Virus record (IMG/VR): IMGVR_UViG_3300050166_000025
Location: 62,001-126,000 of that record
Reading direction: 5' to 3' (one strand)
Length of the DNA: 64,000 bases
Source of the DNA: a virus
Shown: positions 1 through 64,000 of the stretch, one piece after another
How positions within the stretch are numbered: the stretch's first letter is position 1
Layout of the letters: every line of letters starts with the position of its first letter
Notes under the pieces: generated by a model
Told to the model about the DNA's origin: nothing
Seen by the model: the letters and a program-made list of their open reading frames with translations, nothing else
Databases searched by the model: none
Position numbers and translations under genes: made by a program

Positions 1-2
1 TT

Positions 3-953
3 TTATAGTTTATTAAATTTGTAACCTTCTGTGTTTATTGCGGCCTGACTTTTTTTACGGCTCGTAAGCTGTTGAGCTGGCAATCCTGTATTTGCAAATT
101 GTCTTATCAGAGTTATATTGAAATTGAATTCATTGACTATTGCATGTAAACCTTCTCTATACAAAATATTGCCGTCTCTATCTATGATTTCGTATTTATC
201 TCCTGGCTTTTTCTTTCTATTTCTCATTTTTTCAATGAATTCTGGATCTTGCCAATGCTTTTTTATTGTGCTTCCCGCCTTTTCTCTTTTAGCAGGATCT
301 TTGTTGACATCATTCATTTTATTTTTAAATGAAATACGTTCTTCTTCACTCATATTTTCATATCTCTTGATGCCTCTTTCGCTAGCAACATTCGGATTAT
401 TCTTAAAGTATTCTTTCATCTGTTCAGACTTTATTAATTTAAGTTCATCTGTCCAATTCTCTTTATTGATCTCGCATCTTTTTTCGTACTGTTCTTCGCT
501 TAAATTGTCCCATCCCTTTTTTGATCTTCGGCCCTGTTCTTCGGATGACAATTTTTTCATAGATTCAGATCTTTTTTTACAAAAAGAATCATATTTTTCC
601 TTGTCGTTTTTAAGTGTTTCCCATCCCTTCTTCGCTGCAGCCGAAACCAAATCAGAATCTTTATAAACTTTAGAGTTCATAAAATTAAGAGTGCGTTGAT
701 ACGCCCTATTATTGTAAGCTTTAAATAAGATTTCATGAGCCTTAATGTGATCTTCATATTTCAACCTTATCATATTCCAACTTTCAGTAATGTATTCAGG
801 ATACTTTGACCTTGGCAATATATGATGAACTTCCGAATATGATTCGTTATCGTATGTGTAATTTAATAAAAAATCAATGTATTCTTCTAAATGAAGAGGT
901 GAATCTGGAAAACCTTCTGTTGATATAAAGATATTGTAAATTTCGTCTTTCAT
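3..953 (-). CDS. HNH homing endonuclease with repeated DNA-binding modules
   Basis: 316-residue protein. An HNH nuclease core is visible at residues 41-75: His43-His44, Asn60, His69 and His73 in the usual spacing (EVHHILPRSK, then WNMIRL, then DHIKAHEIL). Residues 85-250 carry short charged repeats built around W/L-S-E-E-x and KKGW/KKHW words, like the NUMOD DNA-binding modules of phage homing endonucleases. The C-terminus (residues 250-316) looks like a NUMOD1/helix-turn-helix segment. Such enzymes nick or cut an uninvaded allele so that the element spreads. The gene lies 36 bases after the stop of a uvsW that lacks its last helicase motifs, so it probably belongs to an element inserted in uvsW. 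The start is preceded by AATATATA plus 4 nt. Family is clear; target and activity are inferred. Confidence 0.85.
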   Translation of the reverse strand: MKDEIYNIFISTEGFPDSPLHLEEYIDFLLNYTYDNESYSEVHHILPRSKYPEYITESWNMIRLKYEDHIKAHEILFKAYNNRAYQRTLNFMNSKVYKDSDLVSAAAKKGWETLKNDKEKYDSFCKKRSESMKKLSSEEQGRRSKKGWDNLSEEQYEKRCEINKENWTDELKLIKSEQMKEYFKNNPNVASERGIKRYENMSEEERISFKNKMNDVNKDPAKREKAGSTIKKHWQDPEFIEKMRNRKKKPGDKYEIIDRDGNILYREGLHAIVNEFNFNITLIRQFANTGLPAQQLTSRKKSQAAINTEGYKFNKL

Positions 954-957
954 ATAC

Positions 958-965
958 TATATATT
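958..965 (-). promoter_or_regulatory. AATATATA box, 4 nt before start of HNH gene
   Basis: AATATATA followed by GTAT and the ATG at 953. The box is like the T4 late-promoter core (TATAAATA). At this spacing RNA would start at or next to the A of the ATG, giving a leaderless transcript. Promoter function is inferred from recurrence. Confidence 0.55.
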
Positions 966-989
966 CGTCAAACTTTACGATAATACCAG

Positions 990-2357
990 TTATAGTTCTT
1001 TTATTTTTTGAATGATCCATTCATCATCTATATCATCGTCTAGTGTAATATCCTTTGCAAACTTAAAGCTGCCGTCCGATAGTGGCACCTTTGCGTACTG
1101 TAGTACCTTTATTATTTTTTCGCCAAACTCGATGATAGTATGGTCGTCTTGAGAATTTTCCATTTTCTTCTTATGCTCTTCTCTAATGTCCTTATCGGTA
1201 CCGCCGTCAACGTAATATACTTTCTTATTGCTCTTCTCTCTAAGCGCCTCGTATAGTTTTCTACCGTGTTCGATTCGGTGAAAAAGTACCAGAGAATTCC
1301 TTGGTACTCTGGAAATGACTGAGACAATGAAATCAAGCCTTGCCTGATTATTGACCACATAGTTTTGCTCCAGTTGAAAGACGTCTTTATTTTCATAACG
1401 GTTTAATGCTAAATCTTGGAATGCTTGTTTTGTTGTTTCTGGGGCATAATTCATTTCAATCACTTTCACTTTGCATCCTGCAATATAGCCTTCTTTTTGC
1501 AAGAAAGCTGCTTTTACCTCTGTGATAACCGGTCCGGTTTGCGACATTAGGGTTAATTTGTCTAGGGTTCCTTCCTTTGGAATGGTTCCTGTCAAGCCAA
1601 ATTTATAGCTTGCATTTCTACACTTACCTAAGATTTCTTTAATAGATGCTGATTTCATCTTGTGACACTCGTCAATTATAACTGCGTCAAACTCGTCGAA
1701 GTAGGCTACGTCTTTCTTAACCAGAGACTGGTATGTACCTATTACTACGTTTGAGTTGGGCTTAATAGTTTGTCCTGAAAATATTTGTTGAATTTTGATT
1801 CTAACCCCGTTTCGCCAGTTAAAATCTTGAAAGTCCTCAGTCGCTTGTACAACCAGTGAAACGTTAGGCACAATGAAAAGAATCTTAGCTGCCTTTTGAT
1901 GCTCTAACATATAGGCAACCGTCATGAATGAAATCATTGTTTTACCAGCGGAAGTTGCTAGTTCCGATAAGGACCTTTTGAATTTTAGGATATTAAAGGC
2001 CGCTTCGATTTGATAGTCTCTTGGAGTATCTTTGTAGCCGTCAAAAAAAGCTAGGGCCCAGGCTTCAAACTGCTCGGCCGATATGTTAGGGTCAAACATT
2101 CTAGTGACCCCGTTAATTTTTAGTTCAAACCTGTACTCTTTACACAGAGTCATCACATGTCTCCACAGCCCTGCTGGAATCCATTTATTGTCTTTTATAT
2201 ATGACACATAGCCATCCCAGACACCTCTTTTGACCAATGGATTAAATCTCCATCCCTCGATTCTTTTTGTTAGACTTATATTTAATTGTTCTAACTCCAG
2301 TTCCGACGCCTCATCAATGCTTAAGAATCTATTATCTTGCGTTAAACTTAATACCAA
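990..2357 (-). CDS. uvsW: UvsW-like superfamily 2 helicase, C-terminally interrupted
   Basis: Homologue of T4 UvsW, the branch-migrating helicase that unwinds R-loops and remodels forks. The N-terminal domain has the FNP...GxWDG words (residues 38-49). Walker A is TSAGKT (135-140), motif II is DECH (229-232), motif III is LTGT (255-258), and motif IV lies around 352-390 (LVLFH, YYVDGG). Homology ends near residue 409, where T4 UvsW continues into motifs V and VI. Here a foreign 46-residue tail follows and then a stop. The tail contains VPLSDGSFKFAKDI, which resembles a strand pair of intein/Hint domains. An HNH endonuclease gene follows directly, so this looks like a split gene or an intein/intron insertion; the missing part may lie left of the window. 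The start is TTG at 2357; an in-frame TGA lies just upstream and no ATG fits the N-terminal homology. Confidence 0.88.
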   Translation of the reverse strand: MVLSLTQDNRFLSIDEASELELEQLNISLTKRIEGWRFNPLVKRGVWDGYVSYIKDNKWIPAGLWRHVMTLCKEYRFELKINGVTRMFDPNISAEQFEAWALAFFDGYKDTPRDYQIEAAFNILKFKRSLSELATSAGKTMISFMTVAYMLEHQKAAKILFIVPNVSLVVQATEDFQDFNWRNGVRIKIQQIFSGQTIKPNSNVVIGTYQSLVKKDVAYFDEFDAVIIDECHKMKSASIKEILGKCRNASYKFGLTGTIPKEGTLDKLTLMSQTGPVITEVKAAFLQKEGYIAGCKVKVIEMNYAPETTKQAFQDLALNRYENKDVFQLEQNYVVNNQARLDFIVSVISRVPRNSLVLFHRIEHGRKLYEALREKSNKKVYYVDGGTDKDIREEHKKKMENSQDDHTIIEFGEKIIKVLQYAKVPLSDGSFKFAKDITLDDDIDDEWIIQKIKEL

Positions 2358-2373
2358 ACACGTAAACGTATTT

Positions 2374-2817
2374 TTACAATTGCTTCATATCCATGCGTTG
2401 CTTTATTGCAAAACCCATGTTGTCTAATGTTTTAACGGTACCAGTCAAAAAATCTTTGTGGTCCTCTAACATTTCATGAAGCTGTAATTCATCTGATAAA
2501 TCAGACTTAATAAACTTCTCTCTTTGAGAGTCTGTTAATTTATAATCATACGTATAGTATGAAATCCATCTTTCTTTATATAATTTGTCAATCTTACTCT
2601 TTTGTGTTCTAACTTTAGAGGCTAAAGATGCTAAAGCCTCTACTAGAATCTGTCTATAACTCAAGGCGAATGAAGCCACTTCGTGTAGAGAAGTTCCCGC
2701 CTTTAAATCCTCCGCCAAAACTTTTATTTTATTAGTCCAATCTAGTCTTTGTGCAGCTAGCATTTCATCTAGCCTAACTAGTTTATTGACTTTTGTTTCT
2801 TCAGGTGTATCTGACAT
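2374..2817 (-). CDS. uvsY: UvsY-like recombination mediator
   Basis: 147 residues, against 137 in T4 UvsY. UvsY loads the UvsX recombinase onto gp32-coated single-stranded DNA. The best evidence is the C-terminus: GFAIKQRMDMKQL matches the end of T4 UvsY (GFAIKHIQDM...) in spacing and identity. In the middle, an ER-x-x-YYTYDY segment followed by acidic residues corresponds to the T4 region RLDYYSG. The rest is helical and charged. The order gp32 - primase - uvsY - uvsW fits a T4-type recombination module. The stop is 16 nt before the TTG start of uvsW. Assignment rests on motif and gene order. Confidence 0.75.
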   Translation of the reverse strand: MSDTPEETKVNKLVRLDEMLAAQRLDWTNKIKVLAEDLKAGTSLHEVASFALSYRQILVEALASLASKVRTQKSKIDKLYKERWISYYTYDYKLTDSQREKFIKSDLSDELQLHEMLEDHKDFLTGTVKTLDNMGFAIKQRMDMKQL

Positions 2818-2828
2818 TTATGAGTTGT

Positions 2829-3044
2829 TTAAAACAATTGACCTTTACTCTTATCTTCTTTAATGTAAACCGAGGCAGTAAGCTTCTTTTTAAATACTGG
2901 CTTAACCTCTAGGGTCACTTCAGACCCTTCGTAATTTGGTACACTAGTACTGAAATCAACCAGTGATTTTAATCCTTTGTGTTTTGATCTCTCTTCGTTG
3001 AAATCATCAAATTCTTGCTCAATCATTCTTAATAGTCCGATCAT
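2829..3044 (-). CDS. small hypothetical protein
   Basis: 71 residues, not recognised. The N-terminus is an acidic helix (EQEFDDFNEERSK). The C-terminal half looks like beta strands with several Lys (VTLEVKPVFKKKL). The ATG overlaps the primase stop by 4 nt (ATGA), so the two are translationally coupled, and uvsY starts 11 nt after its stop. The position inside the recombination/replication operon suggests an accessory role there, but no function can be assigned. Confidence 0.6.
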   Translation of the reverse strand: MIGLLRMIEQEFDDFNEERSKHKGLKSLVDFSTSVPNYEGSEVTLEVKPVFKKKLTASVYIKEDKSKGQLF

Positions 3045-4114
3045 AGATAGTATGCGTCTAAGGGTGAAGTGCTAAAATAGGCTTCAATCTTTTTTAGACA
3101 GTCGCTTTTGACTGAATAGGATGCCATTACCAGATCGTTTAAATCTTTTATTTTGTTACTATATTTATCCATCTTAGTTTCTTTTAAGTATTTCTCCCAT
3201 GTGAAAACACTCTTGCCTCTCTTTAATTTCTGCATCATCTTTTCCTTACCCACTGTATCGTTGTCGAACATATATCTCATGGTTGGAATCTCGTCCAGCT
3301 CTGTCGTGTCTCTCTGCGCTGAAGCTAATGCCAATGAATTTGCCATAAACAATCGGTCCATTGGGCCTTCAAACACTGTTACAGGCCTTGTCATGTCAAC
3401 CTGCATAATGCCGAACAGGGTTGAAATCTTATTAATATTATCGTGTGTTTGCTCGTCTATTTCATAGGGTTGCCCTAACCATTCTTTGATTTTAGACAGC
3501 TCGTAAGTCAAGTATCTAGAACTTTTAGTTTTTACTAGGGCTCTTGATTGCATACCTATCACCTTATCTTCAGGTCCTAGATTAAGAATATAGAGTCTTT
3601 TATCACTTGGAGAATACATAAAATGATCCATCTTATTATGAAGCATTCTGCCTCGTAAATACATAAAGGCCATTTCTCCAACTACGATATCCTTAAATCC
3701 TAATTTATCTCTTAGGTCCTGTTTGGTTGGCGCTAGTTCTAATATTTTTGAAAATGTACCATGCTGTAGAACATCTGCGTGATTGGTTTCAATTCTGTGT
3801 TCCTTTACATAGTCAATCATTTCTATTGTATCATCCGCATTTAATTTAATGCCATGATCTTTTAAGAATTGATAAGCGTCATTATGTTGACCACAGTTGA
3901 AACAGTGATACTGTAATGAATCCCAGTATAGGTTGCCACGTTTCATTTTTTCATCCTTGGTGGAGTCACCACAATAGGGACATGCGATAGTAATACGACC
4001 TGGCATATCTTTGATCATGATCTTGCCACCCGTACGATGCTCTTTCACCACAACCTGTTTGAACAGGGTTTTGATTTTTGCCTTAAGCTGCTCTGTGATT
4101 TTGGTATTGCTCAT
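3041..4114 (-). CDS. 61: DNA primase, T4 gp61 type
   Basis: 357 residues, close to T4 gp61. Primases of this family make short RNA primers for lagging-strand synthesis and act with the gp41 helicase. A zinc-binding module is clear at residues 45-74: CPYC (45-48) and CFNC (71-74). The Toprim-like catalytic part follows, with Glu249 in VFEGPMDRLF and Asp284/Asp286 in FDNDTVGK. It heads the run primase - small protein - uvsY - uvsW and lies downstream of gp32. All key catalytic residues appear present. Confidence 0.88.
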   Translation of the reverse strand: MSNTKITEQLKAKIKTLFKQVVVKEHRTGGKIMIKDMPGRITIACPYCGDSTKDEKMKRGNLYWDSLQYHCFNCGQHNDAYQFLKDHGIKLNADDTIEMIDYVKEHRIETNHADVLQHGTFSKILELAPTKQDLRDKLGFKDIVVGEMAFMYLRGRMLHNKMDHFMYSPSDKRLYILNLGPEDKVIGMQSRALVKTKSSRYLTYELSKIKEWLGQPYEIDEQTHDNINKISTLFGIMQVDMTRPVTVFEGPMDRLFMANSLALASAQRDTTELDEIPTMRYMFDNDTVGKEKMMQKLKRGKSVFTWEKYLKETKMDKYSNKIKDLNDLVMASYSVKSDCLKKIEAYFSTSPLDAYYL

Positions 4115-4178
4115 CTTGCTTAAATAAGTAAAGACCTACCTCACGGCAAGTCTTTACTGTTAAACTGATTGAAATTGA

Positions 4179-5132
4179 TTAACCTAAGTCTAGGTCATTT
4201 AAGAATGCATCTAAGTCATCACCTGCGTCATCATTAGAAGATGAGCTGGATAAACCTGTCTCAGATGGAGCACCTAATTCAAAAGAATCAATGTTTGCAT
4301 TACCTGATGAGACTGCAGCTGCTTCTCTAACTGGAGCTGCTTTTTGTGCTCGTGGTTTATTTACGATGTCTTCCATCGCAGAGCCTGGGTTTAAATACTG
4401 ACGTAAGATTGAGTTTACAAAATCACGAGTTTGATCATCCCATACTTTATACTCATAAGGCTCTAATAAAGGAGCTTTGTCTAATTCTGCTTTAATAACC
4501 GACATGTTCTCTTTGGTCTTTTCAGCTGGAGAACCATCTACTAAGATAGCGCTCTTGCTTGGAGAGAATTTAGACTTATCATAGTTATTATAATCATTTT
4601 GACGAGTGATGATTAACTCAAAGTTCTTGCCTTCGAATAAATCGAATACTTGAGTTGGCTCGCCGAATGCTGGCTTTAATTCCTCGTCAATCTTCTCTTT
4701 GATTTTGTAACCAAATTTGAAGATTTTATACGTGCCTTCAAACTCTGGAAATTGAGGGTCTTTGATAACTTTAACTAATGCGTAATATTGTTCACGACGC
4801 TTTAATTGCTCGGACATCTTACGGTCTACTGCTGAATCACTTTTACGTAATTTGAAGAATGCATCTGCGATTGGGCACTTATCTCCGATTGAAGATGGTG
4901 AATCAACTAATTTACCTTCGCCACCTGCATCTTTCAGCCAGTGTACATACTTTTTAACTAATGAATTGCGAGGGTTTGCTGGGTTTGGAACAAAGCGAAT
5001 CAATGCTTTATAGGTTCCGTCTTTGCCTTGTTCGGCATCTGGTTTGTACAAGTCGTTGCTTCCTGTTGAAGCTGCTTGTTTGTGTGTGTCTACGTCATCA
5101 ACTCCTAGGTTGAAAATGTCAAAATCTGCCAT
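4179..5132 (-). CDS. 32: single-stranded DNA-binding protein gp32
   Basis: 317 residues, near the T4 gp32 length. gp32 coats ssDNA during replication, recombination and repair. The core shows the conserved words KYVHWLKD (about residues 61-68), a Tyr/Lys-rich binding cleft (YKIFKFGYKIKEK) and IITRQNDYNNYDKS. The tail is the expected acidic arm (DDAGDDLDAFLNDLDLG), which in T4 recruits partner proteins. The region that in T4 holds the His-Cys3 zinc site keeps only the His and one Cys (DKCPIADAF); the other two cysteines are absent, so zinc binding is probably lost. Codons are well suited to high expression, with few rare triplets. Confidence 0.9.
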   Translation of the reverse strand: MADFDIFNLGVDDVDTHKQAASTGSNDLYKPDAEQGKDGTYKALIRFVPNPANPRNSLVKKYVHWLKDAGGEGKLVDSPSSIGDKCPIADAFFKLRKSDSAVDRKMSEQLKRREQYYALVKVIKDPQFPEFEGTYKIFKFGYKIKEKIDEELKPAFGEPTQVFDLFEGKNFELIITRQNDYNNYDKSKFSPSKSAILVDGSPAEKTKENMSVIKAELDKAPLLEPYEYKVWDDQTRDFVNSILRQYLNPGSAMEDIVNKPRAQKAAPVREAAAVSSGNANIDSFELGAPSETGLSSSSSNDDAGDDLDAFLNDLDLG

Positions 5133-5227
5133 GTCTTTAATACTTTAAGTTTCTTTGAAAATTGTTAATTTCGTTAATCTGTTTAGGCCTTAAACTTTAA
5201 TAACTGTAATTTATACAGGAATACTCT

Positions 5228-5437
5228 CTATTGTTTCACTATCATACTCAGAATTTCACCAGAAGGCGCTTCATACTTGCCGGCCTCTATTTTAGTTAAG
5301 CCTGCTTTCCATAGAAGCTGTTCCATTTCAGTACCTAACAGTTTACCTGATAAGTGCATCTTGTTTAGTAATTCATATAGTTGAAAGTACTCTCCGGTGG
5401 TTAATTCGGGTTGATTGGATTGATATTGATTTTCCAT
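5228..5437 (-). CDS. small hypothetical protein
   Basis: 69 residues, not recognised. Mostly helical (GEYFQLYELLNKMHLSGKL, GTEMEQLLWKAG), ending in a short strand-rich piece. The start is supported by AATATATA four nt before the ATG, the same arrangement found before several other genes here. About 90 bases separate it from gp32 and about 100 from the RuvC-like gene; neither gap shows a further gene. Confidence 0.6.
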   Translation of the reverse strand: MENQYQSNQPELTTGEYFQLYELLNKMHLSGKLLGTEMEQLLWKAGLTKIEAGKYEAPSGEILSMIVKQ

Positions 5438-5441
5438 ATTC

Positions 5442-5449
5442 TATATATT
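5442..5449 (-). promoter_or_regulatory. AATATATA box, 4 nt before start of 69-residue gene
   Basis: AATATATA-GAAT-ATG. Same geometry as the other seven exact copies. Confidence 0.55.
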
Positions 5450-5538
5450 TGTAAATAATTTAAAAATAATCTGAGAATTGTGAAACTATCCCCTAAAGCT
5501 GCTATATAAGATTTGTTCTTCCGGGTTTGAAGGTCTAC

Positions 5539-6195
5539 TTAAAGGGAGGAGATATACTGGGCTAAGAAGTAAGCATCGACTAGATCATCAAAGGGTTTAG
5601 GAACCTTAGTGCCCACTTCAAGTCCTTTCGCAAACTTCCACACTTCTGAGCTTTCAAGACTCTTGTCTCCAAGACTGTTTGCAGTGAAAGCTTCCCATAA
5701 ATCCTTCTTGTTCATTCTACCACCGCCCGCAAACTTTTTAATTGAGGTAGGAGCAACTGTTACAATGTTAAACGGTTTAGCTAAAGGGCTGAAAGCTCTG
5801 TAAAGATTCAACTTAAAGATTGCTGCTCCCGCGGCCAGGTCGATTAGATTATTGGTACCACCTCCGCCGGAACCATAGGAAACACCTTCAAATGCAACAA
5901 TAGTGGGCTTAAAGGGCTCAATTAGTTCAGAGTCCCTAATGATAGAGATAATTTCATCCGAAGAGGTCATATATCTAGTTAGTTTCGACATCTCTTTTTC
6001 AGAGAACTCTTTTGAGGTTTCAAAGCCCGGTTGATATTGAAGTGTAATGTCTTTGCAAGCGGACAGTTCCTCCTGAATTCTAACCTCGGCTTTCGTGCCA
6101 CCTGCTTTAAGGTATGAGATAAACTTAGAGCCCTCTTCTGATTTTAAGAAGATGCCCGGGGAGTTAAGAGAAAAGTCAACAGCAATAATTTGCAT
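5539..6195 (-). CDS. RuvC-like Holliday junction resolvase / RNase H-fold nuclease
   Basis: 218 residues from the ATG at 6195. An upstream TTG would add 14 unrelated residues and overlap the preceding gene. The protein begins with the first RuvC strand and Asp7 (IIAVDFSLNSPG), then Glu103 (VAFEGVSYGSGGGG), the SIKKFAGG loop, and the final acidic pair Asp204/Asp207 (FDDLVDAYFLA). These are the four metal-binding acids of RuvC-type resolvases. T4 itself uses the unrelated gp49 endonuclease VII, so this is probably the phage's junction-resolving enzyme before packaging. The upstream stop and this ATG are joined as TAA-T-ATG, suggesting reinitiation. Confidence 0.8.
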   Translation of the reverse strand: MQIIAVDFSLNSPGIFLKSEEGSKFISYLKAGGTKAEVRIQEELSACKDITLQYQPGFETSKEFSEKEMSKLTRYMTSSDEIISIIRDSELIEPFKPTIVAFEGVSYGSGGGGTNNLIDLAAGAAIFKLNLYRAFSPLAKPFNIVTVAPTSIKKFAGGGRMNKKDLWEAFTANSLGDKSLESSEVWKFAKGLEVGTKVPKPFDDLVDAYFLAQYISSL

Positions 6196-6196
6196 A

Positions 6197-6565
6197 TTAG
6201 ATTCTTGTACCAAGTGATGAGCCAACTGCGGCGCCAACCAGTCTTGAAGTTAAAAGATCATAAAGAAGGCCAGATTGAACTCCTAAGGCTCTAGCCACTA
6301 CCTTACCAATAGTATTACCGAGAGCAAATCCAGTAAGACCACCTAGAAGAGAACCAAGAAGACCTTCATTAGTTAGTTCCTCGTTGAACTTTCCAATCTG
6401 AAGTACACCATTCTCATCTGAGTAATTTGTCATAAACTCGTCAATCGCACGACCTATCTTCTCTTCAAGCTCAGGAGTTAATTCCGATGTCAAGGATTCT
6501 TTTAACATGTCAAATTCATTGACTGTTACGTTCTGTTCTGCAAGATATTCGTTGAATGTTTTCAT
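6197..6565 (-). CDS. hypothetical protein with capsid-targeting-like N-terminus and glycine-zipper segment
   Basis: 122 residues. The start, MKTFNEYLAEQ, closely matches the capsid-targeting sequence of T4 internal proteins (MKTYQEFIAE), where the prohead protease cuts after Glu. Residues 65-122 are small and hydrophobic with a GxxxG pattern (LLGSLLGGLTGFALGNTIG), which suggests a glycine-zipper membrane-active segment. By analogy it could be packaged into the head and act on the host membrane at injection; this is inference. Preceded by AATATATA plus 4 nt. No enzymatic motif. Confidence 0.7.
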   Translation of the reverse strand: MKTFNEYLAEQNVTVNEFDMLKESLTSELTPELEEKIGRAIDEFMTNYSDENGVLQIGKFNEELTNEGLLGSLLGGLTGFALGNTIGKVVARALGVQSGLLYDLLTSRLVGAAVGSSLGTRI

Positions 6566-6569
6566 ACTC

Positions 6570-6577
6570 TATATATT
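6570..6577 (-). promoter_or_regulatory. AATATATA box, 4 nt before start of the MKTFNEYLAEQ gene
   Basis: AATATATA-GAGT-ATG at 6565. Confidence 0.55.
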
Positions 6578-7127
6578 AGTCTATTTCAAGCTCTATATTA
6601 AATTTGTTATAATAGAAGTTAATATCGAACGTGTTAAACTCTGCTACGTTTTGACTCATGTTAAGCTCTAGATCAGAAATAGAATTCATAATAGGCTTTT
6701 CAAATACCACAGAAACAAGATGAATCCCTTCACCGTCTAATAACTGTAGTTTAATATCGTTTGTAAATGGAGTAGCAACCTCCTTTGAGTAATAATATAG
6801 AAGAGTGTCTTGCATAATCCAGTAATTTATGAATCCATCTAAAGATTGCATCGTAACTGAGAATTGGCGATCTATTAAATTTTGAATGGGTTGAGCACCT
6901 CTAAAATATCTAGTGGTACCATCGTTGTTATTTTGTGTAACTGGATCAAAGTTTATTCCGGGAATACTCACACCTTGAATAGAGTAATTAATAAAATCTA
7001 TAGGTTCTGTTATGATATTACCTGGCATTCTATTCAAATACTTCTTGTACTTGTCAGCCACTTCCTTAGGAATAAACGTCCTAGGAAATTGAAAGTTAAA
7101 CAGATTATTTCTACTATTTAATATCAT
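6576..7127 (-). CDS. putative tail tube-like structural protein
   Basis: 183 residues. The composition is beta-rich with Asn/Tyr-rich loops. SIQGVSIPGINFD near residue 50 and a terminal FDINFYYNKFNIEL strand pair resemble T4-type tail-tube fold proteins (gp19, gp48, gp54). It follows the 680-residue structural gene with a TAATG overlap, so the two are translated together. Whether it is the main tube, a tube terminator or a baseplate tube protein cannot be told from sequence alone. Confidence 0.5.
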   Translation of the reverse strand: MILNSRNNLFNFQFPRTFIPKEVADKYKKYLNRMPGNIITEPIDFINYSIQGVSIPGINFDPVTQNNNDGTTRYFRGAQPIQNLIDRQFSVTMQSLDGFINYWIMQDTLLYYYSKEVATPFTNDIKLQLLDGEGIHLVSVVFEKPIMNSISDLELNMSQNVAEFNTFDINFYYNKFNIELEID

Positions 7128-9169
7128 TATACAATGTTAACTATTCCGTAATATAAGGTTGAACTGCTGGCTCCGTTAGTTATATTGATGTAAAACTTGT
7201 CGGTCATTAAATTAGTGTCAGGCTGGTCAAATCTTGTAGCAACATACTTAGGTATTTTAAACATGATTTCACCCTTGCCCATGTCGATATCTGGAAAACT
7301 TAGATCAGCACTAATTAGTTGTTCTACTGTTCCACTCTTAATTAAAATGTCAATTGAATCAGCATTAACTAATGAAACTTCTTTCATCGAGTTTCCGTCT
7401 TGTTGCACCACTTTAAATTTAATAAAATTGTCTGCGACTTTAGATAGAGTCATAACTCCTTCTCCTTCAGGTTTAAATAAAATGGGAGAGATAGAAGTCA
7501 CTTCTGTTCCGTTTAATATAACAGATGTGTTGCCAGCTCTTACGTTAACAGTATCTATTGCAACAGGAACATATCTAGTTTCTCCAACAGAAGGTCTTAT
7601 CGAATTTACAAATGTTTCAATTGTTTTTGAAGAAGCAGTTGACGCAATAGTATTGTATACTTTATTAATTACATTGTTGCCTATCGCGAGTTGTAACATT
7701 TTCTTTCCATATTTAGAAGGCTTTCTGTATATTAATGAAGCCTGCTTCAAGATTTGAGTGTTATCGGTTACGTTATAGATTCTTAAGTTTAGGTTAATTA
7801 AGAATGAAGCTGCAACGTTTGCGTTCTTAATGATTGGCCTAAAACTAATAGGCTCATCAAATCTGTCAGTTTGAACATAAGAACCAATAAAAGTTGGCGC
7901 GTAGTTTAACCCTATTTGTTCCAATACTTCTATATCATAGAAAACTGTAATATCATCTGATGATTTCTGAATTCTATCTAGTATGTATTGAGAAAAATTA
8001 GCAATAGAACCATCTTTAGTTCCATATAGATTGAAGTAATCTCCGTCTCCGGCCTCTTCAACAACAGCAGCGATATCCTGGTACTCATCTTCTTGCGGTA
8101 GAATTAATTCTAATTCATAACCCGTATCTGCGTATTTAACACCATCAATAGTCGTTAACTTATCTATTAACTTAAATGCTATTTCATAATTTGCGCTTGG
8201 GTTTAAAGCAGCTTGCGTTCCGACTGCGCCGAAGAAAGCCTCTTCGAAATCAAGATTAAGCTGATTGTCAAACATATCAACTAACGATGGAACTTTAATC
8301 TCAATGAATTTAGAGAATGCAACTCCACTTAAAATAAATGGAGATGGATTCTGTACTTCATAGCTTGAATTGTTTAAATATGCTAAAGAAGTAAAGAAGT
8401 TGTAGATTCCTGAATTTCTTTTAGCTTTAGTTTGAAAAATAAAACCCTGATATCCTCTAGCCGCAAATGAAAAACCAGTTCTTAAATGTAGTCTAATTGT
8501 ATCGTAATTTACATGATTAGATGCGATAGATTGATTTACCAGGTCAATTGCTTTTGTTCCTGTCCAGTTTATACTGTTTAAATGAGTCAATGAATTATCT
8601 AATAACGCGTATTTAGTTCCATCTGTATTATCTAAAATAGCATACCATCTTCCAACCTCGCCGGTACCAGTTTTAATAGTGTTTCCGGTTTCTTGCTCGG
8701 GAGTTGCATAAATAGAGTTAACTTTGTCTCCTACCTGAATAGAACCAGTTTGCGTAGAAGGATAAGAATAATGATAGGTTCCGTTTGTGTTTGGAACATA
8801 AGTTGCAACGCTACCTACAATACTAAAGCTACCTCCTCCACTAATCGTAAAATTAGCAGGCACAGAGAGAGCAGATAGATTAAACACGTAAGTTTTACCG
8901 TTTTGTAATAGTAATTCCCTAGAAGCAAAATCGTTGATAACCAAGTACGCTCCAGTTTGAGAAACTGTAAAATTCACAACATCATCTCCGAGTTCGTGGA
9001 TCAGATATCGTGTCTTAGTGTTATCGTTTTCAATTGTGTTTAAGAATTTAATATGGCTTCCACTGTTATCTACCGAGATAATCGAATTTGAGTTATTCGA
9101 TTGATCGTGATAGATGAACTCTAGTAGAACATCAGTATCTAATCTTAAAAATTTAGAAGATTTAGCCAT
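7127..9169 (-). CDS. large virion structural protein, probable baseplate/tail component
   Basis: 680 residues, no family recognised with confidence. It begins MAKSSKFLRLDTDVLLEFIYHD and is strand-rich throughout, with Ser/Thr/Asn-rich loops (for example ISGGGSFSIVGS) and Ig-like spacing in the first 150 residues. No signal peptide or membrane segment. Position between fibre genes and a tube-like protein suggests a tail or baseplate part. The final bases overlap the next start (TAATG). Confidence 0.6.
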   Translation of the reverse strand: MAKSSKFLRLDTDVLLEFIYHDQSNNSNSIISVDNSGSHIKFLNTIENDNTKTRYLIHELGDDVVNFTVSQTGAYLVINDFASRELLLQNGKTYVFNLSALSVPANFTISGGGSFSIVGSVATYVPNTNGTYHYSYPSTQTGSIQVGDKVNSIYATPEQETGNTIKTGTGEVGRWYAILDNTDGTKYALLDNSLTHLNSINWTGTKAIDLVNQSIASNHVNYDTIRLHLRTGFSFAARGYQGFIFQTKAKRNSGIYNFFTSLAYLNNSSYEVQNPSPFILSGVAFSKFIEIKVPSLVDMFDNQLNLDFEEAFFGAVGTQAALNPSANYEIAFKLIDKLTTIDGVKYADTGYELELILPQEDEYQDIAAVVEEAGDGDYFNLYGTKDGSIANFSQYILDRIQKSSDDITVFYDIEVLEQIGLNYAPTFIGSYVQTDRFDEPISFRPIIKNANVAASFLINLNLRIYNVTDNTQILKQASLIYRKPSKYGKKMLQLAIGNNVINKVYNTIASTASSKTIETFVNSIRPSVGETRYVPVAIDTVNVRAGNTSVILNGTEVTSISPILFKPEGEGVMTLSKVADNFIKFKVVQQDGNSMKEVSLVNADSIDILIKSGTVEQLISADLSFPDIDMGKGEIMFKIPKYVATRFDQPDTNLMTDKFYINITNGASSSTLYYGIVNIV

Positions 9170-9184
9170 TCTAGGTTTTTAATT

Positions 9185-9970
9185 TTAAAATTGTAGAAAC
9201 GCAGGACTCCAATATAAACCAGCATTTATGTTAGGTCCATATTGAATAGTTTGTCCATTGATTAGAGTCATACCATAACCAACACCAAACCCAATAGACC
9301 ATCTTGCTTTCTTAGGAGTTTTTTCGTTTAATTTATTATTTATCAAGTTTATATTTTCAATATTTTCAAAATCTAATCCAGGATAAGTTGAACTCATTTT
9401 AATTTTCTTATAACCATCTTTCTCATCAATTGAAGCGTACAATTTAATTTCCTGTGATAGGTTGAAATCTGAATTTTGAACATTAAATTTGTCGCCACTT
9501 AAAGTAAATTTTACTGAGCCATCGAATCTTCTAGTGTTACCTTTTCCAAAGTCTTTAAAATCATTAAACTTAAATACAGTAGTCGTATCGTTTAATTTTG
9601 AAACTATTGTCTCTGTTTTAATCTCATCTTTTATCTTAACTTGCGCCTTCAATAGTGCATTAGTAGACTTTAGAGATTTAGAAAGTTGTAAAGCATCAGA
9701 ATACTCATTTGCTAAATCTTTATATTTACCCATAAATTCATTTATGTCATATACGAAACTTCTCTTCTCTGCAATCAAGCCTACGTTTTCGCTCTTATAC
9801 TTTTTAATAGTATCGTTTGCTGCAAGCAGATTATTATAATGAATACCTGCATCAGCCTTAGTTTTTACTAACTCGGCTTTTAATTCAGAAATAGCATTAC
9901 ACTGTCTTAAAAAAAGAAGAGCAAATATTGCTAACAATAAAAAGATAATTAAGTTTCTATTTAAGTTCAT
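9185..9970 (-). CDS. membrane-anchored coiled-coil protein with barrel-like C-terminus (spanin-like?)
   Basis: 261 residues. An N-terminal membrane anchor is clear (LIIFLLLAIFALLFL, residues 8-22). A long charged coiled coil follows (about 25-120), then a strand-rich middle. The end resembles an outer-membrane barrel strand pair (WSIGFGVGYGMTL, GPNINAGLYWSP) with a terminal aromatic residue. A protein crossing the periplasm with an inner-membrane anchor and outer-membrane-seeking C-terminus would suit envelope disruption at lysis, as a spanin. The topology is seen; the role is inferred. It sits between a fibre and a structural gene rather than near an identified lysin. Confidence 0.55.
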   Translation of the reverse strand: MNLNRNLIIFLLLAIFALLFLRQCNAISELKAELVKTKADAGIHYNNLLAANDTIKKYKSENVGLIAEKRSFVYDINEFMGKYKDLANEYSDALQLSKSLKSTNALLKAQVKIKDEIKTETIVSKLNDTTTVFKFNDFKDFGKGNTRRFDGSVKFTLSGDKFNVQNSDFNLSQEIKLYASIDEKDGYKKIKMSSTYPGLDFENIENINLINNKLNEKTPKKARWSIGFGVGYGMTLINGQTIQYGPNINAGLYWSPAFLQF

Positions 9971-9972
9971 AA

Positions 9973-12225
9973 TTAATATATTGAGGCTGTTCTATTTGTT
10001 GAAGTACCACCTGTGATTGCTAAAGTGTATGAGTAATTCCCAGCAGGAACTTGAACAGTTAATATTTGCTGTGGATTATTAGCGTCAACGTCTCCATATA
10101 ACGTGTAATTCTGACTACCACCTGAAATAATTAATTGAGAAGAACCTGTTCCACCACTAGAGAATGAGCGAGTTGTTCTAAGAGTAATAGTAGAAGTTCC
10201 TGATACCGATAAGCTTCCATTTGTAGATAGCGTAGTAGCATCGCTGACCATTGTTCCTCCAAAGAAAGTATACGCAGCTCCAACGTTTGCAACTATTTCA
10301 GGAGAGTATTGAATCGAGCTCTGAGTTCCTGTTGCAGCGTCTAGCGTCACTATACCTACTCTAAAATAATAGGTTTCCACAGAAGAAAGAGCATAAGTGC
10401 CGCTAGTTGGAATCACGTAGGTTGAGCCAGTTGCTCCTGAAATGTTAAACATTCCATTTGAACCAAATCTCATCTGCCACTGATACGCGTGAGTAAGTTG
10501 TGATGTATTTCTCCAAGCAGGTAAACTCTTAGATGAATATAAAGTTGCAGTTTCATTGATAATCATACTCTTATTGCTAGGACCTCCAACCGAATCAAAT
10601 GCTGCAACCGGTAAAATACATGTCTGTGCATCTCCATTCTCTAAGCAAGGCGCAGGGAATAGGTTATCAAAGATAACGCCAGCGTTAACATATCTAACGT
10701 ATCCGTCTACGGTGTAGTATCCATCATTAGCTGGTAAAGTTGTACCAGTTTGATATAAGTAAACCTTACCTGTTGGGCCTTCGTAATTTAAGTCAACATC
10801 TCTCCATGCTTCCGCTTTAGTTCCTGCAACTTGATGTTGAATCCATGAAGCGTATGTTGGATTGGTAGGTGGAATAGAAATATCATATACATTCGAGTTG
10901 TAACCTGCGCATGAATCCCATGGATTAGTAGAAGAAGTCATGGTAACCGAAGCAATTATTAAATTATTAATAATTTCGCCTTGATCTCCAGCATCTTCCC
11001 AATATAAATTATCATGGCCTAAGTAAACAATATGAACCATTTTGTAAAGATCCATCGCCACGCCACTTGAACCCGGATAAATTAACTCGTTAGCAGTATT
11101 AAGATTTGTAGTAATAGTATACTCGTTATGAACTGATTCGTACGTAGCATCTAAACCTAAGTCAGCGCCACCGTTCAAGGCTAAAATTGAATTAATTATT
11201 TCAATCGGACCTTGCCCTTGACCAGATGGTCTCTCCGTGTTGTTTGTGATCTTGTAACTGAAAGAGCATAGGTCTTTAGTTGAATAAGAGACTCCAGCCC
11301 CATCAATCCAGTTTTTACCATTTGAGATATACCATCCTTTATAAGCTCCTTTTCCTCTGCCATATAGGATATGAAGAGGTGAGGCATCGCTTGGAAGAAA
11401 TGCTCCTTGTTCAAAGTTATTAGGATTATCGAAAATGTCGGTTAATACCGGCACAATAGTTCCTACTGGAACTGCTCCACCTATTTCTGAAATATTTTTC
11501 CAGGTTGCATTTCCTAAAGAGTCTGTTCCTGCTAAAATTTTATTAAGTGCCGGCGTACCAACGTGTATTTGTAGAGGTGCTGTAATTGTTACACCTTCAT
11601 TAAAGTTAGTAGCAACATTAGCCTCTAGCAGATCAGCGTCTATTGTAACTAGATCGTTCGCACCATCTGAAAATATATGTTTTGCTGCTACTTTTTTATT
11701 AACAGTATTTGTAAGAGAACTAAATGATTCTGTTTTGACAGTTTTGTCACCTACTAAATCAATGTTAATATACGCAAAGTTTCCATTGGTATTGGTAACT
11801 CCATCATCTAATAGTTGAACGTTATAATTATGAAGACCTGTCTTTTTATTAATTAAAAGGCTTGACTCCTGTAAAACAACATCATATAAAGGATCATTTT
11901 TATCAACACCCACCATTATGGTCGGAGCGTTTGGTTTAGCAGTGTGATCGTGTATAGGAACGATTGTGTTGTTATTAGCACCTACGTTAACTTTCCAGAA
12001 CTCTTGGCCTGGATCTCCTTTTTGTCCAGCTGGACCCTGTAATCCTGGAGCTCCGGTATCACCCGTGTCTCCAGTCAAACCATCAAAGCCTCTTATACCT
12101 TGAGCGCCTTGGGCACCCATAGGACCACCACCGTTAACCATAATTTGATCGAAATTATAATTAAGCTTGTCTAACACTACGTTAGCGGAATCATTTATAA
12201 GTATTTCTTTAAGATTAATCGCCAT
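9973..12225 (-). CDS. collagen-like tail fibre protein
   Basis: 750 residues. The first 30 residues (KLNYNFDQI...GGG) form an attachment-type N-terminus shared with the next gene upstream. Residues 35-75 are Gly-X-Y collagen repeats (GAQGAQGIRGFDG, GDTGDTGAPGLQG, PAGQKGDPG), expected to make a triple helix and trimerise the fibre. The rest is strand-rich and contains an Ig-like part around residues 560-650 (YQWQMRF...YYFRVGIV). The middle, with a FPA...LYGRGKGAYKGWYISNG segment, resembles phage collar or tip domains. Likely a host-recognition fibre. Tandem paralogue of 12283-14676. Confidence 0.75.
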   Translation of the reverse strand: MAINLKEILINDSANVVLDKLNYNFDQIMVNGGGPMGAQGAQGIRGFDGLTGDTGDTGAPGLQGPAGQKGDPGQEFWKVNVGANNNTIVPIHDHTAKPNAPTIMVGVDKNDPLYDVVLQESSLLINKKTGLHNYNVQLLDDGVTNTNGNFAYINIDLVGDKTVKTESFSSLTNTVNKKVAAKHIFSDGANDLVTIDADLLEANVATNFNEGVTITAPLQIHVGTPALNKILAGTDSLGNATWKNISEIGGAVPVGTIVPVLTDIFDNPNNFEQGAFLPSDASPLHILYGRGKGAYKGWYISNGKNWIDGAGVSYSTKDLCSFSYKITNNTERPSGQGQGPIEIINSILALNGGADLGLDATYESVHNEYTITTNLNTANELIYPGSSGVAMDLYKMVHIVYLGHDNLYWEDAGDQGEIINNLIIASVTMTSSTNPWDSCAGYNSNVYDISIPPTNPTYASWIQHQVAGTKAEAWRDVDLNYEGPTGKVYLYQTGTTLPANDGYYTVDGYVRYVNAGVIFDNLFPAPCLENGDAQTCILPVAAFDSVGGPSNKSMIINETATLYSSKSLPAWRNTSQLTHAYQWQMRFGSNGMFNISGATGSTYVIPTSGTYALSSVETYYFRVGIVTLDAATGTQSSIQYSPEIVANVGAAYTFFGGTMVSDATTLSTNGSLSVSGTSTITLRTTRSFSSGGTGSSQLIISGGSQNYTLYGDVDANNPQQILTVQVPAGNYSYTLAITGGTSTNRTASIY

Positions 12226-12282
12226 GATGGTCTATTTTTTTCTATATAAGTATTTATCTGTCTTTTATTTAGTCGACAACCA

Positions 12283-14676
12283 TTATGAAATAGTCACCAT
12301 CGTAACAGACGTTGTTCCGCTTATTGTGTCATACGCTCCTACATAATAAGTATATTGCAAATAGGAGTCTTGCATTACAGTAAGATTGTCTCTTCTGTAT
12401 CTGCTAGGTGATGTAGAATAGTTATTAACTGGTTCTATCATCGATGTAGAATATGGTTGAGACGGAGGACTTAATTGGATATAATATCTAATATCGTACG
12501 TTCCATCTCCACCAGAAGGGGTTGCATATACTGAAATCCATCCTTCGGTTGAAGAAGTTATGCCTTTATTTATTACCAAACTTAATGCAACTGGGGCTGG
12601 TGGCAGAACCGGGTTTCCGGTTCCCGATGTTCCTGCAGTTCCACTAGTAGAACCAGAAGGAGAAGATGGGGAAGGTGCAGATGGTGTAACAGGACATCCG
12701 CTTTGGCCTGACACTAATTGAACGTTTCCAACCGCTCCGGGAGAAGAAGTATCTGTGACAGAGGTGTTATCCCATACGTAATACACATTATTGCCATAAT
12801 CATAATATTGCTGTGAAGCGATGTTTGGCTGTATTTGAGTGTATAATGTTCCACCTGATTGTTCACATGAATTTAATTTATAATACGTATATACTGGCGG
12901 AACATACGTGCATGATCCAGAAATGTTAACTTCGTTTTGACCTTCAGTATTAAAATTAGGGTCTGCCGCCGCAATTGCATCCGCATCCGCTTGAGAAATA
13001 GTGGACACATACTGCTTGCTATACGTCATAGTAGAACCTACATAATTAGAACCACAATTATCACGAGTAAAACTTCCGCTTCTGGTTGAAGTCCAGGTTG
13101 GAACTGTGTTGTCTATACAAACTCCCACTGTATTTGCATACGCTTGTCCTTGTGAATCAAAGTTAGGATCACTAGCAGCAATATTATCAACGATCACCTG
13201 TGAAATTATAGAAGCGTAATTTTTAGTGTAAGTTACTGGCGTTGTTGTAAAACCAGATTGGCAATTATTCTTAGAGAACTGCCCAGACCGGGTTGCAGTA
13301 TAAATAGTTGGCTGTGGAGTAGGCGTTGGAGCAGAACCTGGAGTAAATCCTAATACAGTAACACCTGTATTCGTTCTATTCCATGTGAGTTCATTGCCAC
13401 CCGTATCCCACTTTAAGTCTGATGCACCCAAATAACAAACGTATAGTAGTTTACTATTGCTAAACGTATTAGCACCACTTGCATTAGAATGAATTGTAGG
13501 CTGTTCGCCTGCATCTAAATATGTGGCTAGGGTCTGCTCATCAATAAGGTAAGTTGGAAAATTATAGTAATAGTTTACTCTAACATCGGCACCTGTAATA
13601 AAAGACTTGCCTAAAGTATTTGTAGTTGTAACTTCATGCGTTTGATCTCCTCCGTTTGATGCAATGTCATACTGAAAAGAATTCAGGTTTGGTAAAAAGT
13701 AACTGTTAGTTCCGTTTGTCCATGTTTCACCATTGCAAACATACCAGCCTTCATACTGTCCATTTGCTTTACCGGCTCCGACAGAAGTTAAAAGTTTTGG
13801 TGTGCCGGTCTGTGAAACCGTTTCGTGTGTAATAAAAGCAGTGTCTGTGAAAAGAGCAGAATCAACTCCAATTATGCTTCCTATTGGAAACGTAGTAATA
13901 AGGTTACTTAGCTTTTCCCATGCAGTATGACCCTGATTGTCTGTTGAAATTAAGACTTTTCCAAGACCAACTCCAGTAGTATTGATTTTAATAGTCTTAT
14001 CGATTTTAACCTGCCCATTTAATGTAACTGGATTGTGGATCTGAAATCCAACAGCTGAATCGATAGTGGCCCAGTTTACGTTTGTGAAAACGTGTGAAGC
14101 CGCTTCATATCTAAATACACCAATGGTATCGTCTGTCCATTTTTCTTCTAGGAAGGTGCTTATTCCATCCTGGTATAGAATAGTGTGTGATCTATTTCCG
14201 TTAACTGTATCATCGGCTTCAACATTTCTTAGAGTAATGTGATTTCTATAATCTAAAGGATCTAGTATATTCTTTGTTCTAATTCTTACAACTGAATCTT
14301 GGTCAGTTGAATCATAGTTCGTATCTAATTCTTCATAGCCAACTGAAATAGTAGTTGGGTAAATTTTATCTAGTTGGTTGGTTTTAAGAGTTGAATAGGA
14401 TAATGAATTGTCATTAGTTTTAATCCATAATGAATCTCCGACAACGCCCTTTTCACCTTGAGGACCAGTAGCTCCCTGTAAACCAGTTAAACCCTTAACA
14501 CCTTTAACTCCTTCTTCTCCAGGTAAACCTGTTTCACCAACAGGACCCATTGGACCACCACCTGCCACTCTAATTTGTTCAAAGTTATAGTTTAACTTAT
14601 CTAATTTTTGAAGTGACCAGAAGGCACCAGATGAATCTATATCCGATGCGTAAATTTCTTTGATTATAATCGACAT
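12283..14676 (-). CDS. collagen-like tail fibre protein with DUF5977-like repeats
   Basis: 797 residues. The N-terminus (KLDKLNYNFEQI..GGGPMG) and the collagen-like segment (residues 37-82, GPVGETGLPGEEG onward) match the neighbouring fibre, so the pair arose by duplication. The GWYVCNGETW...LPNL segment resembles a tail-collar tip domain. Two tandem repeats near residues 455-575 (RSGQFSKNNC... and RSGSFTRDNC..., each ending SQ-x-x-D-x-x-AASDPNF...GxC) look like DUF5977 repeats, which are common in Bacteroidota surface proteins. The C-terminus has a Ser/Pro/Gly linker and an Ig-like domain. It starts 2 nt before the stop of no other gene; its ATG follows the 1574-residue gene by one base. Confidence 0.75.
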   Translation of the reverse strand: MSIIIKEIYASDIDSSGAFWSLQKLDKLNYNFEQIRVAGGGPMGPVGETGLPGEEGVKGVKGLTGLQGATGPQGEKGVVGDSLWIKTNDNSLSYSTLKTNQLDKIYPTTISVGYEELDTNYDSTDQDSVVRIRTKNILDPLDYRNHITLRNVEADDTVNGNRSHTILYQDGISTFLEEKWTDDTIGVFRYEAASHVFTNVNWATIDSAVGFQIHNPVTLNGQVKIDKTIKINTTGVGLGKVLISTDNQGHTAWEKLSNLITTFPIGSIIGVDSALFTDTAFITHETVSQTGTPKLLTSVGAGKANGQYEGWYVCNGETWTNGTNSYFLPNLNSFQYDIASNGGDQTHEVTTTNTLGKSFITGADVRVNYYYNFPTYLIDEQTLATYLDAGEQPTIHSNASGANTFSNSKLLYVCYLGASDLKWDTGGNELTWNRTNTGVTVLGFTPGSAPTPTPQPTIYTATRSGQFSKNNCQSGFTTTPVTYTKNYASIISQVIVDNIAASDPNFDSQGQAYANTVGVCIDNTVPTWTSTRSGSFTRDNCGSNYVGSTMTYSKQYVSTISQADADAIAAADPNFNTEGQNEVNISGSCTYVPPVYTYYKLNSCEQSGGTLYTQIQPNIASQQYYDYGNNVYYVWDNTSVTDTSSPGAVGNVQLVSGQSGCPVTPSAPSPSSPSGSTSGTAGTSGTGNPVLPPAPVALSLVINKGITSSTEGWISVYATPSGGDGTYDIRYYIQLSPPSQPYSTSMIEPVNNYSTSPSRYRRDNLTVMQDSYLQYTYYVGAYDTISGTTSVTMVTIS

Positions 14677-14677
14677 T

Positions 14678-17600
14678 TTACGCCTTTATTTTAACTACGA
14701 GTTTAAATTGATAACTATATTCGTATCTTTTATTATATATCAATCTAAAACTCAGGCTGTCATTTGCAAATGTATCTATCGCATATCCAGTTTGTTCTTT
14801 ATAAACAGTTGTATCTATGTCTGTTGCATTTACTACGCTTAAAAAATCAGTAGACAGGTTCTTTCCTTCATTAGCAAACACTTGAACAAATTGAATGTTA
14901 AATCTAGGCGCAATGTTAGCCCTTACATACTCTTGTAAATCATCATCAATAGTGTTTAGGCTACCTGCTGATTTAGAAGGTGTCACGTACTTACTGAAGT
15001 TTGAATAGATTCCATTTTCAATCAATTCATTTAGAATAGACTGTTCAATGTAAAAATCAGCATACACCTTATCAGCAGTTTCGGCCCAAATGATTGCAGT
15101 GTTAGAACCACCGTTTAAGCCGTTTAATCTGATTTTATCTAATTCATCTACAGTTGCGACCTGTGAAGTTGTAAATGCCGTAATATCGTAAGTGTCATTG
15201 ACTTTCATAATGGTAGATGCCAAGAAAGCTCTCTTTTCAACCGGGCTAAATGTTCCATTAACCTCAGTATTTCCAATATTGGCTGAAGACTTTACAAAAT
15301 AGTTTGACGCGTACTTGGATTGCAGAACGTTCATGTCTCTCTTATCAATTGCAATTTCACCAATCTTAGGATACACTGGAGTTTTATCAGTTGCCATCGA
15401 TAATTTTAGAGTAGAATCAGGTGCGTCTGGATTCACTTTATGGAAATGATAATTTTTTATTATTCCCCATCCAGCTTCTCCTTCTTCTGCAAAGTATGAC
15501 GCAAAAGCAATGCCTAATCTGTTAAATTTATCATAGATTAATTTCTTTCTCTCGTCAATGCCATTTGAGTCAACGCCTTTATTTTCAGTATAAATGTCAG
15601 TGAATGTGATCACGTCACATGTTAATGGATTGTAGTGCCCATTCATTCTACGCAACTCGACAAAATATGAATCTGGTCGCTCAACTATTTTCTTTCCAAC
15701 CTCGGTTGAAGTTATTTTATATGAAAGAGGCTTATCTGCATCTACGTCTGCTTTAATAAATGAAGGCTTTACTAATGAAGTTCCATCCTGAATATTCAAG
15801 ATGTAATCATTTAGAGTCTCTACTCCAGAAGTAGAGATAGTAGAATATTTAATTGAAGCGGAACTTGTGTTAAATACCTCGCTCATGTTCTTAGCCTGTA
15901 AACCCTCTACAATTTCTCTAAACGCATCATAACCTCCTTGGTGATAAGTATAAGTTAGTGTTTTTTGAATTGATTTAGAAACTCCAGTCACATCATTCCA
16001 TCTTGCGCCAGTTGTATTTGTATTAGGATCCCATTCGTATGGTAATCCATCCACAACAATAGTAGAATCGTTAAGCACCTCAATAACCTTAAGAGCTTTT
16101 TTCTGCACAACCTGCGTTAAATAATTAGTCCAGTCAAAAATTAGATATGAATATCCGTTAACAGTATCCGTGTTTATTGGATTGATCTGCTTTTCAAACT
16201 GTGGCTTATTGCCAACTTGATCAGTTAATCCCGTTAAAGTTACTCCATTTGGAGAATTCCAATCCCCTGTGTTTAAATCAAGAATACCAGTTAGTGGTGT
16301 GTCAATATATTTTCCATCTAAAATTGCATGCTTAATTTCATAGAGAACTTTTCTAGTTATAGCATCTATGTCATTATGTTGTAGTCTAAGATTTATGTAG
16401 ATGCAAATAAATTGATGTGCATCATTCTTTATAACTTCAATGCTGTATCCGTTTGTATTGGCGCTTGTTTCTAAGTTTAAGACCGAAGCAAACCTATAAC
16501 CATTCACATCAGTCGTTTTGAATTCAGATGGATGCGCTTTACGATTCTCTTTTCTGGATTTAAACTGATATCGCAATCCTCTAAATATAGTCGATGAGAA
16601 GTTATGCGAGCTTCCATCTTCAAATTTAGAATACATCTTTCTAGTTTCAGATTTGACAAAGTTGATAGAAAAAGAATCAAACGTCTCTCCCACAAATAAA
16701 CCAGGGTTTTCACCATAGAATGAGATAGTGTCTTCCCCTAGACCTATAATTGGCATTGAAGGTAAAGTATACTCAGTTCCATTGTATGCGATAATCTTGT
16801 TTACATCTATAATAGAAGATTTAAACTTGCCAGTAAAAGTGACTAGATGCGCTAATCCATTTACTTGTATGCTTTTTATTGAAACAGCATCAGAGTATGC
16901 ACCATCCCAAATAAAGAATTTATCAAAATAATTCTTATCGGTTCTCTTTAAATTTTCAACAGTTAACTCACTTGTAATTGAAGTGTTATATCCAACGTAG
17001 CTCTGTAATTTCTTCATGTTTGCCGAAGATCCTTCGTAGATTGATGGAATATAATTAATATGAAAATGTTCCATACTGTAATCAAGAGGATCTCTCTGTT
17101 TTCCAGTATTTAGAACAGGTGACATGTTATCACTGCCAAAAGCCTCACTATATGTTAAGATATAAGGCTTCATTCTAGCGTTAAACGCGTCTTTAAGAGC
17201 AAACTTATTAATCACAGGCGTAACTCTTGAGTATACCGCAGTTTCTTTTAACTGATTTTCAAACAGTCTATCGTATTCGGAATTAATTTTAAAATCTTTA
17301 ATGCTAAGAGCAGCGTCTTGGCTTAAATTCGAGATAGTTTCTCTTTTATTAACAACTTCGCTCTCTAATACTGGATAAATCGTTGGAAAATAATCAACTG
17401 CTCTTTCATTAAAATTAGGTTCACATGCTGCTTCATATCTATTATAAGAGTTTAAATCTAATAAAAGATCTTCAACCATGAGTTCACCTAAATCAGAATT
17501 AGATTGATCATAAAAATCAAAGTCAAAATCCTTTAATGCGTACGCACTAAACTTACCGTATTCTGTTCTATAATCAGAATACACGTTTACAATTTTAGTT

Positions 17601-19402
17601 CTAGATAATTCTATCGGCTCTTCTGTAATAATTCGGTATGCGCCGGTTGTAAATGGATCCTTGGTTATTTGTTTAATCTTAACAAACTTTTCTGTTTTAT
17701 AATTTTTGAAATATTGACCAGCTGTAATAGTTCCTTTATTTTCAATATTAACTACAAACGTAGTTCCTTTAACTCCGCCACCAGTTGGAGTCCAAACGGT
17801 CCAGCCTGGAAGAGTTAATCCAATTGAGTCTTGTATTCCAGTATTGACCTGTATAAATGTGGAAATATTAGCGTTTAATACACCGAAAGCCGTTAGTTTT
17901 CTAGTGTTACCTATGCCATAATCTTCAATGATTAGTCTTTCACCAATATGAATTGCAGTGTAAGGAATTTCAGACGCAGTAATTACGGATGCTAACGCAG
18001 AAGCAATCTGTGAAAGGGTTCCAGCATTAGAATATGTGTTATTGATATATGTGCCTGCCGATAAACTAGACTCGGCTACAAATTCAAAATCATGCAACAT
18101 TCCATTAACTGCGTTTAATTCTGATTTAGCGGCCAATAAGAGCTTGTCACCATTATGAGGAACTGCAATTATTTGAATATCTAATACATCTTTCATGTCT
18201 TTTAAAAGATCTTCTAACTGAATAGAGCTACCTTTTAATTTATCAGTGAATGTTGAAGTATTGGCTTTATTCAATGAAACAGGAAGAGAATATATGTTGT
18301 TAAATTTAACGCCGTTCTTAATGTGATAAAAATCACCGGCCGTAGATTTAACCCAGTTCAATGTGGGTAGAGCTAAATCCGCCGCAGTTAAGAACATGTC
18401 ATCATTCGTTAGAGAGGTTCCTTGTAGACTGTATTCAGTTTTAACTGAGCCGACTTGAATGTCTAGGGACTCTGTATTCTCTCCGTTGTTTGCGTTATAT
18501 GAAATGAAATCTCCCTCTTTAATAGAATCAACATACATTCCAAAATATCTGTATATCTTATAAGTGTCTGCGTTTACATCGTCAAATAAAAATTCCAGAT
18601 TAATAAGATTTGCAATTGCGGTTTCAGTTCTTTCGAAACCTGAAGTTAAGATGTGATTATTTAGGATCTCAATCTTATCAGCAATTAAATCTCCGTTTGT
18701 ATATTCTTTCTTTTGAACAAATCCACCATGCACAACATCAATGCCATTGAATACGGTTGGTTGATTTACGTCAAAGTTATGAGTGATTGCTGCCTTTGGG
18801 AATTTGACATCGTTTACATGTGAATTAAGGTATGTACCAAGCTTTGAAGTTGGGCCGAGATCAAATGTTTTAACGATGGTTGCTCCCTTTAACATCTGCA
18901 TAACTCTTTCGTTTTGAGAAACTGTGGTGTTGTCAAGGTCTTTATTGAAGTCTGTTCCTTCAACTCTGTAAATTACAAAGTGAGAAGGCATATTCTTCTC
19001 TAACCAAATAGGTGCAAAGAATCTGTATTGTTCAGGATAAAATTTAGAAGAATTGAAATACGCTCCATATTGATATTGCGTTTCATACTGTTTGGCATAA
19101 TCACCATACACGCTTAGGTCTGAATTCTCTCTTAGAGTTTCATACTTAATTGCGCTAGGAGTTTTTAGACCGTAGAAAGATGCGACATCATTTGAATATT
19201 TTCCAGTATGATCAACTGGTCTATTCTTAAATGTTGTATTTGAAAGAGATGAATTCGACGAGATAGAATCCATATATAACGACCCGGCTGAATTAACCAC
19301 CAATTTGACGTTAGTAGTTAACTTTGGATTCGTTCTCAATAAGCCAAATGAAAGATCATCTACCTTATTATTTATCGCATCAAAGTTGGTTGTTATACTC
19401 AT
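14678..19402 (-). CDS. very large virion structural protein (1574 residues)
   Basis: Not recognised beyond being a phage structural protein. It begins MSITTNFDAINNKVDDLSFG and mixes strand-rich and helical parts with no membrane segment, nuclease or peptidase motif. A notable early stretch reads FFAPIWLEKNMPSHFVIYRVEG, the sort of segment seen in large Bacteroidota-phage tail proteins. It lies in a continuous run of tail genes between gp6/gp25 and the collagen-like fibres, the place held in T4 by wedge and fibre-attachment genes gp7-gp12. A peripheral baseplate or fibre-bearing role is inferred. A TATATA-rich stretch about 30 nt upstream may be its promoter. Confidence 0.65.
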   Translation of the reverse strand: MSITTNFDAINNKVDDLSFGLLRTNPKLTTNVKLVVNSAGSLYMDSISSNSSLSNTTFKNRPVDHTGKYSNDVASFYGLKTPSAIKYETLRENSDLSVYGDYAKQYETQYQYGAYFNSSKFYPEQYRFFAPIWLEKNMPSHFVIYRVEGTDFNKDLDNTTVSQNERVMQMLKGATIVKTFDLGPTSKLGTYLNSHVNDVKFPKAAITHNFDVNQPTVFNGIDVVHGGFVQKKEYTNGDLIADKIEILNNHILTSGFERTETAIANLINLEFLFDDVNADTYKIYRYFGMYVDSIKEGDFISYNANNGENTESLDIQVGSVKTEYSLQGTSLTNDDMFLTAADLALPTLNWVKSTAGDFYHIKNGVKFNNIYSLPVSLNKANTSTFTDKLKGSSIQLEDLLKDMKDVLDIQIIAVPHNGDKLLLAAKSELNAVNGMLHDFEFVAESSLSAGTYINNTYSNAGTLSQIASALASVITASEIPYTAIHIGERLIIEDYGIGNTRKLTAFGVLNANISTFIQVNTGIQDSIGLTLPGWTVWTPTGGGVKGTTFVVNIENKGTITAGQYFKNYKTEKFVKIKQITKDPFTTGAYRIITEEPIELSRTKIVNVYSDYRTEYGKFSAYALKDFDFDFYDQSNSDLGELMVEDLLLDLNSYNRYEAACEPNFNERAVDYFPTIYPVLESEVVNKRETISNLSQDAALSIKDFKINSEYDRLFENQLKETAVYSRVTPVINKFALKDAFNARMKPYILTYSEAFGSDNMSPVLNTGKQRDPLDYSMEHFHINYIPSIYEGSSANMKKLQSYVGYNTSITSELTVENLKRTDKNYFDKFFIWDGAYSDAVSIKSIQVNGLAHLVTFTGKFKSSIIDVNKIIAYNGTEYTLPSMPIIGLGEDTISFYGENPGLFVGETFDSFSINFVKSETRKMYSKFEDGSSHNFSSTIFRGLRYQFKSRKENRKAHPSEFKTTDVNGYRFASVLNLETSANTNGYSIEVIKNDAHQFICIYINLRLQHNDIDAITRKVLYEIKHAILDGKYIDTPLTGILDLNTGDWNSPNGVTLTGLTDQVGNKPQFEKQINPINTDTVNGYSYLIFDWTNYLTQVVQKKALKVIEVLNDSTIVVDGLPYEWDPNTNTTGARWNDVTGVSKSIQKTLTYTYHQGGYDAFREIVEGLQAKNMSEVFNTSSASIKYSTISTSGVETLNDYILNIQDGTSLVKPSFIKADVDADKPLSYKITSTEVGKKIVERPDSYFVELRRMNGHYNPLTCDVITFTDIYTENKGVDSNGIDERKKLIYDKFNRLGIAFASYFAEEGEAGWGIIKNYHFHKVNPDAPDSTLKLSMATDKTPVYPKIGEIAIDKRDMNVLQSKYASNYFVKSSANIGNTEVNGTFSPVEKRAFLASTIMKVNDTYDITAFTTSQVATVDELDKIRLNGLNGGSNTAIIWAETADKVYADFYIEQSILNELIENGIYSNFSKYVTPSKSAGSLNTIDDDLQEYVRANIAPRFNIQFVQVFANEGKNLSTDFLSVVNATDIDTTVYKEQTGYAIDTFANDSLSFRLIYNKRYEYSYQFKLVVKIKA

Positions 19403-19470
19403 TAGAAATTCCTATATGTATTGTTAGTAATATATATCACACTCACTTACAATAGGAATTTCTTAGAACA

Positions 19471-22400
19471 TTATCTCAGCTGTGAAATTTCTCCTGGTGT
19501 AGAGAAATCATTTGCATCAACAAAGAGTCTTTTGTGAGCTCCACCCGGCAAAGTTGAATTATAATTGCTTATCATTCCACTAGTAACGTTTGTTGAAGAG
19601 GAACCCTCTTGCTTGTATTTTGCGTATACTTCAACGTCAAAGAAGAAAGAATCTCCATTCTTTTCTAAAATATCAATACCAATTTTCTTAGAGTAAGTAA
19701 TGTTGCTTAGCGTATTTCCAACAATACCACCTATTCTACCAGTTTCGTTTACGCTGCTAGTAGTGCTAATACCAGTATCTGCGATACCATAATAATCTGT
19801 CATTCTATATTGGAAGATTAAATCTACTGAGATTGCATTGGTAGCACCTTGTTTAAGAGCTTTAGTTCCAAATTTATTATCAGCGCTTACGCTTAAACTC
19901 GTCTTCTCTAATGGAGCAAGATATAGATATGCACCACATGAATGACCACCTAATAAGTATTGATCGTTTGCATCAAATGACATCTTTAACGTTTGAGTCT
20001 TTGAAACTCCACCATCGTTAATCCATGTCGTTAATTTGTATGGATTTTGAAGAGCACCGTCTGTCATGTTAGCTCTTCTAGCTGAATTCTTCGACATTCT
20101 AACAAGACCATTACCCTGAATTTGTTGCGGAGTAATGATACCATTCTTTAACAATGGGTGGTCTTTATGTAAGAAAATACCGTTATCATACTTTTCATTT
20201 GTTAATACCGCATCACCAGAACCAATTGCAAGTTCAGTTAATCTTGGCGTAGTTGCATTGTTATATGCTCCAGACCAAATGAATGCATTAGAATCAGAAG
20301 ACGTGTTAAAATCAACAGAAGTTGCGTTATCGTAATTTCTTACTCTATTAGAATCAATTATAACATTATTAAACTTATATCCTAAACCATATTCAAAATC
20401 ATCAATACCACTAACATCTGTTAAATCAGGGGCATCCATTGAATATAGGTCTGCGTCATTTGCTAAATTACGGAATCTAGAATAGATGAATTGACCTCTT
20501 AATTGACCTGACTGCAATGGAATAGAATTAAAGAAGGTATTATTGGCAATAGAAGTGGCATCTATATTTTGGTATAAGATTGGCACTAAATCATATTTAC
20601 CTTCTGTTGTATAGTAAGTATTCGCTAACACTTCGGCGTCAGGTGTTGCTGACGGAGAAACACCTAAAACAGTTGAATTTCCTGAAGCGTATGCTGGCTT
20701 TTCTCTGTCTCCAATTAATCTTGCAACTAATTCTAATTCAGATGCTTTAGTGTTAGTCAGCTTAAGCTTAAAGTTCTTTGTTACAATTGCACCTTTTCTA
20801 TCTGTTTGTCCAGTAATCTCATCCACATAATAGCCTGCAAATAATTTGACAACTGAGTGATTATTAACAATGGTTTGATTTCCAGCCTGATCTTCAATAT
20901 AGACTGCCAGCTCTCCAAGAGTTCCAGCAATTTGTGCTTGTAAGGCTTGAATCTGTGCTTGCATTTCTACTAACTTATCGAATAAGCTAACCGGATTCTG
21001 CTCAGTTGTTAAAAAACCAGATGCGATCGTAGTTGCGTTATGCGCAAAATATTTAGAGTTGGCAATAAATGAATCATCTAAGTGATTATAAACGCCGGTT
21101 GTTTTTAAATCTTGATCAACCTGAACCTTAATTACTTCAAGCGAGTTTTGATTGATAGTATCTGTTAAAGCGGTTCCAGTAAATTGTCCTTCTGGAAATT
21201 CTATCTTTGCAATATTAGACCAATCTGACTCAACTGGATTTGCTGGAAAACCTGCCTCTGAAAGAGACTTAACCATAATTTCAACCGCTTCTCCGGACTG
21301 AAGAGCAATATCTAATGAATTAAAGTTTACGACTTGTGCATCCTCTTCATTTTCAATCTGCCAATAATATTTACCGTTAGAATCTTTAACACGTGTTCTA
21401 ACTGGTCCTAGTACCTCAATCCAGTTTGAAAATGCTGCGGTTTTAGTAGTAGCGTTGTTAGTATCGTTAAATGGTATTTGTTCAATTTGACTTGTTTTAC
21501 CGTTTGTTGAAACATAACGATATCTAATCTTAAACTGAACTACTTCTTGTGGAACTGAATCAGCTAATTTTTTAGCAAAAGGAACTGACCAGAAGCCTCT
21601 AACTTTGAATTTAGGAGCAACCGTCGATAAATTATTAGAATCAGCGATTGCTTTAATTTCTGAAACTAAAGAAGCATATAGGCTAGACTCAGTATTTCTC
21701 TGATCTACTAAAGCTTTATATTCATTTTGATCTCTGTCTTTTTCAACAGTAGACGTATACTTCTTGGTCATAATCGAAGTTTTCTTTTGACCAATAGCTT
21801 CATCTAATTTTTTAATAGCCTGCTCTGAAGCAGCCTTGTCAGATTTTAATTTTGTAATCTTGTTAGTTGCATCGTTATCCGTCAAGTGAGAATTAACTTG
21901 CACAACTTTGAAGTTATTTACCTCTAAAACAGGAGCATTCGGTACTAAACCAACTGTCGCAGGTGGAATAAAGTCGTTTTTTAAGCTCTTAATAAATTGC
22001 CCAAAATCAGCAACTTCAGTTTTATAGTAATCTGCTAGAGTGACAGAACTGCCGTCACTCATATTTAGTTTAAGATCGTTTGAGTAGAATGCAATTCCTG
22101 GAGAAAATTCTTCTGCCATTATCTTAGAATCTACGTCAATAGCCTTAATAAAGATAACTTGTCTTTCATCGAATGCAACGTTTAACTCAACACTAGTTTG
22201 AATTTCAGTCTCTTTATAGATTTTAAGTTCATCTGCTCCAATGTTAACTCCTTCAAATCCTTCAATTAACTCAAGCTCTATTTGGTAAGTGCTGCTGTTT
22301 AAAGATTTGACAATGTATCTAGTTGCTAGTTTTCCTGTATTCACCACTAATGAGTCACCAACCTTAAGAGTTTCTGTCTCCTTTAACGCTTTAGATGAGT

Positions 22401-23145
22401 CTGAATAAACGAATTTATTTAGAGTAAATAACCTAACCGTGTTGGTTTGAGTAACACCGTCAACGATCTGTGTCTTCTGGACATTATCAACGCTAATTAC
22501 GTCAAATGTACCAAAGTATTGCACTTTTCTAGAAGGCATTTCAACAATAGAAGAATCTAATGTATACTGATATTGATTCTGCACTAATTCATTCTTGAAT
22601 AGTGTGTAATCAATCGTATTTGCTGATTTATATAGAGTGTCAAAGGCTTGAACAGACGCTGCATTTTGACTATTAAAGACATATCTTTCAACGTACACTT
22701 TTTCAGTGTTTGCTGGAATTTGCCCATTAACGTTTAAGTTGACAGTCAAAAGAGGATTTAAAAAATCCTCGAAGAATTGATTTGCTTTAGTGTCAAACGT
22801 AGTTGGGGTATACAACGTATTGATTTTAGGAGCTGGTCCGCTTAATTTACTTGAAAAAACTTTACGGTAAGTACCATCCTTTAATTTTACAGTAGATGAC
22901 GCAGTTCCAACCGAAGATAAATTATCTAGGTTGTTACCTAATCTTTCAATTTCTCTCTTTAAGAAACCAAATGAAGGAACCTGAACGGCTTTAACAGCCT
23001 TGTTGGCTGGATCATACAAATTAATCACAACAGATTCTTTATCTGAAGTGATCGCTTCATTTGTTTTTTCAAAAGTTGTTAACGAATTATTGTACAACTC
23101 AATGAATTGTTCTAATAATTGTGAAATTGAATTGTTGGCGCTCAT
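19471..23145 (-). CDS. large virion structural protein with coiled coils and Fn3-like part (1224 residues)
   Basis: Function not recognised. A long Lys/Glu/Asp-rich coiled coil (about residues 420-500, around KLKSDKAASEQAIKKLDEAI) interrupts a strand-rich region that resumes as an Fn3-like domain (FKIRYRYVSTNGK...IMVKSLSEAGFPANP). A second short coiled coil is QAQIQALQAQIAG (about 715-730). The order suggests an elongated trimeric baseplate or fibre-linking protein. It ends 1 nt after the neighbouring 654-residue gene's start region on the same strand, showing tight packing. Confidence 0.62.
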   Translation of the reverse strand: MSANNSISQLLEQFIELYNNSLTTFEKTNEAITSDKESVVINLYDPANKAVKAVQVPSFGFLKREIERLGNNLDNLSSVGTASSTVKLKDGTYRKVFSSKLSGPAPKINTLYTPTTFDTKANQFFEDFLNPLLTVNLNVNGQIPANTEKVYVERYVFNSQNAASVQAFDTLYKSANTIDYTLFKNELVQNQYQYTLDSSIVEMPSRKVQYFGTFDVISVDNVQKTQIVDGVTQTNTVRLFTLNKFVYSDSSKALKETETLKVGDSLVVNTGKLATRYIVKSLNSSTYQIELELIEGFEGVNIGADELKIYKETEIQTSVELNVAFDERQVIFIKAIDVDSKIMAEEFSPGIAFYSNDLKLNMSDGSSVTLADYYKTEVADFGQFIKSLKNDFIPPATVGLVPNAPVLEVNNFKVVQVNSHLTDNDATNKITKLKSDKAASEQAIKKLDEAIGQKKTSIMTKKYTSTVEKDRDQNEYKALVDQRNTESSLYASLVSEIKAIADSNNLSTVAPKFKVRGFWSVPFAKKLADSVPQEVVQFKIRYRYVSTNGKTSQIEQIPFNDTNNATTKTAAFSNWIEVLGPVRTRVKDSNGKYYWQIENEEDAQVVNFNSLDIALQSGEAVEIMVKSLSEAGFPANPVESDWSNIAKIEFPEGQFTGTALTDTINQNSLEVIKVQVDQDLKTTGVYNHLDDSFIANSKYFAHNATTIASGFLTTEQNPVSLFDKLVEMQAQIQALQAQIAGTLGELAVYIEDQAGNQTIVNNHSVVKLFAGYYVDEITGQTDRKGAIVTKNFKLKLTNTKASELELVARLIGDREKPAYASGNSTVLGVSPSATPDAEVLANTYYTTEGKYDLVPILYQNIDATSIANNTFFNSIPLQSGQLRGQFIYSRFRNLANDADLYSMDAPDLTDVSGIDDFEYGLGYKFNNVIIDSNRVRNYDNATSVDFNTSSDSNAFIWSGAYNNATTPRLTELAIGSGDAVLTNEKYDNGIFLHKDHPLLKNGIITPQQIQGNGLVRMSKNSARRANMTDGALQNPYKLTTWINDGGVSKTQTLKMSFDANDQYLLGGHSCGAYLYLAPLEKTSLSVSADNKFGTKALKQGATNAISVDLIFQYRMTDYYGIADTGISTTSSVNETGRIGGIVGNTLSNITYSKKIGIDILEKNGDSFFFDVEVYAKYKQEGSSSTNVTSGMISNYNSTLPGGAHKRLFVDANDFSTPGEISQLR

Positions 23146-23146
23146 A

Positions 23147-25111
23147 TTATCTTAAAATGTCAAGCTCAAATGTCTTGTTTTGTTCATCGATGCAAATAAG
23201 TTCTACATAAGGTTTTTGACTAATCATCTGCGATGAATTAAATGAAGCGGCTAGCTTCCAACCCGTAGAACTTAACTTGTTAGTGTAAATTTTGAAGTTA
23301 TAAATACCTAAGTCTATTGCAGAGTTAAATACTACTTTTAAAACTTGTCCATTTTTCCAGCTAACTGTACTATCATCAATGTATATATTAATGTCACTCG
23401 CAGCCTGGTTTTGATCTACGTAAATAGAAACCCGGTTAGTGTACGGTCTTAATCTGGCCCACATTCCGTTATTAATAGAATTAAGTGGATTATATGGATT
23501 AGTAACATCTAATTTATCACCAACGCTCCAGTTTAAATACGAGTTGTTAGATATATCATAACTAAAAGAATCCAGCAATTCATATCCATAAACTGTATTA
23601 ACGATTTTAATTTTATCTTTGACAGTTTTATCTAAAGCTATTCCTTCACTATCTCTTAGAACATCAATATTATATTGAACACTAGTTGGAATAGTTCCAT
23701 CTATCATTTGATTGATTCTTGCGTTAGTAGACTGAATCAATTTCAGTAAAGAAGATGAGGAAGAGTAGTTTAGTTTAGCATTCTCAACTTCAACTTGTAG
23801 TGTATTAAGTTGAGTTTGAATATCCGTAAGATTGGTTGATGTTAGAATTAAACTCTTTAAGCTCTCAACCTCTTGTGCAATCGTAGTATATTTTGAATTT
23901 GAGTCTGCTAATAATTTCGTAGCATGTCCTAGTGCTGAAACAGTGTCTAGGAAAATGTCCATTCCAAAGGTAGAGAAATCATTAATGTTATTTTCAACTC
24001 CGACATTTTCTAATGAAGAGTTAAATTTAACATTTAGCTTTAATGCAAACGCATTACCGTTAAGTCCAGTAATATCGTTTGGCTTGTACTTTGTTTGAGT
24101 TGGAATATACCATCCATTTAAGTTTGGATCGTTTTTAAAATTATCCAAGATCAATACTCCATATAGATTCGTTGCTCTATTTACTGGAGTAGACTTAGAG
24201 TAAATATCATAGTAAACTAAGATAGCGTTAAAGCTAAAATCTCCACCTAGTTTTGAATAATCAAATAGCGTATTTAGATTAGATGAATTTACAATTCTAG
24301 AGTATGAAGCCGAATCAAAATCGATTCCAACTGCATTTTCAATAAAACCAACTTGATTAGCATCAATGTTTATTTCACCATCGGCCTGATCAACGACAGA
24401 AACAAGATTTAAGTTTGCATCTGGGTGAGATTGTCCTGCTCTACCCTGGATATATGTAGAAGGAGTATACGTTTTGGTTGCAGTATTATAAGTCTCCTGC
24501 TTTAAAAGAATCTCTGGTGTAAAACCTACGGCCGAGGGAACATTAACAAATACCTCGTTATAAGTATCTCCTTCATAACTCTTATCGTTAGACACATCAA
24601 TATTTCCAACGTACTTGATAACTTTCTCATATTCAGATCCAGTTAAAGAAGAATTGTCTTGCTCAACAGCTCTACTTAACCCAGAAACCACTTCTTGCGA
24701 ATTAGCAGTTCTGGCTTTAAAAGCTCCAATACGGTTTAAATACTTAAAGAATATTTTCTCAGAGTCAGACTTTAATATAGTAGAATCAAACGAAGAGTCA
24801 GTTAATACTAATTGCTCTAAGTTTAAGGCGTAGTTTTGAAAAGTTTGTGCAAAGTGAACATTTGCATTATCTACCGTTGCATCATCGTAAGCAGCACCTC
24901 CAATATCAAATAGATTTTTGAATTGGATATAATTGTTAGTTGAACCAAGAGCGGGTGTAGTGACTACTGGCATTTTAATCAGAGCAAACTTTGAAAATTC
25001 AAAGTTTAAATCTGGGTTATAATAAGACCTAGTCAAATCTCTAGAAGCATTGGCAAACGCATACATCGTTCCTCCCTGCTCTTGTGGTATTCTAATTAAT
25101 GGTGTTGCCAT
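23147..25111 (-). CDS. virion structural protein (654 residues)
   Basis: Not recognised. Starts MATPLIRIPQEQGGTMYAF, strand-rich with Asn/Ser loops. A helical coiled-coil region lies around residues 395-465 (ESLKSLILTSTNLTDIQTQL, then QVEVENAKLN). The C-terminal 150 residues look like a jelly-roll (VDQNQAASDINIYIDD, WKNGQVLKVVF). Shares the style of the neighbouring 1224-residue protein: sandwich domains around a coiled coil. Tail or baseplate location is inferred from context. Confidence 0.6.
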   Translation of the reverse strand: MATPLIRIPQEQGGTMYAFANASRDLTRSYYNPDLNFEFSKFALIKMPVVTTPALGSTNNYIQFKNLFDIGGAAYDDATVDNANVHFAQTFQNYALNLEQLVLTDSSFDSTILKSDSEKIFFKYLNRIGAFKARTANSQEVVSGLSRAVEQDNSSLTGSEYEKVIKYVGNIDVSNDKSYEGDTYNEVFVNVPSAVGFTPEILLKQETYNTATKTYTPSTYIQGRAGQSHPDANLNLVSVVDQADGEINIDANQVGFIENAVGIDFDSASYSRIVNSSNLNTLFDYSKLGGDFSFNAILVYYDIYSKSTPVNRATNLYGVLILDNFKNDPNLNGWYIPTQTKYKPNDITGLNGNAFALKLNVKFNSSLENVGVENNINDFSTFGMDIFLDTVSALGHATKLLADSNSKYTTIAQEVESLKSLILTSTNLTDIQTQLNTLQVEVENAKLNYSSSSSLLKLIQSTNARINQMIDGTIPTSVQYNIDVLRDSEGIALDKTVKDKIKIVNTVYGYELLDSFSYDISNNSYLNWSVGDKLDVTNPYNPLNSINNGMWARLRPYTNRVSIYVDQNQAASDINIYIDDSTVSWKNGQVLKVVFNSAIDLGIYNFKIYTNKLSSTGWKLAASFNSSQMISQKPYVELICIDEQNKTFELDILR

Positions 25112-25139
25112 TTAATGTATAGATTTATAATTTTAAAAA

Positions 25140-25679
25140 TTAGGCAATAGTTGCACCATGGCTACCAACGATAAACCATTTAGTTCCAGCAAATTTAAGT
25201 GAAACTCCACCATTTGCACCGATCGTTAATGAAGTTACTCCAGCAATGTTGGTAACACTGACAGCAACAGATACATTATCTGATAATAAAAAGATCTCTT
25301 GTCCTTCATCTCCAATATTTAAGTTAACTGAAGAAACTGCAATTTTATAAATGGCATGAACAAAAGCATTTGCGTTTGGTAAGTCACCTGATGCAATGTT
25401 TTTAACTGAAAGATTAGAACCAGCGCCTAACGTAAATTTAGCGTTGATCGCGGTTGGAACAGCCGAAGTTAAAGCAGTATTGCTAATTACAACTTTCCCA
25501 GCTGCAACGTTAACAGAGCCAAATGCGGCACTGCCAGACAATGCGATAGACTGATTTGTTACGTTTAATAATCCAGCGATGTCTGCTAAATCACTATTAA
25601 TAGCTGTAAAGTTGTCGTTGATAACAACTCTAGATGATGATACGCTATCAGTACCTAAAATTTGTGTAATGTTTGCCAT
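25140..25679 (-). CDS. small fibre-like virion protein
   Basis: 179 residues from the ATG at 25679; the in-frame TTG nine nt upstream is a weaker choice. The N-terminus ITQILGTDSVSSSRVVINDNFTAI resembles the fibre N-termini in this window (LKEILINDSANVVLDKLNYNF), suggesting a common attachment motif. The remainder is alternating small residues typical of beta-helical fibre shafts, ending in GGVSLKFAGTKWFIVGSHG. Probably a short fibre or fibre adaptor. It follows the 923-residue gene by a few nt. Confidence 0.6.
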   Translation of the reverse strand: MANITQILGTDSVSSSRVVINDNFTAINSDLADIAGLLNVTNQSIALSGSAAFGSVNVAAGKVVISNTALTSAVPTAINAKFTLGAGSNLSVKNIASGDLPNANAFVHAIYKIAVSSVNLNIGDEGQEIFLLSDNVSVAVSVTNIAGVTSLTIGANGGVSLKFAGTKWFIVGSHGATIA

Positions 25680-25688
25680 TTTGAACAA

Positions 25689-28460
25689 TTATTTTATAGT
25701 TAAAATATTTCTTTTAATATTATTTGTGTTTCCGTTACAATCGGTTAATTCTAATTCCAATGAGTAATCTCCCCTACTCGAAAATAGGTATGTTAGCCAT
25801 TGATTATTATAGTATATATCACCGTCATTTTTACTATTATTGGTTAGTTTCCAAGTCTGTTTAGCAATGCCCGGCATTTTAGTTTGATCGAATGAGAAAA
25901 CAACATGTGTTAATATTGAAATATCTTGATGACCTGTTATAAATCTAACGTCATTATAAGTAGGATTGTATCCTTTATAATTAATCTTTCCATAAACTAG
26001 GCCTCCATTGTCCACAAAATAAACATCCGTAAAGTCGTATGATGAAGAATATTCTTTACCAGCTGCCAAAATAAATTCACAAGAATCTTTAATGCCGTCT
26101 GAATTACTATCTTTAAACGCTGGGTTGAATATAAACTTAGTTAGCAAAGGATACTGTTTCTTATCTAATCCGTTTAATTCGCTTGCAACATTCTGCCAAG
26201 CTGTCACGTCATGCAAATCAGCGGGGTACGTAGATTGAATTAGATAGCTTTCAGTTTCTTCTAAACCACTAGCCTGATTAAACCACTTAATAGTTAGTGC
26301 TTTATTAGTGTGGCCCTGATCTTGTCTTATATCTAATAAGAATGATGAGTTTTGATCAGCGCTAACTCTAGTCATATCCCATGACAAATTATTAGCATCA
26401 TTCCACGTTGCCTCCTTCAAGTACTTCCAAACATAAGGGCCTGGAGTTTCTGAATAACCGGTCGGTGAATTAGCGTCAACGTATCTTCTAGTGATTGAGA
26501 ACTGATGACCAGCTGATTCGTCAATAGTATAGTTTGCTCTGTCAAGTGTTAGGTACCAAGTTGCAATAGCATCTCTGATTTCCGTTGGATTTTCTTGTGG
26601 AAAATCATATGTTCCACCGGCTCTATTGAATTGAATATTGTAATCATTCCAAGATTGAACCTCCTCTTTCTTCTCATACACTCCATATATGTCAACATTT
26701 TTACATTTGACTTCTATTGCGTCGTGTTTAATACTCGCGCTTCTAGCATTGTATAGATCATGAAGAGTTAAGATCACATCATATTTACCGGCGTAAGGTA
26801 AAATAAATGGAAACTCATACATTTCTCCAATGGTACCTGAAACGGTTTGCATAAAATCATTAGGTCCAATCACTGTCCATTCTGCCTCGTAAACTCCTTT
26901 ATACCACCAATTATCCATTGATAATAGACTTGAGTCAATGCCAGTGTAATCATTAGATGCAAATCCAGCATCACTCCAAGTGAAGTCAGCTGCATCCCAA
27001 CTTTGCGGAAAAGAATTACATTTTAAAATTATAGGACAACCGATAGGTGTCTTGTCTAAAATTGGAAATGTAGTAAGCTCATTATTATAATAAGTATCAT
27101 AAAATGCAATTATTTCATTTTTTGCTAATTCGGCTGACGTATCAATCGTAGACTGACTAAAGTCTATGTTGACAAATCTAAGATCCTCTATAAAAAGAGG
27201 TCTCTCTGGCCAAACTGTAAAATCAACTTCAACTCCAGAATTCTGAACTTGAATGCTGTGCTGGTTGTTCCAGACTGATTGTTTAAACTGAGAAAAGTAA
27301 TCAGCTTCTCCAGTAATATCTACAATTTTTGCTTGTAGTGGTAAGTATTCTCTTTGTAATTTTTTCTTTAATCCATAGAGCTTAATTAAAATTTCGTCCG
27401 GAGAAAATTGTGTAATTTCTTTAGTTTGAGGAATATCCCACTCATCTAAGACACCGGTGGCCTCATTTATTCTGTACGATAATGAAAAGCGGCTAGTCTT
27501 TTTGTGATTTGAACTAGGCAATTCAACATTAGCTGACTTTTCAGCTAAAAAACCTTTACTGTTTTGGTTAGGGATAGCAACGGCTTTTAATTTTCCAAAA
27601 TTAGAAGATTGCTCGTTGATGTTTAACCAGTATTCTTTAAGAGTTAGGTTATCGTAACCATAAAATTTAATTGCGTTTAAGATGGCTTTATATGTTCCAA
27701 TAAATGGAGCAATATTATGTGCCTCTAATAATAATTCTTTACGCTTGTTATTGATTAGTTGCCAGTCAATTGCCAATTCATTCACATCAGAGTCTCTGAA
27801 GATAATCGTGTCATCCTCGTTAACCGAAAGTCCCATGTTTGATAGTAACACTGCTAATCTTTCGTCTTCCGCTACAGTCTCACCATAAAACTTGATGGCT
27901 GCTATAGTGGAAGTAACTACACCATTCTCGATCTCATAGATATTAAGAGTTCTAACGTGTATAGCTTCATCGCTAGAGTTTATTGCAACGTTACAGTGAA
28001 GAGCCTCTTTATTATATAAAGAATCAACACTCTTGTATGATATGTTTTTAGTTACATGATTTGCGCTAGAGTTTGATTCTTGATACGATACTATTCCTTG
28101 ATTAACACTGGAATTTTGCATATCTAAATCTAGAGAATCCTTGACATTAATCAAGTATGTTCCATCCGCGTTTAACGTAGCGTCATATATAAAGATAGAA
28201 TCACTAGAGCCAGATTCTTCTATAAATTCAAATTTTAATGTAGTTGAATTTTCATTTTCAGAAATAGGCCTAATGTATTGTATGTCACCTGATTCAGTGA
28301 TAACTTCTTCGAAAATAAAAAGATTAGAGGTTTCATACAGTCCAGTTGAAACCCTAGGCATGTAAACGTGACCAGACCAATATTGTGATGTTTCATCATA
28401 ATAAAAATCAAGTTCACCGGAAATACCATCAAAAAATCTTAGGTTTTGATATTTTAACAT
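25689..28460 (-). CDS. large baseplate-type structural protein with PKD/Ig-like C-terminus (923 residues)
   Basis: No firm family. A helical segment around residues 235-275 (ELLLEAHNIAPFIGTYKAIL, then NAIKFYGYDNL) is reminiscent of baseplate wedge proteins, and the gene sits just after gp25 and gp6, where T4 carries gp7. The C-terminal 100 residues show PKD/Ig-like strands (THVVFSFDQTK, TWKLTNNS, YSLELELTDCNGN). It may therefore be a gp7-position wedge protein, but the sequence link to gp7 is weak and the call is mainly positional. Confidence 0.6.
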   Translation of the reverse strand: MLKYQNLRFFDGISGELDFYYDETSQYWSGHVYMPRVSTGLYETSNLFIFEEVITESGDIQYIRPISENENSTTLKFEFIEESGSSDSIFIYDATLNADGTYLINVKDSLDLDMQNSSVNQGIVSYQESNSSANHVTKNISYKSVDSLYNKEALHCNVAINSSDEAIHVRTLNIYEIENGVVTSTIAAIKFYGETVAEDERLAVLLSNMGLSVNEDDTIIFRDSDVNELAIDWQLINNKRKELLLEAHNIAPFIGTYKAILNAIKFYGYDNLTLKEYWLNINEQSSNFGKLKAVAIPNQNSKGFLAEKSANVELPSSNHKKTSRFSLSYRINEATGVLDEWDIPQTKEITQFSPDEILIKLYGLKKKLQREYLPLQAKIVDITGEADYFSQFKQSVWNNQHSIQVQNSGVEVDFTVWPERPLFIEDLRFVNIDFSQSTIDTSAELAKNEIIAFYDTYYNNELTTFPILDKTPIGCPIILKCNSFPQSWDAADFTWSDAGFASNDYTGIDSSLLSMDNWWYKGVYEAEWTVIGPNDFMQTVSGTIGEMYEFPFILPYAGKYDVILTLHDLYNARSASIKHDAIEVKCKNVDIYGVYEKKEEVQSWNDYNIQFNRAGGTYDFPQENPTEIRDAIATWYLTLDRANYTIDESAGHQFSITRRYVDANSPTGYSETPGPYVWKYLKEATWNDANNLSWDMTRVSADQNSSFLLDIRQDQGHTNKALTIKWFNQASGLEETESYLIQSTYPADLHDVTAWQNVASELNGLDKKQYPLLTKFIFNPAFKDSNSDGIKDSCEFILAAGKEYSSSYDFTDVYFVDNGGLVYGKINYKGYNPTYNDVRFITGHQDISILTHVVFSFDQTKMPGIAKQTWKLTNNSKNDGDIYYNNQWLTYLFSSRGDYSLELELTDCNGNTNNIKRNILTIK

Positions 28461-28463
28461 GCG

Positions 28464-28742
28464 TTATTTAACTTTTTTGTACGCCTTACCAACCGTGTAT
28501 GATTTATAAATTTTTAAATATGTAACTGCGTTTATATATTTAACTAAAATATCTTGCAGCAGTATTATAAAATCTTTAACGTACGCATTTCTAGAAATAG
28601 AAGAAGAAGTATTTCTAAAAATAATATCTTTAGCAAAATTTCGACCTAGGTTCTTTCTATCGTCTTTGATTTGAGATTGAACGTCATATATGCTCTTTTT
28701 ATTAGCACCAAACAAACCATCATGCAAGTTACTATTTGCCAT
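28464..28742 (-). CDS. small hypothetical protein between baseplate genes
   Basis: 92 residues, basic, not recognised. The N-terminal half is polar (LFGANKKSIYDVQSQIKDDR), the C-terminal half a hydrophobic/aromatic helix (FIILLQDILVKYINAVTYLKI) not long enough to be a clear membrane span. Its ATG shares one base with the gp6 stop and its stop is 3 nt before the 923-residue gene, so it is cotranslated with baseplate genes and is probably a minor baseplate or assembly protein. Confidence 0.6.
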   Translation of the reverse strand: MANSNLHDGLFGANKKSIYDVQSQIKDDRKNLGRNFAKDIIFRNTSSSISRNAYVKDFIILLQDILVKYINAVTYLKIYKSYTVGKAYKKVK

Positions 28743-30562
28743 TAAATTGCTTTTCTATTTTGAGTTTGTATCTTTGTAAATATTGTATTAGGTACAGCTG
28801 GCTCATCAAAGTAAACTGAAAGAGCAGCTTGTTCTCCAAGTCTAGCGTCATCATTTACCATAACCGAATCTCTATCTAACCAACCACCTCTGAATATTGC
28901 AACTTCTTCCTTGCCTAAGATAATGTCTCCGAACGAATCCATCGCAACAACTGATTCAGGAAGAGCGTCACCTGGAGCAATATTGATTTTTGTTTGCTTT
29001 GTAGTCTTCTTAAAGAATACATATTTTTGTTTTCCATTACCAATGCTTTCTAATACTGGTGTTGATGGAGTAACAATTGTCGTATCTACTGTGTAGTATC
29101 CTAGTCTTCTTGCTGTTTCTTCGGCCTCTGACACAAATCTCAAGTTGACCGAATCAACTCCTTCAACCGCTTCAATCACTGCAATCAAATCAGATTTAGG
29201 CAATCTATCTCTTCTGGTAATGTTTAATAGGTATTGAGAAACTTTACTTCTAACTTCATTAAATAATTGTGCTTTAGAATAGCCTTCAAAATATCTAAGT
29301 TTAATATCAACCCTAAATCTCTTAACAATAGGATCTACTATTTTAACTTCAGTAGTGACCATTTGTTGACCAGATTCAGATAAAACTCCTAGTATCGCAT
29401 TCTTTTGATCTTGAGAAAAGAAGAATTCTTGTGTTGAAATGCTAAAGTAATCCTGATTAGAAGTCAACTTCTTTTTAATGTCAGGTAGCATGAATAGGTA
29501 AATGACATTGTCATCATCTAAATATCCATCATCTGTTGTATTGTATGCATCTAAATAAGAAAACATTCCATACTTAGATAGAAAGTATTCATAATTTTCA
29601 GGTGTTGCTAAAACAAAAGATTTAGACGCGAGTGGCGCGATTAATTTAGTTAACGCAATATCTTCTACGTCTGCTCCCATTTTTGGAGCTAACGTGCATT
29701 TTAATTCTAATATGTCATTTAAGTTGTATGAATTTCCAGAAGAATCATATCCAACATCCTGAAATTTAAAGGTTAAATCTCTCGAATCAACCATATTTCC
29801 AGCAGTTCCTCTAGTAGAAATGTAACTAATATCAATGCTGGCTCCTAATTGCGGCTCTTTTCCTAGTGAATTATTTCCAAAATATATGTCTAGGCCTCCA
29901 GTGACAGCAGTTTTTACTAAGTATCCTTTAGTATCAGGTTGCATGTCATACAGAGATTCATACTTTGTCCACTTCTCACCGTTAACTGAAACTCTAACTG
30001 AATCATGATCAGTTGTTCCATTTGTAATAATATTAAATGATTGCAATGCTTCTCCGGTTCCGGTAACAGTTTGATTCTCTAATTTACCCTGAATAATAGG
30101 AATAAACATATAAGCAGAATTAGATTTTTCAATTCTAAACTGATCATTATTCGTTCTTAGTAGGTAAGATAATCCGTTTGAATTAGAAACAATTGCAGAA
30201 TTAGCAGGTATTGTGATAGCGTCTCCTGCAATTTCATTGATTGCACCCGTATTTAATCTAATAGCAATTTCACCAATAGCGCTAGCTCCTCTATACGCAT
30301 CATGGCCAGTCAATCTTGCCAAACCATAGACCGATTCAGGCTGTTGCGCCGTCAAGATATTTTGCTCAACCGTTGAGTCTTCAATATAGAAAAAGATCAG
30401 CTCTCCAAGTTCATGTATTACCTCTAATACTTGCGCAAAAGGAGACGCAGAAGTAAACATTTCTCCTAAACGGCCATACAGTCTAGAGATATAGGTTCTA
30501 GTGTCTGCGATCGTCTGAGACGCTAGAATTCTAGATGTTTGTAAAAATTTTAAATCTGCCAT
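28742..30562 (-). CDS. 6: baseplate wedge protein gp6 (baseplate J-like)
   Basis: 606 residues; T4 gp6 has 660. gp6 forms the inner iris ring of the contractile baseplate. Features of the baseplate J-like family are visible: an N-terminal helical part (residues 1-90), then GLARLTGHDAYRGASAIGEI..RL, IPANSAIVSNSNG and STRGTAGNMVDSRDL. The C-terminal half carries the VKRFRVDIKLRYFEGYSK and LPKSDLIAVIEAVEGVDSVN segments. It follows gp25 by 13 nt, as T4-type wedge genes often do. It probably pairs with gp25 and the next large gene to build the wedge. Confidence 0.82.
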   Translation of the reverse strand: MADLKFLQTSRILASQTIADTRTYISRLYGRLGEMFTSASPFAQVLEVIHELGELIFFYIEDSTVEQNILTAQQPESVYGLARLTGHDAYRGASAIGEIAIRLNTGAINEIAGDAITIPANSAIVSNSNGLSYLLRTNNDQFRIEKSNSAYMFIPIIQGKLENQTVTGTGEALQSFNIITNGTTDHDSVRVSVNGEKWTKYESLYDMQPDTKGYLVKTAVTGGLDIYFGNNSLGKEPQLGASIDISYISTRGTAGNMVDSRDLTFKFQDVGYDSSGNSYNLNDILELKCTLAPKMGADVEDIALTKLIAPLASKSFVLATPENYEYFLSKYGMFSYLDAYNTTDDGYLDDDNVIYLFMLPDIKKKLTSNQDYFSISTQEFFFSQDQKNAILGVLSESGQQMVTTEVKIVDPIVKRFRVDIKLRYFEGYSKAQLFNEVRSKVSQYLLNITRRDRLPKSDLIAVIEAVEGVDSVNLRFVSEAEETARRLGYYTVDTTIVTPSTPVLESIGNGKQKYVFFKKTTKQTKINIAPGDALPESVVAMDSFGDIILGKEEVAIFRGGWLDRDSVMVNDDARLGEQAALSVYFDEPAVPNTIFTKIQTQNRKAI

Positions 30563-30575
30563 TTTCTTTTTTATT

Positions 30576-30929
30576 TTATATTACAACCTGAACCTGATAT
30601 CTTGAATCAATCACGACATCGATAAAAATTGCATCTCTTTGCGTTCCACTTAAAAACTCAACTGTTGTTTTTACATCATACTTTTGAGCTAATGGAACAA
30701 ACAATAACATCTGTGTGTTTATTTCGGACTCTATCTGACCAGCGTTATATGTAAATTCATACACTAAATCTTCAAGACTGCATCCAAATTCTGGATTTCC
30801 CAGCACATCTCCTTTATTTGTAAATAATACAAGTTCAATCTGTGCTAGCAGCTGTGCTATTTCACTTTCAGATTGTAATTTGTAAGGATCAAAATTAGGG
30901 TCGTCTACTGATTTAATATAAAATTCCAT
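30576..30929 (-). CDS. 25: baseplate wedge protein gp25
   Basis: 117 residues, against 132 in T4. gp25 is the small inner wedge protein of the sheath/baseplate junction, conserved from phages to type VI secretion (TssE/HsiF). The family core is clear: an EIAQLLAQIELVLFTNKGDV segment followed by LGNPEFGCSLEDLVYEF and a terminal strand pair. Its ATG is preceded by AATATATA plus 4 nt, so it may begin a late transcript that runs into gp6 and the large structural genes. Confidence 0.87.
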   Translation of the reverse strand: MEFYIKSVDDPNFDPYKLQSESEIAQLLAQIELVLFTNKGDVLGNPEFGCSLEDLVYEFTYNAGQIESEINTQMLLFVPLAQKYDVKTTVEFLSGTQRDAIFIDVVIDSRYQVQVVI

Positions 30930-30933
30930 GGTT

Positions 30934-30941
30934 TATATATT
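30934..30941 (-). promoter_or_regulatory. AATATATA box, 4 nt before gp25
   Basis: AATATATA-AACC-ATG at 30929. Would open the transcript for gp25, gp6 and the large tail genes. Confidence 0.55.
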
Positions 30942-30944
30942 TTC

Positions 30945-31784
30945 TTACGAGTGCATCATCCAGTCAGTGCCTTCATCTGATTTAATCTCTTCAATTACTT
31001 TATCCAGCTCATCTTGACCAAGAGATTGTATTGCATCCGCGTTAACTTTAATTCCACCCGGTAGAGTATAGTCAAAAATAGACATTTTATTTCCTAATGA
31101 AATTTTAACTTTTGCCGAAACGTATCTAAAGAATGCTTCGTCATCGAAAAGAGCACACTCTGGAATAGTTTCATATACGTTTAAGATCACATCTTTCTTT
31201 GGGTTTAAACCAGTGAATCTAATCTCATGTGTTAGCTGATTATAGTGATAGCTGATAGGGCTCTCTATGATCTGTCTCGTTAAGTCAAAATAACTTTCAT
31301 TAATTACATAGTATTGTAAGTTTTCAGCACCTGCGACTGTTCCTGTGCCACCATATAAACCACCGTATAGCATTCTTTCTAGTGCAAAGTCACCGGTAGT
31401 AAATTTAACCGAGGTTCCAGCTCCATATCTTGAACCGGTTTGTCCAACACCAAATACAGAATACACTTCTCCGCCTCCGGTGGTAGGGTCCATTTTGTCA
31501 AGTGTTAAGCTTCTAGTTCTTTTAAAGTATTCAGTCTCAAAAATAGCGTACGGTAAGTAATAAAAGTTCTCTCTCATGCTATACTCGTAGTTCTTATAGA
31601 ACCACTTCTTAGCACGTTGCACTATATTATAAACCTCCTTTTTGGGTAAATTCATTGGGATCATACAAGAACCCGTTACGTCATCGGCTATACTTTTTAA
31701 GAAGTCATCTAGGCACATGCTGTTCCATGATGGCGGAGTTGTCTCCGTTCCCATGTCACCACCTACATTAAAAACATCACTCAT
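30945..31784 (-). CDS. putative neck/baseplate structural protein
   Basis: 279 residues, not firmly identified. Early words are DDFLKSIADDVTGSCMIPMN; then AKKWFYKNYEYSMRENFYYLP, a Gly-rich loop (GVGQTGSRYGAG) and a C-terminal helical region (YVSAKVKISLGNKMSIFDY, LPGGIKVNADAIQSLGQDEL). This mix resembles connector/neck completion proteins of T4-like and other phages, but a gp13, gp14 or gp8 assignment cannot be made. Overlaps the amidoligase-like gene by 8 nt and lies 15 nt from gp25. Confidence 0.5.
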   Translation of the reverse strand: MSDVFNVGGDMGTETTPPSWNSMCLDDFLKSIADDVTGSCMIPMNLPKKEVYNIVQRAKKWFYKNYEYSMRENFYYLPYAIFETEYFKRTRSLTLDKMDPTTGGGEVYSVFGVGQTGSRYGAGTSVKFTTGDFALERMLYGGLYGGTGTVAGAENLQYYVINESYFDLTRQIIESPISYHYNQLTHEIRFTGLNPKKDVILNVYETIPECALFDDEAFFRYVSAKVKISLGNKMSIFDYTLPGGIKVNADAIQSLGQDELDKVIEEIKSDEGTDWMMHS

Positions 31785-33105
31785 ATCTTGCTTGGTTTTT
31801 TATTACGTTTACTATTTTATTAGAAGTCACTATCTCAACATCATTGAATTTAGCTGTCTTAGGTTCATACATACCCTCTCTGAATATTCCACCTTGCATC
31901 TCGCCTTTAAGAACTGCATCGCTCCCATAGAAGTAGCAATTTTTAAGAACGCAACTCGTTGCAACATGAGAAGATCCAACCTTTGAATTGTTAACCTGTG
32001 TACTCTGATAAAAATTACAATTTCTAATATCAGAAGATTTTACATCACACTTAAAGAAATCACAATGTGTTAATTCACCTTGAATTGAACATGCAACAAA
32101 CTCATACCCTTCTAGTTCAAAGCAGTATGGTAAATTACCTTCGTTAATTTGAATTCTTCCAGTGTTAGAGTCATAGTTGATATGTCCTTTTTCCATCTGT
32201 CCATGTGTAAATAGTCTAGATACTGACTCCTTAATTTGAGGCCAATACAAGTCTATTACATTTGGATCATTGTTTAAATCAACTGTAAATTTACATTTTG
32301 GGAAATTTTCACTGATTTTTTTCCAGTCAACTCTAAGTTCGATGATCTTCTTGTTTTCAGCCAAGATTCTCTTTAACTCCAGTTTATTTGAAGGGTTAAA
32401 TGCGTTTTCGGTGGCTGAGTTCCAGAGCTGAATCATAAAAATGTCGAGCATATTCAAAATCTTTGCTGGCTTTTTATGCCAATCTTCACCGCCTAAGTAT
32501 CTAAACTCAAGATAGTTTTTCTGTAACTTATCAAAGTTTACACCGTAATACTTGGTCTTTGGAAAAATAAAATTATTTTGGCTAATCTGCTCTCCATTAT
32601 AAGTATAGGTTTCAACTCTAGGAATAACAAATTTGATTGATTTAGCGTAAGCTGAATCTTTTCTATTCGGAAATGATTTCCAAACAAGATCTTCATTAAA
32701 ATCCAAGATGAACTTTAGTGGGCTCATCTTGGAGATTAGGTTTTTATTGCCTGACAGTTTAGAGTCAAAGCTTAAATTTAAGTGTATTGAAGAACGTTCA
32801 GTTGTGTAACCGTTCTTTTGTATCCATTCGCATACCTTGATAATCATCAGCCTTGCAGCCGAATAAGGCATTGCGCCAGTTACCAACTCTATTAGTCCGG
32901 CGCCTCCAGACATATCTGGCTCCATTTTAAATTCGTCAGCTGTTGGCTGAAATGGGCTGTGTGCTTTCTTTTCTACTCTTATCTTCTTATTTAGCATCTC
33001 GCCAACGGCTTTCGCAGTGTCTTCAATACTAGTATTAGAATAGAACTCGAATTCAACTCCTACGAGGCCTTTTGATAAGATTTCAGAATCTTTAAGATTA
33101 ATCAT
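31777..33105 (-). CDS. amidoligase-like (GS-fold carboxylate-amine ligase) with pentapeptide-like repeats
   Basis: 442 residues. The first 115 residues carry the amidoligase_2/GCS2 pattern: VGVEFEFYS (15-23, metal-binding acids), then D-x-S...LIELVTGA (about 64-78), then RSSIHLNLSF (about 104-113), which corresponds to the His-x-His strand of the glutamine-synthetase fold. Such enzymes form amide bonds between carboxylates and amines, for example peptide tags. The last 100 residues are CxF-type short repeats (THCDFFKCDVKSSDIRNCNF and following) like a pentapeptide right-handed helix. It sits among baseplate genes and overlaps the neck-like gene by 8 nt. TGTATATA lies 4 nt before the ATG. Substrate unknown; virion modification is inferred. 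Confidence 0.68.
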   Translation of the reverse strand: MINLKDSEILSKGLVGVEFEFYSNTSIEDTAKAVGEMLNKKIRVEKKAHSPFQPTADEFKMEPDMSGGAGLIELVTGAMPYSAARLMIIKVCEWIQKNGYTTERSSIHLNLSFDSKLSGNKNLISKMSPLKFILDFNEDLVWKSFPNRKDSAYAKSIKFVIPRVETYTYNGEQISQNNFIFPKTKYYGVNFDKLQKNYLEFRYLGGEDWHKKPAKILNMLDIFMIQLWNSATENAFNPSNKLELKRILAENKKIIELRVDWKKISENFPKCKFTVDLNNDPNVIDLYWPQIKESVSRLFTHGQMEKGHINYDSNTGRIQINEGNLPYCFELEGYEFVACSIQGELTHCDFFKCDVKSSDIRNCNFYQSTQVNNSKVGSSHVATSCVLKNCYFYGSDAVLKGEMQGGIFREGMYEPKTAKFNDVEIVTSNKIVNVIKNQARYE

Positions 33106-33109
33106 GCGA

Positions 33110-33117
33110 TATATACA
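33110..33117 (-). promoter_or_regulatory. TGTATATA box, 4 nt before amidoligase-like gene
   Basis: TGTATATA-TCGC-ATG at 33105, a near match to the AATATATA set at the same spacing. Confidence 0.45.
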
Positions 33118-33155
33118 GTGAATATTTTCTATTTCACTATATATATCACTGATAA

Positions 33156-34370
33156 TTATATTAACTTCAAGAATACTTTTCTTGTAGCCTCATCAATTCT
33201 AGTAACGGTTACCGTAATTGGATCTCCTTTCTTAATAGAAGCAATATCAATTCCTTCTAATTCTGATACGTGTAATAAGCCAACAATACCCTCTTCGATT
33301 GTTACAAAGATACCATAATCTTTAGTGGCTTTAACGCTACCAACTACTTGGCTAGGAACTGTGTATCTTTCTGCGATACCAATCCATGGGTTTGCTTGTT
33401 CTACTATCTCGACCTGTGTAAGGGTGATCTTCTTTTCAGAGATAATTTCTTTAACCTTAAAGGTAATCTCTTCTCCAGGTTGAATCTGGCCAGCTGACAG
33501 ACGCTTTGATAACTCAACGTTTAAGTCATTCACGTGGATCATACCAGTTAAACATCCGTTAAATTCAACGAAGACACCGAACTTAGCTGTTCCTGTAACA
33601 GTTCCAGTATATTCTGTCTCTGCAGGAGCTTCATTTAATTTATCAATCGCGACAGGAATCATCGCCTGTAAATATTTTCTATGTGATACTACGATAGTTC
33701 CTTTATCAGCTGAGAAACTAACTGGCACAACATACATTTCTGTTCCGATGATAGATTCAAAGTTAGATAGTTTGTTAGCTCCTGCTAATGAACCTGGCAT
33801 AAAACAGTCAATGCCTTGTACATTAACAATGTATCCGCCACCTGGAATCATTTGAGTTACTGTTCCAGTATATGCAGTTCTACCTGATTCAATTGAATTA
33901 CGTAATTCTGCAAAAATAGCTTGTCTAGTTCCTTCGGTTACTGAACCTAAAATAAATCCTTTAGTGATCTTGTCTCCTAAGACTTTAATCATAAACTCTT
34001 TACCAGGTTGAATTAATTTTCTAAATTGAGGTGATTCTTTTTCTAAATCAATATACGCTAATTCTCTATAACCAATATCGATCATAGCCCATTTTTCAGA
34101 GATAGAGTAAACTGTTCCAGTATGATGTTCTCCGATTAAAACTTGATTTAATAGAGAATTAGAAGAAACTCCCATAATCATGTTATAGAGCTCTTGTGCA
34201 TAGTTACTGCGAGAGTAAACTTTAACGCCTTCTGAAACTTTGATTTTTTTGTTGCCTTGTCTTAAAGCAGAAGGGCAATCTGCTGAATACTGATCCCAGT
34301 CAAAATTAGGATCGGGTTGTCTCCAAGAAATTTGTGAACTTGTTGACTGATTTTTTTTTGTTTCTAACAT
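33156..34370 (-). CDS. four-domain S1 RNA-binding protein, ribosomal protein S1-like
   Basis: 404 residues with four S1 (OB-fold) repeats: about 82-150 (TGTVYSISEKWAMIDIG), 162-235 (YTGTVTQMIPGGGYIVNV), 250-325 (YTGTVTGTAKFGVFVEFNG...IHVNDL) and 340-404 (VVGSVKATKDYGIFVTI...LLHVSELEG). Repeats three and four are canonical; one and two are more divergent. Cellular S1 has about six repeats and delivers mRNA to the 30S subunit. A free four-repeat form could compete with host S1, bridge mRNA to the ribosome, or bind phage RNA. It stands between the amidoligase and gp5, inside the tail block, with its own 50-nt leader region. Confidence 0.85.
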   Translation of the reverse strand: MLETKKNQSTSSQISWRQPDPNFDWDQYSADCPSALRQGNKKIKVSEGVKVYSRSNYAQELYNMIMGVSSNSLLNQVLIGEHHTGTVYSISEKWAMIDIGYRELAYIDLEKESPQFRKLIQPGKEFMIKVLGDKITKGFILGSVTEGTRQAIFAELRNSIESGRTAYTGTVTQMIPGGGYIVNVQGIDCFMPGSLAGANKLSNFESIIGTEMYVVPVSFSADKGTIVVSHRKYLQAMIPVAIDKLNEAPAETEYTGTVTGTAKFGVFVEFNGCLTGMIHVNDLNVELSKRLSAGQIQPGEEITFKVKEIISEKKITLTQVEIVEQANPWIGIAERYTVPSQVVGSVKATKDYGIFVTIEEGIVGLLHVSELEGIDIASIKKGDPITVTVTRIDEATRKVFLKLI

Positions 34371-34411
34371 TTTTTGTTAAGTTAAAGTGTGAATATGAAT
34401 TATATAACTGT

Positions 34412-35962
34412 TTACGAGACTGGTGCTTTGAAAATCAAAAGGTTCCATTTTGTAGCCGGTTTTGAAGCATACGCAAAATAGGTTCTGTAGTTGGTAATGT
34501 GATCAGTGATCCATTTGTGACCATCGGAGCCTGCGTGTAAGCCACCAGTAAACATCTGAGTGTGGCCATATATCTTGCTAACTTCAGTAGAAGGTCCGTC
34601 TACTGCCCAGTAAGATACAACATCTCCTATGTCAAAATCCCGACTCAATAGAGTTTGAATTTCTGATTTGCTCATTTCTTTTCCGCCTGCAACTAGATCA
34701 TATCCAAGATTTTTTAAGGCTTGAATATATCCAATACCATTTGCGTTTCCACCGGCATTGAAATTAGCACCTTTAGTCATCTGTTTACCGGATAAACCTT
34801 GAACGTAATTTCTGGCTGTGTTATAAGTATATCTTGCGCATTTACCGTTTGATCCACCAAAGGCATGAGTAGCTTGTACTGCTTTTATGATAGAATTTTT
34901 AGCTTTATCGCTAGCATTTCCGTTGTAGAATGAAGTAGAATTATCGTTACCGTTGAATTTTCCACCATCATCATCCAATGTAGCTTCTGCATCAGTAGTA
35001 ACTCCAGTATAAGAAACCGGGGCATCATTTTCATTCAATATCAATTCGTCTGTTGTACTATAAGTAGAAGAAGATTGAGTAGAATTAGCGTCTGCAATAA
35101 CTGAACCAGCGCTTTTATTACTTGATGTTGGTTTTTCAGGCTGACCTTTTTGAGGATTTGTGCTAGGTGCAACTGGAGATGATGTCTTACTTGAATTATT
35201 TGAGGCATTTTCGCTTACAGTGGTAGGCGCTCCACCACTAGATTGGCCACTAGATGAGCTGGTACTTGGCGCAGCTTTAGATTTAAACTGTTTAATAGAT
35301 TCAAGTTTTGACTTATCGGAGCTAATATTAATTACCTCGGGTGGTATTGGAGCTGACGTAGGAGATCCATTTGGGGTTAAATGCTTGTGTGTAATAACAG
35401 ATTGCATGAATCTATCTAATATCTTTCTTAGCGTTTCTCCCTTTACGGCCGGCTCACTCTCATCATTCCAGTTAGATGCGATAAAGATGTTATCTGAATT
35501 TAAGAAAATTTTACCGTCATGAAAACGTAACATTGGCGCGGAAGACTTGCCTTCTCCCGTAGTCAATACTAAGCCGTCTTCTTTACTCACATAGAATCTA
35601 AAATTTCTAAGTGCGTCATACGCTAGTGCAATGGTATTTTCGGGTTCAGTAGAACCAGCCAATACTTCATTTTTTAATTCTAAATTTTGATTAATTTGAC
35701 AAGAGTATAGGGGTAGGTATATGTTACCGTTGTCGAATGTGATAGCAACTATGTCTCCTTTTCTAGGCACAAAATGCTGACCTGCTCCCATTGAATTAGC
35801 AGGACTAGCCCATGGAATAGCCTCTATGGGTAATATATCGAATTTTCCAAAGACGTTGACCTTACATCTGCCATTATTAAGAGGGTCTTTGTTATCAACC
35901 ACTTGACCAATCCAATGAGTGTCTCTGATATTGTCAGAACCTAATTCGTATTCAGTTGCCAT
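34412..35962 (-). CDS. 5: gp5-type baseplate hub with CHAP/NlpC-like cell-wall peptidase
   Basis: 516 residues. The N-terminal 100 residues form the gp5/VgrG OB-fold (GQVVDNKDPLNNGRCKVNVF, then GDIVAITFDNGNIYLPLYSC). A helical part with VITHKHLTPNGSPTSAP (about 190-210) follows, as in T4-like gp5 hubs, then a Ser/Thr-rich linker. T4 gp5 carries a lysozyme here, but this protein ends in a Cys/His peptidase-like domain: Cys375 in NGKCARYTYN and His467 in IYGHTQMFTGG, with GDVVSYWAVDG between, the usual CHAP or NlpC/P60 layout. It should puncture the outer membrane and open peptidoglycan at infection. The domain swap is seen; the cleavage site is unknown. Confidence 0.78.
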   Translation of the reverse strand: MATEYELGSDNIRDTHWIGQVVDNKDPLNNGRCKVNVFGKFDILPIEAIPWASPANSMGAGQHFVPRKGDIVAITFDNGNIYLPLYSCQINQNLELKNEVLAGSTEPENTIALAYDALRNFRFYVSKEDGLVLTTGEGKSSAPMLRFHDGKIFLNSDNIFIASNWNDESEPAVKGETLRKILDRFMQSVITHKHLTPNGSPTSAPIPPEVINISSDKSKLESIKQFKSKAAPSTSSSSGQSSGGAPTTVSENASNNSSKTSSPVAPSTNPQKGQPEKPTSSNKSAGSVIADANSTQSSSTYSTTDELILNENDAPVSYTGVTTDAEATLDDDGGKFNGNDNSTSFYNGNASDKAKNSIIKAVQATHAFGGSNGKCARYTYNTARNYVQGLSGKQMTKGANFNAGGNANGIGYIQALKNLGYDLVAGGKEMSKSEIQTLLSRDFDIGDVVSYWAVDGPSTEVSKIYGHTQMFTGGLHAGSDGHKWITDHITNYRTYFAYASKPATKWNLLIFKAPVS

Positions 35963-35965
35963 GTT

Positions 35966-37138
35966 TTATTTATAAACATTTCCTAGACCATTGATTCCGC
36001 CTCTCTGTAAAGCTTCTATAATTTTATCTCCGGGATTGGCTCCGTACACGTTTCCCAAAATAGCCTCTTCTATTCCTTTCTGGGTAATCTTAGTTGCTTC
36101 ATCTAGTCCCCTAACTGCATTCATTATTACGTTTTCAGGGGTTGGAATTCTATCGTTGATGGCGCCGGTAACTGCTCCTAATATTTCTTGCTTTTTTGAT
36201 TCAGAGAAATTTTTCAATGATGTTGAAGCCTGATCCGCTATTCCATTCAATCTTGACTGCAATCCAGATGCGGGTACTTCTACTTCAACAGTTGGAATAT
36301 TTCTTTCAGTTATTTTATCAGGTACTTGTGTAATGACACCGTTTAAATATACGCCATTTACCTCTTGCATTTTTTCATACTTTATTACGATTTCTTGCTT
36401 AGCATGTTCAGGCGAAGTTGCAGATAAATCAGATATGGCCATACTTCCAGAAGACATATCGAATTCACAAAAGTCGAGTCTAAATAGGATCTGTGGGATA
36501 TTTTTAGCTGCTATGTCAACGTTTATATTTTCATCTTTTTCATAAGATTGATCATTAAAGTTGGGATTATTTACGTATGAGCCAATGTCAATATTTCTAA
36601 TTTCGCTGACATAAACATACATTGAAAACTTTCTAAGATTTGCAGGTATAATGTAAGACCATTTTTCTTCATCAAACACAGCTTTCTTATATAGAGACAT
36701 TAATCCAGTGATTGCTAGATTAATTGATTCTAAACATTCGATCGTTAATTTAGCTTCATCTCCTCCCCAATATGGTCTATTCGGATCATATTGCTGTAAT
36801 CTATCTAAACCTTTTAAAGATTGCCAATACCATGGCATCTCTTTGTTAATTTTCATTAGCGCTGATTTAAAGTCTTTAAGATTCTGTAATCTAAGCGCAT
36901 ATTTTTCAGGAGCGCTAGCAGTATTCTTTAATTTTTCTAAAAATCTTTCTGCTGCGCCAGCTAGTAGTGGAGAAGAATCCCTGGAATCAGTCTGCATCTC
37001 GCTTTCAACGAACATAAATCCAAACGTTAAATACGTAGGATCCTGATATGGCAATTTAATATTACCACCTAAAGAGCCTTTGGTATAAAGACCAGATTTT
37101 CTAAAATCGTTCCAACCTGCAGAATTATTTATTGCCAT
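35966..37138 (-). CDS. putative baseplate tail-tube protein (gp48/gp54-like)
   Basis: 390 residues. The central part has tube-fold words: LRKFSMYVYVSEIRNID, ILFRLDFCEFDMSSGSM and QEIVIKYEKMQEVNGVY, the pattern seen in tail-tube and baseplate-tube cap proteins of T4-like phages. N- and C-terminal helical extensions (residues 60-160 and 280-390) suit a tube cap or initiator rather than the main tube. It lies between the gp5 and gp27-type hub genes, as expected. AATATATA lies 4 nt before the ATG. Confidence 0.6.
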   Translation of the reverse strand: MAINNSAGWNDFRKSGLYTKGSLGGNIKLPYQDPTYLTFGFMFVESEMQTDSRDSSPLLAGAAERFLEKLKNTASAPEKYALRLQNLKDFKSALMKINKEMPWYWQSLKGLDRLQQYDPNRPYWGGDEAKLTIECLESINLAITGLMSLYKKAVFDEEKWSYIIPANLRKFSMYVYVSEIRNIDIGSYVNNPNFNDQSYEKDENINVDIAAKNIPQILFRLDFCEFDMSSGSMAISDLSATSPEHAKQEIVIKYEKMQEVNGVYLNGVITQVPDKITERNIPTVEVEVPASGLQSRLNGIADQASTSLKNFSESKKQEILGAVTGAINDRIPTPENVIMNAVRGLDEATKITQKGIEEAILGNVYGANPGDKIIEALQRGGINGLGNVYK

Positions 37139-37142
37139 ACTG

Positions 37143-37150
37143 TATATATT
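37143..37150 (-). promoter_or_regulatory. AATATATA box, 4 nt before tube-like gene
   Basis: AATATATA-CAGT-ATG at 37138. Lies just after the hub gene stop region and in front of gp5. Confidence 0.55.
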
Positions 37151-37158
37151 AACTTAAA

Positions 37159-38736
37159 TTATCTGGTCTTGTTTATGACCGCCGTTGTTTTTTTAGGCGA
37201 AGTCGAAGATTCCATAGTCTCAAGCTTAACATTATTAATTCTAGTTGGCCATTCTCTTCTAAGAAGAACCAGCTTCTGATATAATATTGAATTTGTGTTA
37301 TAATGATAAGATATTTCATCTATTACATAGTAACCAGATAAAAAATCATCTATTGTTTGTATGTTTTCTGGGTCTGATACGTCTTCTCCGTATTCTTTTC
37401 CTACAGTGTCAAAACCTTTCTCCTCTTTGAATTTTTTTGCAAATTTATTCATTGTATTTGCAGTGTACTCATGGTGAAACATAATCACCGGGATTTTCAT
37501 GTATCTATATAAACCAGGATTAACGGTCTCTAACGTAATTTCCAATTTCATTTTATCAACCTCCTCTCGGTTAATTCTATTATGAACAGACGAATAAAAA
37601 TAGTTAGGATGTAAATTTCCATGAACAGGATGTGAATCTATTCGGCCAACGTATTTTTGTTTAACTTCGTTTTCAAAACGGGATTCATCTCTTCTACCAC
37701 GTAAAGGTTCTTCTATGTCTTTCATTTTATCGGAAGTCAATGCCTTTAAATCAAATGAAACTAGATTTTCACGAGAATTATTTTCAAAATATTGCAATTT
37801 TCTAATATATCCATTAGAGATGCTGATTGCGTTTGCGTTATTAATTATTCTATGTGAGGTTACATATTGTGAACTTCCGGCTAGATTGGTGTGGTTAGTT
37901 AAAAGCAATTTAGATTTAATTTTGTTAATTTCATTTCCATTTTCAGGATTCATATTAAAATCTGTCCCAAATACATGAATCAGAGTCTCTTCCATTTCGT
38001 TTGGTGCATTAAACACCTGATTTAGATTAACAAAGTTTAAATAATAATAAGGGTCTATAGAACCTACCTGGAATGATTTATCATCAACGTATGAATGAGA
38101 AACCGTATCTTGTATAAAATTAAGATTAGACATATACGGATTAAACCTTACCATTTTGTCGTCGCACGATTCCAAGTTACTTGCAAAACCTAATTCTAAT
38201 TTAGTTGCAACCATTCTAAGATGCTCGAACGAATTATCAAGTCCATAACTGGAACACTCTTCCGCCATCAGCATTGGTATTTTCATGATGCCTGACACAT
38301 TATATGTTGATCTTGCTGCTGGATTGTAATTTGAACCAGCTGTTCCCCTAATCGAGGTAATATCGAAATCAGCTCTAATATCTTTAAATGTATCTTCTTG
38401 TCTAGCACTAATTCTCATATTGACCGCATCTCCATCTCTAGGAAGTGAATCAATATTAAAAAAGTTTTTAGAATCTATAAAAGAAAAAGATATGCTTGGT
38501 ATGAATCCTGCACAGTTTAATGTAAACGAAACTATGTCGGTATCTGGGATATTAAAATTATTGATTCTAACATGAGGAGCCCAACTACCATTTTCTCTAG
38601 ATATCTTAGGTCCCCCATTAGTCTCATCTAGATCCTGAAATTGCATAAGATCTAGTTTAATTTTAGGTTCAGTGATAGCAAATACATGTCTATCTAATGA
38701 AACCTTAGAATTTGATTGAATGATTTCTTCAGCCAT
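37159..38736 (-). CDS. baseplate hub protein, gp27/gpD-like
   Basis: 525 residues. Looks like the tube-fold hub that joins the tail tube to the gp5 spike: early strands DIVSFTLNCAGFIPSISFSF and VNMRISARQED, then GIMKIPMLMAEECSSYGLDN (the hub domain with a helical insert), LEITLETVNPGLYRYMKIPV and SGYYVIDEISYHYNTNSILYQ. This order matches late-control D/gp27 proteins, and the gene is two genes from gp5. Longer than T4 gp27 (391). Confidence is moderate because the match is by pattern. Confidence 0.68.
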   Translation of the reverse strand: MAEEIIQSNSKVSLDRHVFAITEPKIKLDLMQFQDLDETNGGPKISRENGSWAPHVRINNFNIPDTDIVSFTLNCAGFIPSISFSFIDSKNFFNIDSLPRDGDAVNMRISARQEDTFKDIRADFDITSIRGTAGSNYNPAARSTYNVSGIMKIPMLMAEECSSYGLDNSFEHLRMVATKLELGFASNLESCDDKMVRFNPYMSNLNFIQDTVSHSYVDDKSFQVGSIDPYYYLNFVNLNQVFNAPNEMEETLIHVFGTDFNMNPENGNEINKIKSKLLLTNHTNLAGSSQYVTSHRIINNANAISISNGYIRKLQYFENNSRENLVSFDLKALTSDKMKDIEEPLRGRRDESRFENEVKQKYVGRIDSHPVHGNLHPNYFYSSVHNRINREEVDKMKLEITLETVNPGLYRYMKIPVIMFHHEYTANTMNKFAKKFKEEKGFDTVGKEYGEDVSDPENIQTIDDFLSGYYVIDEISYHYNTNSILYQKLVLLRREWPTRINNVKLETMESSTSPKKTTAVINKTR

Positions 38737-38738
38737 GC

Positions 38739-39248
38739 TTATTTTTGACTAGGTCCGTTAATAGTAAGAATTCCGTTTTTGATAACCACGTTTGTTTTTC
38801 CAGTCTTTAAGACATTAGGTGGCAGCATTTCAGAAGCTCCATTTTCATATCCAGCTGCTTTTCTTTGCAAATATTCTATTCTCTTTTGATCCTGGACCGT
38901 TAATCTTTTTGTACTTAAGAATTTATTTCTAATTATATTACCATCTTCTGTTTTAGAAGCTGGCTTATTTTTCCAGGTTTGTAAAATTGCATCATGATAA
39001 GGAATCATTAGAACATCACCCTCTTCAATCGAGAAAGGATTAGAAATTCCATTGTATTTTAATATGTAATCAGCTTTCGAGGCGGTACCGTATAACTGCA
39101 GAGCTATCAGGTCAATTCTGCCAGCATATTCAGAATCTACCGTAAAGGTTCCTATTATGCTAGTTGAATTTGCAAATAGAACAGTAGGTTCAGTCATTAT
39201 AACCTTTCCGTTTTCTATTCTTTTATTATTAAGTGTAGTTAAGTCCAT
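38739..39248 (-). CDS. 53: LysM-containing baseplate protein, gp53-like
   Basis: 169 residues. T4 gp53 is a wedge protein with a LysM-like module that clamps the wedges. Here residues 40-90 read RIDLIALQLYGTASKADYIL..NGISNPFSIEEGDVLMIPY, the LysM alternation of strand, helix, G-x-x-NPFxIxxGDxLxIP. The C-terminal 60 residues are basic and may contact neighbours. Sits directly upstream (in transcription after) of the tube-like 644-residue gene and before the hub gene, with one-base overlap. Confidence 0.7.
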   Translation of the reverse strand: MDLTTLNNKRIENGKVIMTEPTVLFANSTSIIGTFTVDSEYAGRIDLIALQLYGTASKADYILKYNGISNPFSIEEGDVLMIPYHDAILQTWKNKPASKTEDGNIIRNKFLSTKRLTVQDQKRIEYLQRKAAGYENGASEMLPPNVLKTGKTNVVIKNGILTINGPSQK

Positions 39249-41182
39249 TATCCGTTAGTGAATTTTCTCATTTCTTCTTGCATGAAAGTTGTCATGTTTA
39301 AATGACCAGTTTCTCCAGTGCTAGAGTATCTAGCTTTTCCGTATGCATCTATGTTTTTCTCATTGTCTAGATCTTTTCCAGAATAAGGTTTAATGTAAAA
39401 TCTACCCCTACCAGCGTTAAACATGGTTTCAATTTCAGCCTTATCTCTTGGCCTAGCTGGCTTCAGAGTAATTTTTAATTCTAATTCTTCAGGAAAATCT
39501 TGAATTCCAAGCGGACCTTTTAAATTTAATTCAGTTTTGGTACACGCTAAGTTTCCTATCACTGCCATAGGATTTAATGGATTTCCAACCGTAACATGCC
39601 ATTGTCCAGTAGAATCACCTGTTAAGAGTGCGTTGGCAACTTGTCCGCCTTGTGGAGTATTAAATAACTTAAGTAATGAACCTCCTAATAGATTATTAAC
39701 TAAATTGCTACCTGCAATTCCTTTAGAGCTAATGTCTCCGATCAAATTTTTAGCTAATCCTGCAATATCTCCAATAACGCTACCTAAGAAGTCTTTGTAT
39801 CTGCCTTCTCTAATTAAATCCGCGTTTCCAAGAGGTCTACCAATAGTTCCCTGTCCACCGCCAATGTATCTAACAGCTCCTCCCCAAAATGGAGCGGTAG
39901 AATAAGTTAGTGCCAGCAATTGACCCATTAAATCTAGAAACATTAATTTTGGATTGGCTCCATCTAGAGAACGCATCTCATAATTAAACGTCAACGTAAA
40001 TTCATGGTTAAAATCCATTCCTCCTTCACGCTGTAACATGTTTCTTATCGAATTATAAGGGCCAAATACGTGATTAGGATACGTTGATTTGATAGGATCA
40101 AATGAAGAATCTCTAGTTGCCATTGCAATATTTTGGTTAGCTCCAATTCCATTGGCAGCTGCAAAAATAGCCTGTGCTGTTGAATTTCCATCTATAAAAC
40201 TACCGATCTTACCTCTTCTTTCTGCATTTTGATTTTGTAATTCCTGGACTTCCGCCTTAACATCTTCCCATCTATATCCAAAATCAAAATTTAATATTTC
40301 TTCTATTTTATTGTTTGTCTCATCTGACATCCATGTAATAGCTCTTGCAATATCTGGTGTGGGCTTGATGAATTTCTTTCCAGCTTTACCTATTGAAAAC
40401 GGAGTGATGATATCGTCCTCGATAGGAAATGCAAATCTTCTAAGTGTGACCATTCTATTATTTGGAATTCTGCCTAAGTATTTGCATAACGCAAAATCAG
40501 AATATGCGTATCTATATCCAAGACCTCCACTTTCTGCAGTTCGCTCTATGATAGTTGCTACTGTTGGATTTTTTAAAACGTCAGGGTTGAAGTCAAGATT
40601 GTTATATTCTCCATACTTAACACCCTTCGGAGTTCCTTGTAGTGGAGTTCCTCTATAATTAAATAGAGTATACATGTTAAAGGCAGAATGAACCATTTTA
40701 CCCTCGTGGATATCTCTTTGTTTTGTTGCGATTGCGGGGCCTGTTGGTTTAATACCCCTTTCCCTAGCAACATCTGATGTAGTTTGATCCGCAATTTTGT
40801 AAACTTCGGATTGAGCTATTCTATCGTAATATGTTTTCTTTTCGGGTGAACTTATTGCAGCTAAATTATCTTTGGTCAAATTCAGGCTTTCAGAAGTATT
40901 AGCAGAACCAATTACACCATTATTAGTTGGCGCCATCGCAACCATTGAAGTGCTAGAAGTTAATTGATCTGCCTCTAATGCAGGTGCTGAATTTACAAGT
41001 TGTTCTGCCTCATATACTGAAACGGGATCCTCACTTGGTAAATATTTAGAGGAATCTGTTTTGATAGAAATTGTTGAGCCTTCCGCCGCAGCGTTCTTAC
41101 CAACAGTAGTCGCCTTACCAGAAGAAATAACTCCCTTTGGCTTAACTACCGGTTTAACTTTAGGTTTGTGATTTTTACCCAT
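39248..41182 (-). CDS. large baseplate/tail-tube-associated protein
   Basis: 644 residues from the ATG at 41182. The first 100 residues are low-complexity Lys/Pro/Ser/Thr. The middle is helical and strand-rich. The C-terminal 150 residues contain WHVTVGNPLNPMAVIGNLAC, then FPEELELKITLKPARPRDKA and MFNAGRGRFYI, a signature of large tail-tube/baseplate-associated proteins of jumbo and T4-like phages. It probably sits at the tube-baseplate junction. A clear gp number cannot be given. The gene leads the run 53-hub-tube-gp5. Confidence 0.6.
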   Translation of the reverse strand: MGKNHKPKVKPVVKPKGVISSGKATTVGKNAAAEGSTISIKTDSSKYLPSEDPVSVYEAEQLVNSAPALEADQLTSSTSMVAMAPTNNGVIGSANTSESLNLTKDNLAAISSPEKKTYYDRIAQSEVYKIADQTTSDVARERGIKPTGPAIATKQRDIHEGKMVHSAFNMYTLFNYRGTPLQGTPKGVKYGEYNNLDFNPDVLKNPTVATIIERTAESGGLGYRYAYSDFALCKYLGRIPNNRMVTLRRFAFPIEDDIITPFSIGKAGKKFIKPTPDIARAITWMSDETNNKIEEILNFDFGYRWEDVKAEVQELQNQNAERRGKIGSFIDGNSTAQAIFAAANGIGANQNIAMATRDSSFDPIKSTYPNHVFGPYNSIRNMLQREGGMDFNHEFTLTFNYEMRSLDGANPKLMFLDLMGQLLALTYSTAPFWGGAVRYIGGGQGTIGRPLGNADLIREGRYKDFLGSVIGDIAGLAKNLIGDISSKGIAGSNLVNNLLGGSLLKLFNTPQGGQVANALLTGDSTGQWHVTVGNPLNPMAVIGNLACTKTELNLKGPLGIQDFPEELELKITLKPARPRDKAEIETMFNAGRGRFYIKPYSGKDLDNEKNIDAYGKARYSSTGETGHLNMTTFMQEEMRKFTNG

Positions 41183-41235
41183 CAAATATAATTATGTTTA
41201 AGCAGAATGATTCTATCTAAACATATATATCAATG

Positions 41236-41829
41236 TTAAATACTTTCTATATTGTCTAGCTCGTTTGAATCGGGTCTAAACAATAATTTATCAAAGTATC
41301 CTTTTTCGTTAGGCACTCTATCACCTAAGAATTTTTTAAGAGAGGCTTCAAAATCTCCTTTCACGTGGTAGTAATACTGCCCTTTTGAATAGAAGTTTCG
41401 GTTTGTAATCTCATATAGTTCTTTCATTGTCTTTTCGGCAAAGAAATCCTGTAATGAGTTAAATAAGGTTTGTAATTCAACTTTAGTTTTAGTGCAATAT
41501 ACGGAGTCGACTACAATCAAGTAACTTTCCCACTTCTCGGCAAAATGACGTTCAATCTCCTCGATGTTAGTATATTTTAAGCGCTTAAGATTAATCTTTA
41601 CTTGCCTATCATTAAAGTCTCCTTTAAACGTTAGACCAAAAAAGTATCTTTTTAAGAAGGCCGCGTCATCATAGAAATTTTGAATCTTTACCTGATACTG
41701 CGGCATTACAGTATCAAACTTTACATCGTAGATAATGCAACGCACTGGAAACAGGATATTAGGATGCCTAAAATTAGACAGTAAAGCGTAAACCGTTTCT
41801 CCTTTAGTAAATAGTTGATGACGAACCAT
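41236..41829 (-). CDS. hypothetical protein
   Basis: 197 residues, not recognised. The first third is strand-rich with aromatics (GETVYALLSNFRHPNILFPV), the rest helical and charged. No Cys/His clusters or nuclease motifs. Its ATG overlaps the stop of the next upstream gene (TAATG), so it is translated with the two following small unknowns (41829-42577) as a three-gene group between the tail block and the deaminase. Confidence 0.6.
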   Translation of the reverse strand: MVRHQLFTKGETVYALLSNFRHPNILFPVRCIIYDVKFDTVMPQYQVKIQNFYDDAAFLKRYFFGLTFKGDFNDRQVKINLKRLKYTNIEEIERHFAEKWESYLIVVDSVYCTKTKVELQTLFNSLQDFFAEKTMKELYEITNRNFYSKGQYYYHVKGDFEASLKKFLGDRVPNEKGYFDKLLFRPDSNELDNIESI

Positions 41830-42254
41830 TAAATATCGATGAATCTAACGTTGCTGAATGATGTTAATACTTTTCGTTTAGGAAGATCTTCCCTGTTTAA
41901 GACAATAAGATTAAATCCATACTCTGCTCCATGAGAAGCCGTAATGAATTTTTGAATAGCAGTAATGGTCTCTTGATCCAGGTTCTTTAAAAGATATAAG
42001 ATCTTCATCTCCGTTACATCCTCTTCATTCTCGTGAAGTTCCTTGAATTTGTTTAATGAGTTATTAAAGGATTTCATAATGTGAAGACCTATCACCGAAT
42101 CGCCAGGTTCCTCACCTCTGACATCTGACTTGGATAACTTAGTCATAATGGCATAATAATCGATCACGTACGAGTATTCTCCAGTCGTAGACTTATTGAA
42201 CTTAACAAAGTCCTTTCTATTTAAACACCATACGCAATCGATTATTAATTCCAT
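41829..42254 (-). CDS. hypothetical protein
   Basis: 141 residues, not recognised. A Cys pair near the start (CVWCLNRKDF) is not followed by a second pair. The middle is an acidic helix (KFKELHENEEDVTEMKIL) and the C-terminus alternates strands and helix (GAEYGFNLIVLNREDL), perhaps a small alpha/beta fold. TAATG overlaps join it to the genes on both sides. Confidence 0.6.
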   Translation of the reverse strand: MELIIDCVWCLNRKDFVKFNKSTTGEYSYVIDYYAIMTKLSKSDVRGEEPGDSVIGLHIMKSFNNSLNKFKELHENEEDVTEMKILYLLKNLDQETITAIQKFITASHGAEYGFNLIVLNREDLPKRKVLTSFSNVRFIDI

Positions 42255-42577
42255 TAATTAGTTAACATTGCTTCAAGTCTAGCTGCAGCCAATTTATGTT
42301 CTGCGATCTTGACCTGTATTTCTTCATTGGTTGGGGCATAAGCTGTGCCCCAATCCTGAATAATTTTAATCTGTATTTTATCTTTAGGATTCCCTAACTC
42401 TAAGCCTGCATCCATTGCAAGGTCTGTTAAAAACTTAATTTTTGTCTCGATTGCTTCTTTCGATTCAAAATCATAAACAACCGTTGCCTCATAACGCTCT
42501 CCAGCCGCATTGATGTTATCGTCAATGACACTCTTAATTACTCCGTTATCAGCTAGTGCTAGGGTTATAGTTTGCAT
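42254..42577 (-). CDS. hypothetical protein
   Basis: 107 residues, not recognised. The N-terminus is strand-rich (TITLALADNGVIKSVID), the C-terminus a predicted Ala-rich helix (EIQVKIAEHKLAAARLEAML). An acidic/aromatic middle (IKIIQDWGTAYAP) is the only distinctive stretch. Part of the tightly overlapped group 41236-42577. Confidence 0.58.
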   Translation of the reverse strand: MQTITLALADNGVIKSVIDDNINAAGERYEATVVYDFESKEAIETKIKFLTDLAMDAGLELGNPKDKIQIKIIQDWGTAYAPTNEEIQVKIAEHKLAAARLEAMLTN

Positions 42578-42583
42578 ATAATG

Positions 42584-42964
42584 CTATTTAGACGCTAAAG
42601 ATTGATTTGCTTCTTTTAATAATTTTTTTGCTAATTTGCGATCCTCTGTTAAAGTCTCTCTGTTCTTGATAGCAGTTAAAGTAAAAGCCTCCTCTAATTT
42701 TGAGATTGCTTCAGTGTTGTAACCAACTTGAGCCCATGTTTCTTTGCATGAATTTAAGATTGTTTGCACTTGATTCTCAACAGAGTCTTGTGTATCTTGA
42801 ACCTGCTTAGCGTGAGATGTTCTACCCTCTTCAGCATTCTTTGCGTACCAGTTGGTTCTAACTTCCCCAAACATTGGGTAGTTGTTCTTAATCTTTAAGA
42901 AGCCCGCTTGCTTGTACATTCCTCTTTTGTTTCTTCTGTTTCCAGATAACTTTTTTCTACTCAT
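42584..42964 (-). CDS. basic hypothetical protein
   Basis: 126 residues, not recognised. The first 20 residues are strongly basic (SRKKLSGNRRNKRGMYKQAG), suggesting nucleic-acid or ribosome contact. The rest is a helical, mildly acidic body (QVQTILNSCKETWAQVGYN). It overlaps the 3' end of the next upstream gene by 8 nt and is 6 nt from the next downstream gene. No further evidence for function. Confidence 0.6.
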   Translation of the reverse strand: MSRKKLSGNRRNKRGMYKQAGFLKIKNNYPMFGEVRTNWYAKNAEEGRTSHAKQVQDTQDSVENQVQTILNSCKETWAQVGYNTEAISKLEEAFTLTAIKNRETLTEDRKLAKKLLKEANQSLASK

Positions 42965-43550
42965 TATAGTATTTGTTTAGGTGTGAATTTACTTCTTCAG
43001 TTATAAAATCTTGTAACTTATCTATTGTTATTTGCGCGACAGCCATTTTCGTAATTGATTCTAAGATCTCATCTCTGCTCTCATCTGAATTTTCAATTAG
43101 CATCTCTACGACTTCTCTTTTAGGAATATTAATACCTAACTTTACATTGATAGATTCCACATTCTTTTGAGAAAGCTTTAAGATTAGTTTTTCAAGTGGA
43201 GTCTCGTTGACTGCTTTAGTCTCTTGGGGTGTGGAAGCAACATGATCAACTGGGATTCTAACAATTGTAGGAGTTTCATTTGCAACCGGAAGAGGCAGTT
43301 CTGCACCCTGAACAGGCATTAAAAATTCTCTATGAATAGATTTGTAGATCTGGGATCCATTTGTGAAATAATAGAATTCAGTATCTTCAGTAGAAACTTC
43401 TACCACGTCACCAAAGTTATCGCCTTTGATCCATTGGAATCTTTTTACCTCGTTAGCTTCATCTTGTGTTGCCATTGTCAATTCTTCTTGTTTCATATTC
43501 TTTTTACGCTTTAGGGGATTCATTGACCTGATTTGATTCCAAATTCCCAT
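42957..43550 (-). CDS. hypothetical protein
   Basis: 197 residues, not recognised. Starts MGIWNQIRSMNPLKRKKN (basic). A KRFQWIKGDNFGDVVEV segment followed by a Tyr/Phe-rich strand (EFYYFTNGSQIYK) looks like a small beta domain at residues 34-75. The C-terminal half is helical and acidic (LEKLILKLSQKNVESINVKL). It overlaps the small gene 43504-43713 by 47 nt in another frame, unusual for this otherwise tightly but shortly overlapping genome. Confidence 0.58.
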   Translation of the reverse strand: MGIWNQIRSMNPLKRKKNMKQEELTMATQDEANEVKRFQWIKGDNFGDVVEVSTEDTEFYYFTNGSQIYKSIHREFLMPVQGAELPLPVANETPTIVRIPVDHVASTPQETKAVNETPLEKLILKLSQKNVESINVKLGINIPKREVVEMLIENSDESRDEILESITKMAVAQITIDKLQDFITEEVNSHLNKYYNE

Positions 43551-43713
43551 TGTTATAATTATTTATGAAGTGTTCTATGTAATCTATTGCGTCTGCATTA
43601 CCTCTGAGTGAATCGCTCTTTTTCAGGCTTTCATAAAACCAGGGTCTACCTTTTTCTTTAATCAGCTCTTCAATCTCGTTGACTGATGTGACGTATCTTA
43701 CATTAAATCCCAT
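43504..43713 (-). CDS. small hypothetical protein
   Basis: 69 residues, not recognised: an acidic helix (VNEIEELIKEKGRPWFYESL) and an Asn-rich tail. Its last 47 nt overlap the next gene's first codons. The start has an A/T-rich upstream region and the length is kept open without stops, but evidence is limited to that. It lies 11 nt after the dCMP deaminase stop, which favours a real gene. Confidence 0.48.
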   Translation of the reverse strand: MGFNVRYVTSVNEIEELIKEKGRPWFYESLKKSDSLRGNADAIDYIEHFINNYNNGNLESNQVNESPKA

Positions 43714-43724
43714 TTATATCGTAT

Positions 43725-44177
43725 TTAGTCGTTATTCCAAACAATTACTTGATTCACTTCAATGCCAGCTCTTTTTAACAGATCAACGCCAGACATATCT
43801 CTATAGTCTTCACAGTAGAAGACTTCTTTTACGCCGGCCTGAATAATCAATTTAGCGCACTCAAAACATGGCAGCGTTGTAGTGTATAGAATAGAATCTT
43901 TACACGTCATTGTTGACTTTGCAAGTTTCATCAGCGCGTTTGATTCAGCATGTAATACTTCTCGCTTAGTGTGACAACCGCATGAGTCAGAGTGTTCATC
44001 CTTGTCCCATACCTCACACTCATTTTCAAAACCATGTGGTGTTCCATTATAACCGAAAGAAATAATCTGTTCGTCTTTAACAATCACACAGCCTACCTTT
44101 CTGCGTTCGGCATAACTAAGCTTTGCAACCTGGTATGCTATTTGCATGTAAATAATTTGTATAGGAATTCTGGGCAT
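43725..44177 (-). CDS. cd: dCMP deaminase
   Basis: 150 residues. Converts dCMP to dUMP, supplying dTMP synthesis, as in T4. The cytidine-deaminase zinc site is complete: His76-Ala-Glu78 (HAESNAL) and PCFEC with Cys104 and Cys107. The extra CGCHT-K-R loop (residues 66-72) is typical of T-even dCMP deaminases, which bind a second zinc there. The annotated start MPRIPIQIIY is followed by a second Met at residue 11 that could also serve. TATAAATA, the exact T4 late-promoter core, lies at 44193-44200 upstream. Confidence 0.92.
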   Translation of the reverse strand: MPRIPIQIIYMQIAYQVAKLSYAERRKVGCVIVKDEQIISFGYNGTPHGFENECEVWDKDEHSDSCGCHTKREVLHAESNALMKLAKSTMTCKDSILYTTTLPCFECAKLIIQAGVKEVFYCEDYRDMSGVDLLKRAGIEVNQVIVWNND

Positions 44178-44192
44178 ATAACTTAATTTAGT

Positions 44193-44200
44193 TATTTATA
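44193..44200 (-). promoter_or_regulatory. TATAAATA late-promoter core before dCMP deaminase
   Basis: Exact T4 late consensus TATAAATA, 15 nt before the ATG at 44177. The minus-strand context is GTATAAATAAC. Confidence 0.5.
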
Positions 44201-44232
44201 CAGATTATTATGGGATAGTTTCTAAAATAAAA

Positions 44233-44253
44233 AAGGGACCCATTGGGTCCCTT
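44233..44253 (-). terminator. rho-independent terminator after acidic internal-protein gene
   Basis: Stem AAGGGACCC/GGGTCCCTT with loop of 3, followed on the minus strand by a T-run. Ends the 45300-44277 pair. Confidence 0.8.
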
Positions 44254-44276
44254 AGTGTATTAAGTGGTTAAATTTA

Positions 44277-44747
44277 TTAAGCCTTAGCTGAAGGTTCTAG
44301 ATCTTCAGGAGCTTGTGGAGCCATGTTAGAATCCTTTGCTTCATCTATTTTCTTACAGAATGATTCTTTCATCGAGTTGCAAGCAGCTTCATACGCTTCT
44401 AACGCATACTCTTCTTTCATTTCTTTTAGAGTGTTAGCGCAATAGTTACCCATTAAAGAGGCAGCTTCGCACATATAAGATTCGATTGTATGCTCATCGT
44501 GCGCATCCTCTTCCCAAACCTTAGCCTCAGCCATCATCATCTCACAACATTCTTTTAATAGGTCAGATGCTGACTTCTTCTCTTCTTCTTTCGGCTCTTC
44601 TTTGATAGAGTCTGTTGGATTTTCAGCAGCCTCTTCTTTTTCCTCTTCGGGTTTAACTTCAGATTGTTGTTGAACCTTTGGTTCGTCTTCGTTTAATGCT
44701 GCCGCATTTTCTAAAACAAATTCGTTAAATGATTTTAATGTCTTCAT
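44277..44747 (-). CDS. acidic protein with capsid-targeting-like N-terminus (putative internal/scaffold-type protein)
   Basis: 156 residues. The N-terminus MKTLKSFNEFVLENAA has the pattern of T4 capsid-targeting sequences ending in Glu. Residues 20-65 are Glu/Lys/Pro low-complexity. Residues 65-145 form a Cys/Met/Glu/Ala-rich helix (KECCEMMMAEAKVWEEDAHD). T4 core and internal proteins are small, acidic and helical with this kind of N-terminus, so a prohead core or internal protein is likely. Follows 44752-45300 by 4 nt. A strong terminator lies just after the stop. Confidence 0.65.
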   Translation of the reverse strand: MKTLKSFNEFVLENAAALNEDEPKVQQQSEVKPEEEKEEAAENPTDSIKEEPKEEEKKSASDLLKECCEMMMAEAKVWEEDAHDEHTIESYMCEAASLMGNYCANTLKEMKEEYALEAYEAACNSMKESFCKKIDEAKDSNMAPQAPEDLEPSAKA

Positions 44748-44751
44748 CGTA

Positions 44752-45300
44752 TTAAAACTTTCCTGCTAATTTATCGTCAATTTTAAATGCTACATAATCA
44801 ACAGCTTCTTCATACTCAAAACCATCATCTGTTAGGTCAGCAATAACGCCAGAAATACCATCTAACATTTTCTTAAGATTTGACTGTGAAACAACACCTT
44901 CCATTCTTTTGATGGTTGCTTTATCCATTCCTTCGCTTACTTCTACAGCTTCTTCTCCTTCAACAACAACCTTAGCGATAACTTCTCCGTTAGCTGTTTT
45001 AGCTAAGTCTGCTTCTAATTCTTTAGAACCATCTTCAGCTCTGTCTTCGGCTTTAGCATATTTTTTTCCATCAGCATCAACTACCGGAGGAGTAACGTCC
45101 TTTGAATCATCTTTTAATTCATCAGCTTGAATGCCTGTTACGTCAGCAGCTTCATTAGTTTCTTGACCCTGAGATTGAACTACATCTGCTTCTTCAGCAT
45201 CATGTTCTTCTGGAGTTCCTTGATCTACAATGTCTTTTTCAATTTCTTCAGCTCTATCCATTTCTGTTACGAACTGCTCAAATGATTTTAAATTTGCCAT
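44752..45300 (-). CDS. acidic protein with capsid-targeting-like N-terminus (putative internal/core protein)
   Basis: 182 residues. MANLKSFEQFVTEMDRAEE resembles the capsid-targeting sequence, with the protease-type site after Glu13. Most of the protein is Asp/Glu/Ala-rich disorder with many AD-x-x-E words. The last 60 residues are a folded helical part (MEGVVSQSNLKKMLDGISGV, then FEYEEAVDYVAFKIDDKLAG). A paired core/internal protein with the next gene is likely. The pI must be very low. Confidence 0.62.
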   Translation of the reverse strand: MANLKSFEQFVTEMDRAEEIEKDIVDQGTPEEHDAEEADVVQSQGQETNEAADVTGIQADELKDDSKDVTPPVVDADGKKYAKAEDRAEDGSKELEADLAKTANGEVIAKVVVEGEEAVEVSEGMDKATIKRMEGVVSQSNLKKMLDGISGVIADLTDDGFEYEEAVDYVAFKIDDKLAGKF

Positions 45301-45344
45301 AATTATTTATTATTTTAATATGTTAGTAATTCTATATATCTAAT

Positions 45345-45743
45345 TTATTTGGATTTAGATTTTAAAATAAAAGATTCAAACGTCATTACAAATCTCTCGT
45401 TAGTCTCTTCTTTTTTAATCTGGTCCATAGTTTTCATAGCCCAATCAACTCCTTCATCTCCACCCCAAATTAACCAGGCCACATAGCCTCTGTCTTTCCA
45501 TGGAGTGTCTTTAAATTTAGGATCGATTGTTGAATTTTTTCTGTGTCTGTTAAATTGCGCCATTCTTGACACAACATCATAGGATAAGGCTTCTCCCTTT
45601 GCAAGTTGATTTGCTCGTTGCCAGCCTACTGGTGTTCCTGCGTCTACCTCTTCTCTGCCATATTTGTCTCTCCATTCAAGAGCCTTCTTAGCATTTTCGG
45701 TTGCCGCTTTAGGATAATCTGAAAATTTATCTGATTTATTCAT
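45345..45743 (-). CDS. phage protein with GW-RA-QLA / WGGD domain
   Basis: 132 residues. It carries a motif set known from many phage head proteins and protease C-termini: VGWQRANQLAKGEALSYDVV, then SRMAQFNRHRKN, then YVAWLIWGGDEGVDWAMK. Function unknown, though often linked to prohead proteins. The C-terminus (RFVMTFESFILKSKSK) looks like the capsid-targeting motif placed at the end of the protein instead of the start. AATATATA plus 4 nt precedes the ATG. Near two putative capsid-internal genes and the GATase-like gene. Confidence 0.6.
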   Translation of the reverse strand: MNKSDKFSDYPKAATENAKKALEWRDKYGREEVDAGTPVGWQRANQLAKGEALSYDVVSRMAQFNRHRKNSTIDPKFKDTPWKDRGYVAWLIWGGDEGVDWAMKTMDQIKKEETNERFVMTFESFILKSKSK

Positions 45744-45746
45744 AGC

Positions 45747-46481
45747 TTATATATTCAATAAAAAATCGATAGCGTTTGATAGCAGACCTCTCTCCTCAGT
45801 CGTCTTTTCAATGTGAGGACTCATCGCAATGATATTACCTTTGCCGTACGATGAAAAAACACCGGCTATCTTGCCAATAGAATAATTTTCGCCTGGTAAT
45901 TGCATAGGAACACCCTCTTTAAATTTTAATATGACGTTTATATTCTTATCTAATGATTCTCCTATTGGACCGCCATGATAATCTAATGTAACGCTATTCC
46001 TTGAAGTAGAAAAAATATCTTTTCCCGTCGGCGTTATTTCAAATTCTACTAAAACTTTGTCATCAGTCACTCTGTGCATTGGCATATATGCAGGTTCTGG
46101 CAGATTTGCGTTAGAACTTTTAACGTTAATCATTTTTAAGGACCAGTCATGTCCATAAGATATTAAGTGAAAGCCTGCGCAAACTGCTAATAGTTTGCCA
46201 CCAGATTTAACCCATTCCTTTAACTCTATCGTGCTCTGTTCTTTCATACCGAGTCTTTCCTGAAATGAATCTCCGCCCGGGATAATTAATAGGTCAAGTT
46301 TCTCAAAGTTTTTAAGTTCAAAAGAATCTGAATCTAATTTTACAGGTTCAACCCCTAAATATGTTTCAAAGAAATCATCCCACGCCGAAATAGTAGAGTC
46401 TACTACACCGTTATCATGGTATAAGCCTATTTTCAATTTTGAGTTGGCATTGAATTCCTCGAAAAGTTTAATCTTTTTCAT
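45747..46481 (-). CDS. class I glutamine amidotransferase-like protein with capsid-targeting-like N-terminus
   Basis: 244 residues. BPL_N/GATase1-like fold: LLIIPGGDSF (65-73), the nucleophile elbow AVCAGFHLIS with Cys101, and MSPHIEKT with His223 and Glu225, giving a complete Cys-His-Glu triad. Such proteins release ammonia from glutamine or act as amidases. The N-terminus KIKLFEEFNAN has the capsid-targeting-like hydrophobic/acidic pattern. AATATATA lies 5 nt before the ATG. It may be packaged and cooperate with the amidoligase and ATP-grasp proteins found elsewhere in the window; this is inference. Substrate unknown. Confidence 0.72.
   Translation of the reverse strand: MKKIKLFEEFNANSKLKIGLYHDNGVVDSTISAWDDFFETYLGVEPVKLDSDSFELKNFEKLDLLIIPGGDSFQERLGMKEQSTIELKEWVKSGGKLLAVCAGFHLISYGHDWSLKMINVKSSNANLPEPAYMPMHRVTDDKVLVEFEITPTGKDIFSTSRNSVTLDYHGGPIGESLDKNINVILKFKEGVPMQLPGENYSIGKIAGVFSSYGKGNIIAMSPHIEKTTEERGLLSNAIDFLLNI
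45748..45755 (-). promoter_or_regulatory. AATATATA box, 4 nt before WGGD-domain gene
   Basis: AATATATA-AGCT-ATG at 45743. It overlaps the 3' end of the GATase-like gene. Confidence 0.55.
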
Positions 46482-46486
46482 TACTT

Positions 46487-46494
46487 TATATATT
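46487..46494 (-). promoter_or_regulatory. AATATATA box, 5 nt before GATase-like gene
   Basis: AATATATA-AAGTA-ATG at 46481; one base longer spacing than the exact set. Confidence 0.5.
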
Positions 46495-46505
46495 GAAAAA
46501 AGAAA

Positions 46506-46524
46506 AGGACCTTAAAAAGGTCCT
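46506..46524 (-). terminator. rho-independent terminator after 78-residue gene
   Basis: Stem AGGACC/GGTCCT with 7-nt loop, then TTTCTTTTTT on the minus strand. Confidence 0.75.
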
Positions 46525-46553
46525 CTCTATATCAATCAAACAAACAATTATCT

Positions 46554-46790
46554 TTATGATTTTTTAGTTTCTTCGACAACCGGCTTAACGGTTGAGAATA
46601 AGTTATCAACTAAACTGATCAATGAATTTGCTTCTTCTACTTTACGAAGCTGTTCATCTAGAATATCGATAATACCGGGATGTTCTCCGACACCAACCGC
46701 GTTATTCATATAAACATCAATAGTAGCTAGAGCTTCTAGTTTTTGTGCTTCGTATCTGGCTCTAAGAGCATTGATTTTAAGTTGTGACAT
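46554..46790 (-). CDS. small helical hypothetical protein
   Basis: 78 residues. Two predicted helices (INALRARYEAQKLEALATID, then DEQLRKVEEANSLISLVDNL) separated by an HPGI turn, with a Lys-rich end. Looks like a coiled-coil adaptor or assembly factor. A strong hairpin terminator follows the stop at 46506-46524. No recognised family. Confidence 0.58.
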   Translation of the reverse strand: MSQLKINALRARYEAQKLEALATIDVYMNNAVGVGEHPGIIDILDEQLRKVEEANSLISLVDNLFSTVKPVVEETKKS

Positions 46791-46831
46791 ATCTTTTATT
46801 TTTATATAAATTAAATTAAAAATTGTTTCAA

Positions 46832-48244
46832 TTACATTTGAGATATTAGATCATCAATCTGTTTTAACTTGTCTAATAGTTCAGCTTTAGTTGTGCCGCC
46901 GCGCTCTTCAATGTACCACTTTGTAGTTAGTAGTGCCTCTAGAGAATATTTTTTGTCTGTGCCAACAACTGTCATTGTCGTTGGAGAATTCTTCAACTTG
47001 TTTAGGACAAATGTTAAGGCAAAGTCTACGCTCTTCTCATACATTCCTGAGTTGGCTTTAACGAATCTTGCAATAGATCTAATATCGTCGTAGATAGCTA
47101 GGCTATTATCAGGTCGGTTAACCATTGATTTCAGGATGACAGCTGCCGCTAAATTATTGTAGCCCTTATCGGTTAAAGCGGTTCCAATATACTGGGACTC
47201 AAAGGTTACCGTCTTGCCATAATTACCAATCCATCCCATATATAACCAGGTTGCTTTAATTTCATCTCTGTTTGGCAAGACTGTTGCTAGGGTTCCATTG
47301 TCTAGGCTTCTTCTTGCCGTATTACCTGCTAACCAGATTGGATCCATTACGCTTTCATATCGAGTATCCGATGGTTTTCCGTCTACTATCATATCGAAAG
47401 GGCCATATTTTCCACCTCGGTATCTAATTACATGTTGCATATAAGCACTGGACATCCATCTCATTGTGTTATATGACTCTTCAAAGTCATTTCCTCCATG
47501 CTCACCTGGATGTTTATCTGCTTCAGTGAGGGTATTAAAGACTATTCTCTTAAATCTTACAAAGTTAGCGTCTGTCGGGCTATCAAGATACATCTTATAA
47601 GCATTCTTGAATGACTCATCACCTTTTTTCATTAATTGAATTGGTCTGTCTGGCATCCAGTCTGTATTGTCTTCAATAGTAAACCAACCCGGAAGCTTCA
47701 TCGGCACTTTAATTTTCTTAAAGTCCCATGAATTGATCTGCTCTACGGTGTAAGCCGGATTCGTTAAACCAAGCTCAATAGCTAAAGCACTTTCAGTTGT
47801 GGTCTCAAAACCCGGTTGAAAGACATTTTGAGTTGAATTTCTAGGAGCGATAGCATCGGTTTTAGTTAAGCTCTTAATATAATTCATTACATCGGTAGAT
47901 TCCTTGACAGGAACGTGGTTTAGAGCTCGTTGAAAAACACGATTCATTGCCGGAATAGTATCGGAGTTATTAAACAATGCAATATCGAAACCGTCTCGCG
48001 AAATGTGGCAATTCATACATGCGTTACCGTTTGCATCCAAAGAATTAGCATACACCTGTTTTCCATCAATGATAGACTTCTCTAAATTGACAGATAAAAC
48101 TCGAGAATCTAATTGATCAGCCGGATTAGTGTTGTTAGTTTTCACTAGTTCCGGTTTAAAATCAACTACCGGTACGATTTCTTCCGGTTTTGAACACGCG
48201 GTTAAAATCGAGAGAGATGTTGCGAAGATTAATAATTTTTTCAT
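46832..48244 (-). CDS. lipoprotein with cytochrome c-type haem motif
   Basis: 470 residues. The start is a type II signal: MKKLLIFATSLSILTAC with the lipidated Cys17. Residues 60-130 form a cytochrome c-like domain: CMNCH at Cys76, Cys79, His80, and a C-terminal helix ending VMNYIKSL (about 119-126), typical of class I cytochrome c. Met100 or Met120 could be the distal ligand. The remaining 340 residues are helical, with no recognised family. The protein should be an envelope lipoprotein, periplasmic or surface. A phage-borne c-type cytochrome is unusual; roles could include entry exclusion or redox. Promoter-like 34-bp element at 48266-48299 lies just upstream. Signal and haem motif are clear; function is not. 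Confidence 0.78.
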   Translation of the reverse strand: MKKLLIFATSLSILTACSKPEEIVPVVDFKPELVKTNNTNPADQLDSRVLSVNLEKSIIDGKQVYANSLDANGNACMNCHISRDGFDIALFNNSDTIPAMNRVFQRALNHVPVKESTDVMNYIKSLTKTDAIAPRNSTQNVFQPGFETTTESALAIELGLTNPAYTVEQINSWDFKKIKVPMKLPGWFTIEDNTDWMPDRPIQLMKKGDESFKNAYKMYLDSPTDANFVRFKRIVFNTLTEADKHPGEHGGNDFEESYNTMRWMSSAYMQHVIRYRGGKYGPFDMIVDGKPSDTRYESVMDPIWLAGNTARRSLDNGTLATVLPNRDEIKATWLYMGWIGNYGKTVTFESQYIGTALTDKGYNNLAAAVILKSMVNRPDNSLAIYDDIRSIARFVKANSGMYEKSVDFALTFVLNKLKNSPTTMTVVGTDKKYSLEALLTTKWYIEERGGTTKAELLDKLKQIDDLISQM

Positions 48245-48265
48245 TGTTTGTTATTTTTATTGATA

Positions 48266-48299
48266 GGTAAATATAACAATAATTTCCGAAATAAAAAAA
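48266..48299 (-). promoter_or_regulatory. 34-bp promoter-like element, cytochrome-like lipoprotein gene
   Basis: T-run, then CGG, then GTTATATTTACC, total 34 bp, ending 21 nt before the ATG. TATATTTA resembles the Bacteroidota -7 box TAnnTTTG and the T-run lies at a -33-like distance. One of five copies with fixed spacing. Confidence 0.62.
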
Positions 48300-48316
48300 T
48301 ATTTTAAAGATTATTT

Positions 48317-49246
48317 TCAAACAAAACCATAATCTTTTGTATATTTAATTAGAGATCTCTCCTTAGCTTTAGCCTCCAGTTCAATGTCTAGATCTAGGCC
48401 GTAGGTGTTAATCTCTTCATATATATAGTCTGCATGTGCTCTAATAATTGAAGTTGCATCCTCGTGTAGTTTCTTAGAAGAGGAGTAGTGTGTTAGCTGA
48501 TTAACGTTTTCAGGCCATGTTTTAGCCGCAAGCTTAATGGCCTGCTCCTCACTTAAGTCTCCTGGATTGCATGAATGATGAAGATAGTCAAAGGTGATTG
48601 GTAATCTGGCACCGCCTAAGTGCATTCCGTCATACAAGTCCTGTACTGTATACTGAGCCGGCTTGTCATCATTCTCAATCACTAGTCTATTAGCTGCATT
48701 TTCTGGAAGTCGCTTGAAGTTTTCACAGAAGCGTTGTAAGGTAGTTACCTTATCGCCGTATGTGCCACCTATGTGAATATTAATCGCCGCATAAGGAGTG
48801 CGTGGTTGCCCTAAAAGATCCATGATTTCACCATGCTGTCGCAAGTCTTTAATTGCTTTTACGACAATCAGTTCCGATGGAGAGGCTAGAACATTATATG
48901 GACCTGGATGAAAGGTTAAGCGCTGCCCATACTCCTTGGCTAATTGACCCACCTTCTTGGCCTGAGCCTTAATCAGTTCGTAACCTGGCAAGTCTACTAT
49001 TTCATACTCTGACATCCATGGAAACATATCACTTGACATTCGGTACAGCGTAATGCCTCTGCGATGGTTCCATTCCAGGATTTGCTCCATATCGGTTAGG
49101 TTTTTAAGCGCTAGTTCCGACGCGTATGCAATACCTTTCAACAAGAAAGTCTTTTTAACCATTGACCGGTTACACGTTATTTTCTGGGTTTCCTGTAGAT
49201 CTAGGTTGATGCAGCAATAGCCTAGGGTTGAGCCTTTTCTTTTCAT
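48317..49246 (-). CDS. uvsE: UV DNA damage endonuclease UvsE/UvdE
   Basis: 309 residues from the ATG at 49246; a longer start at 49306 would overlap the upstream gene by 59 nt and add unrelated residues. UvdE enzymes nick 5' of UV photoproducts using a TIM barrel with metal ions. Seen: GYCCINLDLQ near the start, LYRMSSDMFPW, LTFHPGPYNVLASP, INIHIGGTYGDK, LVIENDDK, ITFDYLHHSCNP and QLTHYSSSK, in the usual order with the His/Glu/Asp metal ligands. T4 uses a different enzyme (DenV). TAA-T-ATG couples it to 49248-49670. Confidence 0.88.
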   Translation of the reverse strand: MKRKGSTLGYCCINLDLQETQKITCNRSMVKKTFLLKGIAYASELALKNLTDMEQILEWNHRRGITLYRMSSDMFPWMSEYEIVDLPGYELIKAQAKKVGQLAKEYGQRLTFHPGPYNVLASPSELIVVKAIKDLRQHGEIMDLLGQPRTPYAAINIHIGGTYGDKVTTLQRFCENFKRLPENAANRLVIENDDKPAQYTVQDLYDGMHLGGARLPITFDYLHHSCNPGDLSEEQAIKLAAKTWPENVNQLTHYSSSKKLHEDATSIIRAHADYIYEEINTYGLDLDIELEAKAKERSLIKYTKDYGFV

Positions 49247-49247
49247 A

Positions 49248-49670
49248 TTAATATTCTTTTTCAAATGTGTACCAGTGGTCAGCACTAGCGCACTCACGCA
49301 TAGCATCTGAGATTAAGCCGTTTAAATCTGTGCCAGATAGAGTGCTCATGAAATGGTCACCTAGAGCAATTGCATCTTTCGTCGCAGTATTATCTTCATT
49401 GTATGGCTCGATGCCAGCTTCACGTAGTGCTTGATTGACCGCACCTGAGACAGCTGATAATAAACGAGCAGCTACATCTTCGTTGTTTTGAAAGCGGCGG
49501 CCTTCATAGTAATCATCCTGTGGCCAGGTCTTCACTAATTCATTATATGAATAGCGTAATCTAAATACTGAAACTGCGTTCTCGATGAATGCTATGTGTT
49601 TACGAACTGAACCGTAATAGGAGATACCGTTGGCTTTGATAGACTTAGGATCGATTGTTAATATTGTCAT
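49248..49670 (-). CDS. hypothetical protein
   Basis: 140 residues, not recognised. Acidic, mainly helical, with Trp/Tyr-rich words (KTWPQDDYYEGRRFQNNEDV) and Ala-rich helix (LLSAVSGAVNQALREAG). No metal-binding or nucleotide motif. Coupled to uvsE through TAA-T-ATG, so probably early expressed; its upstream 34-bp promoter-like element is at 49694-49727. Confidence 0.6.
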   Translation of the reverse strand: MTILTIDPKSIKANGISYYGSVRKHIAFIENAVSVFRLRYSYNELVKTWPQDDYYEGRRFQNNEDVAARLLSAVSGAVNQALREAGIEPYNEDNTATKDAIALGDHFMSTLSGTDLNGLISDAMRECASADHWYTFEKEY

Positions 49671-49693
49671 ATTTGTTTGATTATTTAAGATAG

Positions 49694-49727
49694 GTAAATC
49701 TAACTATTTTTTCTGAATAAAAAAAAT
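49694..49727 (-). promoter_or_regulatory. 34-bp promoter-like element, 140-residue gene
   Basis: T8, then CAG in place of CGG, then GTTAGATTTACC; same 34-bp length. Drives the 140-residue protein and uvsE. Confidence 0.6.
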
Positions 49728-49743
49728 TATTTACTGATTATTT

Positions 49744-50319
49744 TTAAAATCTTTTCCAGTGCTTAAAGGCCAGCTGGATCTCTTCGTCGACTGGGCCTTT
49801 GTGTGATGTAGTTGGTTTTGGGTTGTAATTGATCCGGGTTTGCACGGGTTCTGGTTTAGGCTGCAGGATAACTTTAATCATTCTAATGATTTTATCTGCG
49901 TGTAAACGAGTGATGGTGCCGGCTTCCACTTTTGCGTTTAACCAACGTTCTGCTCTTGCCTGGCCTAAGCTTTCCCATAAATCTGTAGCACGCTTGCCTA
50001 TCTCCTCGATCTGTTCTGGAGTCACATATAACGAGTGAGTTGAAACGCTAGCGGTCAGCTTTACCTTTTCAGTAGAAGACTTGCCCATTCTTAAGCCTCG
50101 TAGTGTGCCAAAACCAGCACGACTTGATAGCTTATGAAACTCAGCCGCTACTTCAGGGTCTTTCACCACCTCAATAGTGTTACCGGTCTTATGGTTGATG
50201 ATAGGCACTGAGCTCCATCTTGATTCGGAGGTGCAGCTAACACAGTGCTCGGTGTTAGGAATAATCAGGAGGCGGGCTTCAGAGATAGATTGGCCACATG
50301 ATTTACAAGGTTTACTCAT
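49744..50319 (-). CDS. DksA/TraR-like zinc-finger protein
   Basis: 191 residues from the ATG at 50319. Longer in-frame starts would run through the terminator and promoter upstream. The four-cysteine finger Cys5-x2-Cys8 and Cys26-x2-Cys29 (CKSC...CVSC) is of the DksA/TraR type, which acts on RNA polymerase via the secondary channel. But DksA-type coiled-coil tips are not obvious; the rest is basic and helical (TDLWESLGQARAERWLNAKV). It may be a transcription or DNA-binding regulator. A 34-bp promoter-like element lies 15 nt upstream. Confidence 0.58.
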   Translation of the reverse strand: MSKPCKSCGQSISEARLLIIPNTEHCVSCTSESRWSSVPIINHKTGNTIEVVKDPEVAAEFHKLSSRAGFGTLRGLRMGKSSTEKVKLTASVSTHSLYVTPEQIEEIGKRATDLWESLGQARAERWLNAKVEAGTITRLHADKIIRMIKVILQPKPEPVQTRINYNPKPTTSHKGPVDEEIQLAFKHWKRF

Positions 50320-50333
50320 ATTCTTTTGATATA

Positions 50334-50367
50334 GGTAAATATAAACAAAAAACCCGAGACTAAAAAA
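50334..50367 (-). promoter_or_regulatory. 34-bp promoter-like element, DksA-like gene
   Basis: T6, CGG, then TTTATATTTACC. The T-run and CGG are supplied by the loop and 3' arm of the preceding terminator hairpin (50352-50375), so terminator and promoter share bases. Confidence 0.6.
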
Positions 50368-50405
50368 TCTCGGGTCATTTATTTTCAAAAAAAGTTTAAT
50401 TTATT
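50346..50405 (-). repeat. terminator-promoter intergenic repeat, copy 1
   Basis: About 60 bp nearly identical to 56852-56911: hairpin, then a CATTTATTTTCAAAAAAA tract and TTTAATTTATTT. One-base difference in the A-run and an extra G. Confidence 0.8.
50352..50375 (-). terminator. rho-independent terminator after membrane-protein gene
   Basis: Stem ACCCGAGA/TCTCGGGT, 8-nt loop, T-run on the minus strand. Copy of 56858-56881. Confidence 0.8.
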
Positions 50406-50742
50406 TCCAGAACAGCTGAACACATAAGAGTGTTACAGACAACCCTAATGAAATCAAGGTTTTGGTGTTTATTCCCTCATCCATCATAAACCAGGTTAAC
50501 AGGGCAAACACCACCATTCCTGCAGCAAAACCAATGAACCTTCCTGGCCATAAGGCTCCATAATAAGAGGCCAATTCCTTTGTGCCCAAGATAAAGGTAT
50601 AGGACACAATACTACCTCCGATCAATGCTACCCACCCTGGATTTCTATTAAATACCGGCCAGATGAATTGACCGTTGGTTTGAAACCAGACCAGTGACTG
50701 CCCAGCTGCGAGCAATAAGATGCCGTTAATTAGATTTTTCAA
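50401..50742 (-). CDS. small multi-pass membrane protein
   Basis: 113 residues with about four membrane spans (INGILLLAAGQSLVWF, VALIGGSIVSYTFILG, IGFAAGMVVFALLTWFMM, LISLGLSVTLLCVQLFW) and short loops. The layout resembles small Bacteroidota membrane proteins, but no family is recognised. Its start overlaps the RNase HII stop by 4 nt (ATGA), so it is cotranslated with rnhB. A hairpin terminator follows directly (50352-50375). Host-range or superinfection roles are possible but unsupported. Confidence 0.62.
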   Translation of the reverse strand: MKNLINGILLLAAGQSLVWFQTNGQFIWPVFNRNPGWVALIGGSIVSYTFILGTKELASYYGALWPGRFIGFAAGMVVFALLTWFMMDEGINTKTLISLGLSVTLLCVQLFWK

Positions 50743-51371
50743 AATAGTTCTGCTGTTTTTGTCACAATATGAGAGATGAAACTCATTCTGTGTTGTTCAC
50801 ATGGTCCATGCTCTTGAATGGCCTTGATGTGTTGCGCGGTACCATAGCCCTTATTTGAAGGCCAGCCATACTTTTTACCAGCTTCATACTCTCTCATCCA
50901 TTGGTCACGCTTTACCTTTGCAATAATCGAAGCCGCTGCAATCGAAGTATATTTGTTATCGCCGCCGACCACAGTCGTAAAGTTCTTGCCATTGTAGCCA
51001 TGAAACTGGTCTCCATCTACCAGGATAAAATCAAAGTCCGTTTGCTCTTCAACACCGCTTAGTGACAGCATCATACCATGTAAAGTGGCCTTCAAGATGT
51101 TCTGCTCCTCAATAATCTGGGGCTCTACGTGAACACAATACCAAGCAATAGCGTTCTCCATCACAATCTTATAGGCCTCTTCTTTCTGTTTCTCAGACAG
51201 GATTTTAGAGTCCTTAACTAACGGGTGTTGAAAGTCTGCCGGCATAATACAGGCTGCAACCGTAACCGGACCAGCCAATGCTCCTCGGCCTGCCTCATCA
51301 ACGCCAACCTCAATGATTGAAGTGTCCTGATTGTAATGTGATTTTAATAATACGTGTCTCGCTTGGTCCAT
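50739..51371 (-). CDS. rnhB: ribonuclease HII
   Basis: 210 residues. RNase HII removes RNA from RNA-DNA hybrids, including single ribonucleotides and replication primers. The family hallmarks are present: GVDEAGRGALAGPV with Asp25/Glu26, the FILVDGDQ strand (about Asp119), and AAASIIAKVKRDQWM, with GYGTAQHIKAI and HRMSFI at the end. T4 carries its own RNase H of a different family, so RNase HII here is a replacement. The start codon is inside a perfect 14-bp inverted repeat (51368-51405), which could hide the start in RNA. Confidence 0.92.
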   Translation of the reverse strand: MDQARHVLLKSHYNQDTSIIEVGVDEAGRGALAGPVTVAACIMPADFQHPLVKDSKILSEKQKEEAYKIVMENAIAWYCVHVEPQIIEEQNILKATLHGMMLSLSGVEEQTDFDFILVDGDQFHGYNGKNFTTVVGGDNKYTSIAAASIIAKVKRDQWMREYEAGKKYGWPSNKGYGTAQHIKAIQEHGPCEQHRMSFISHIVTKTAELF

Positions 51372-51405
51372 TCTCTGTATAGTTTAGAGATTATACAGAG
51401 AATGG
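51368..51405 (-). promoter_or_regulatory. perfect 14-bp inverted repeat over the rnhB start
   Basis: CCATTCTCTGTATA and its reverse complement TATACAGAGAATGG flank a 10-nt loop. One arm includes the rnhB ATG (51369-51371) and purine-rich bases in front of it. In the minus-strand RNA the start would be buried in a 14-bp stem when transcription comes from the upstream homing endonuclease gene. Confidence 0.75.
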
Positions 51406-51414
51406 CTTAAAAGT

Positions 51415-52230
51415 TTACAGATTGTGCTTGTCTTTCCATTTACAATTATTGAAATGAGATTGCTTCATTGCGGAAACGCCTCCTATTTTTCCACAATGAG
51501 GGCATTCAATCTTTTCTTGTGGTTTACGTAATTTAATTTTAGTAGACTCAGGAAGAGGTCTTCCTTTTTTCCAAGCATGCATCTTGTCCTTTTGCTCTTG
51601 AGTCATATTTTTCTTAGCCTCTGACATCTTACGCTTAGATTCATCGGAATATACTTCACTTTTACCTTTATTCCATGGAGTTTGCCCCTTATGTGATTCT
51701 GAATTTTTTGCTCTAGATTCAGCCGTGTGCTTTACACCTAAACATCTCTTATTACCTAGCATTTGAAGTCTACATCTTTCTCTGAATTCAGCGTCGTGCT
51801 TTATTCCGGTATTAGCTTTAGATATCTTCAATCTAGTTTCTTCACTGCATTTTCTACCAGTTCTTGATTCTGACATTTTTTTACGCGTTTCTTCGGATAG
51901 TGTAGTTCCTGTAATATCGAATTTGTTTGACGATGCTTTACTTCTATTGTAGAACGCTGGATTTTTACCGACATCAAATTTATGGTGCAGCTTAATTTCA
52001 AAATCAATAGCTTCCTTTTTAGAATCAAACAGTGAAACTACCTTATAAGAATAATTAGTTGGATTTTGCTTTTGATCTAATATAAAATCTTTGTCCATAC
52101 TAGAAGAAAAATAGTGAATTCCTATGTCTTCTGAAGGAATTCTATTACATGACCTGGATCCGTAATAGAATTTACGTAATAACGTGTTAGTTATGCGGTA
52201 TACGTAGTGGTATCGATATTCGTTTTTCAT
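51415..52230 (-). CDS. GIY-YIG homing endonuclease with NUMOD3 repeats and zinc finger
   Basis: 271 residues. The N-terminal 95 residues are a GIY-YIG nuclease (HYVYRITN at 8-15, FYYGSRSCNR at 21-30, and the acidic FEIKLHHKFD near 77-86). Residues 110-235 are repeats of S-E-E-T-x-x-K-M-S-E/K-x-x-x-G (NUMOD3), used to recognise DNA. The end is a CPHC...H...C zinc finger (about 248-267). It stands between phoH and rnhB, a free-standing homing endonuclease like T4 Seg enzymes. Intergenic elements at both its ends form hairpins (see regulatory entries), which may mark the insertion borders. Confidence 0.85.
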   Translation of the reverse strand: MKNEYRYHYVYRITNTLLRKFYYGSRSCNRIPSEDIGIHYFSSSMDKDFILDQKQNPTNYSYKVVSLFDSKKEAIDFEIKLHHKFDVGKNPAFYNRSKASSNKFDITGTTLSEETRKKMSESRTGRKCSEETRLKISKANTGIKHDAEFRERCRLQMLGNKRCLGVKHTAESRAKNSESHKGQTPWNKGKSEVYSDESKRKMSEAKKNMTQEQKDKMHAWKKGRPLPESTKIKLRKPQEKIECPHCGKIGGVSAMKQSHFNNCKWKDKHNL

Positions 52231-52242
52231 GAAAAAGATATA

Positions 52243-52324
52243 TGTTTGTGGTTACTCTATATATCTTTTAAAAAATAAAAAATTAAAGGGATGCCGACAT
52301 TGTGCAATTGAATAACCACAAACA
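52243..52324. repeat. 12-bp inverted repeat that competes with the 80-nt element
   Basis: TGTTTGTGGTTA (52243-52254) is the reverse complement of TAACCACAAACA (52313-52324), 58 bp apart. The inner arm lies inside the 80-nt structure, so only one of the two folds can form. Confidence 0.6.
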
Positions 52325-52359
52325 ATATTCACGAAAATTGTCGAAAATCCCTTTAATTT
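52280..52359 (-). promoter_or_regulatory. 80-nt structured intergenic element with terminator-like outer stem
   Basis: AAATTAAAGGGAT (52280-52292) pairs with ATCCCTTTAATTT (52347-52359), 13 bp, with inner pairs CGACA/TGTCG and TGAATA/TATTCA. On the minus strand a T-rich tail follows. Lies between phoH and the GIY-YIG gene. Could be a terminator with a large loop or a small structured RNA. Confidence 0.6.
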
Positions 52360-52365
52360 ATATCT

Positions 52366-53067
52366 TTATTTATCGTTCTTATCTTTCCAAGCTTCGTATC
52401 TCTTTACGACCTCTTGTAAGATTTTAGCTCTAACGATATCCTTGTCAGTAAAGATGTGAGTTCCAATTCCCTTGATACCCTTTAGCATTTCCATAAATGA
52501 AGGAAGAGATACTTTATTTCTAGCGATGTCGTGTTGTGAAACGTCTCCAGCTACAATTACTTTAGTGTTCCTGCCCATCCTGGTGACAAAAAGTGCAAGT
52601 TGTCGAAAATCCGCATTTTGTGCCTCGTCAAGAATCATCAGGCAATTATCATAGGTGTCACCTCTCATATAGGCTAAAGGTTGAAACTCGATAATGCCAT
52701 CTCCGAAAAGTTGTTCAGTTTTATTCCAGCCAATAATCTTTTCAATATTAGATTTATATGACTTCATGTAAGGGTCTACCTTTTCATCGATTGAACCGGG
52801 CAAGAAGCCCAGTTTTTCGCCGGCCTCTTGAATAGGCTTGCATAGGATAATTTTAGTGATTTCTTTGTCTTTTAATAATTCCAGCGCAATATAACATGCA
52901 GTGAAAGTTTTTGAGGTTCCTGCTGGACCGTAGCAGAATGTAATATCGTTTTGAAGAACTGTGTTTACGTAATCGTTTTGTGATTGTCTTAACTGAACGG
53001 TTGGTTGAATTTCCGCCTTTGGTTTAGATTGTTGTTGACTCTTTTGATTGTTTCGAGTAGATCCCAT
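52366..53067 (-). CDS. phoH: PhoH-family ATPase
   Basis: 233 residues. PhoH proteins are P-loop ATPases common in phages; their role there is unsettled (phosphate stress or RNA metabolism). Walker A is GPAGTSKT (47-54), the CKPIQEAGEKLGFLPG segment is the family signature, and Walker B is LMILDEAQN (about 142-150). The motif VIVAGDVSQHD follows. The Gln-rich N-terminus (residues 5-30) is likely disordered. Starts the accessory operon phoH - EEYEKC protein - bS21 - EEYEKC protein - DnaJ read backward on the minus strand. Confidence 0.88.
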   Translation of the reverse strand: MGSTRNNQKSQQQSKPKAEIQPTVQLRQSQNDYVNTVLQNDITFCYGPAGTSKTFTACYIALELLKDKEITKIILCKPIQEAGEKLGFLPGSIDEKVDPYMKSYKSNIEKIIGWNKTEQLFGDGIIEFQPLAYMRGDTYDNCLMILDEAQNADFRQLALFVTRMGRNTKVIVAGDVSQHDIARNKVSLPSFMEMLKGIKGIGTHIFTDKDIVRAKILQEVVKRYEAWKDKNDK

Positions 53068-53086
53068 GCTTATGTTTATTTTTAAC

Positions 53087-53371
53087 TTAATCCCCAGCCA
53101 TTATTACAAGCTCCTTTAGTTTCATTAAGGTATCACACTTCTCATACTCTTCCAGTTCTACAAAGTATTCGATTAATAATTGAATAAACTTTGAGCGTTG
53201 GCCTAAGCCATGTGGAATTTCAATAGTGTTCTTACCGTCTTGAAACGCAATAAACCTGTTAACAGTTTTCGTAAAATTTCTTGTAATGATAGAATAGCTT
53301 GAACGCATCAGCTGGTCTTTTTCATCACCTGTTAAATAACCCATTCTGTTTGTTTGAATGTTTTTTATCAT
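53087..53371 (-). CDS. small EEYEKC (UVR-like) protein
   Basis: 94 residues. The C-terminal 25 residues, VELEEYEKCDTLMKLK, match the UVR motif (E-x-E-D/EY-E-x-A/C-x-x-L) used by UvrB/UvrC, ClpC and McsA for protein-protein contacts. The rest is basic and helical with no further motif. Two more genes in the same region (53664-53918 and 54965-55291) share this ending, so a family is present. Partner unknown. An AATATATA box lies about 25 nt upstream, separated by a short hairpin (TTGAAAATTCAA). Confidence 0.62.
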   Translation of the reverse strand: MIKNIQTNRMGYLTGDEKDQLMRSSYSIITRNFTKTVNRFIAFQDGKNTIEIPHGLGQRSKFIQLLIEYFVELEEYEKCDTLMKLKELVIMAGD

Positions 53372-53481
53372 GTTGAATTTTCAACAGTTTATATATTTTA
53401 ACCAGTAATGAATCGGTGTGGTTTGGACAATTTTAATAATGTAATATATTTTAGGATGTGAGCCCTGTATCACCGAAGTGT

Positions 53482-53667
53482 TTATTGATTGGTATTCTTC
53501 TGTTGCTTATATTCAGCTTTTTGTTTTTGTAATCGCTTCATCGCACTCTTTTTCTTGAACTCTTTTTTCTCTTGTAAGGCTTGCATCTGCTTGATTTTGA
53601 TAGTTTTACGCTTAAACTCCTTTAGAGCCTTCTCAATGTTGCCGTCCTTTACATTAATAATAATCAT
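53482..53667 (-). CDS. rpsU: ribosomal protein bS21
   Basis: 61 residues, family usual about 64. The whole sequence follows bS21: MIIINVKDGNIEKALKEFKRK, then LQEKKEFKKKSAMKRLQKQK with a basic tail. bS21 binds the 30S platform near the anti-Shine-Dalgarno and, in Bacteroidota, helps sequester it. A phage copy could replace the host protein and alter start selection. It is coupled by ATGA overlap to the EEYEKC gene 53664-53918, which is in turn overlapped by dnaJ, so all three are translated together. The identity is strong; the effect is inferred. Confidence 0.9.
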   Translation of the reverse strand: MIIINVKDGNIEKALKEFKRKTIKIKQMQALQEKKEFKKKSAMKRLQKQKAEYKQQKNTNQ

Positions 53668-53918
53668 AACTCTTGAATTATTTTTTTAAGATTGTGACAT
53701 TTTTCATACTCTTCTAAGCCTTCGAACCACTTAACCATTAATTCTAAGGCCTCTATCTTGTTTTCTTTGGTGGCGCTGGATTCTGAGAGCGCTCCCATCT
53801 TCTTCGTCATCAAGGCCCGATATGTTAGTTCCATTATCTGACCCTTGTTCAAGGTTAGAAGTTGATTAAAGAAGGAAGTGTGGTCGTCACTCGAGAGTAT
53901 GCCGTCGTAGTCAATCAA
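53664..53918 (-). CDS. small EEYEKC (UVR-like) protein
   Basis: 84 residues. The C-terminus WFEGLEEYEKCHNLKKIIQEL carries the same UVR-like motif as 53087-53371 and 54965-55291. The N-terminal 50 residues are acidic and different. It overlaps both neighbours by four nt (ATGA): bS21 downstream and dnaJ upstream. Such coupling suggests the three products work together on ribosomes or protein folding. No further function can be read. Confidence 0.62.
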   Translation of the reverse strand: MIDYDGILSSDDHTSFFNQLLTLNKGQIMELTYRALMTKKMGALSESSATKENKIEALELMVKWFEGLEEYEKCHNLKKIIQEL

Positions 53919-54730
53919 TTTTCAAGTTGCTTTATTCTATTTATCAACTCAAGTTGATCGGCATTTATACCCGCAAAACTCGTAAGTAATTTTATTAAGA
54001 TGGCTCCAGCTTCATTAGTGCCCATGATAGGCAAGCCTTTACCGGCTAACCTGAGAACTTTTCCAGGATTTGAGCCCGGTGGAACGGTGAAGGCTAATTT
54101 ACCCGAAGGAGTGTCAATCTCTGTTTTAGTGCCAAGTATCATGTCATACCATCTCAGGCTCACCTCCATCCAAACATCATCGCCCTGAATAATCCAGTTC
54201 ACGTTGGGTAAGATAGTGACTTGCACTAATAGGTCACCTCTGGGAGCCTCTCTATTCCATGGGTTCCAGGAGCCTCTGCCTCTAACCCTTAAAGTCATGC
54301 CCTCCTTTGCTCCCTTTGGAATCTCCACTGGCACCTGATCGATTCTGGTGTTAAGAGTTGTCTTGAAGCCGTTATAGATGTGATGTATATCTAATTGAAC
54401 TGTGACACGCTGGTCCTGCCCTTTTCTCGAAGAGTCTGCCCGGTTGCCAAAGTGCACGTTGAAATCGTTGGACCAGTTTGTATTGCCCTGATTCCATTGC
54501 TGAAACAGGTTTTCCCAGTCCATTTCACCACCCTTTGACCTATCATACTGTCTACGCTTCTCCTCATCGCCAAGAGTTTGATAAGCCTCCTGTACGGTTT
54601 GAAAACGCTGCTTCGTATCAGTGTCCGGGTTCTTATCAGGATGCAATTCCTTAGCCAGTTTTCTGTACGCTTGTTTAATCTCCTCTTGACTAGCTGTCTC
54701 GCTTACTTTTAATGTTTGATAATAGCTCAT
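53915..54730 (-). CDS. dnaJ: DnaJ/CbpA-type co-chaperone
   Basis: 271 residues. The J domain is complete (1-65) with His30-Pro-Asp32, followed by a GGEMDW-like Gly/Asn linker and the C-terminal substrate-binding domains (VTVQLDIHHIYNGFKTTL, GMTLRVRGRGSW, LAFTVPPGSNPGKVLRLAGKG). No cysteine-rich zinc finger, so it is CbpA-like. It would stimulate host DnaK during virion assembly or stress. Overlaps the next gene (EEYEKC protein) by 4 nt; its start is inside the small gene 54690-54866. Confidence 0.88.
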   Translation of the reverse strand: MSYYQTLKVSETASQEEIKQAYRKLAKELHPDKNPDTDTKQRFQTVQEAYQTLGDEEKRRQYDRSKGGEMDWENLFQQWNQGNTNWSNDFNVHFGNRADSSRKGQDQRVTVQLDIHHIYNGFKTTLNTRIDQVPVEIPKGAKEGMTLRVRGRGSWNPWNREAPRGDLLVQVTILPNVNWIIQGDDVWMEVSLRWYDMILGTKTEIDTPSGKLAFTVPPGSNPGKVLRLAGKGLPIMGTNEAGAILIKLLTSFAGINADQLELINRIKQLEN

Positions 54731-54866
54731 CCTTGCGAGTTTTAATAGCCTCCTTAATTTTCTCTACTCCGCCTGTCAATAAGTCTGCCTTCTGTTGACG
54801 CTCCATTGAGTCAGCAATTCGTTTTAATTGTTTTGCGATTTCGGCTAGTGATTTTGAATCATCCAT
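54690..54866 (-). CDS. small helical protein (58 residues)
   Basis: 58 residues from ATG at 54866 to TAG at 54690-54692. Reads MDDSKSLAEIAKQLKRIAD and then a charged helix (EKIKEAIKTRKDELLSNI). No family. The start is preceded at about 25 nt by AATATATA in the same geometry as other genes here, and the frame overlaps the dnaJ start by 41 nt. The helix with a regular Leu/Ile pattern suggests a coiled coil that could be a real leader gene for dnaJ. Support is moderate. Confidence 0.5.
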   Translation of the reverse strand: MDDSKSLAEIAKQLKRIADSMERQQKADLLTGGVEKIKEAIKTRKDELLSNIKSKRDS

Positions 54867-54925
54867 AATAAGATATTATTTTAATCTATTCTATATATTT
54901 TTCACATTTTGTTTATAGATGAAAA

Positions 54926-54945
54926 AAGGGAGCCAGGGCTCCCTT
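54926..54945 (-). terminator. rho-independent terminator after acidic EEYEKC gene
   Basis: Stem AAGGGAGC/GCTCCCTT with CAGG loop (plus-strand reading), T-run on the minus strand. Confidence 0.78.
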
Positions 54946-54964
54946 AATCAATCAAACAATTAAA

Positions 54965-55291
54965 CTATTTTATCTCAATGTCTTCCAACTCTGGCAGATA
55001 CTTGTTTAAGACTGCACACTTCTCATACTCTTCTCGCTCAACAAAATACTGAATCATATAACAGATAGTGCTCTTTAGTTGAGACAGGACCTTATTGTCG
55101 ATTGAAATAAGTCTTAAGCCTTGAATGTCGATGCCTTTGCGCTCGATCGCTTCATAGTTGGTTCTGACATATCGGTCAATCATTCTATCGTAGATTTGTT
55201 GTGACATCTCTTCAGTTGTTTCATCGGGTTGAAAGTCATCTTCGGAGCCAAAAAAATCTTCATCTTCGTCATTAATGTCGTCAAAAAACAT
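54965..55291 (-). CDS. EEYEKC (UVR-like) protein with acidic N-terminus
   Basis: 108 residues. The first 35 residues are Asp/Glu-rich (DDINDEDEDFFGSEDDF). The C-terminal motif YFVEREEYEKCAVLNKYL matches the two other EEYEKC proteins. A Lys/Arg-poor middle (IDRYVRTNYEAIERKGIDIQ) is helical. It has its own 34-bp promoter-like element at 55312-55345, and a terminator hairpin follows its stop (54926-54945). The acidic head plus UVR tail suggests an adaptor protein. Confidence 0.6.
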   Translation of the reverse strand: MFFDDINDEDEDFFGSEDDFQPDETTEEMSQQIYDRMIDRYVRTNYEAIERKGIDIQGLRLISIDNKVLSQLKSTICYMIQYFVEREEYEKCAVLNKYLPELEDIEIK

Positions 55292-55311
55292 AGTAAGTAT
55301 CTTTAAGTTTA

Positions 55312-55345
55312 GGTAAATATAACTAATTTATCCGAATTAAAAAAA
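55312..55345 (-). promoter_or_regulatory. 34-bp promoter-like element, acidic EEYEKC gene
   Basis: T7, TTCGG, then GTTATATTTACC at identical spacing. Overlaps the end of the Hsp20 gene intergenic region, 20 nt before ATG 55291. Confidence 0.62.
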
Positions 55346-55744
55346 TTATTCTTCAACTATTTTTACTTTTGTTGATTTTGATTCCTCATCACATGTCCAG
55401 GATACAGTTAAAATACCCGCCTTTAATTTTGCAGAGATTGAATCGGCATTCACCGTGCTGCCTAATGTAAATGACTTCTTAAAAGAGCTGATAAATTTAT
55501 TAGTATTTCCAGCAGGCACATTGGCGCTAACGGTTAAGACTCTGCATTCAACATGCACGTCAATCTCCTTAAGAGTTAAGCCCGGTGCTAAAAAATGAAT
55601 TTGTCTATTTTCATAATCAATGTCTACGAGTTCATCTTCTAAGTCGTTATATCTAACTAATGAAGTGGTTGACCATGTTGGCAAATCATTATTTAGAGAG
55701 AACATGTCTTTAATAGTTTGGTAGTGTCTTTGTGTAAAATTCAT
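55346..55744 (-). CDS. small heat-shock protein Hsp20
   Basis: 132 residues. Alpha-crystallin domain: strands after residue 48 (IHFLAPGLTLKEIDVHVECR, LTVSANVPAG) and the conserved end SFTLGSTVNADSISAKLKAG then ILTVSW. These ATP-independent chaperones hold unfolding proteins. The Trp/Ser-rich N-terminus is shorter than in many bacterial Hsp20s. With DnaJ nearby, the phage carries two chaperone partners. Hsp20 is also known in other T4-like phages, notably cyanophages. Confidence 0.85.
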   Translation of the reverse strand: MNFTQRHYQTIKDMFSLNNDLPTWSTTSLVRYNDLEDELVDIDYENRQIHFLAPGLTLKEIDVHVECRVLTVSANVPAGNTNKFISSFKKSFTLGSTVNADSISAKLKAGILTVSWTCDEESKSTKVKIVEE

Positions 55745-55836
55745 TGTATTTAAGTTTATTTTCTCTGGATTATTCCATTAACTAATATACTATCAATTTG
55801 TGTGCCATTATGCTAAAATTGGACACATTGTCACTG

Positions 55837-56571
55837 TTATGGTATAATTGTCATTCCACTTAACTTCAACATCACATCGGCGGTTGCCTTAATGTCTCTC
55901 TCGCAATACTCCATGATTTGTTGAATGTTGCCTTTATAGAATTCAGCGCTCACTTGTCCACCTTCCATCTGCTCTTTTGGTGAAGGAATTCCTAACATCT
56001 CACAGATAACACCAAGTTTAGCTCCATTCCAGCCACCAAATTTCCAAACATCAGCTGTATCTAATAAGCAGCTGTCCCATGGTTTCACTTTCTGCATGTG
56101 AAGTTGCTTTGGCAGTTCAATCCCATGAATCATCGCTCGTTTACAGATATAAGGCACGTCAAAGCCTTTAATATTATGACCAACTAATTTGACACCAGGT
56201 GCCTTAAAGAAGATGGCGGTGAGCACTTGTAAAAATTCTTTAAGCAACTCTTTCTCATCATCTCCATAGAACGAGCGGGCTTTGAAATCACTCGCGGGAC
56301 CTTCTTCATCAAACTTAACTTGTCCCATTGAGATACAGACTATCCGGCCCCATTCTGGGAATAGAGCAGCCTGAATGTTATAGATTTCAGCTTCATTCTT
56401 ATCCTCTAATTCAGGCCTGTCTTTACGAATAAACATGCACTTTTCTGCCCACCAAGAAGCCATTTGAGAATTAGCAGATAGTGACAGCTTAAACTCCTCG
56501 TAATCTGAATGCGAAGCAGACGTTTCAATGTCTATGAATAACATCTGTTTTAATTCATCTTGTCTATACAT
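55837..56571 (-). CDS. 3'-5' exonuclease, DnaQ/PolB-proofreading type
   Basis: 244 residues. The DEDD signature is present: FIDIETS with Asp14/Glu16, GHNIKGFDVPYI (about 138-149), and YCERDIKATADV near the end. Between them PEWGRIVCISMGQ and KPWDSCLLDTADVWKFGG are typical of the PolB-related stand-alone 3'-5' exonuclease group (as annotated in many phages). It may repair mismatches or trim DNA/RNA ends. The start overlaps the stop of 56571-56822 by one base (TAATG). Confidence 0.82.
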   Translation of the reverse strand: MYRQDELKQMLFIDIETSASHSDYEEFKLSLSANSQMASWWAEKCMFIRKDRPELEDKNEAEIYNIQAALFPEWGRIVCISMGQVKFDEEGPASDFKARSFYGDDEKELLKEFLQVLTAIFFKAPGVKLVGHNIKGFDVPYICKRAMIHGIELPKQLHMQKVKPWDSCLLDTADVWKFGGWNGAKLGVICEMLGIPSPKEQMEGGQVSAEFYKGNIQQIMEYCERDIKATADVMLKLSGMTIIP

Positions 56572-56822
56572 TATTTTTCTTCTTTAGTGATATCGAAAAT
56601 TGAAATTGGGTAGAACATTTCTGGCTTACCCATTCGGTCTGCCATTTGCTGATCTAGCTTAACGCTAAACTTATACCATTTATACCCATATTGTTTTGTC
56701 AAGTCCTTTAACTCCTCTACCAGGACTCCGGTTTTGGTCATAAACCCAGCGTGTAAGAATTGATAGGTCTTACCAACCTTTGGATTTGGGACCGTGATAA
56801 CTTTGGTTTGCTTCTTTGACAT
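56571..56822 (-). CDS. small hypothetical protein
   Basis: 83 residues from the ATG at 56822; the in-frame extension upstream runs through a terminator/promoter repeat and is rejected. A beta-rich protein (TKVITVPNPKVGKTYQFLHA, then YKWYKFSVKLDQQMADRMG). Not recognised. Its 34-bp promoter-like element at 56840-56873 is the fifth copy of that element. One-base overlap with the exonuclease gene suggests cotranslation. Confidence 0.58.
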   Translation of the reverse strand: MSKKQTKVITVPNPKVGKTYQFLHAGFMTKTGVLVEELKDLTKQYGYKWYKFSVKLDQQMADRMGKPEMFYPISIFDITKEEK

Positions 56823-56839
56823 ATTGCTGTTGTTTATAA

Positions 56840-56873
56840 GGTAAATATAACTAAAAAACCCGAGACTAAAAAA
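56840..56873 (-). promoter_or_regulatory. 34-bp promoter-like element, 83-residue gene
   Basis: T6, TCTCGGG, then GTTATATTTACC; fused with the terminator at 56858-56881 exactly as at 50334-50375. Confidence 0.6.
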
Positions 56874-56911
56874 TCTCGGGTCATTTATTTTCAAAAAAAT
56901 TTAATTTATTT
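56852..56911 (-). repeat. terminator-promoter intergenic repeat, copy 2
   Basis: See 50346-50405. Both copies sit in front of a gene carrying the 34-bp element and behind a short operon. The in-frame extensions upstream of both following genes translate to a shared false N-terminus. Confidence 0.8.
56858..56881 (-). terminator. rho-independent terminator after 78-residue gene 56906-57142
   Basis: Stem ACCCGAGA/TCTCGGGT, the same sequence as 50352-50375. Confidence 0.8.
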
Positions 56912-57142
56912 TATGGAGTGTAAGGGATCGTTCCAGCTCCTGGCTCTTCTAACCTTTGCGTAAGACTCATAGTTAAGATGAACCGCCGCATATCCACCGG
57001 TTACCGAGTATGGAACATCGTGTTCTGAATACCAGTACGCCGGTGCCTCGCTGATTCTGTCATTTAGAAAGTCAAACAGCTCATCAATCTGCATGTGATG
57101 CACATAAATAGTTACAGTCATATTTGAGTTAGGGTATGCCAT
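56906..57142 (-). CDS. small hypothetical protein
   Basis: 78 residues, beta/alpha mix (VTIYVHHMQIDELFDFLND, then GGYAAVHLNYESYAKVRRAR), not recognised. The two His near residues 14-15 are not part of a known motif. It lies directly behind the ATP-grasp gene (one-base overlap) and ahead of a terminator hairpin at 56858-56881, so it is the last gene of that unit. Confidence 0.58.
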   Translation of the reverse strand: MAYPNSNMTVTIYVHHMQIDELFDFLNDRISEAPAYWYSEHDVPYSVTGGYAAVHLNYESYAKVRRARSWNDPLHSIK

Positions 57143-58095
57143 TATTTTTTAACCTGCCAGTTAGGATTTTGTTTTTGATTCTGTTTAATATCTTGCTGTC
57201 TAAATTCTTGTAGGAGCTTAGAGGTCTCGTCGGATAGTTGTGTCTCGTACCAGTCCTCGTAAATTCTCTCATATACCAGAGCCATTACTCCGAATAGAGC
57301 ACCAGGCTCTGAATTAATCTCGAACACATAGACTTTATCGTCCTCTGTCTTTGCAATATCGATCGCATAGAAGTCCAGGTCCGAGTGGTAGTCTCCAAAG
57401 TATGCAATGCATTTTAAGAAATCATCCCCTGGGGTCTCTTCTCTTAAAATATAAGCGAAATTAGTCTCCTTGTCCTCGGCCTTCTTAGCAATATCCTTTG
57501 TCTCATCATCCATTGGCTTTCTCTCTGCCCATTGAATTACTTCACTTCTCCACACAAAGAACCTATGCTCCTCTTTAATCTTAATCTTTTCAGAAAAGGA
57601 TGAGAATTGAGACAGGTCTACGCTATCCATGCTCTCTGGTGTTTCAAATACTTTAATACCTAAACCGCTATGATTATTATCTGGTTTTGCAACCACCGGA
57701 AAGTTAAGGTCTTTAACTGCTTTAGGATCTAAGACCGTAGGAATAATAAAACCTGATTTAGCGTGAGCCTTGTAAAACTCAGCCTTCGAGCTAACCTTCT
57801 CTCTTGCTTGCAGTTTATTATAAACCTGATTGTCTCTGATAGCGCCAGCCTTGATCATTTTCTCAAGCGTCTTTCTATCGTAGTTTAAGACAGGAAGATC
57901 TTTCGGCACCGTAATAGGCTCATCTCCGCGGGTAATAATAGTCCAGTACTCATGAGTTGAATACTCTGGGCCCGTGATAAACGAGTCATCCAGATCAGCT
58001 CTACGAGTAATCATTACTTTCTGGAACTCTGATCTTACAAATGCTTCATTCACAAATTGGTCAAATGATAATATCTTAGTATTGAGTGCTCTCAT
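57142..58095 (-). CDS. ATP-grasp ligase with capsid-targeting-like N-terminus
   Basis: 317 residues. ATP-grasp signs: FPVVAKPDNNHSGLGIKVF (132-150, the ATP lysine and Gly-rich loop), AIDIA with Asp246, and VYVFEINSEPGA with Glu259 and Asn261 (metal/ATP). These enzymes join a carboxylate to an amine through an acylphosphate, as in RimK or glutathione synthesis. The N-terminus SFDQFVNEAFVRS (residues 10-22) resembles the capsid-targeting sequence, hinting at packaging. AATATATA plus 4 nt precedes the ATG. Substrate unknown; possible partners are the GATase- and amidoligase-like proteins. Confidence 0.75.
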   Translation of the reverse strand: MRALNTKILSFDQFVNEAFVRSEFQKVMITRRADLDDSFITGPEYSTHEYWTIITRGDEPITVPKDLPVLNYDRKTLEKMIKAGAIRDNQVYNKLQAREKVSSKAEFYKAHAKSGFIIPTVLDPKAVKDLNFPVVAKPDNNHSGLGIKVFETPESMDSVDLSQFSSFSEKIKIKEEHRFFVWRSEVIQWAERKPMDDETKDIAKKAEDKETNFAYILREETPGDDFLKCIAYFGDYHSDLDFYAIDIAKTEDDKVYVFEINSEPGALFGVMALVYERIYEDWYETQLSDETSKLLQEFRQQDIKQNQKQNPNWQVKK

Positions 58096-58099
58096 AGTC

Positions 58100-58107
58100 T
58101 ATATATT
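58100..58107 (-). promoter_or_regulatory. AATATATA box, 4 nt before ATP-grasp gene
   Basis: AATATATA-GACT-ATG at 58095. Confidence 0.55.
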
Positions 58108-58130
58108 AAAAAATAAAATACCTTATCTCT

Positions 58131-59996
58131 TTAGGAGTTTAATTGTATTTTTTTAATTGTATTTTTCAATTCTTCTATTTGCGCCTGTTGTTCTTTAATA
58201 GCCTCAACTAAAACTGCAACCATATTTTGATATTTAACAGACTTATTGCCGCTCTCATCAGTTACAACCAATTCAGGTATGTTTAATTCCAATTCTTGTG
58301 CAATAAATCCAATGTTATTTTTAGTGCCAGTATCTATTCTATCATAGACCACACCTCTTGATTTTAATATTTTATCTAAAGAACTTTCAATTGGTTTTAT
58401 GTTTTCTTTTACTCTAGCATCTGAAAAAGCAGTAATATCGCCAGAAGCATAAACTTCACCAAATGAAACTTTACCTTGAGCAGAACTCCACACGTCATTA
58501 AAAGTAGATGTAGTAGGAGACACTGAAGCACCATATATAGAATATGTGCTTGTTCTTAGTTGTGGGCTAATTCCATAGTTACAATACATATAATAGATTC
58601 CGCCGCCTCTTACCCACACTACTTCATCAGATGAGTTTGACATTTGCGTGATACCACCAATGGGCGACATTCCAGATACGAATCTATAGTTGTATGATTC
58701 AATAAATCTTATATTATCATTTGTTCCCCATCCGTTACCATTTGCAAACCATATTAATTTAACTGAAAAACCGGCCGGGTGAGATGACCAAGATGGAACA
58801 TTTGAATTCAAGGCAACTCTGATCGATAATTTATATAAAGTATTAGTTCCTAAACCAATTGTAACTGGATAATAAGTATTTACGTCTAATCCTGTAGTGT
58901 TAATAGTATATGAATATTCTATATCTCCATTTACACCGGCTGCTCCATTAGCTCCACTTGAACCTGAGCTTCCCGATGTTCCGTTTAAACCGCTTGAACC
59001 CGAGCTTCCTGAACTACCAGAATTACCAGATGAACCTGAACTACCAGAATTACCAGATGAACCTGAAGTGCCAGATGTTCCTGTTAAACCCGATGAACCA
59101 CTAAATCCTGAAGAACCAGAAGTTCCTGATGAACCTGATGAGCCAGAAGAACCAGATGTACCTGAAGTTCCTGATGAACCACTTGAGCCGGATGTACCAG
59201 ATGTTCCTGTTGTACCAGAAGTACCAGAAGTTCCTGATGAACCACTTGAGCCTGAAGTTCCTGATGAACCAGAAGAACCATTAGTTCCTGAAGAACCTGA
59301 TGTTCCTGCAGTACCATTAGTTCCTGATGAACCGCTTGAACCAGAAGTCCCAGATGTGCCTGTTGTTCCAGAAGTACCTGATGAACCGCTTGAACCAGAA
59401 GTCCCAGATGTGCCTGTTGTTCCAGAAGTACCTGATGAACCGCTTGAACCTGAAGTTCCTGCTGTACCTGATGAGCCAGATGAACCTGGTGTACCACTTG
59501 AACCTGATGTTCCAGAAGTACCTGTTGTACCCGATGTTCCAGAAGAACCATTGGTTCCGCTTGAACCAGAAGTCCCAGATATGCCTGATGTTCCAGTAGT
59601 TCCTGAAGAACCTGAAGTCCCAGATATGCCTGATGTTCCAGTAGTTCCTGAAGAACCTGAAGTTCCGCCTGTACCACTTGATCCAGAAGTTCCTGTTATA
59701 CCTGAAGTCCCATCTGTACCTGAAAAGCCCGATGAACCGGAAGTTCCGGAAGTACCATGCGTACCATGCTCGCCTGTAGTTCCTGAAGAACCTGAAGTAC
59801 CATCAGTACCGCTTGTTCCTGTTAAGCCAGAGCTACCAGATGTACCGCTTGAGCCAGAAGCACCTATTATTCCATCAATACCAGACGTTCCACTGGTACC
59901 TGAACTGCCATTAGCTCCAGAAATAGCAGCTTTATTTTTTAAATTATCTAATTCGGCTTTAAGTCCATCTATTTGATTTATACTAACTCTTGGCAT
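58131..59996 (-). CDS. long Gly-Thr-Ser collagen-like fibre with S74 intramolecular chaperone
   Basis: 621 residues from ATG 59996; an earlier in-frame ATG at 60035 would put the AATATATA box inside the gene. The order is: a 26-residue coiled N-terminus (RVSINQIDGLKAELDNLKNK), then about 330 residues of G-T/S-S repeats (GTSGSSGTSG, GTTGTSGTSG), then a strand-rich knob, and the peptidase S74 domain (about 520-621) with SDARVKENIKPI, IGFIAQELE and AVLVEAIKEQ. S74 proteases cut themselves off after guiding fibre trimerisation. The repeat is a collagen-like shaft with many Ser/Thr and little Pro. Likely a host-binding fibre, next to glycosyltransferase and oxygenase genes. Confidence 0.85.
   Translation of the reverse strand: MPRVSINQIDGLKAELDNLKNKAAISGANGSSGTSGTSGIDGIIGASGSSGTSGSSGLTGTSGTDGTSGSSGTTGEHGTHGTSGTSGSSGFSGTDGTSGITGTSGSSGTGGTSGSSGTTGTSGISGTSGSSGTTGTSGISGTSGSSGTNGSSGTSGTTGTSGTSGSSGTPGSSGSSGTAGTSGSSGSSGTSGTTGTSGTSGSSGSSGTSGTTGTSGTSGSSGSSGTNGTAGTSGSSGTNGSSGSSGTSGSSGSSGTSGTSGTTGTSGTSGSSGSSGTSGTSGSSGSSGSSGTSGSSGFSGSSGLTGTSGTSGSSGNSGSSGSSGNSGSSGSSGSSGLNGTSGSSGSSGANGAAGVNGDIEYSYTINTTGLDVNTYYPVTIGLGTNTLYKLSIRVALNSNVPSWSSHPAGFSVKLIWFANGNGWGTNDNIRFIESYNYRFVSGMSPIGGITQMSNSSDEVVWVRGGGIYYMYCNYGISPQLRTSTYSIYGASVSPTTSTFNDVWSSAQGKVSFGEVYASGDITAFSDARVKENIKPIESSLDKILKSRGVVYDRIDTGTKNNIGFIAQELELNIPELVVTDESGNKSVKYQNMVAVLVEAIKEQQAQIEELKNTIKKIQLNS
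58926..59918 (-). repeat. Gly-Thr-Ser codon repeat array
   Basis: About 330 codons of G-T/S-S units in the fibre gene 58131-59996, with near-identical tandem blocks visible around 59325-59450 and 59560-59660, so recombination within the array is likely. Confidence 0.85.
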
Positions 59997-60020
59997 AACT
60001 CGGGATATATTTGTTTCTTC

Positions 60021-60028
60021 TATATATT
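60021..60028 (-). promoter_or_regulatory. AATATATA box upstream of S74 fibre gene
   Basis: AATATATAG lies 24 nt before the chosen ATG at 59996, so this transcript would have a short leader. Forms a divergent pair with the box at 60049-60056. Confidence 0.45.
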
Positions 60029-60048
60029 TCCGCATTTGTACTCAATAA

Positions 60049-60056
60049 AATATATA
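60049..60056 (+). promoter_or_regulatory. AATATATA box, 4 nt before the plus-strand glycosyltransferase gene
   Basis: AATATATA-ACCT-ATG at 60061. Occurrence on the opposite strand at identical spacing shows the pattern follows gene starts rather than local base composition. Confidence 0.6.
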
Positions 60057-60060
60057 ACCT

Positions 60061-60939
60061 ATGACAAAACGAGCGATATGGGTTCTGGAAAATGTGGATA
60101 AAAATCCGGCTTTTTATAGTAGCGTGAATACATTAATGCTCATGTCGAGTGTCATTAATTGGAAGAGATGGAATAATACGGCTACTGTTTTATATGTTGA
60201 CAAGTTGACGCATAACCACTTACGCGACCTAGACCTATTATCTCACTGGGATCATGTTAATGTTACTCTTCTAGAGCAGCCGACTACAATTGATAAGGTT
60301 GCGTTCTGGAGTTCTTCAAAACTACGTGTCCTATTACAACAGGAAGAGCCAGTAATCATGGTCGACTATGACTTTATTACCTTTACTAATTTAACTGATC
60401 CTTCGCCAGCTTCAAACTTTGTCTACTCGCATGATGAGGATGGAGATTTTGCATACCCTGGAGCAGCGGATCAATTTATCAAATCATGTAAATGGTCTAT
60501 ACCCGATTATTTAAAGTGGTCTATTAATAATGACGCCATTAACGTATCTTACTTATGCTTTAACGATATTAATTTTCAGAAAGAGTATGCAACGCATAGC
60601 CTAAACTCTATGGAAGAATTGTCGAGCTTAAAGGCTCCGAAAGGAAATTATGTTTGTTTCGCAGAGCAAAAGATATTGAAGCAACTTGCTCTACACAAAG
60701 AGATTGAGCATACACCTCTAATTAAGAACAGGTTTCATGCAGTGAAAGGTGTTTGGCATGAAGACCAGTTTATAGAAACAGGGCTCTGGAGTAAAGATGA
60801 AATGCATACTAAATTTATTCATTATGGACAAACCAAGCATGCTATACAAAAAGATGGAATTGAATTTAGATTTCTATGCAATAGCGTAAAGTCTAAAATC
60901 AATTCCACCACACTAGATAGAATTATTGCTATTCAGTAA
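60061..60939 (+). CDS. glycosyltransferase-like protein (DUF6734 type)
   Basis: 292 residues; the only plus-strand gene. GT-A features: a hydrophobic strand ending in Asp102-Tyr-Asp104 (VIMVDYDFITF), a SSKLRVLLQQ helix before it and an AEQKILKQLA stretch later, as in GT8-like or DUF6734 proteins of Bacteroidota. Likely uses a sugar nucleotide in the cytoplasm. It has AATATATA plus 4 nt before its ATG, so the element works on this strand too. Its end overlaps the convergent GT2 gene by 11 nt. Fibre glycosylation is a possible role. Confidence 0.65.
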   Translation: MTKRAIWVLENVDKNPAFYSSVNTLMLMSSVINWKRWNNTATVLYVDKLTHNHLRDLDLLSHWDHVNVTLLEQPTTIDKVAFWSSSKLRVLLQQEEPVIMVDYDFITFTNLTDPSPASNFVYSHDEDGDFAYPGAADQFIKSCKWSIPDYLKWSINNDAINVSYLCFNDINFQKEYATHSLNSMEELSSLKAPKGNYVCFAEQKILKQLALHKEIEHTPLIKNRFHAVKGVWHEDQFIETGLWSKDEMHTKFIHYGQTKHAIQKDGIEFRFLCNSVKSKINSTTLDRIIAIQ

Positions 60940-62725
60940 AAGTTAAATTTACTCTACCTTCCTGAGCACCATATCTACAAGGAGCATCTATTGGATAAGA
61001 AGGATTAAAGTTATAAGCCCAATCCTCGATGCCGAAATCAATTTCAAATCTTTTCTTAATGTCTTCGTTATAATATTGAGCAATAGTTTTAACTCTTCTC
61101 TGAATGTCAGCTCTGGTTAAGTCCTGTGTATTCATTTCATATCCATCATTATATAAAAATTGAACATATAAAGTTCTAGGAATATGAACCATTGTCGTGT
61201 TTAAGAACGTTCTAACAATTAATTCATAATCATCGGCAATAGTTAAGCCTCTTGCGTGACCACCGATCGCAAAATAAGTGGATCTTCTCCATGCTCTAAT
61301 ATGATTAGGAACTCCAACGATGTGTCTAATTGTTTTTGGATTAACTCCAACCGTAACTGAAGATTGAACCTCTTTTCCGAATACATTATCGGTTCTATAT
61401 GAACCATATCCTAGGGCGAATCCTTCTCCATATATGTTAGAATTCCAGTTTAGATCTACTTCAGGCGCATCTGAGTAAAAGAAGCCTGCCTTTGGAAATT
61501 TAACAGAAGCTTTATATAAATATTCTGCGCAATCCGTTGTAACTATATCGTCATGATCAAGTTCGGCTAAAATTTCACCTCGACTCATACAACATGCTCT
61601 ATACTTAGCTTCGCCTATCAGACCATTCGATTTTTCTCTGAAATCATAAACTTTAACACGTGGATCGAGAGCTGCAATTTCTTCAGCTATCTTTAGAGTT
61701 AAACCCTCGTCAGATGAGTCATTAACTAGAATCCACTCCCAATTTGTATAAGTTTGATTCTTTAATGATTCATAAGTAAACTTTAATTTATCACCTGTAT
61801 TGTGCATTGGCGTAAAGAAAGAGACTAGATTTGCTCTATTAACGCTTAGCATATTCTTCATCGCTAAAGCATACGCCTTTTGTCCAAGAGATTCATCAAT
61901 TGATTCAGCGTTAAGCCACTTTGATTTTATTTCGGATGTTGCATTCCATAAATTTGAAAAAGAACCAGACTGTTTAGAAATAGTTACTATTGCATCTGGA
62001 TTCCAATCTAATAAAATTTCATTAAGGTCGTTATCATTCTTTTCGTATCTGACTTCTAATTCCGAGGATTCCCAGTCCCATGGGTTATCGGTTGTTAATG
62101 TGGGTTCTTCTTTGCCGATGAATAGGATTCGTGGAAGCCTCGCTTTTTTCATAGGTCTTAATGATTCGTGATTAGAAAGAACCTCTTTGCAAAATACAAT
62201 CTCATTGACTAATTCCTTTGCGATCTGCTGAATTAAAATTCCATCGGCGTTAAATTCATTAACGAATTGATATGTGTCGAATAGATCGGTCTTTAAAATA
62301 TACTGTGAACCATCTACATGGCCTGGTCTTAAATTTTGCAAGAATGCATTTCTAAAAGATTTGCCTCCATTGTACGTCTGTGAAAATACAAAGACAGATT
62401 TGTCTTCTATTCTTTCGATAAAGGTGTTATATAATTCTGGATGAAGTTCAGCGTCACCGCTTAACAAGTATATAAAACCTCCTAAGATACCGTTTATGAC
62501 CTCATTGATTGCAATGTACGTGCTACCTCCTTTAATAAAGTGCAGCTTAATATCCGGATGATTCAATTCGTCTAAAACTATTGCTGGAATATCTTTTAGA
62601 ACTGATGTGTCAAAAATTACATGCCACTCGACATTCTTGTCTTCATCTGTAAAAATAGACTTTTTAATTTTAGATAGATCAGCTGTTTTTTTACAGCGGG
62701 TAATTATGTGTAGTTTGTGTTTCAT
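60929..62725 (-). CDS. glycosyltransferase with C-terminal GT2 domain
   Basis: 598 residues. The C-terminal half is a GT-A/GT2 domain: FFTPMHNTGDKLKFTYESL (303-321), LVNDSSDEGL (333-342), and Asp390-His-Asp392-Asp393 (AELDHDD) as the metal-binding motif, with an acceptor-side IRAWRRSTYFAIGG. The N-terminal 190 residues look like another GT-A-like fold (YLLSGDAELHP), followed by a Rossmann-like middle (RILFIGKEEPTL). Such tandem glycosyltransferases add several sugars. Coupled by one base to the 2OG-oxygenase gene. May decorate the Ser/Thr-rich fibre. Confidence 0.78.
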   Translation of the reverse strand: MKHKLHIITRCKKTADLSKIKKSIFTDEDKNVEWHVIFDTSVLKDIPAIVLDELNHPDIKLHFIKGGSTYIAINEVINGILGGFIYLLSGDAELHPELYNTFIERIEDKSVFVFSQTYNGGKSFRNAFLQNLRPGHVDGSQYILKTDLFDTYQFVNEFNADGILIQQIAKELVNEIVFCKEVLSNHESLRPMKKARLPRILFIGKEEPTLTTDNPWDWESSELEVRYEKNDNDLNEILLDWNPDAIVTISKQSGSFSNLWNATSEIKSKWLNAESIDESLGQKAYALAMKNMLSVNRANLVSFFTPMHNTGDKLKFTYESLKNQTYTNWEWILVNDSSDEGLTLKIAEEIAALDPRVKVYDFREKSNGLIGEAKYRACCMSRGEILAELDHDDIVTTDCAEYLYKASVKFPKAGFFYSDAPEVDLNWNSNIYGEGFALGYGSYRTDNVFGKEVQSSVTVGVNPKTIRHIVGVPNHIRAWRRSTYFAIGGHARGLTIADDYELIVRTFLNTTMVHIPRTLYVQFLYNDGYEMNTQDLTRADIQRRVKTIAQYYNEDIKKRFEIDFGIEDWAYNFNPSYPIDAPCRYGAQEGRVNLTFTE

Positions 62726-63654
62726 TATTCTACGTCAAAGAAAAAAAGTTGAAAAAATCTGGCGTTCTCAATAGAATCACCAAAATATTTTGTCGCAGCA
62801 TGGATTCTCTTTGCATTAAAAAGAACTAGTCTATTATAGACATTTGCTGCAGTATCCATTAATTCATACTGAGTTGAATCATAGAAATTAAGATCTTTGC
62901 TTAAGCCCTTAAAGGTTTTATTAAATACTTCATCTGAGTGTGTTCCATCAAACTCTGTTGATCCCGTGTACTTGCTCTTATAGAATGCAGTTCCAGTTTC
63001 TAAAGGTGCATCAGGTGTTAAGAATACCATCGCAGCGTAAGTCTGTGTATCTACGTGGTATACGATCGGATCTAAAGGAGTGCAATATTGAAAGACTCCA
63101 TTTGCGTAATTAACATGATTCCAATTAGTTACTTTTCTACCTATAATTTGTTCGAATCTTTCTTTTGTGCCTTCTACAATAAATCTATCCTGTGTTCTTT
63201 TGCCCTTGTGATAATTCGAGTTAGCGTAATTCATGTTATTGATAGCATGAGTTCTAACTAAATCAGGATCACTGTAAAAATTATCGACAATGATTAAATC
63301 CTTGTGTGTTCGATTAAAACCAGTGTACATTACTGCCCACACTATAAAATTTTCTAGTATCTTTCTCTTTGATCTGTCAGAGAAAGTGACATACATTGGC
63401 ATCGATAATTGTTCTTTAGTTATTTTAAATGAAAAGCCTACACTATCGCTCTTCAATTCAGGATATACTAATTTTACGTCAGGTCTGCTGATAACTGTAT
63501 GCTCTACTCTATCTTCTTCGTTTTCTCCAACCTGAATAGATAAAGCTGAAAGGGATTCACAATGTAACCACCCGGTCACCAGATATGTGGATCCTTCTAA
63601 CTCAACATTATCAATATACATTTTTGTATTGGGATCTAATGTAGTATGATTCAT
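62725..63654 (-). CDS. 2OG-Fe(II) oxygenase-like protein with carbohydrate-style N-terminal sandwich
   Basis: 309 residues from the ATG at 63654. A small beta-sandwich precedes the oxygenase (VTGWLHCESL, SRPDVKLVYP, SVGFSFKI), a module often seen next to glycosyltransferase domains. The oxygenase part has His200-Val-Asp202 (YHVDTQTYA), His285 (RIHAA) and Arg299 (ENARFFQLFFF), matching the His-x-Asp...His...Arg pattern of 2-oxoglutarate dioxygenases (DUF6445-like). Possible hydroxylation of a protein or sugar. It follows the next oxygenase gene by 7 nt and overlaps the GT2 gene. Confidence 0.68.
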   Translation of the reverse strand: MNHTTLDPNTKMYIDNVELEGSTYLVTGWLHCESLSALSIQVGENEEDRVEHTVISRPDVKLVYPELKSDSVGFSFKITKEQLSMPMYVTFSDRSKRKILENFIVWAVMYTGFNRTHKDLIIVDNFYSDPDLVRTHAINNMNYANSNYHKGKRTQDRFIVEGTKERFEQIIGRKVTNWNHVNYANGVFQYCTPLDPIVYHVDTQTYAAMVFLTPDAPLETGTAFYKSKYTGSTEFDGTHSDEVFNKTFKGLSKDLNFYDSTQYELMDTAANVYNRLVLFNAKRIHAATKYFGDSIENARFFQLFFFDVE

Positions 63655-63661
63655 TATAAAT

Positions 63662-64000
63662 TTATTTGAAATGTGAACCGCCAACCCAAAGAACTAAAGA
63701 TTTTCTAATTCCTTTGGTTACGGGAGAAACTCTGTGTAACATGTATGATGGAAATAATACAGCAACTCCTTTTCCTCGAGGTGCTCTAAGAGGTGAATTT
63801 CCTCCTGTCCATAGTTCTAAATCTCCTCCTTCATATTCATCTGATTCGCTCAGTTGAACAGTGATTGAAATTTTTCGATGAGACATGTAATCTGATCCAC
63901 AGTCCATGTGCCAAGTGTAATGCCCTGCTTCAGTTGAATGATATTCCGTATATTGTATTAGCTCATTAGCACTATGAAGATCAAAATTCCAAATGGCTTT
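63662..64000 (-). CDS. 2OG-Fe(II) oxygenase (PKHD/prolyl-4-hydroxylase type), 5' end outside window
   Basis: The reading frame is open to the right edge, so the start lies beyond 64000; 112 residues are visible. The metal and cosubstrate sites are clear: WHMDCGSD (His-x-Asp), the YEGGDLELW and FPSYMLHRVSPVTKG segment with the second His, and Arg-Lys-Ser-Leu-Val-Leu-Trp. This is the pattern of PKHD-type hydroxylases (Fe(II)/2-oxoglutarate), which hydroxylate proline or lysine-type side chains or amino-acid-containing metabolites. Two oxygenases in a row beside a collagen-like fibre is notable. Confidence 0.82.
   Translation of the reverse strand, partial: KAIWNFDLHSANELIQYTEYHSTEAGHYTWHMDCGSDYMSHRKISITVQLSESDEYEGGDLELWTGGNSPLRAPRGKGVAVLFPSYMLHRVSPVTKGIRKSLVLWVGGSHFK

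Follow-up and report, generated by a model that had tools for sequence, protein, structure and literature searches.

A conserved c-type cytochrome lipoprotein predicted in a T4-like phage and its possible role at the host envelope

Why would a phage carry a gene that appears to encode a c-type cytochrome, a kind of protein that needs the periplasmic haem-attachment machinery of the host and is rarely reported from phages? The question is raised by one gene in a stretch of 64,000 nucleotides (hereafter the window; positions 62,001 to 126,000 of IMG/VR record IMGVR_UViG_3300050166_000025), for which a preliminary description had proposed a cytochrome c-like lipoprotein. The record is that of a T4-like virus, and its large terminase is nearest to those of large uncultured phages and then to those of Tenacibaculum, Sphingomonas, Flavobacterium, Prevotella and Chryseobacterium phages. 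These terminase relatives, together with the promoter type and the lipoprotein signals described below, point to a Bacteroidota host. Elsewhere in the window are genes for a collagen-like tail-fibre protein with GXX repeats (58131-60035; another is encoded at 839-2752 of locus L006), a probable homing endonuclease with three NUMOD3 motifs (51415-52230, minus strand) and an R2K-clade ATP-grasp protein (57142-58095, minus strand).

The open reading frame and its domains

The gene is a genuine open reading frame of 470 codons on the minus strand, starting with the ATG at 48244 and lying away from the contig ends. The preliminary description had named a lipobox (LTAC), a haem-attachment motif (CMNCH) and a helix segment (YIKSL), and all three are present in the translation, at residues 14-17, 76-80 and 122-126, respectively. 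Across the entire 151,111-base virus record, this is the only ORF of at least 80 amino acids that contains CxxCH. The gene and the parts of its product, in window positions, are the following.

46832..48244, minus strand: gene for the predicted 470-residue c-type cytochrome lipoprotein (ORF and homologues)
48194..48244, minus strand: signal peptide and lipobox, residues 1-17 (MKKLLIFATSLSILTAC), read from the sequence; Pfam LPAM_1 E 0.046, under the cut-off
48179..48193, minus strand: SKPEE, positions +2 to +6 after the lipid-bearing Cys, an imperfect Bacteroidota export signal (compared with C-X-K-(D/E)2-X)
47861..48061, minus strand: haem domain, a compact class I cytochrome c by profile comparisons, about residues 62-128
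48005..48019, minus strand: haem-attachment motif CMNCH (residues 76-80), unchanged in its CxxCH pattern in all 17 aligned haem domains
47915..47917, minus strand: His110, candidate sixth axial ligand, likewise invariant (17 of 17)
46835..47797, minus strand: C-terminal all-helical domain, residues 150-470 (predicted structure and conservation)

Searched alone against Pfam, NCBIfam, PHROG, PDB and INPHARED, the window protein matched no named family, PDB chain or phage, and single phage sequences of the family described below fall short of the Pfam cut-offs. The preliminary description had allowed that the motif might be accidental. It is instead invariant in all the aligned haem domains from phages and cells, and its retention among phage homologues that are otherwise about 45-55% identical, and cellular ones that are about 21-28% identical, argues for conservation beyond chance. 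The 17 domains also share D87, A89, F91, R106, H110, V111, Q143 and P144 (window numbering), in addition to both Cys and the His of CxxCH. Furthermore, a PDB search with the profile of these domains returned mostly c-type cytochromes (best E 1.2e-5), and hhalign aligned the family profile with class I cytochromes c at 94% (E 1.7e-7) over 55 columns that span the domain from its opening helix to its final one, the comparison set being 12 genuine Cytochrome_CBB3 domains from Gemmatimonadota, the phylum of the cellular homologues. When all columns except CxxCH were shuffled, the score of 41 dropped to 15 on average (an average that includes one single-column artefact of 143, otherwise ignored), with a best multi-column score of 28. 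A phage-dominated profile, A7 (five phage rows and one cell row), aligned through the first helix and CxxCH alone, and the end-to-end claim thus leans on the cellular members. Taken together, motif retention and end-to-end alignment uphold the designation 'cytochrome c-like'.

A conserved Met ligand after CxxCH was not found in the 17 aligned domains, and H110 falls, in the alignment, close to the loop that carries the Met ligand in class I cytochromes; from these two observations we infer His/His ligation of the haem. Sixth axial ligands other than Met occur among c-type cytochromes, so the missing Met bears on the sub-class of this domain and not on whether it is c-type. The AlphaFold model of the haem domain alone has a pLDDT of 45 and was not used for a fold search; in the full-length model, pLDDT is below 50 at residues 1-111. 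Comparisons among the phage members give a dN/dS of about 0.04 for the haem domain, against 0.10-0.17 for the C-terminal domain; as synonymous changes are near saturation in several pairs, these values are approximate. By these estimates, strong purifying selection acts on the haem domain in phages.

The preliminary description had left the remainder of the protein to structure prediction, and here the models indicate a genuine conserved domain. Residues 150-470 are predicted to be all-helical, with pLDDT mostly 80-96, and a PDB fold search with the full model gave no match at E <= 0.001. The best fold matches were TPR-like helical repeats, all too weak to pass that threshold, which we rejected as chance.

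A family in phages and Gemmatimonadota

Direct searches with the window protein alone as seed gave no match among viral and genome contigs. Homologues were reached via the neighbouring UvdE gene and then by alignments, which revealed them on six related phage contigs, with CxxCH in all five that extend to the motif region. The homologue in L093 is 43% identical to the window protein and has CMQCH, those in L194/L197, L195 and L196 are 53-54% identical and have CMSCH, and the one in L159 is 54% identical, its motif being lost to the contig end. The lipobox, too, is found in the phage homologues and in nearly all cellular ones. In the loci fetched through UvdE (L093 and L097/L098/L099), the homologue follows UvdE directly or closely; in L194-L197 it has a different neighbourhood, and in a 256-kb relative about 130 kb separate it from UvdE. 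L093 also encodes a secreted thioredoxin-like protein (560-964, plus strand; PF00085 E 4.6e-9) a few genes ahead of its cytochrome gene. The L093 product of 4846-6165 (plus strand) matches NCBIfam LvrD over residues 10-113 (E 1e-6), which we set aside at 28.7 bits, the family cut-off being 200.

One form of the protein has no haem domain. The homologues in L097/L098/L099 are 30% identical to the window protein over its C-terminal part, and that in L163 is haem-less too; the four contigs carry near-identical sequences and represent one genotype. This relative retains the lipid anchor and the C-terminal domain, and its L098 copy keeps the motifs INxWDF, DWMPD, NxMxW, W..G...RRS and W.Y.GWI.NYG. 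Since the cellular homologues bear haem, loss in the L098 lineage is the simpler reading, and this natural haem-less form offers a ready comparison for what the haem does.

The cellular members came to light through a Gemmatimonadota contig (L164) that carries a homologue and pointed to a family in that phylum. In a sample of 200 Gemmatimonadota genomes, 16 have the family, among them Gemmatirosa kalamazoonensis on plasmid NZ_CP007130.1. These proteins share about 21-28% identity with the window protein and keep CxxCH in every member that spans the region, and the C-terminal domain is conserved in them as it is in the phages. The cellular members thus come from Gemmatimonadota rather than from the inferred Bacteroidota host, and capture from the host, one of the origins raised in the preliminary description, is no more than a possibility; the scans of genome contigs used narrow patterns, and closer homologues in the host may exist. 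In a tree, seven phage rows form one group on a long branch, separated from 18 cell rows with 100/100 support. The family, the haem motif, the lipobox and the signature of selection can all be read from the sequences, and on this footing we conclude that the window protein is a real, conserved phage lipoprotein of predicted c-type cytochrome class, belonging to a family without a name in Pfam, NCBIfam and PHROGs.

Insertion site and promoters

The surroundings of the gene, which like its promoter class are a matter of sequence, include the following elements.

48317..49306, minus strand: UvdE-like endonuclease (Pfam UvdE E 1.5e-55), the upstream flanking core gene that marks the insertion site
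48267..48276, minus strand: -7 element of a host-type (early) promoter, TTATATTTAC, located 22 bases ahead of the ATG
46554..46790, minus strand: small gene phrog_1811, downstream border of the insertion site (PHROG and locus comparison)
46503..46527, minus strand: intrinsic terminator-like hairpin after the small gene

The interval between UvdE and phrog_1811 measures 40-47 bases in eight loci and 240-507 bases in 17 more, and it grows to about 1.5-2 kb in loci with the cytochrome gene or its haem-less counterpart; in some loci different sequence occupies it. This is a variable site, and the cytochrome gene has been inserted there. Two small extra ORFs (101 and 94 residues; L097 3138-3782, plus strand) lie at this variable site between UvdE and the haem-less homologue. 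Beyond the small gene, the window encodes an amidotransferase-fold protein resembling DJ-1/PfpI or the biotin-ligase N-terminus (45747-46481, minus strand; BPL_N E 8.7e-9) behind a late-type promoter; in L097/L098, the haem-less relative has a homologue of this protein nearby. Neither the phage loci nor 14 cell loci showed a conserved redox partner gene next to the cytochrome gene.

Two promoter-like motif classes were distinguished in the virus record, RATATATA (late-like) and TTA(T/G)ATTT(A/G)C (host-like). RATATATA has 38 minus-strand copies, 34 of them before gene starts, and five plus-strand copies; because it precedes the sheath gene and other structural genes, we take it as the late promoter. 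The second motif has 11 minus-strand sites, eight of which lie ahead of gene starts, in windows that together cover 14% of the genome, a count that is not wholly independent, as the motif was first noticed ahead of the cytochrome gene. It is close to the sigma-A box of Bacteroidota, TAnnTTTG (PMC9723704). The copy ahead of the cytochrome gene, TTATATTTAC, sits in a block of about 57 bases almost identical to one upstream of genome gene 1759-2706, and a similar promoter block precedes the homologue in L194, L195 and L196. Host-type promoters also stand before a 5'-3' exonuclease gene and a phosphoribosyl-pyrophosphate synthase-like gene, and RATATATA does not occur in the stretch before the cytochrome gene. 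By its promoter class, then, the cytochrome gene is probably expressed early in infection. With these two classes, RATATATA and TTATATTTAC, genes across this phage group could be assigned to early or late expression. In the window, the ORFs at 49744-50388 and 56571-56894 (minus strand) have an almost identical N-terminal peptide, MKINDPRFFSLGFF.YIYL; it probably reflects a terminator-promoter block that is repeated ahead of the true starts.

Proposed role, alternatives and known systems

Considered together, these observations very probably identify an accessory gene of a T4-like Bacteroidota phage for an outer-membrane, likely surface-exposed lipoprotein, in which a compact mono-haem class I cytochrome c domain (CxxCH and an invariant second His, with predicted His/His ligation) is joined to a conserved helical domain of about 320 residues. 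The best overall explanation, to which we assign a probability of roughly 0.7 as a whole, is an early, surface-exposed mono-haem lipoprotein that would modify the host envelope, this role being its weakest part. Host RNA polymerase would transcribe the gene early from its Bacteroidota sigma-A-type promoter, and the precursor would be exported and lipidated. The cytochrome c maturation system of the host would attach the haem, after which the lipoprotein would move to the outer membrane and be turned to face outward. At the surface, the C-terminal domain would bind or alter an envelope component and the haem domain would stabilise or tune it; the likeliest benefit would be to shield the infected cell from further phage adsorption (superinfection exclusion). 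In this scheme we infer haem attachment, ligation, surface exposure and benefit.

An envelope role is favoured by the lipid anchor, the early-type promoter, the accessory site, the missing redox partners and the loss of haem in one lineage. The optimal tested surface-export signal of Bacteroidota lipoproteins is C-X-K-(D/E)2-X (PMC5080379), which L194 (CSKDEL), L195/L196 (CTKDEL) and L093 (CQKEEL) match exactly, and L098 (CQKEGL) matches in part. Against the envelope reading, the signal of the window protein itself, CSKPEE, is imperfect, a partial match displaced by one residue; the haem-domain model has low confidence (the pLDDT of 45 given above); haem loss is limited to a single genotype; and every cellular homologue that spans the region keeps the haem motif. 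Exclusion proteins, to our knowledge, seldom have cellular families. We put exclusion or envelope modification as the role at somewhat below even odds, and we name superinfection exclusion in particular as the leading role only tentatively.

The main rival is a redox auxiliary metabolic gene, whose haem domain would relay electrons from a host donor in the periplasm or outer membrane to an external acceptor or the C-terminal domain, and would in this way assist respiration, detoxification or the removal of peroxide while infection proceeds. Such a role accords with a haem domain that has the lowest dN/dS and a motif that is invariant in cellular and most phage members; indeed, because this domain is the most constrained part where present, redox or ligand chemistry is favoured over a scaffold role. 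The SoxD proteins of phages provide a precedent (PMC8190135). Nevertheless, we judge this rival unlikely on balance: the haem is single, no conserved redox partner gene is adjacent in phage or cell, one phage genotype retains the protein without the haem domain, the C-terminal domain matches no known enzyme, and no Pfam, NCBIfam or PHROG family ties the protein to a recognisable host electron-transfer pathway. The haem domain might otherwise sense NO, CO, O2 or peroxide at the cell surface, with the helical domain signalling or shifting the binding of a partner. A sensor would fit the fusion of a single-haem domain to a helical one without an enzyme match, and also the invariant second His in place of Met, but six-coordinate His/His haem would not readily bind ligands and no signalling domain or partner was found, which makes this improbable.

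The haem-less L098 and its near-identical contigs might instead mean that CxxCH is decorative, the C-terminal domain being the useful part and haem remaining unattached in infected cells. This is quite improbable given that CxxCH and H110 are kept at about 45-55% overall identity, with a dN/dS of about 0.04 in the haem domain. Finally, the existence of cellular members could suggest host DNA misjoined to a phage contig, or a decaying host capture. We reject an assembly error and regard either event as extremely unlikely, because syntenic homologues occur on independent contigs, the phage members form one group with 100/100 support and are under purifying selection, and the promoter block recurs at a second gene of this phage.

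The conservation of such a haem lipoprotein, under purifying selection and with a promoter of the early type, suggests that certain phages invest host haem in the cell envelope. It is conceivable, though doubtful at present, that the protein represents a new surface-anchored haem family common to phages and bacteria, used by phages for early alteration of the host envelope (with exclusion and surface redox chemistry as rival functions) and carrying the haem domain as a removable module.

Known systems resemble the window protein in part. With class I cytochromes c (PF13442 Cytochrome_CBB3 and PF00034 Cytochrom_C) it shares the N-terminal helix G..xF, CxxCH, the C-terminal helix xxVxxYIxSL and profile homology over the whole domain, but it scores under the Pfam cut-offs, is compact, has an invariant His where a conserved Met ligand would be, and is fused to a domain of about 320 residues. 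SoxD on viral contigs is likewise a phage-borne c-type cytochrome domain, some copies of which have no haem motif (PMC8190135); SoxD, however, pairs with SoxC as a defined enzyme, whereas the window protein stands without a partner, is lipid-anchored and belongs to another family. The precedent for an envelope role is Llp of phage T5, a superinfection-exclusion lipoprotein that is also phage-encoded and placed in the outer membrane, exclusion proteins being made early (PMC9586334); compared by description, Llp differs in being small, periplasmic-facing and haem-free. The unnamed lipoprotein cytochromes of Gemmatimonadota differ at about 21-28% identity, the phage members forming a separate long-branched group, yet they share with the window protein the lipobox, CxxCHxSxDGFDxAxF, RRAxxHV, DWMPD, RW, W..G..AR and W.Y.GW, in identical order.
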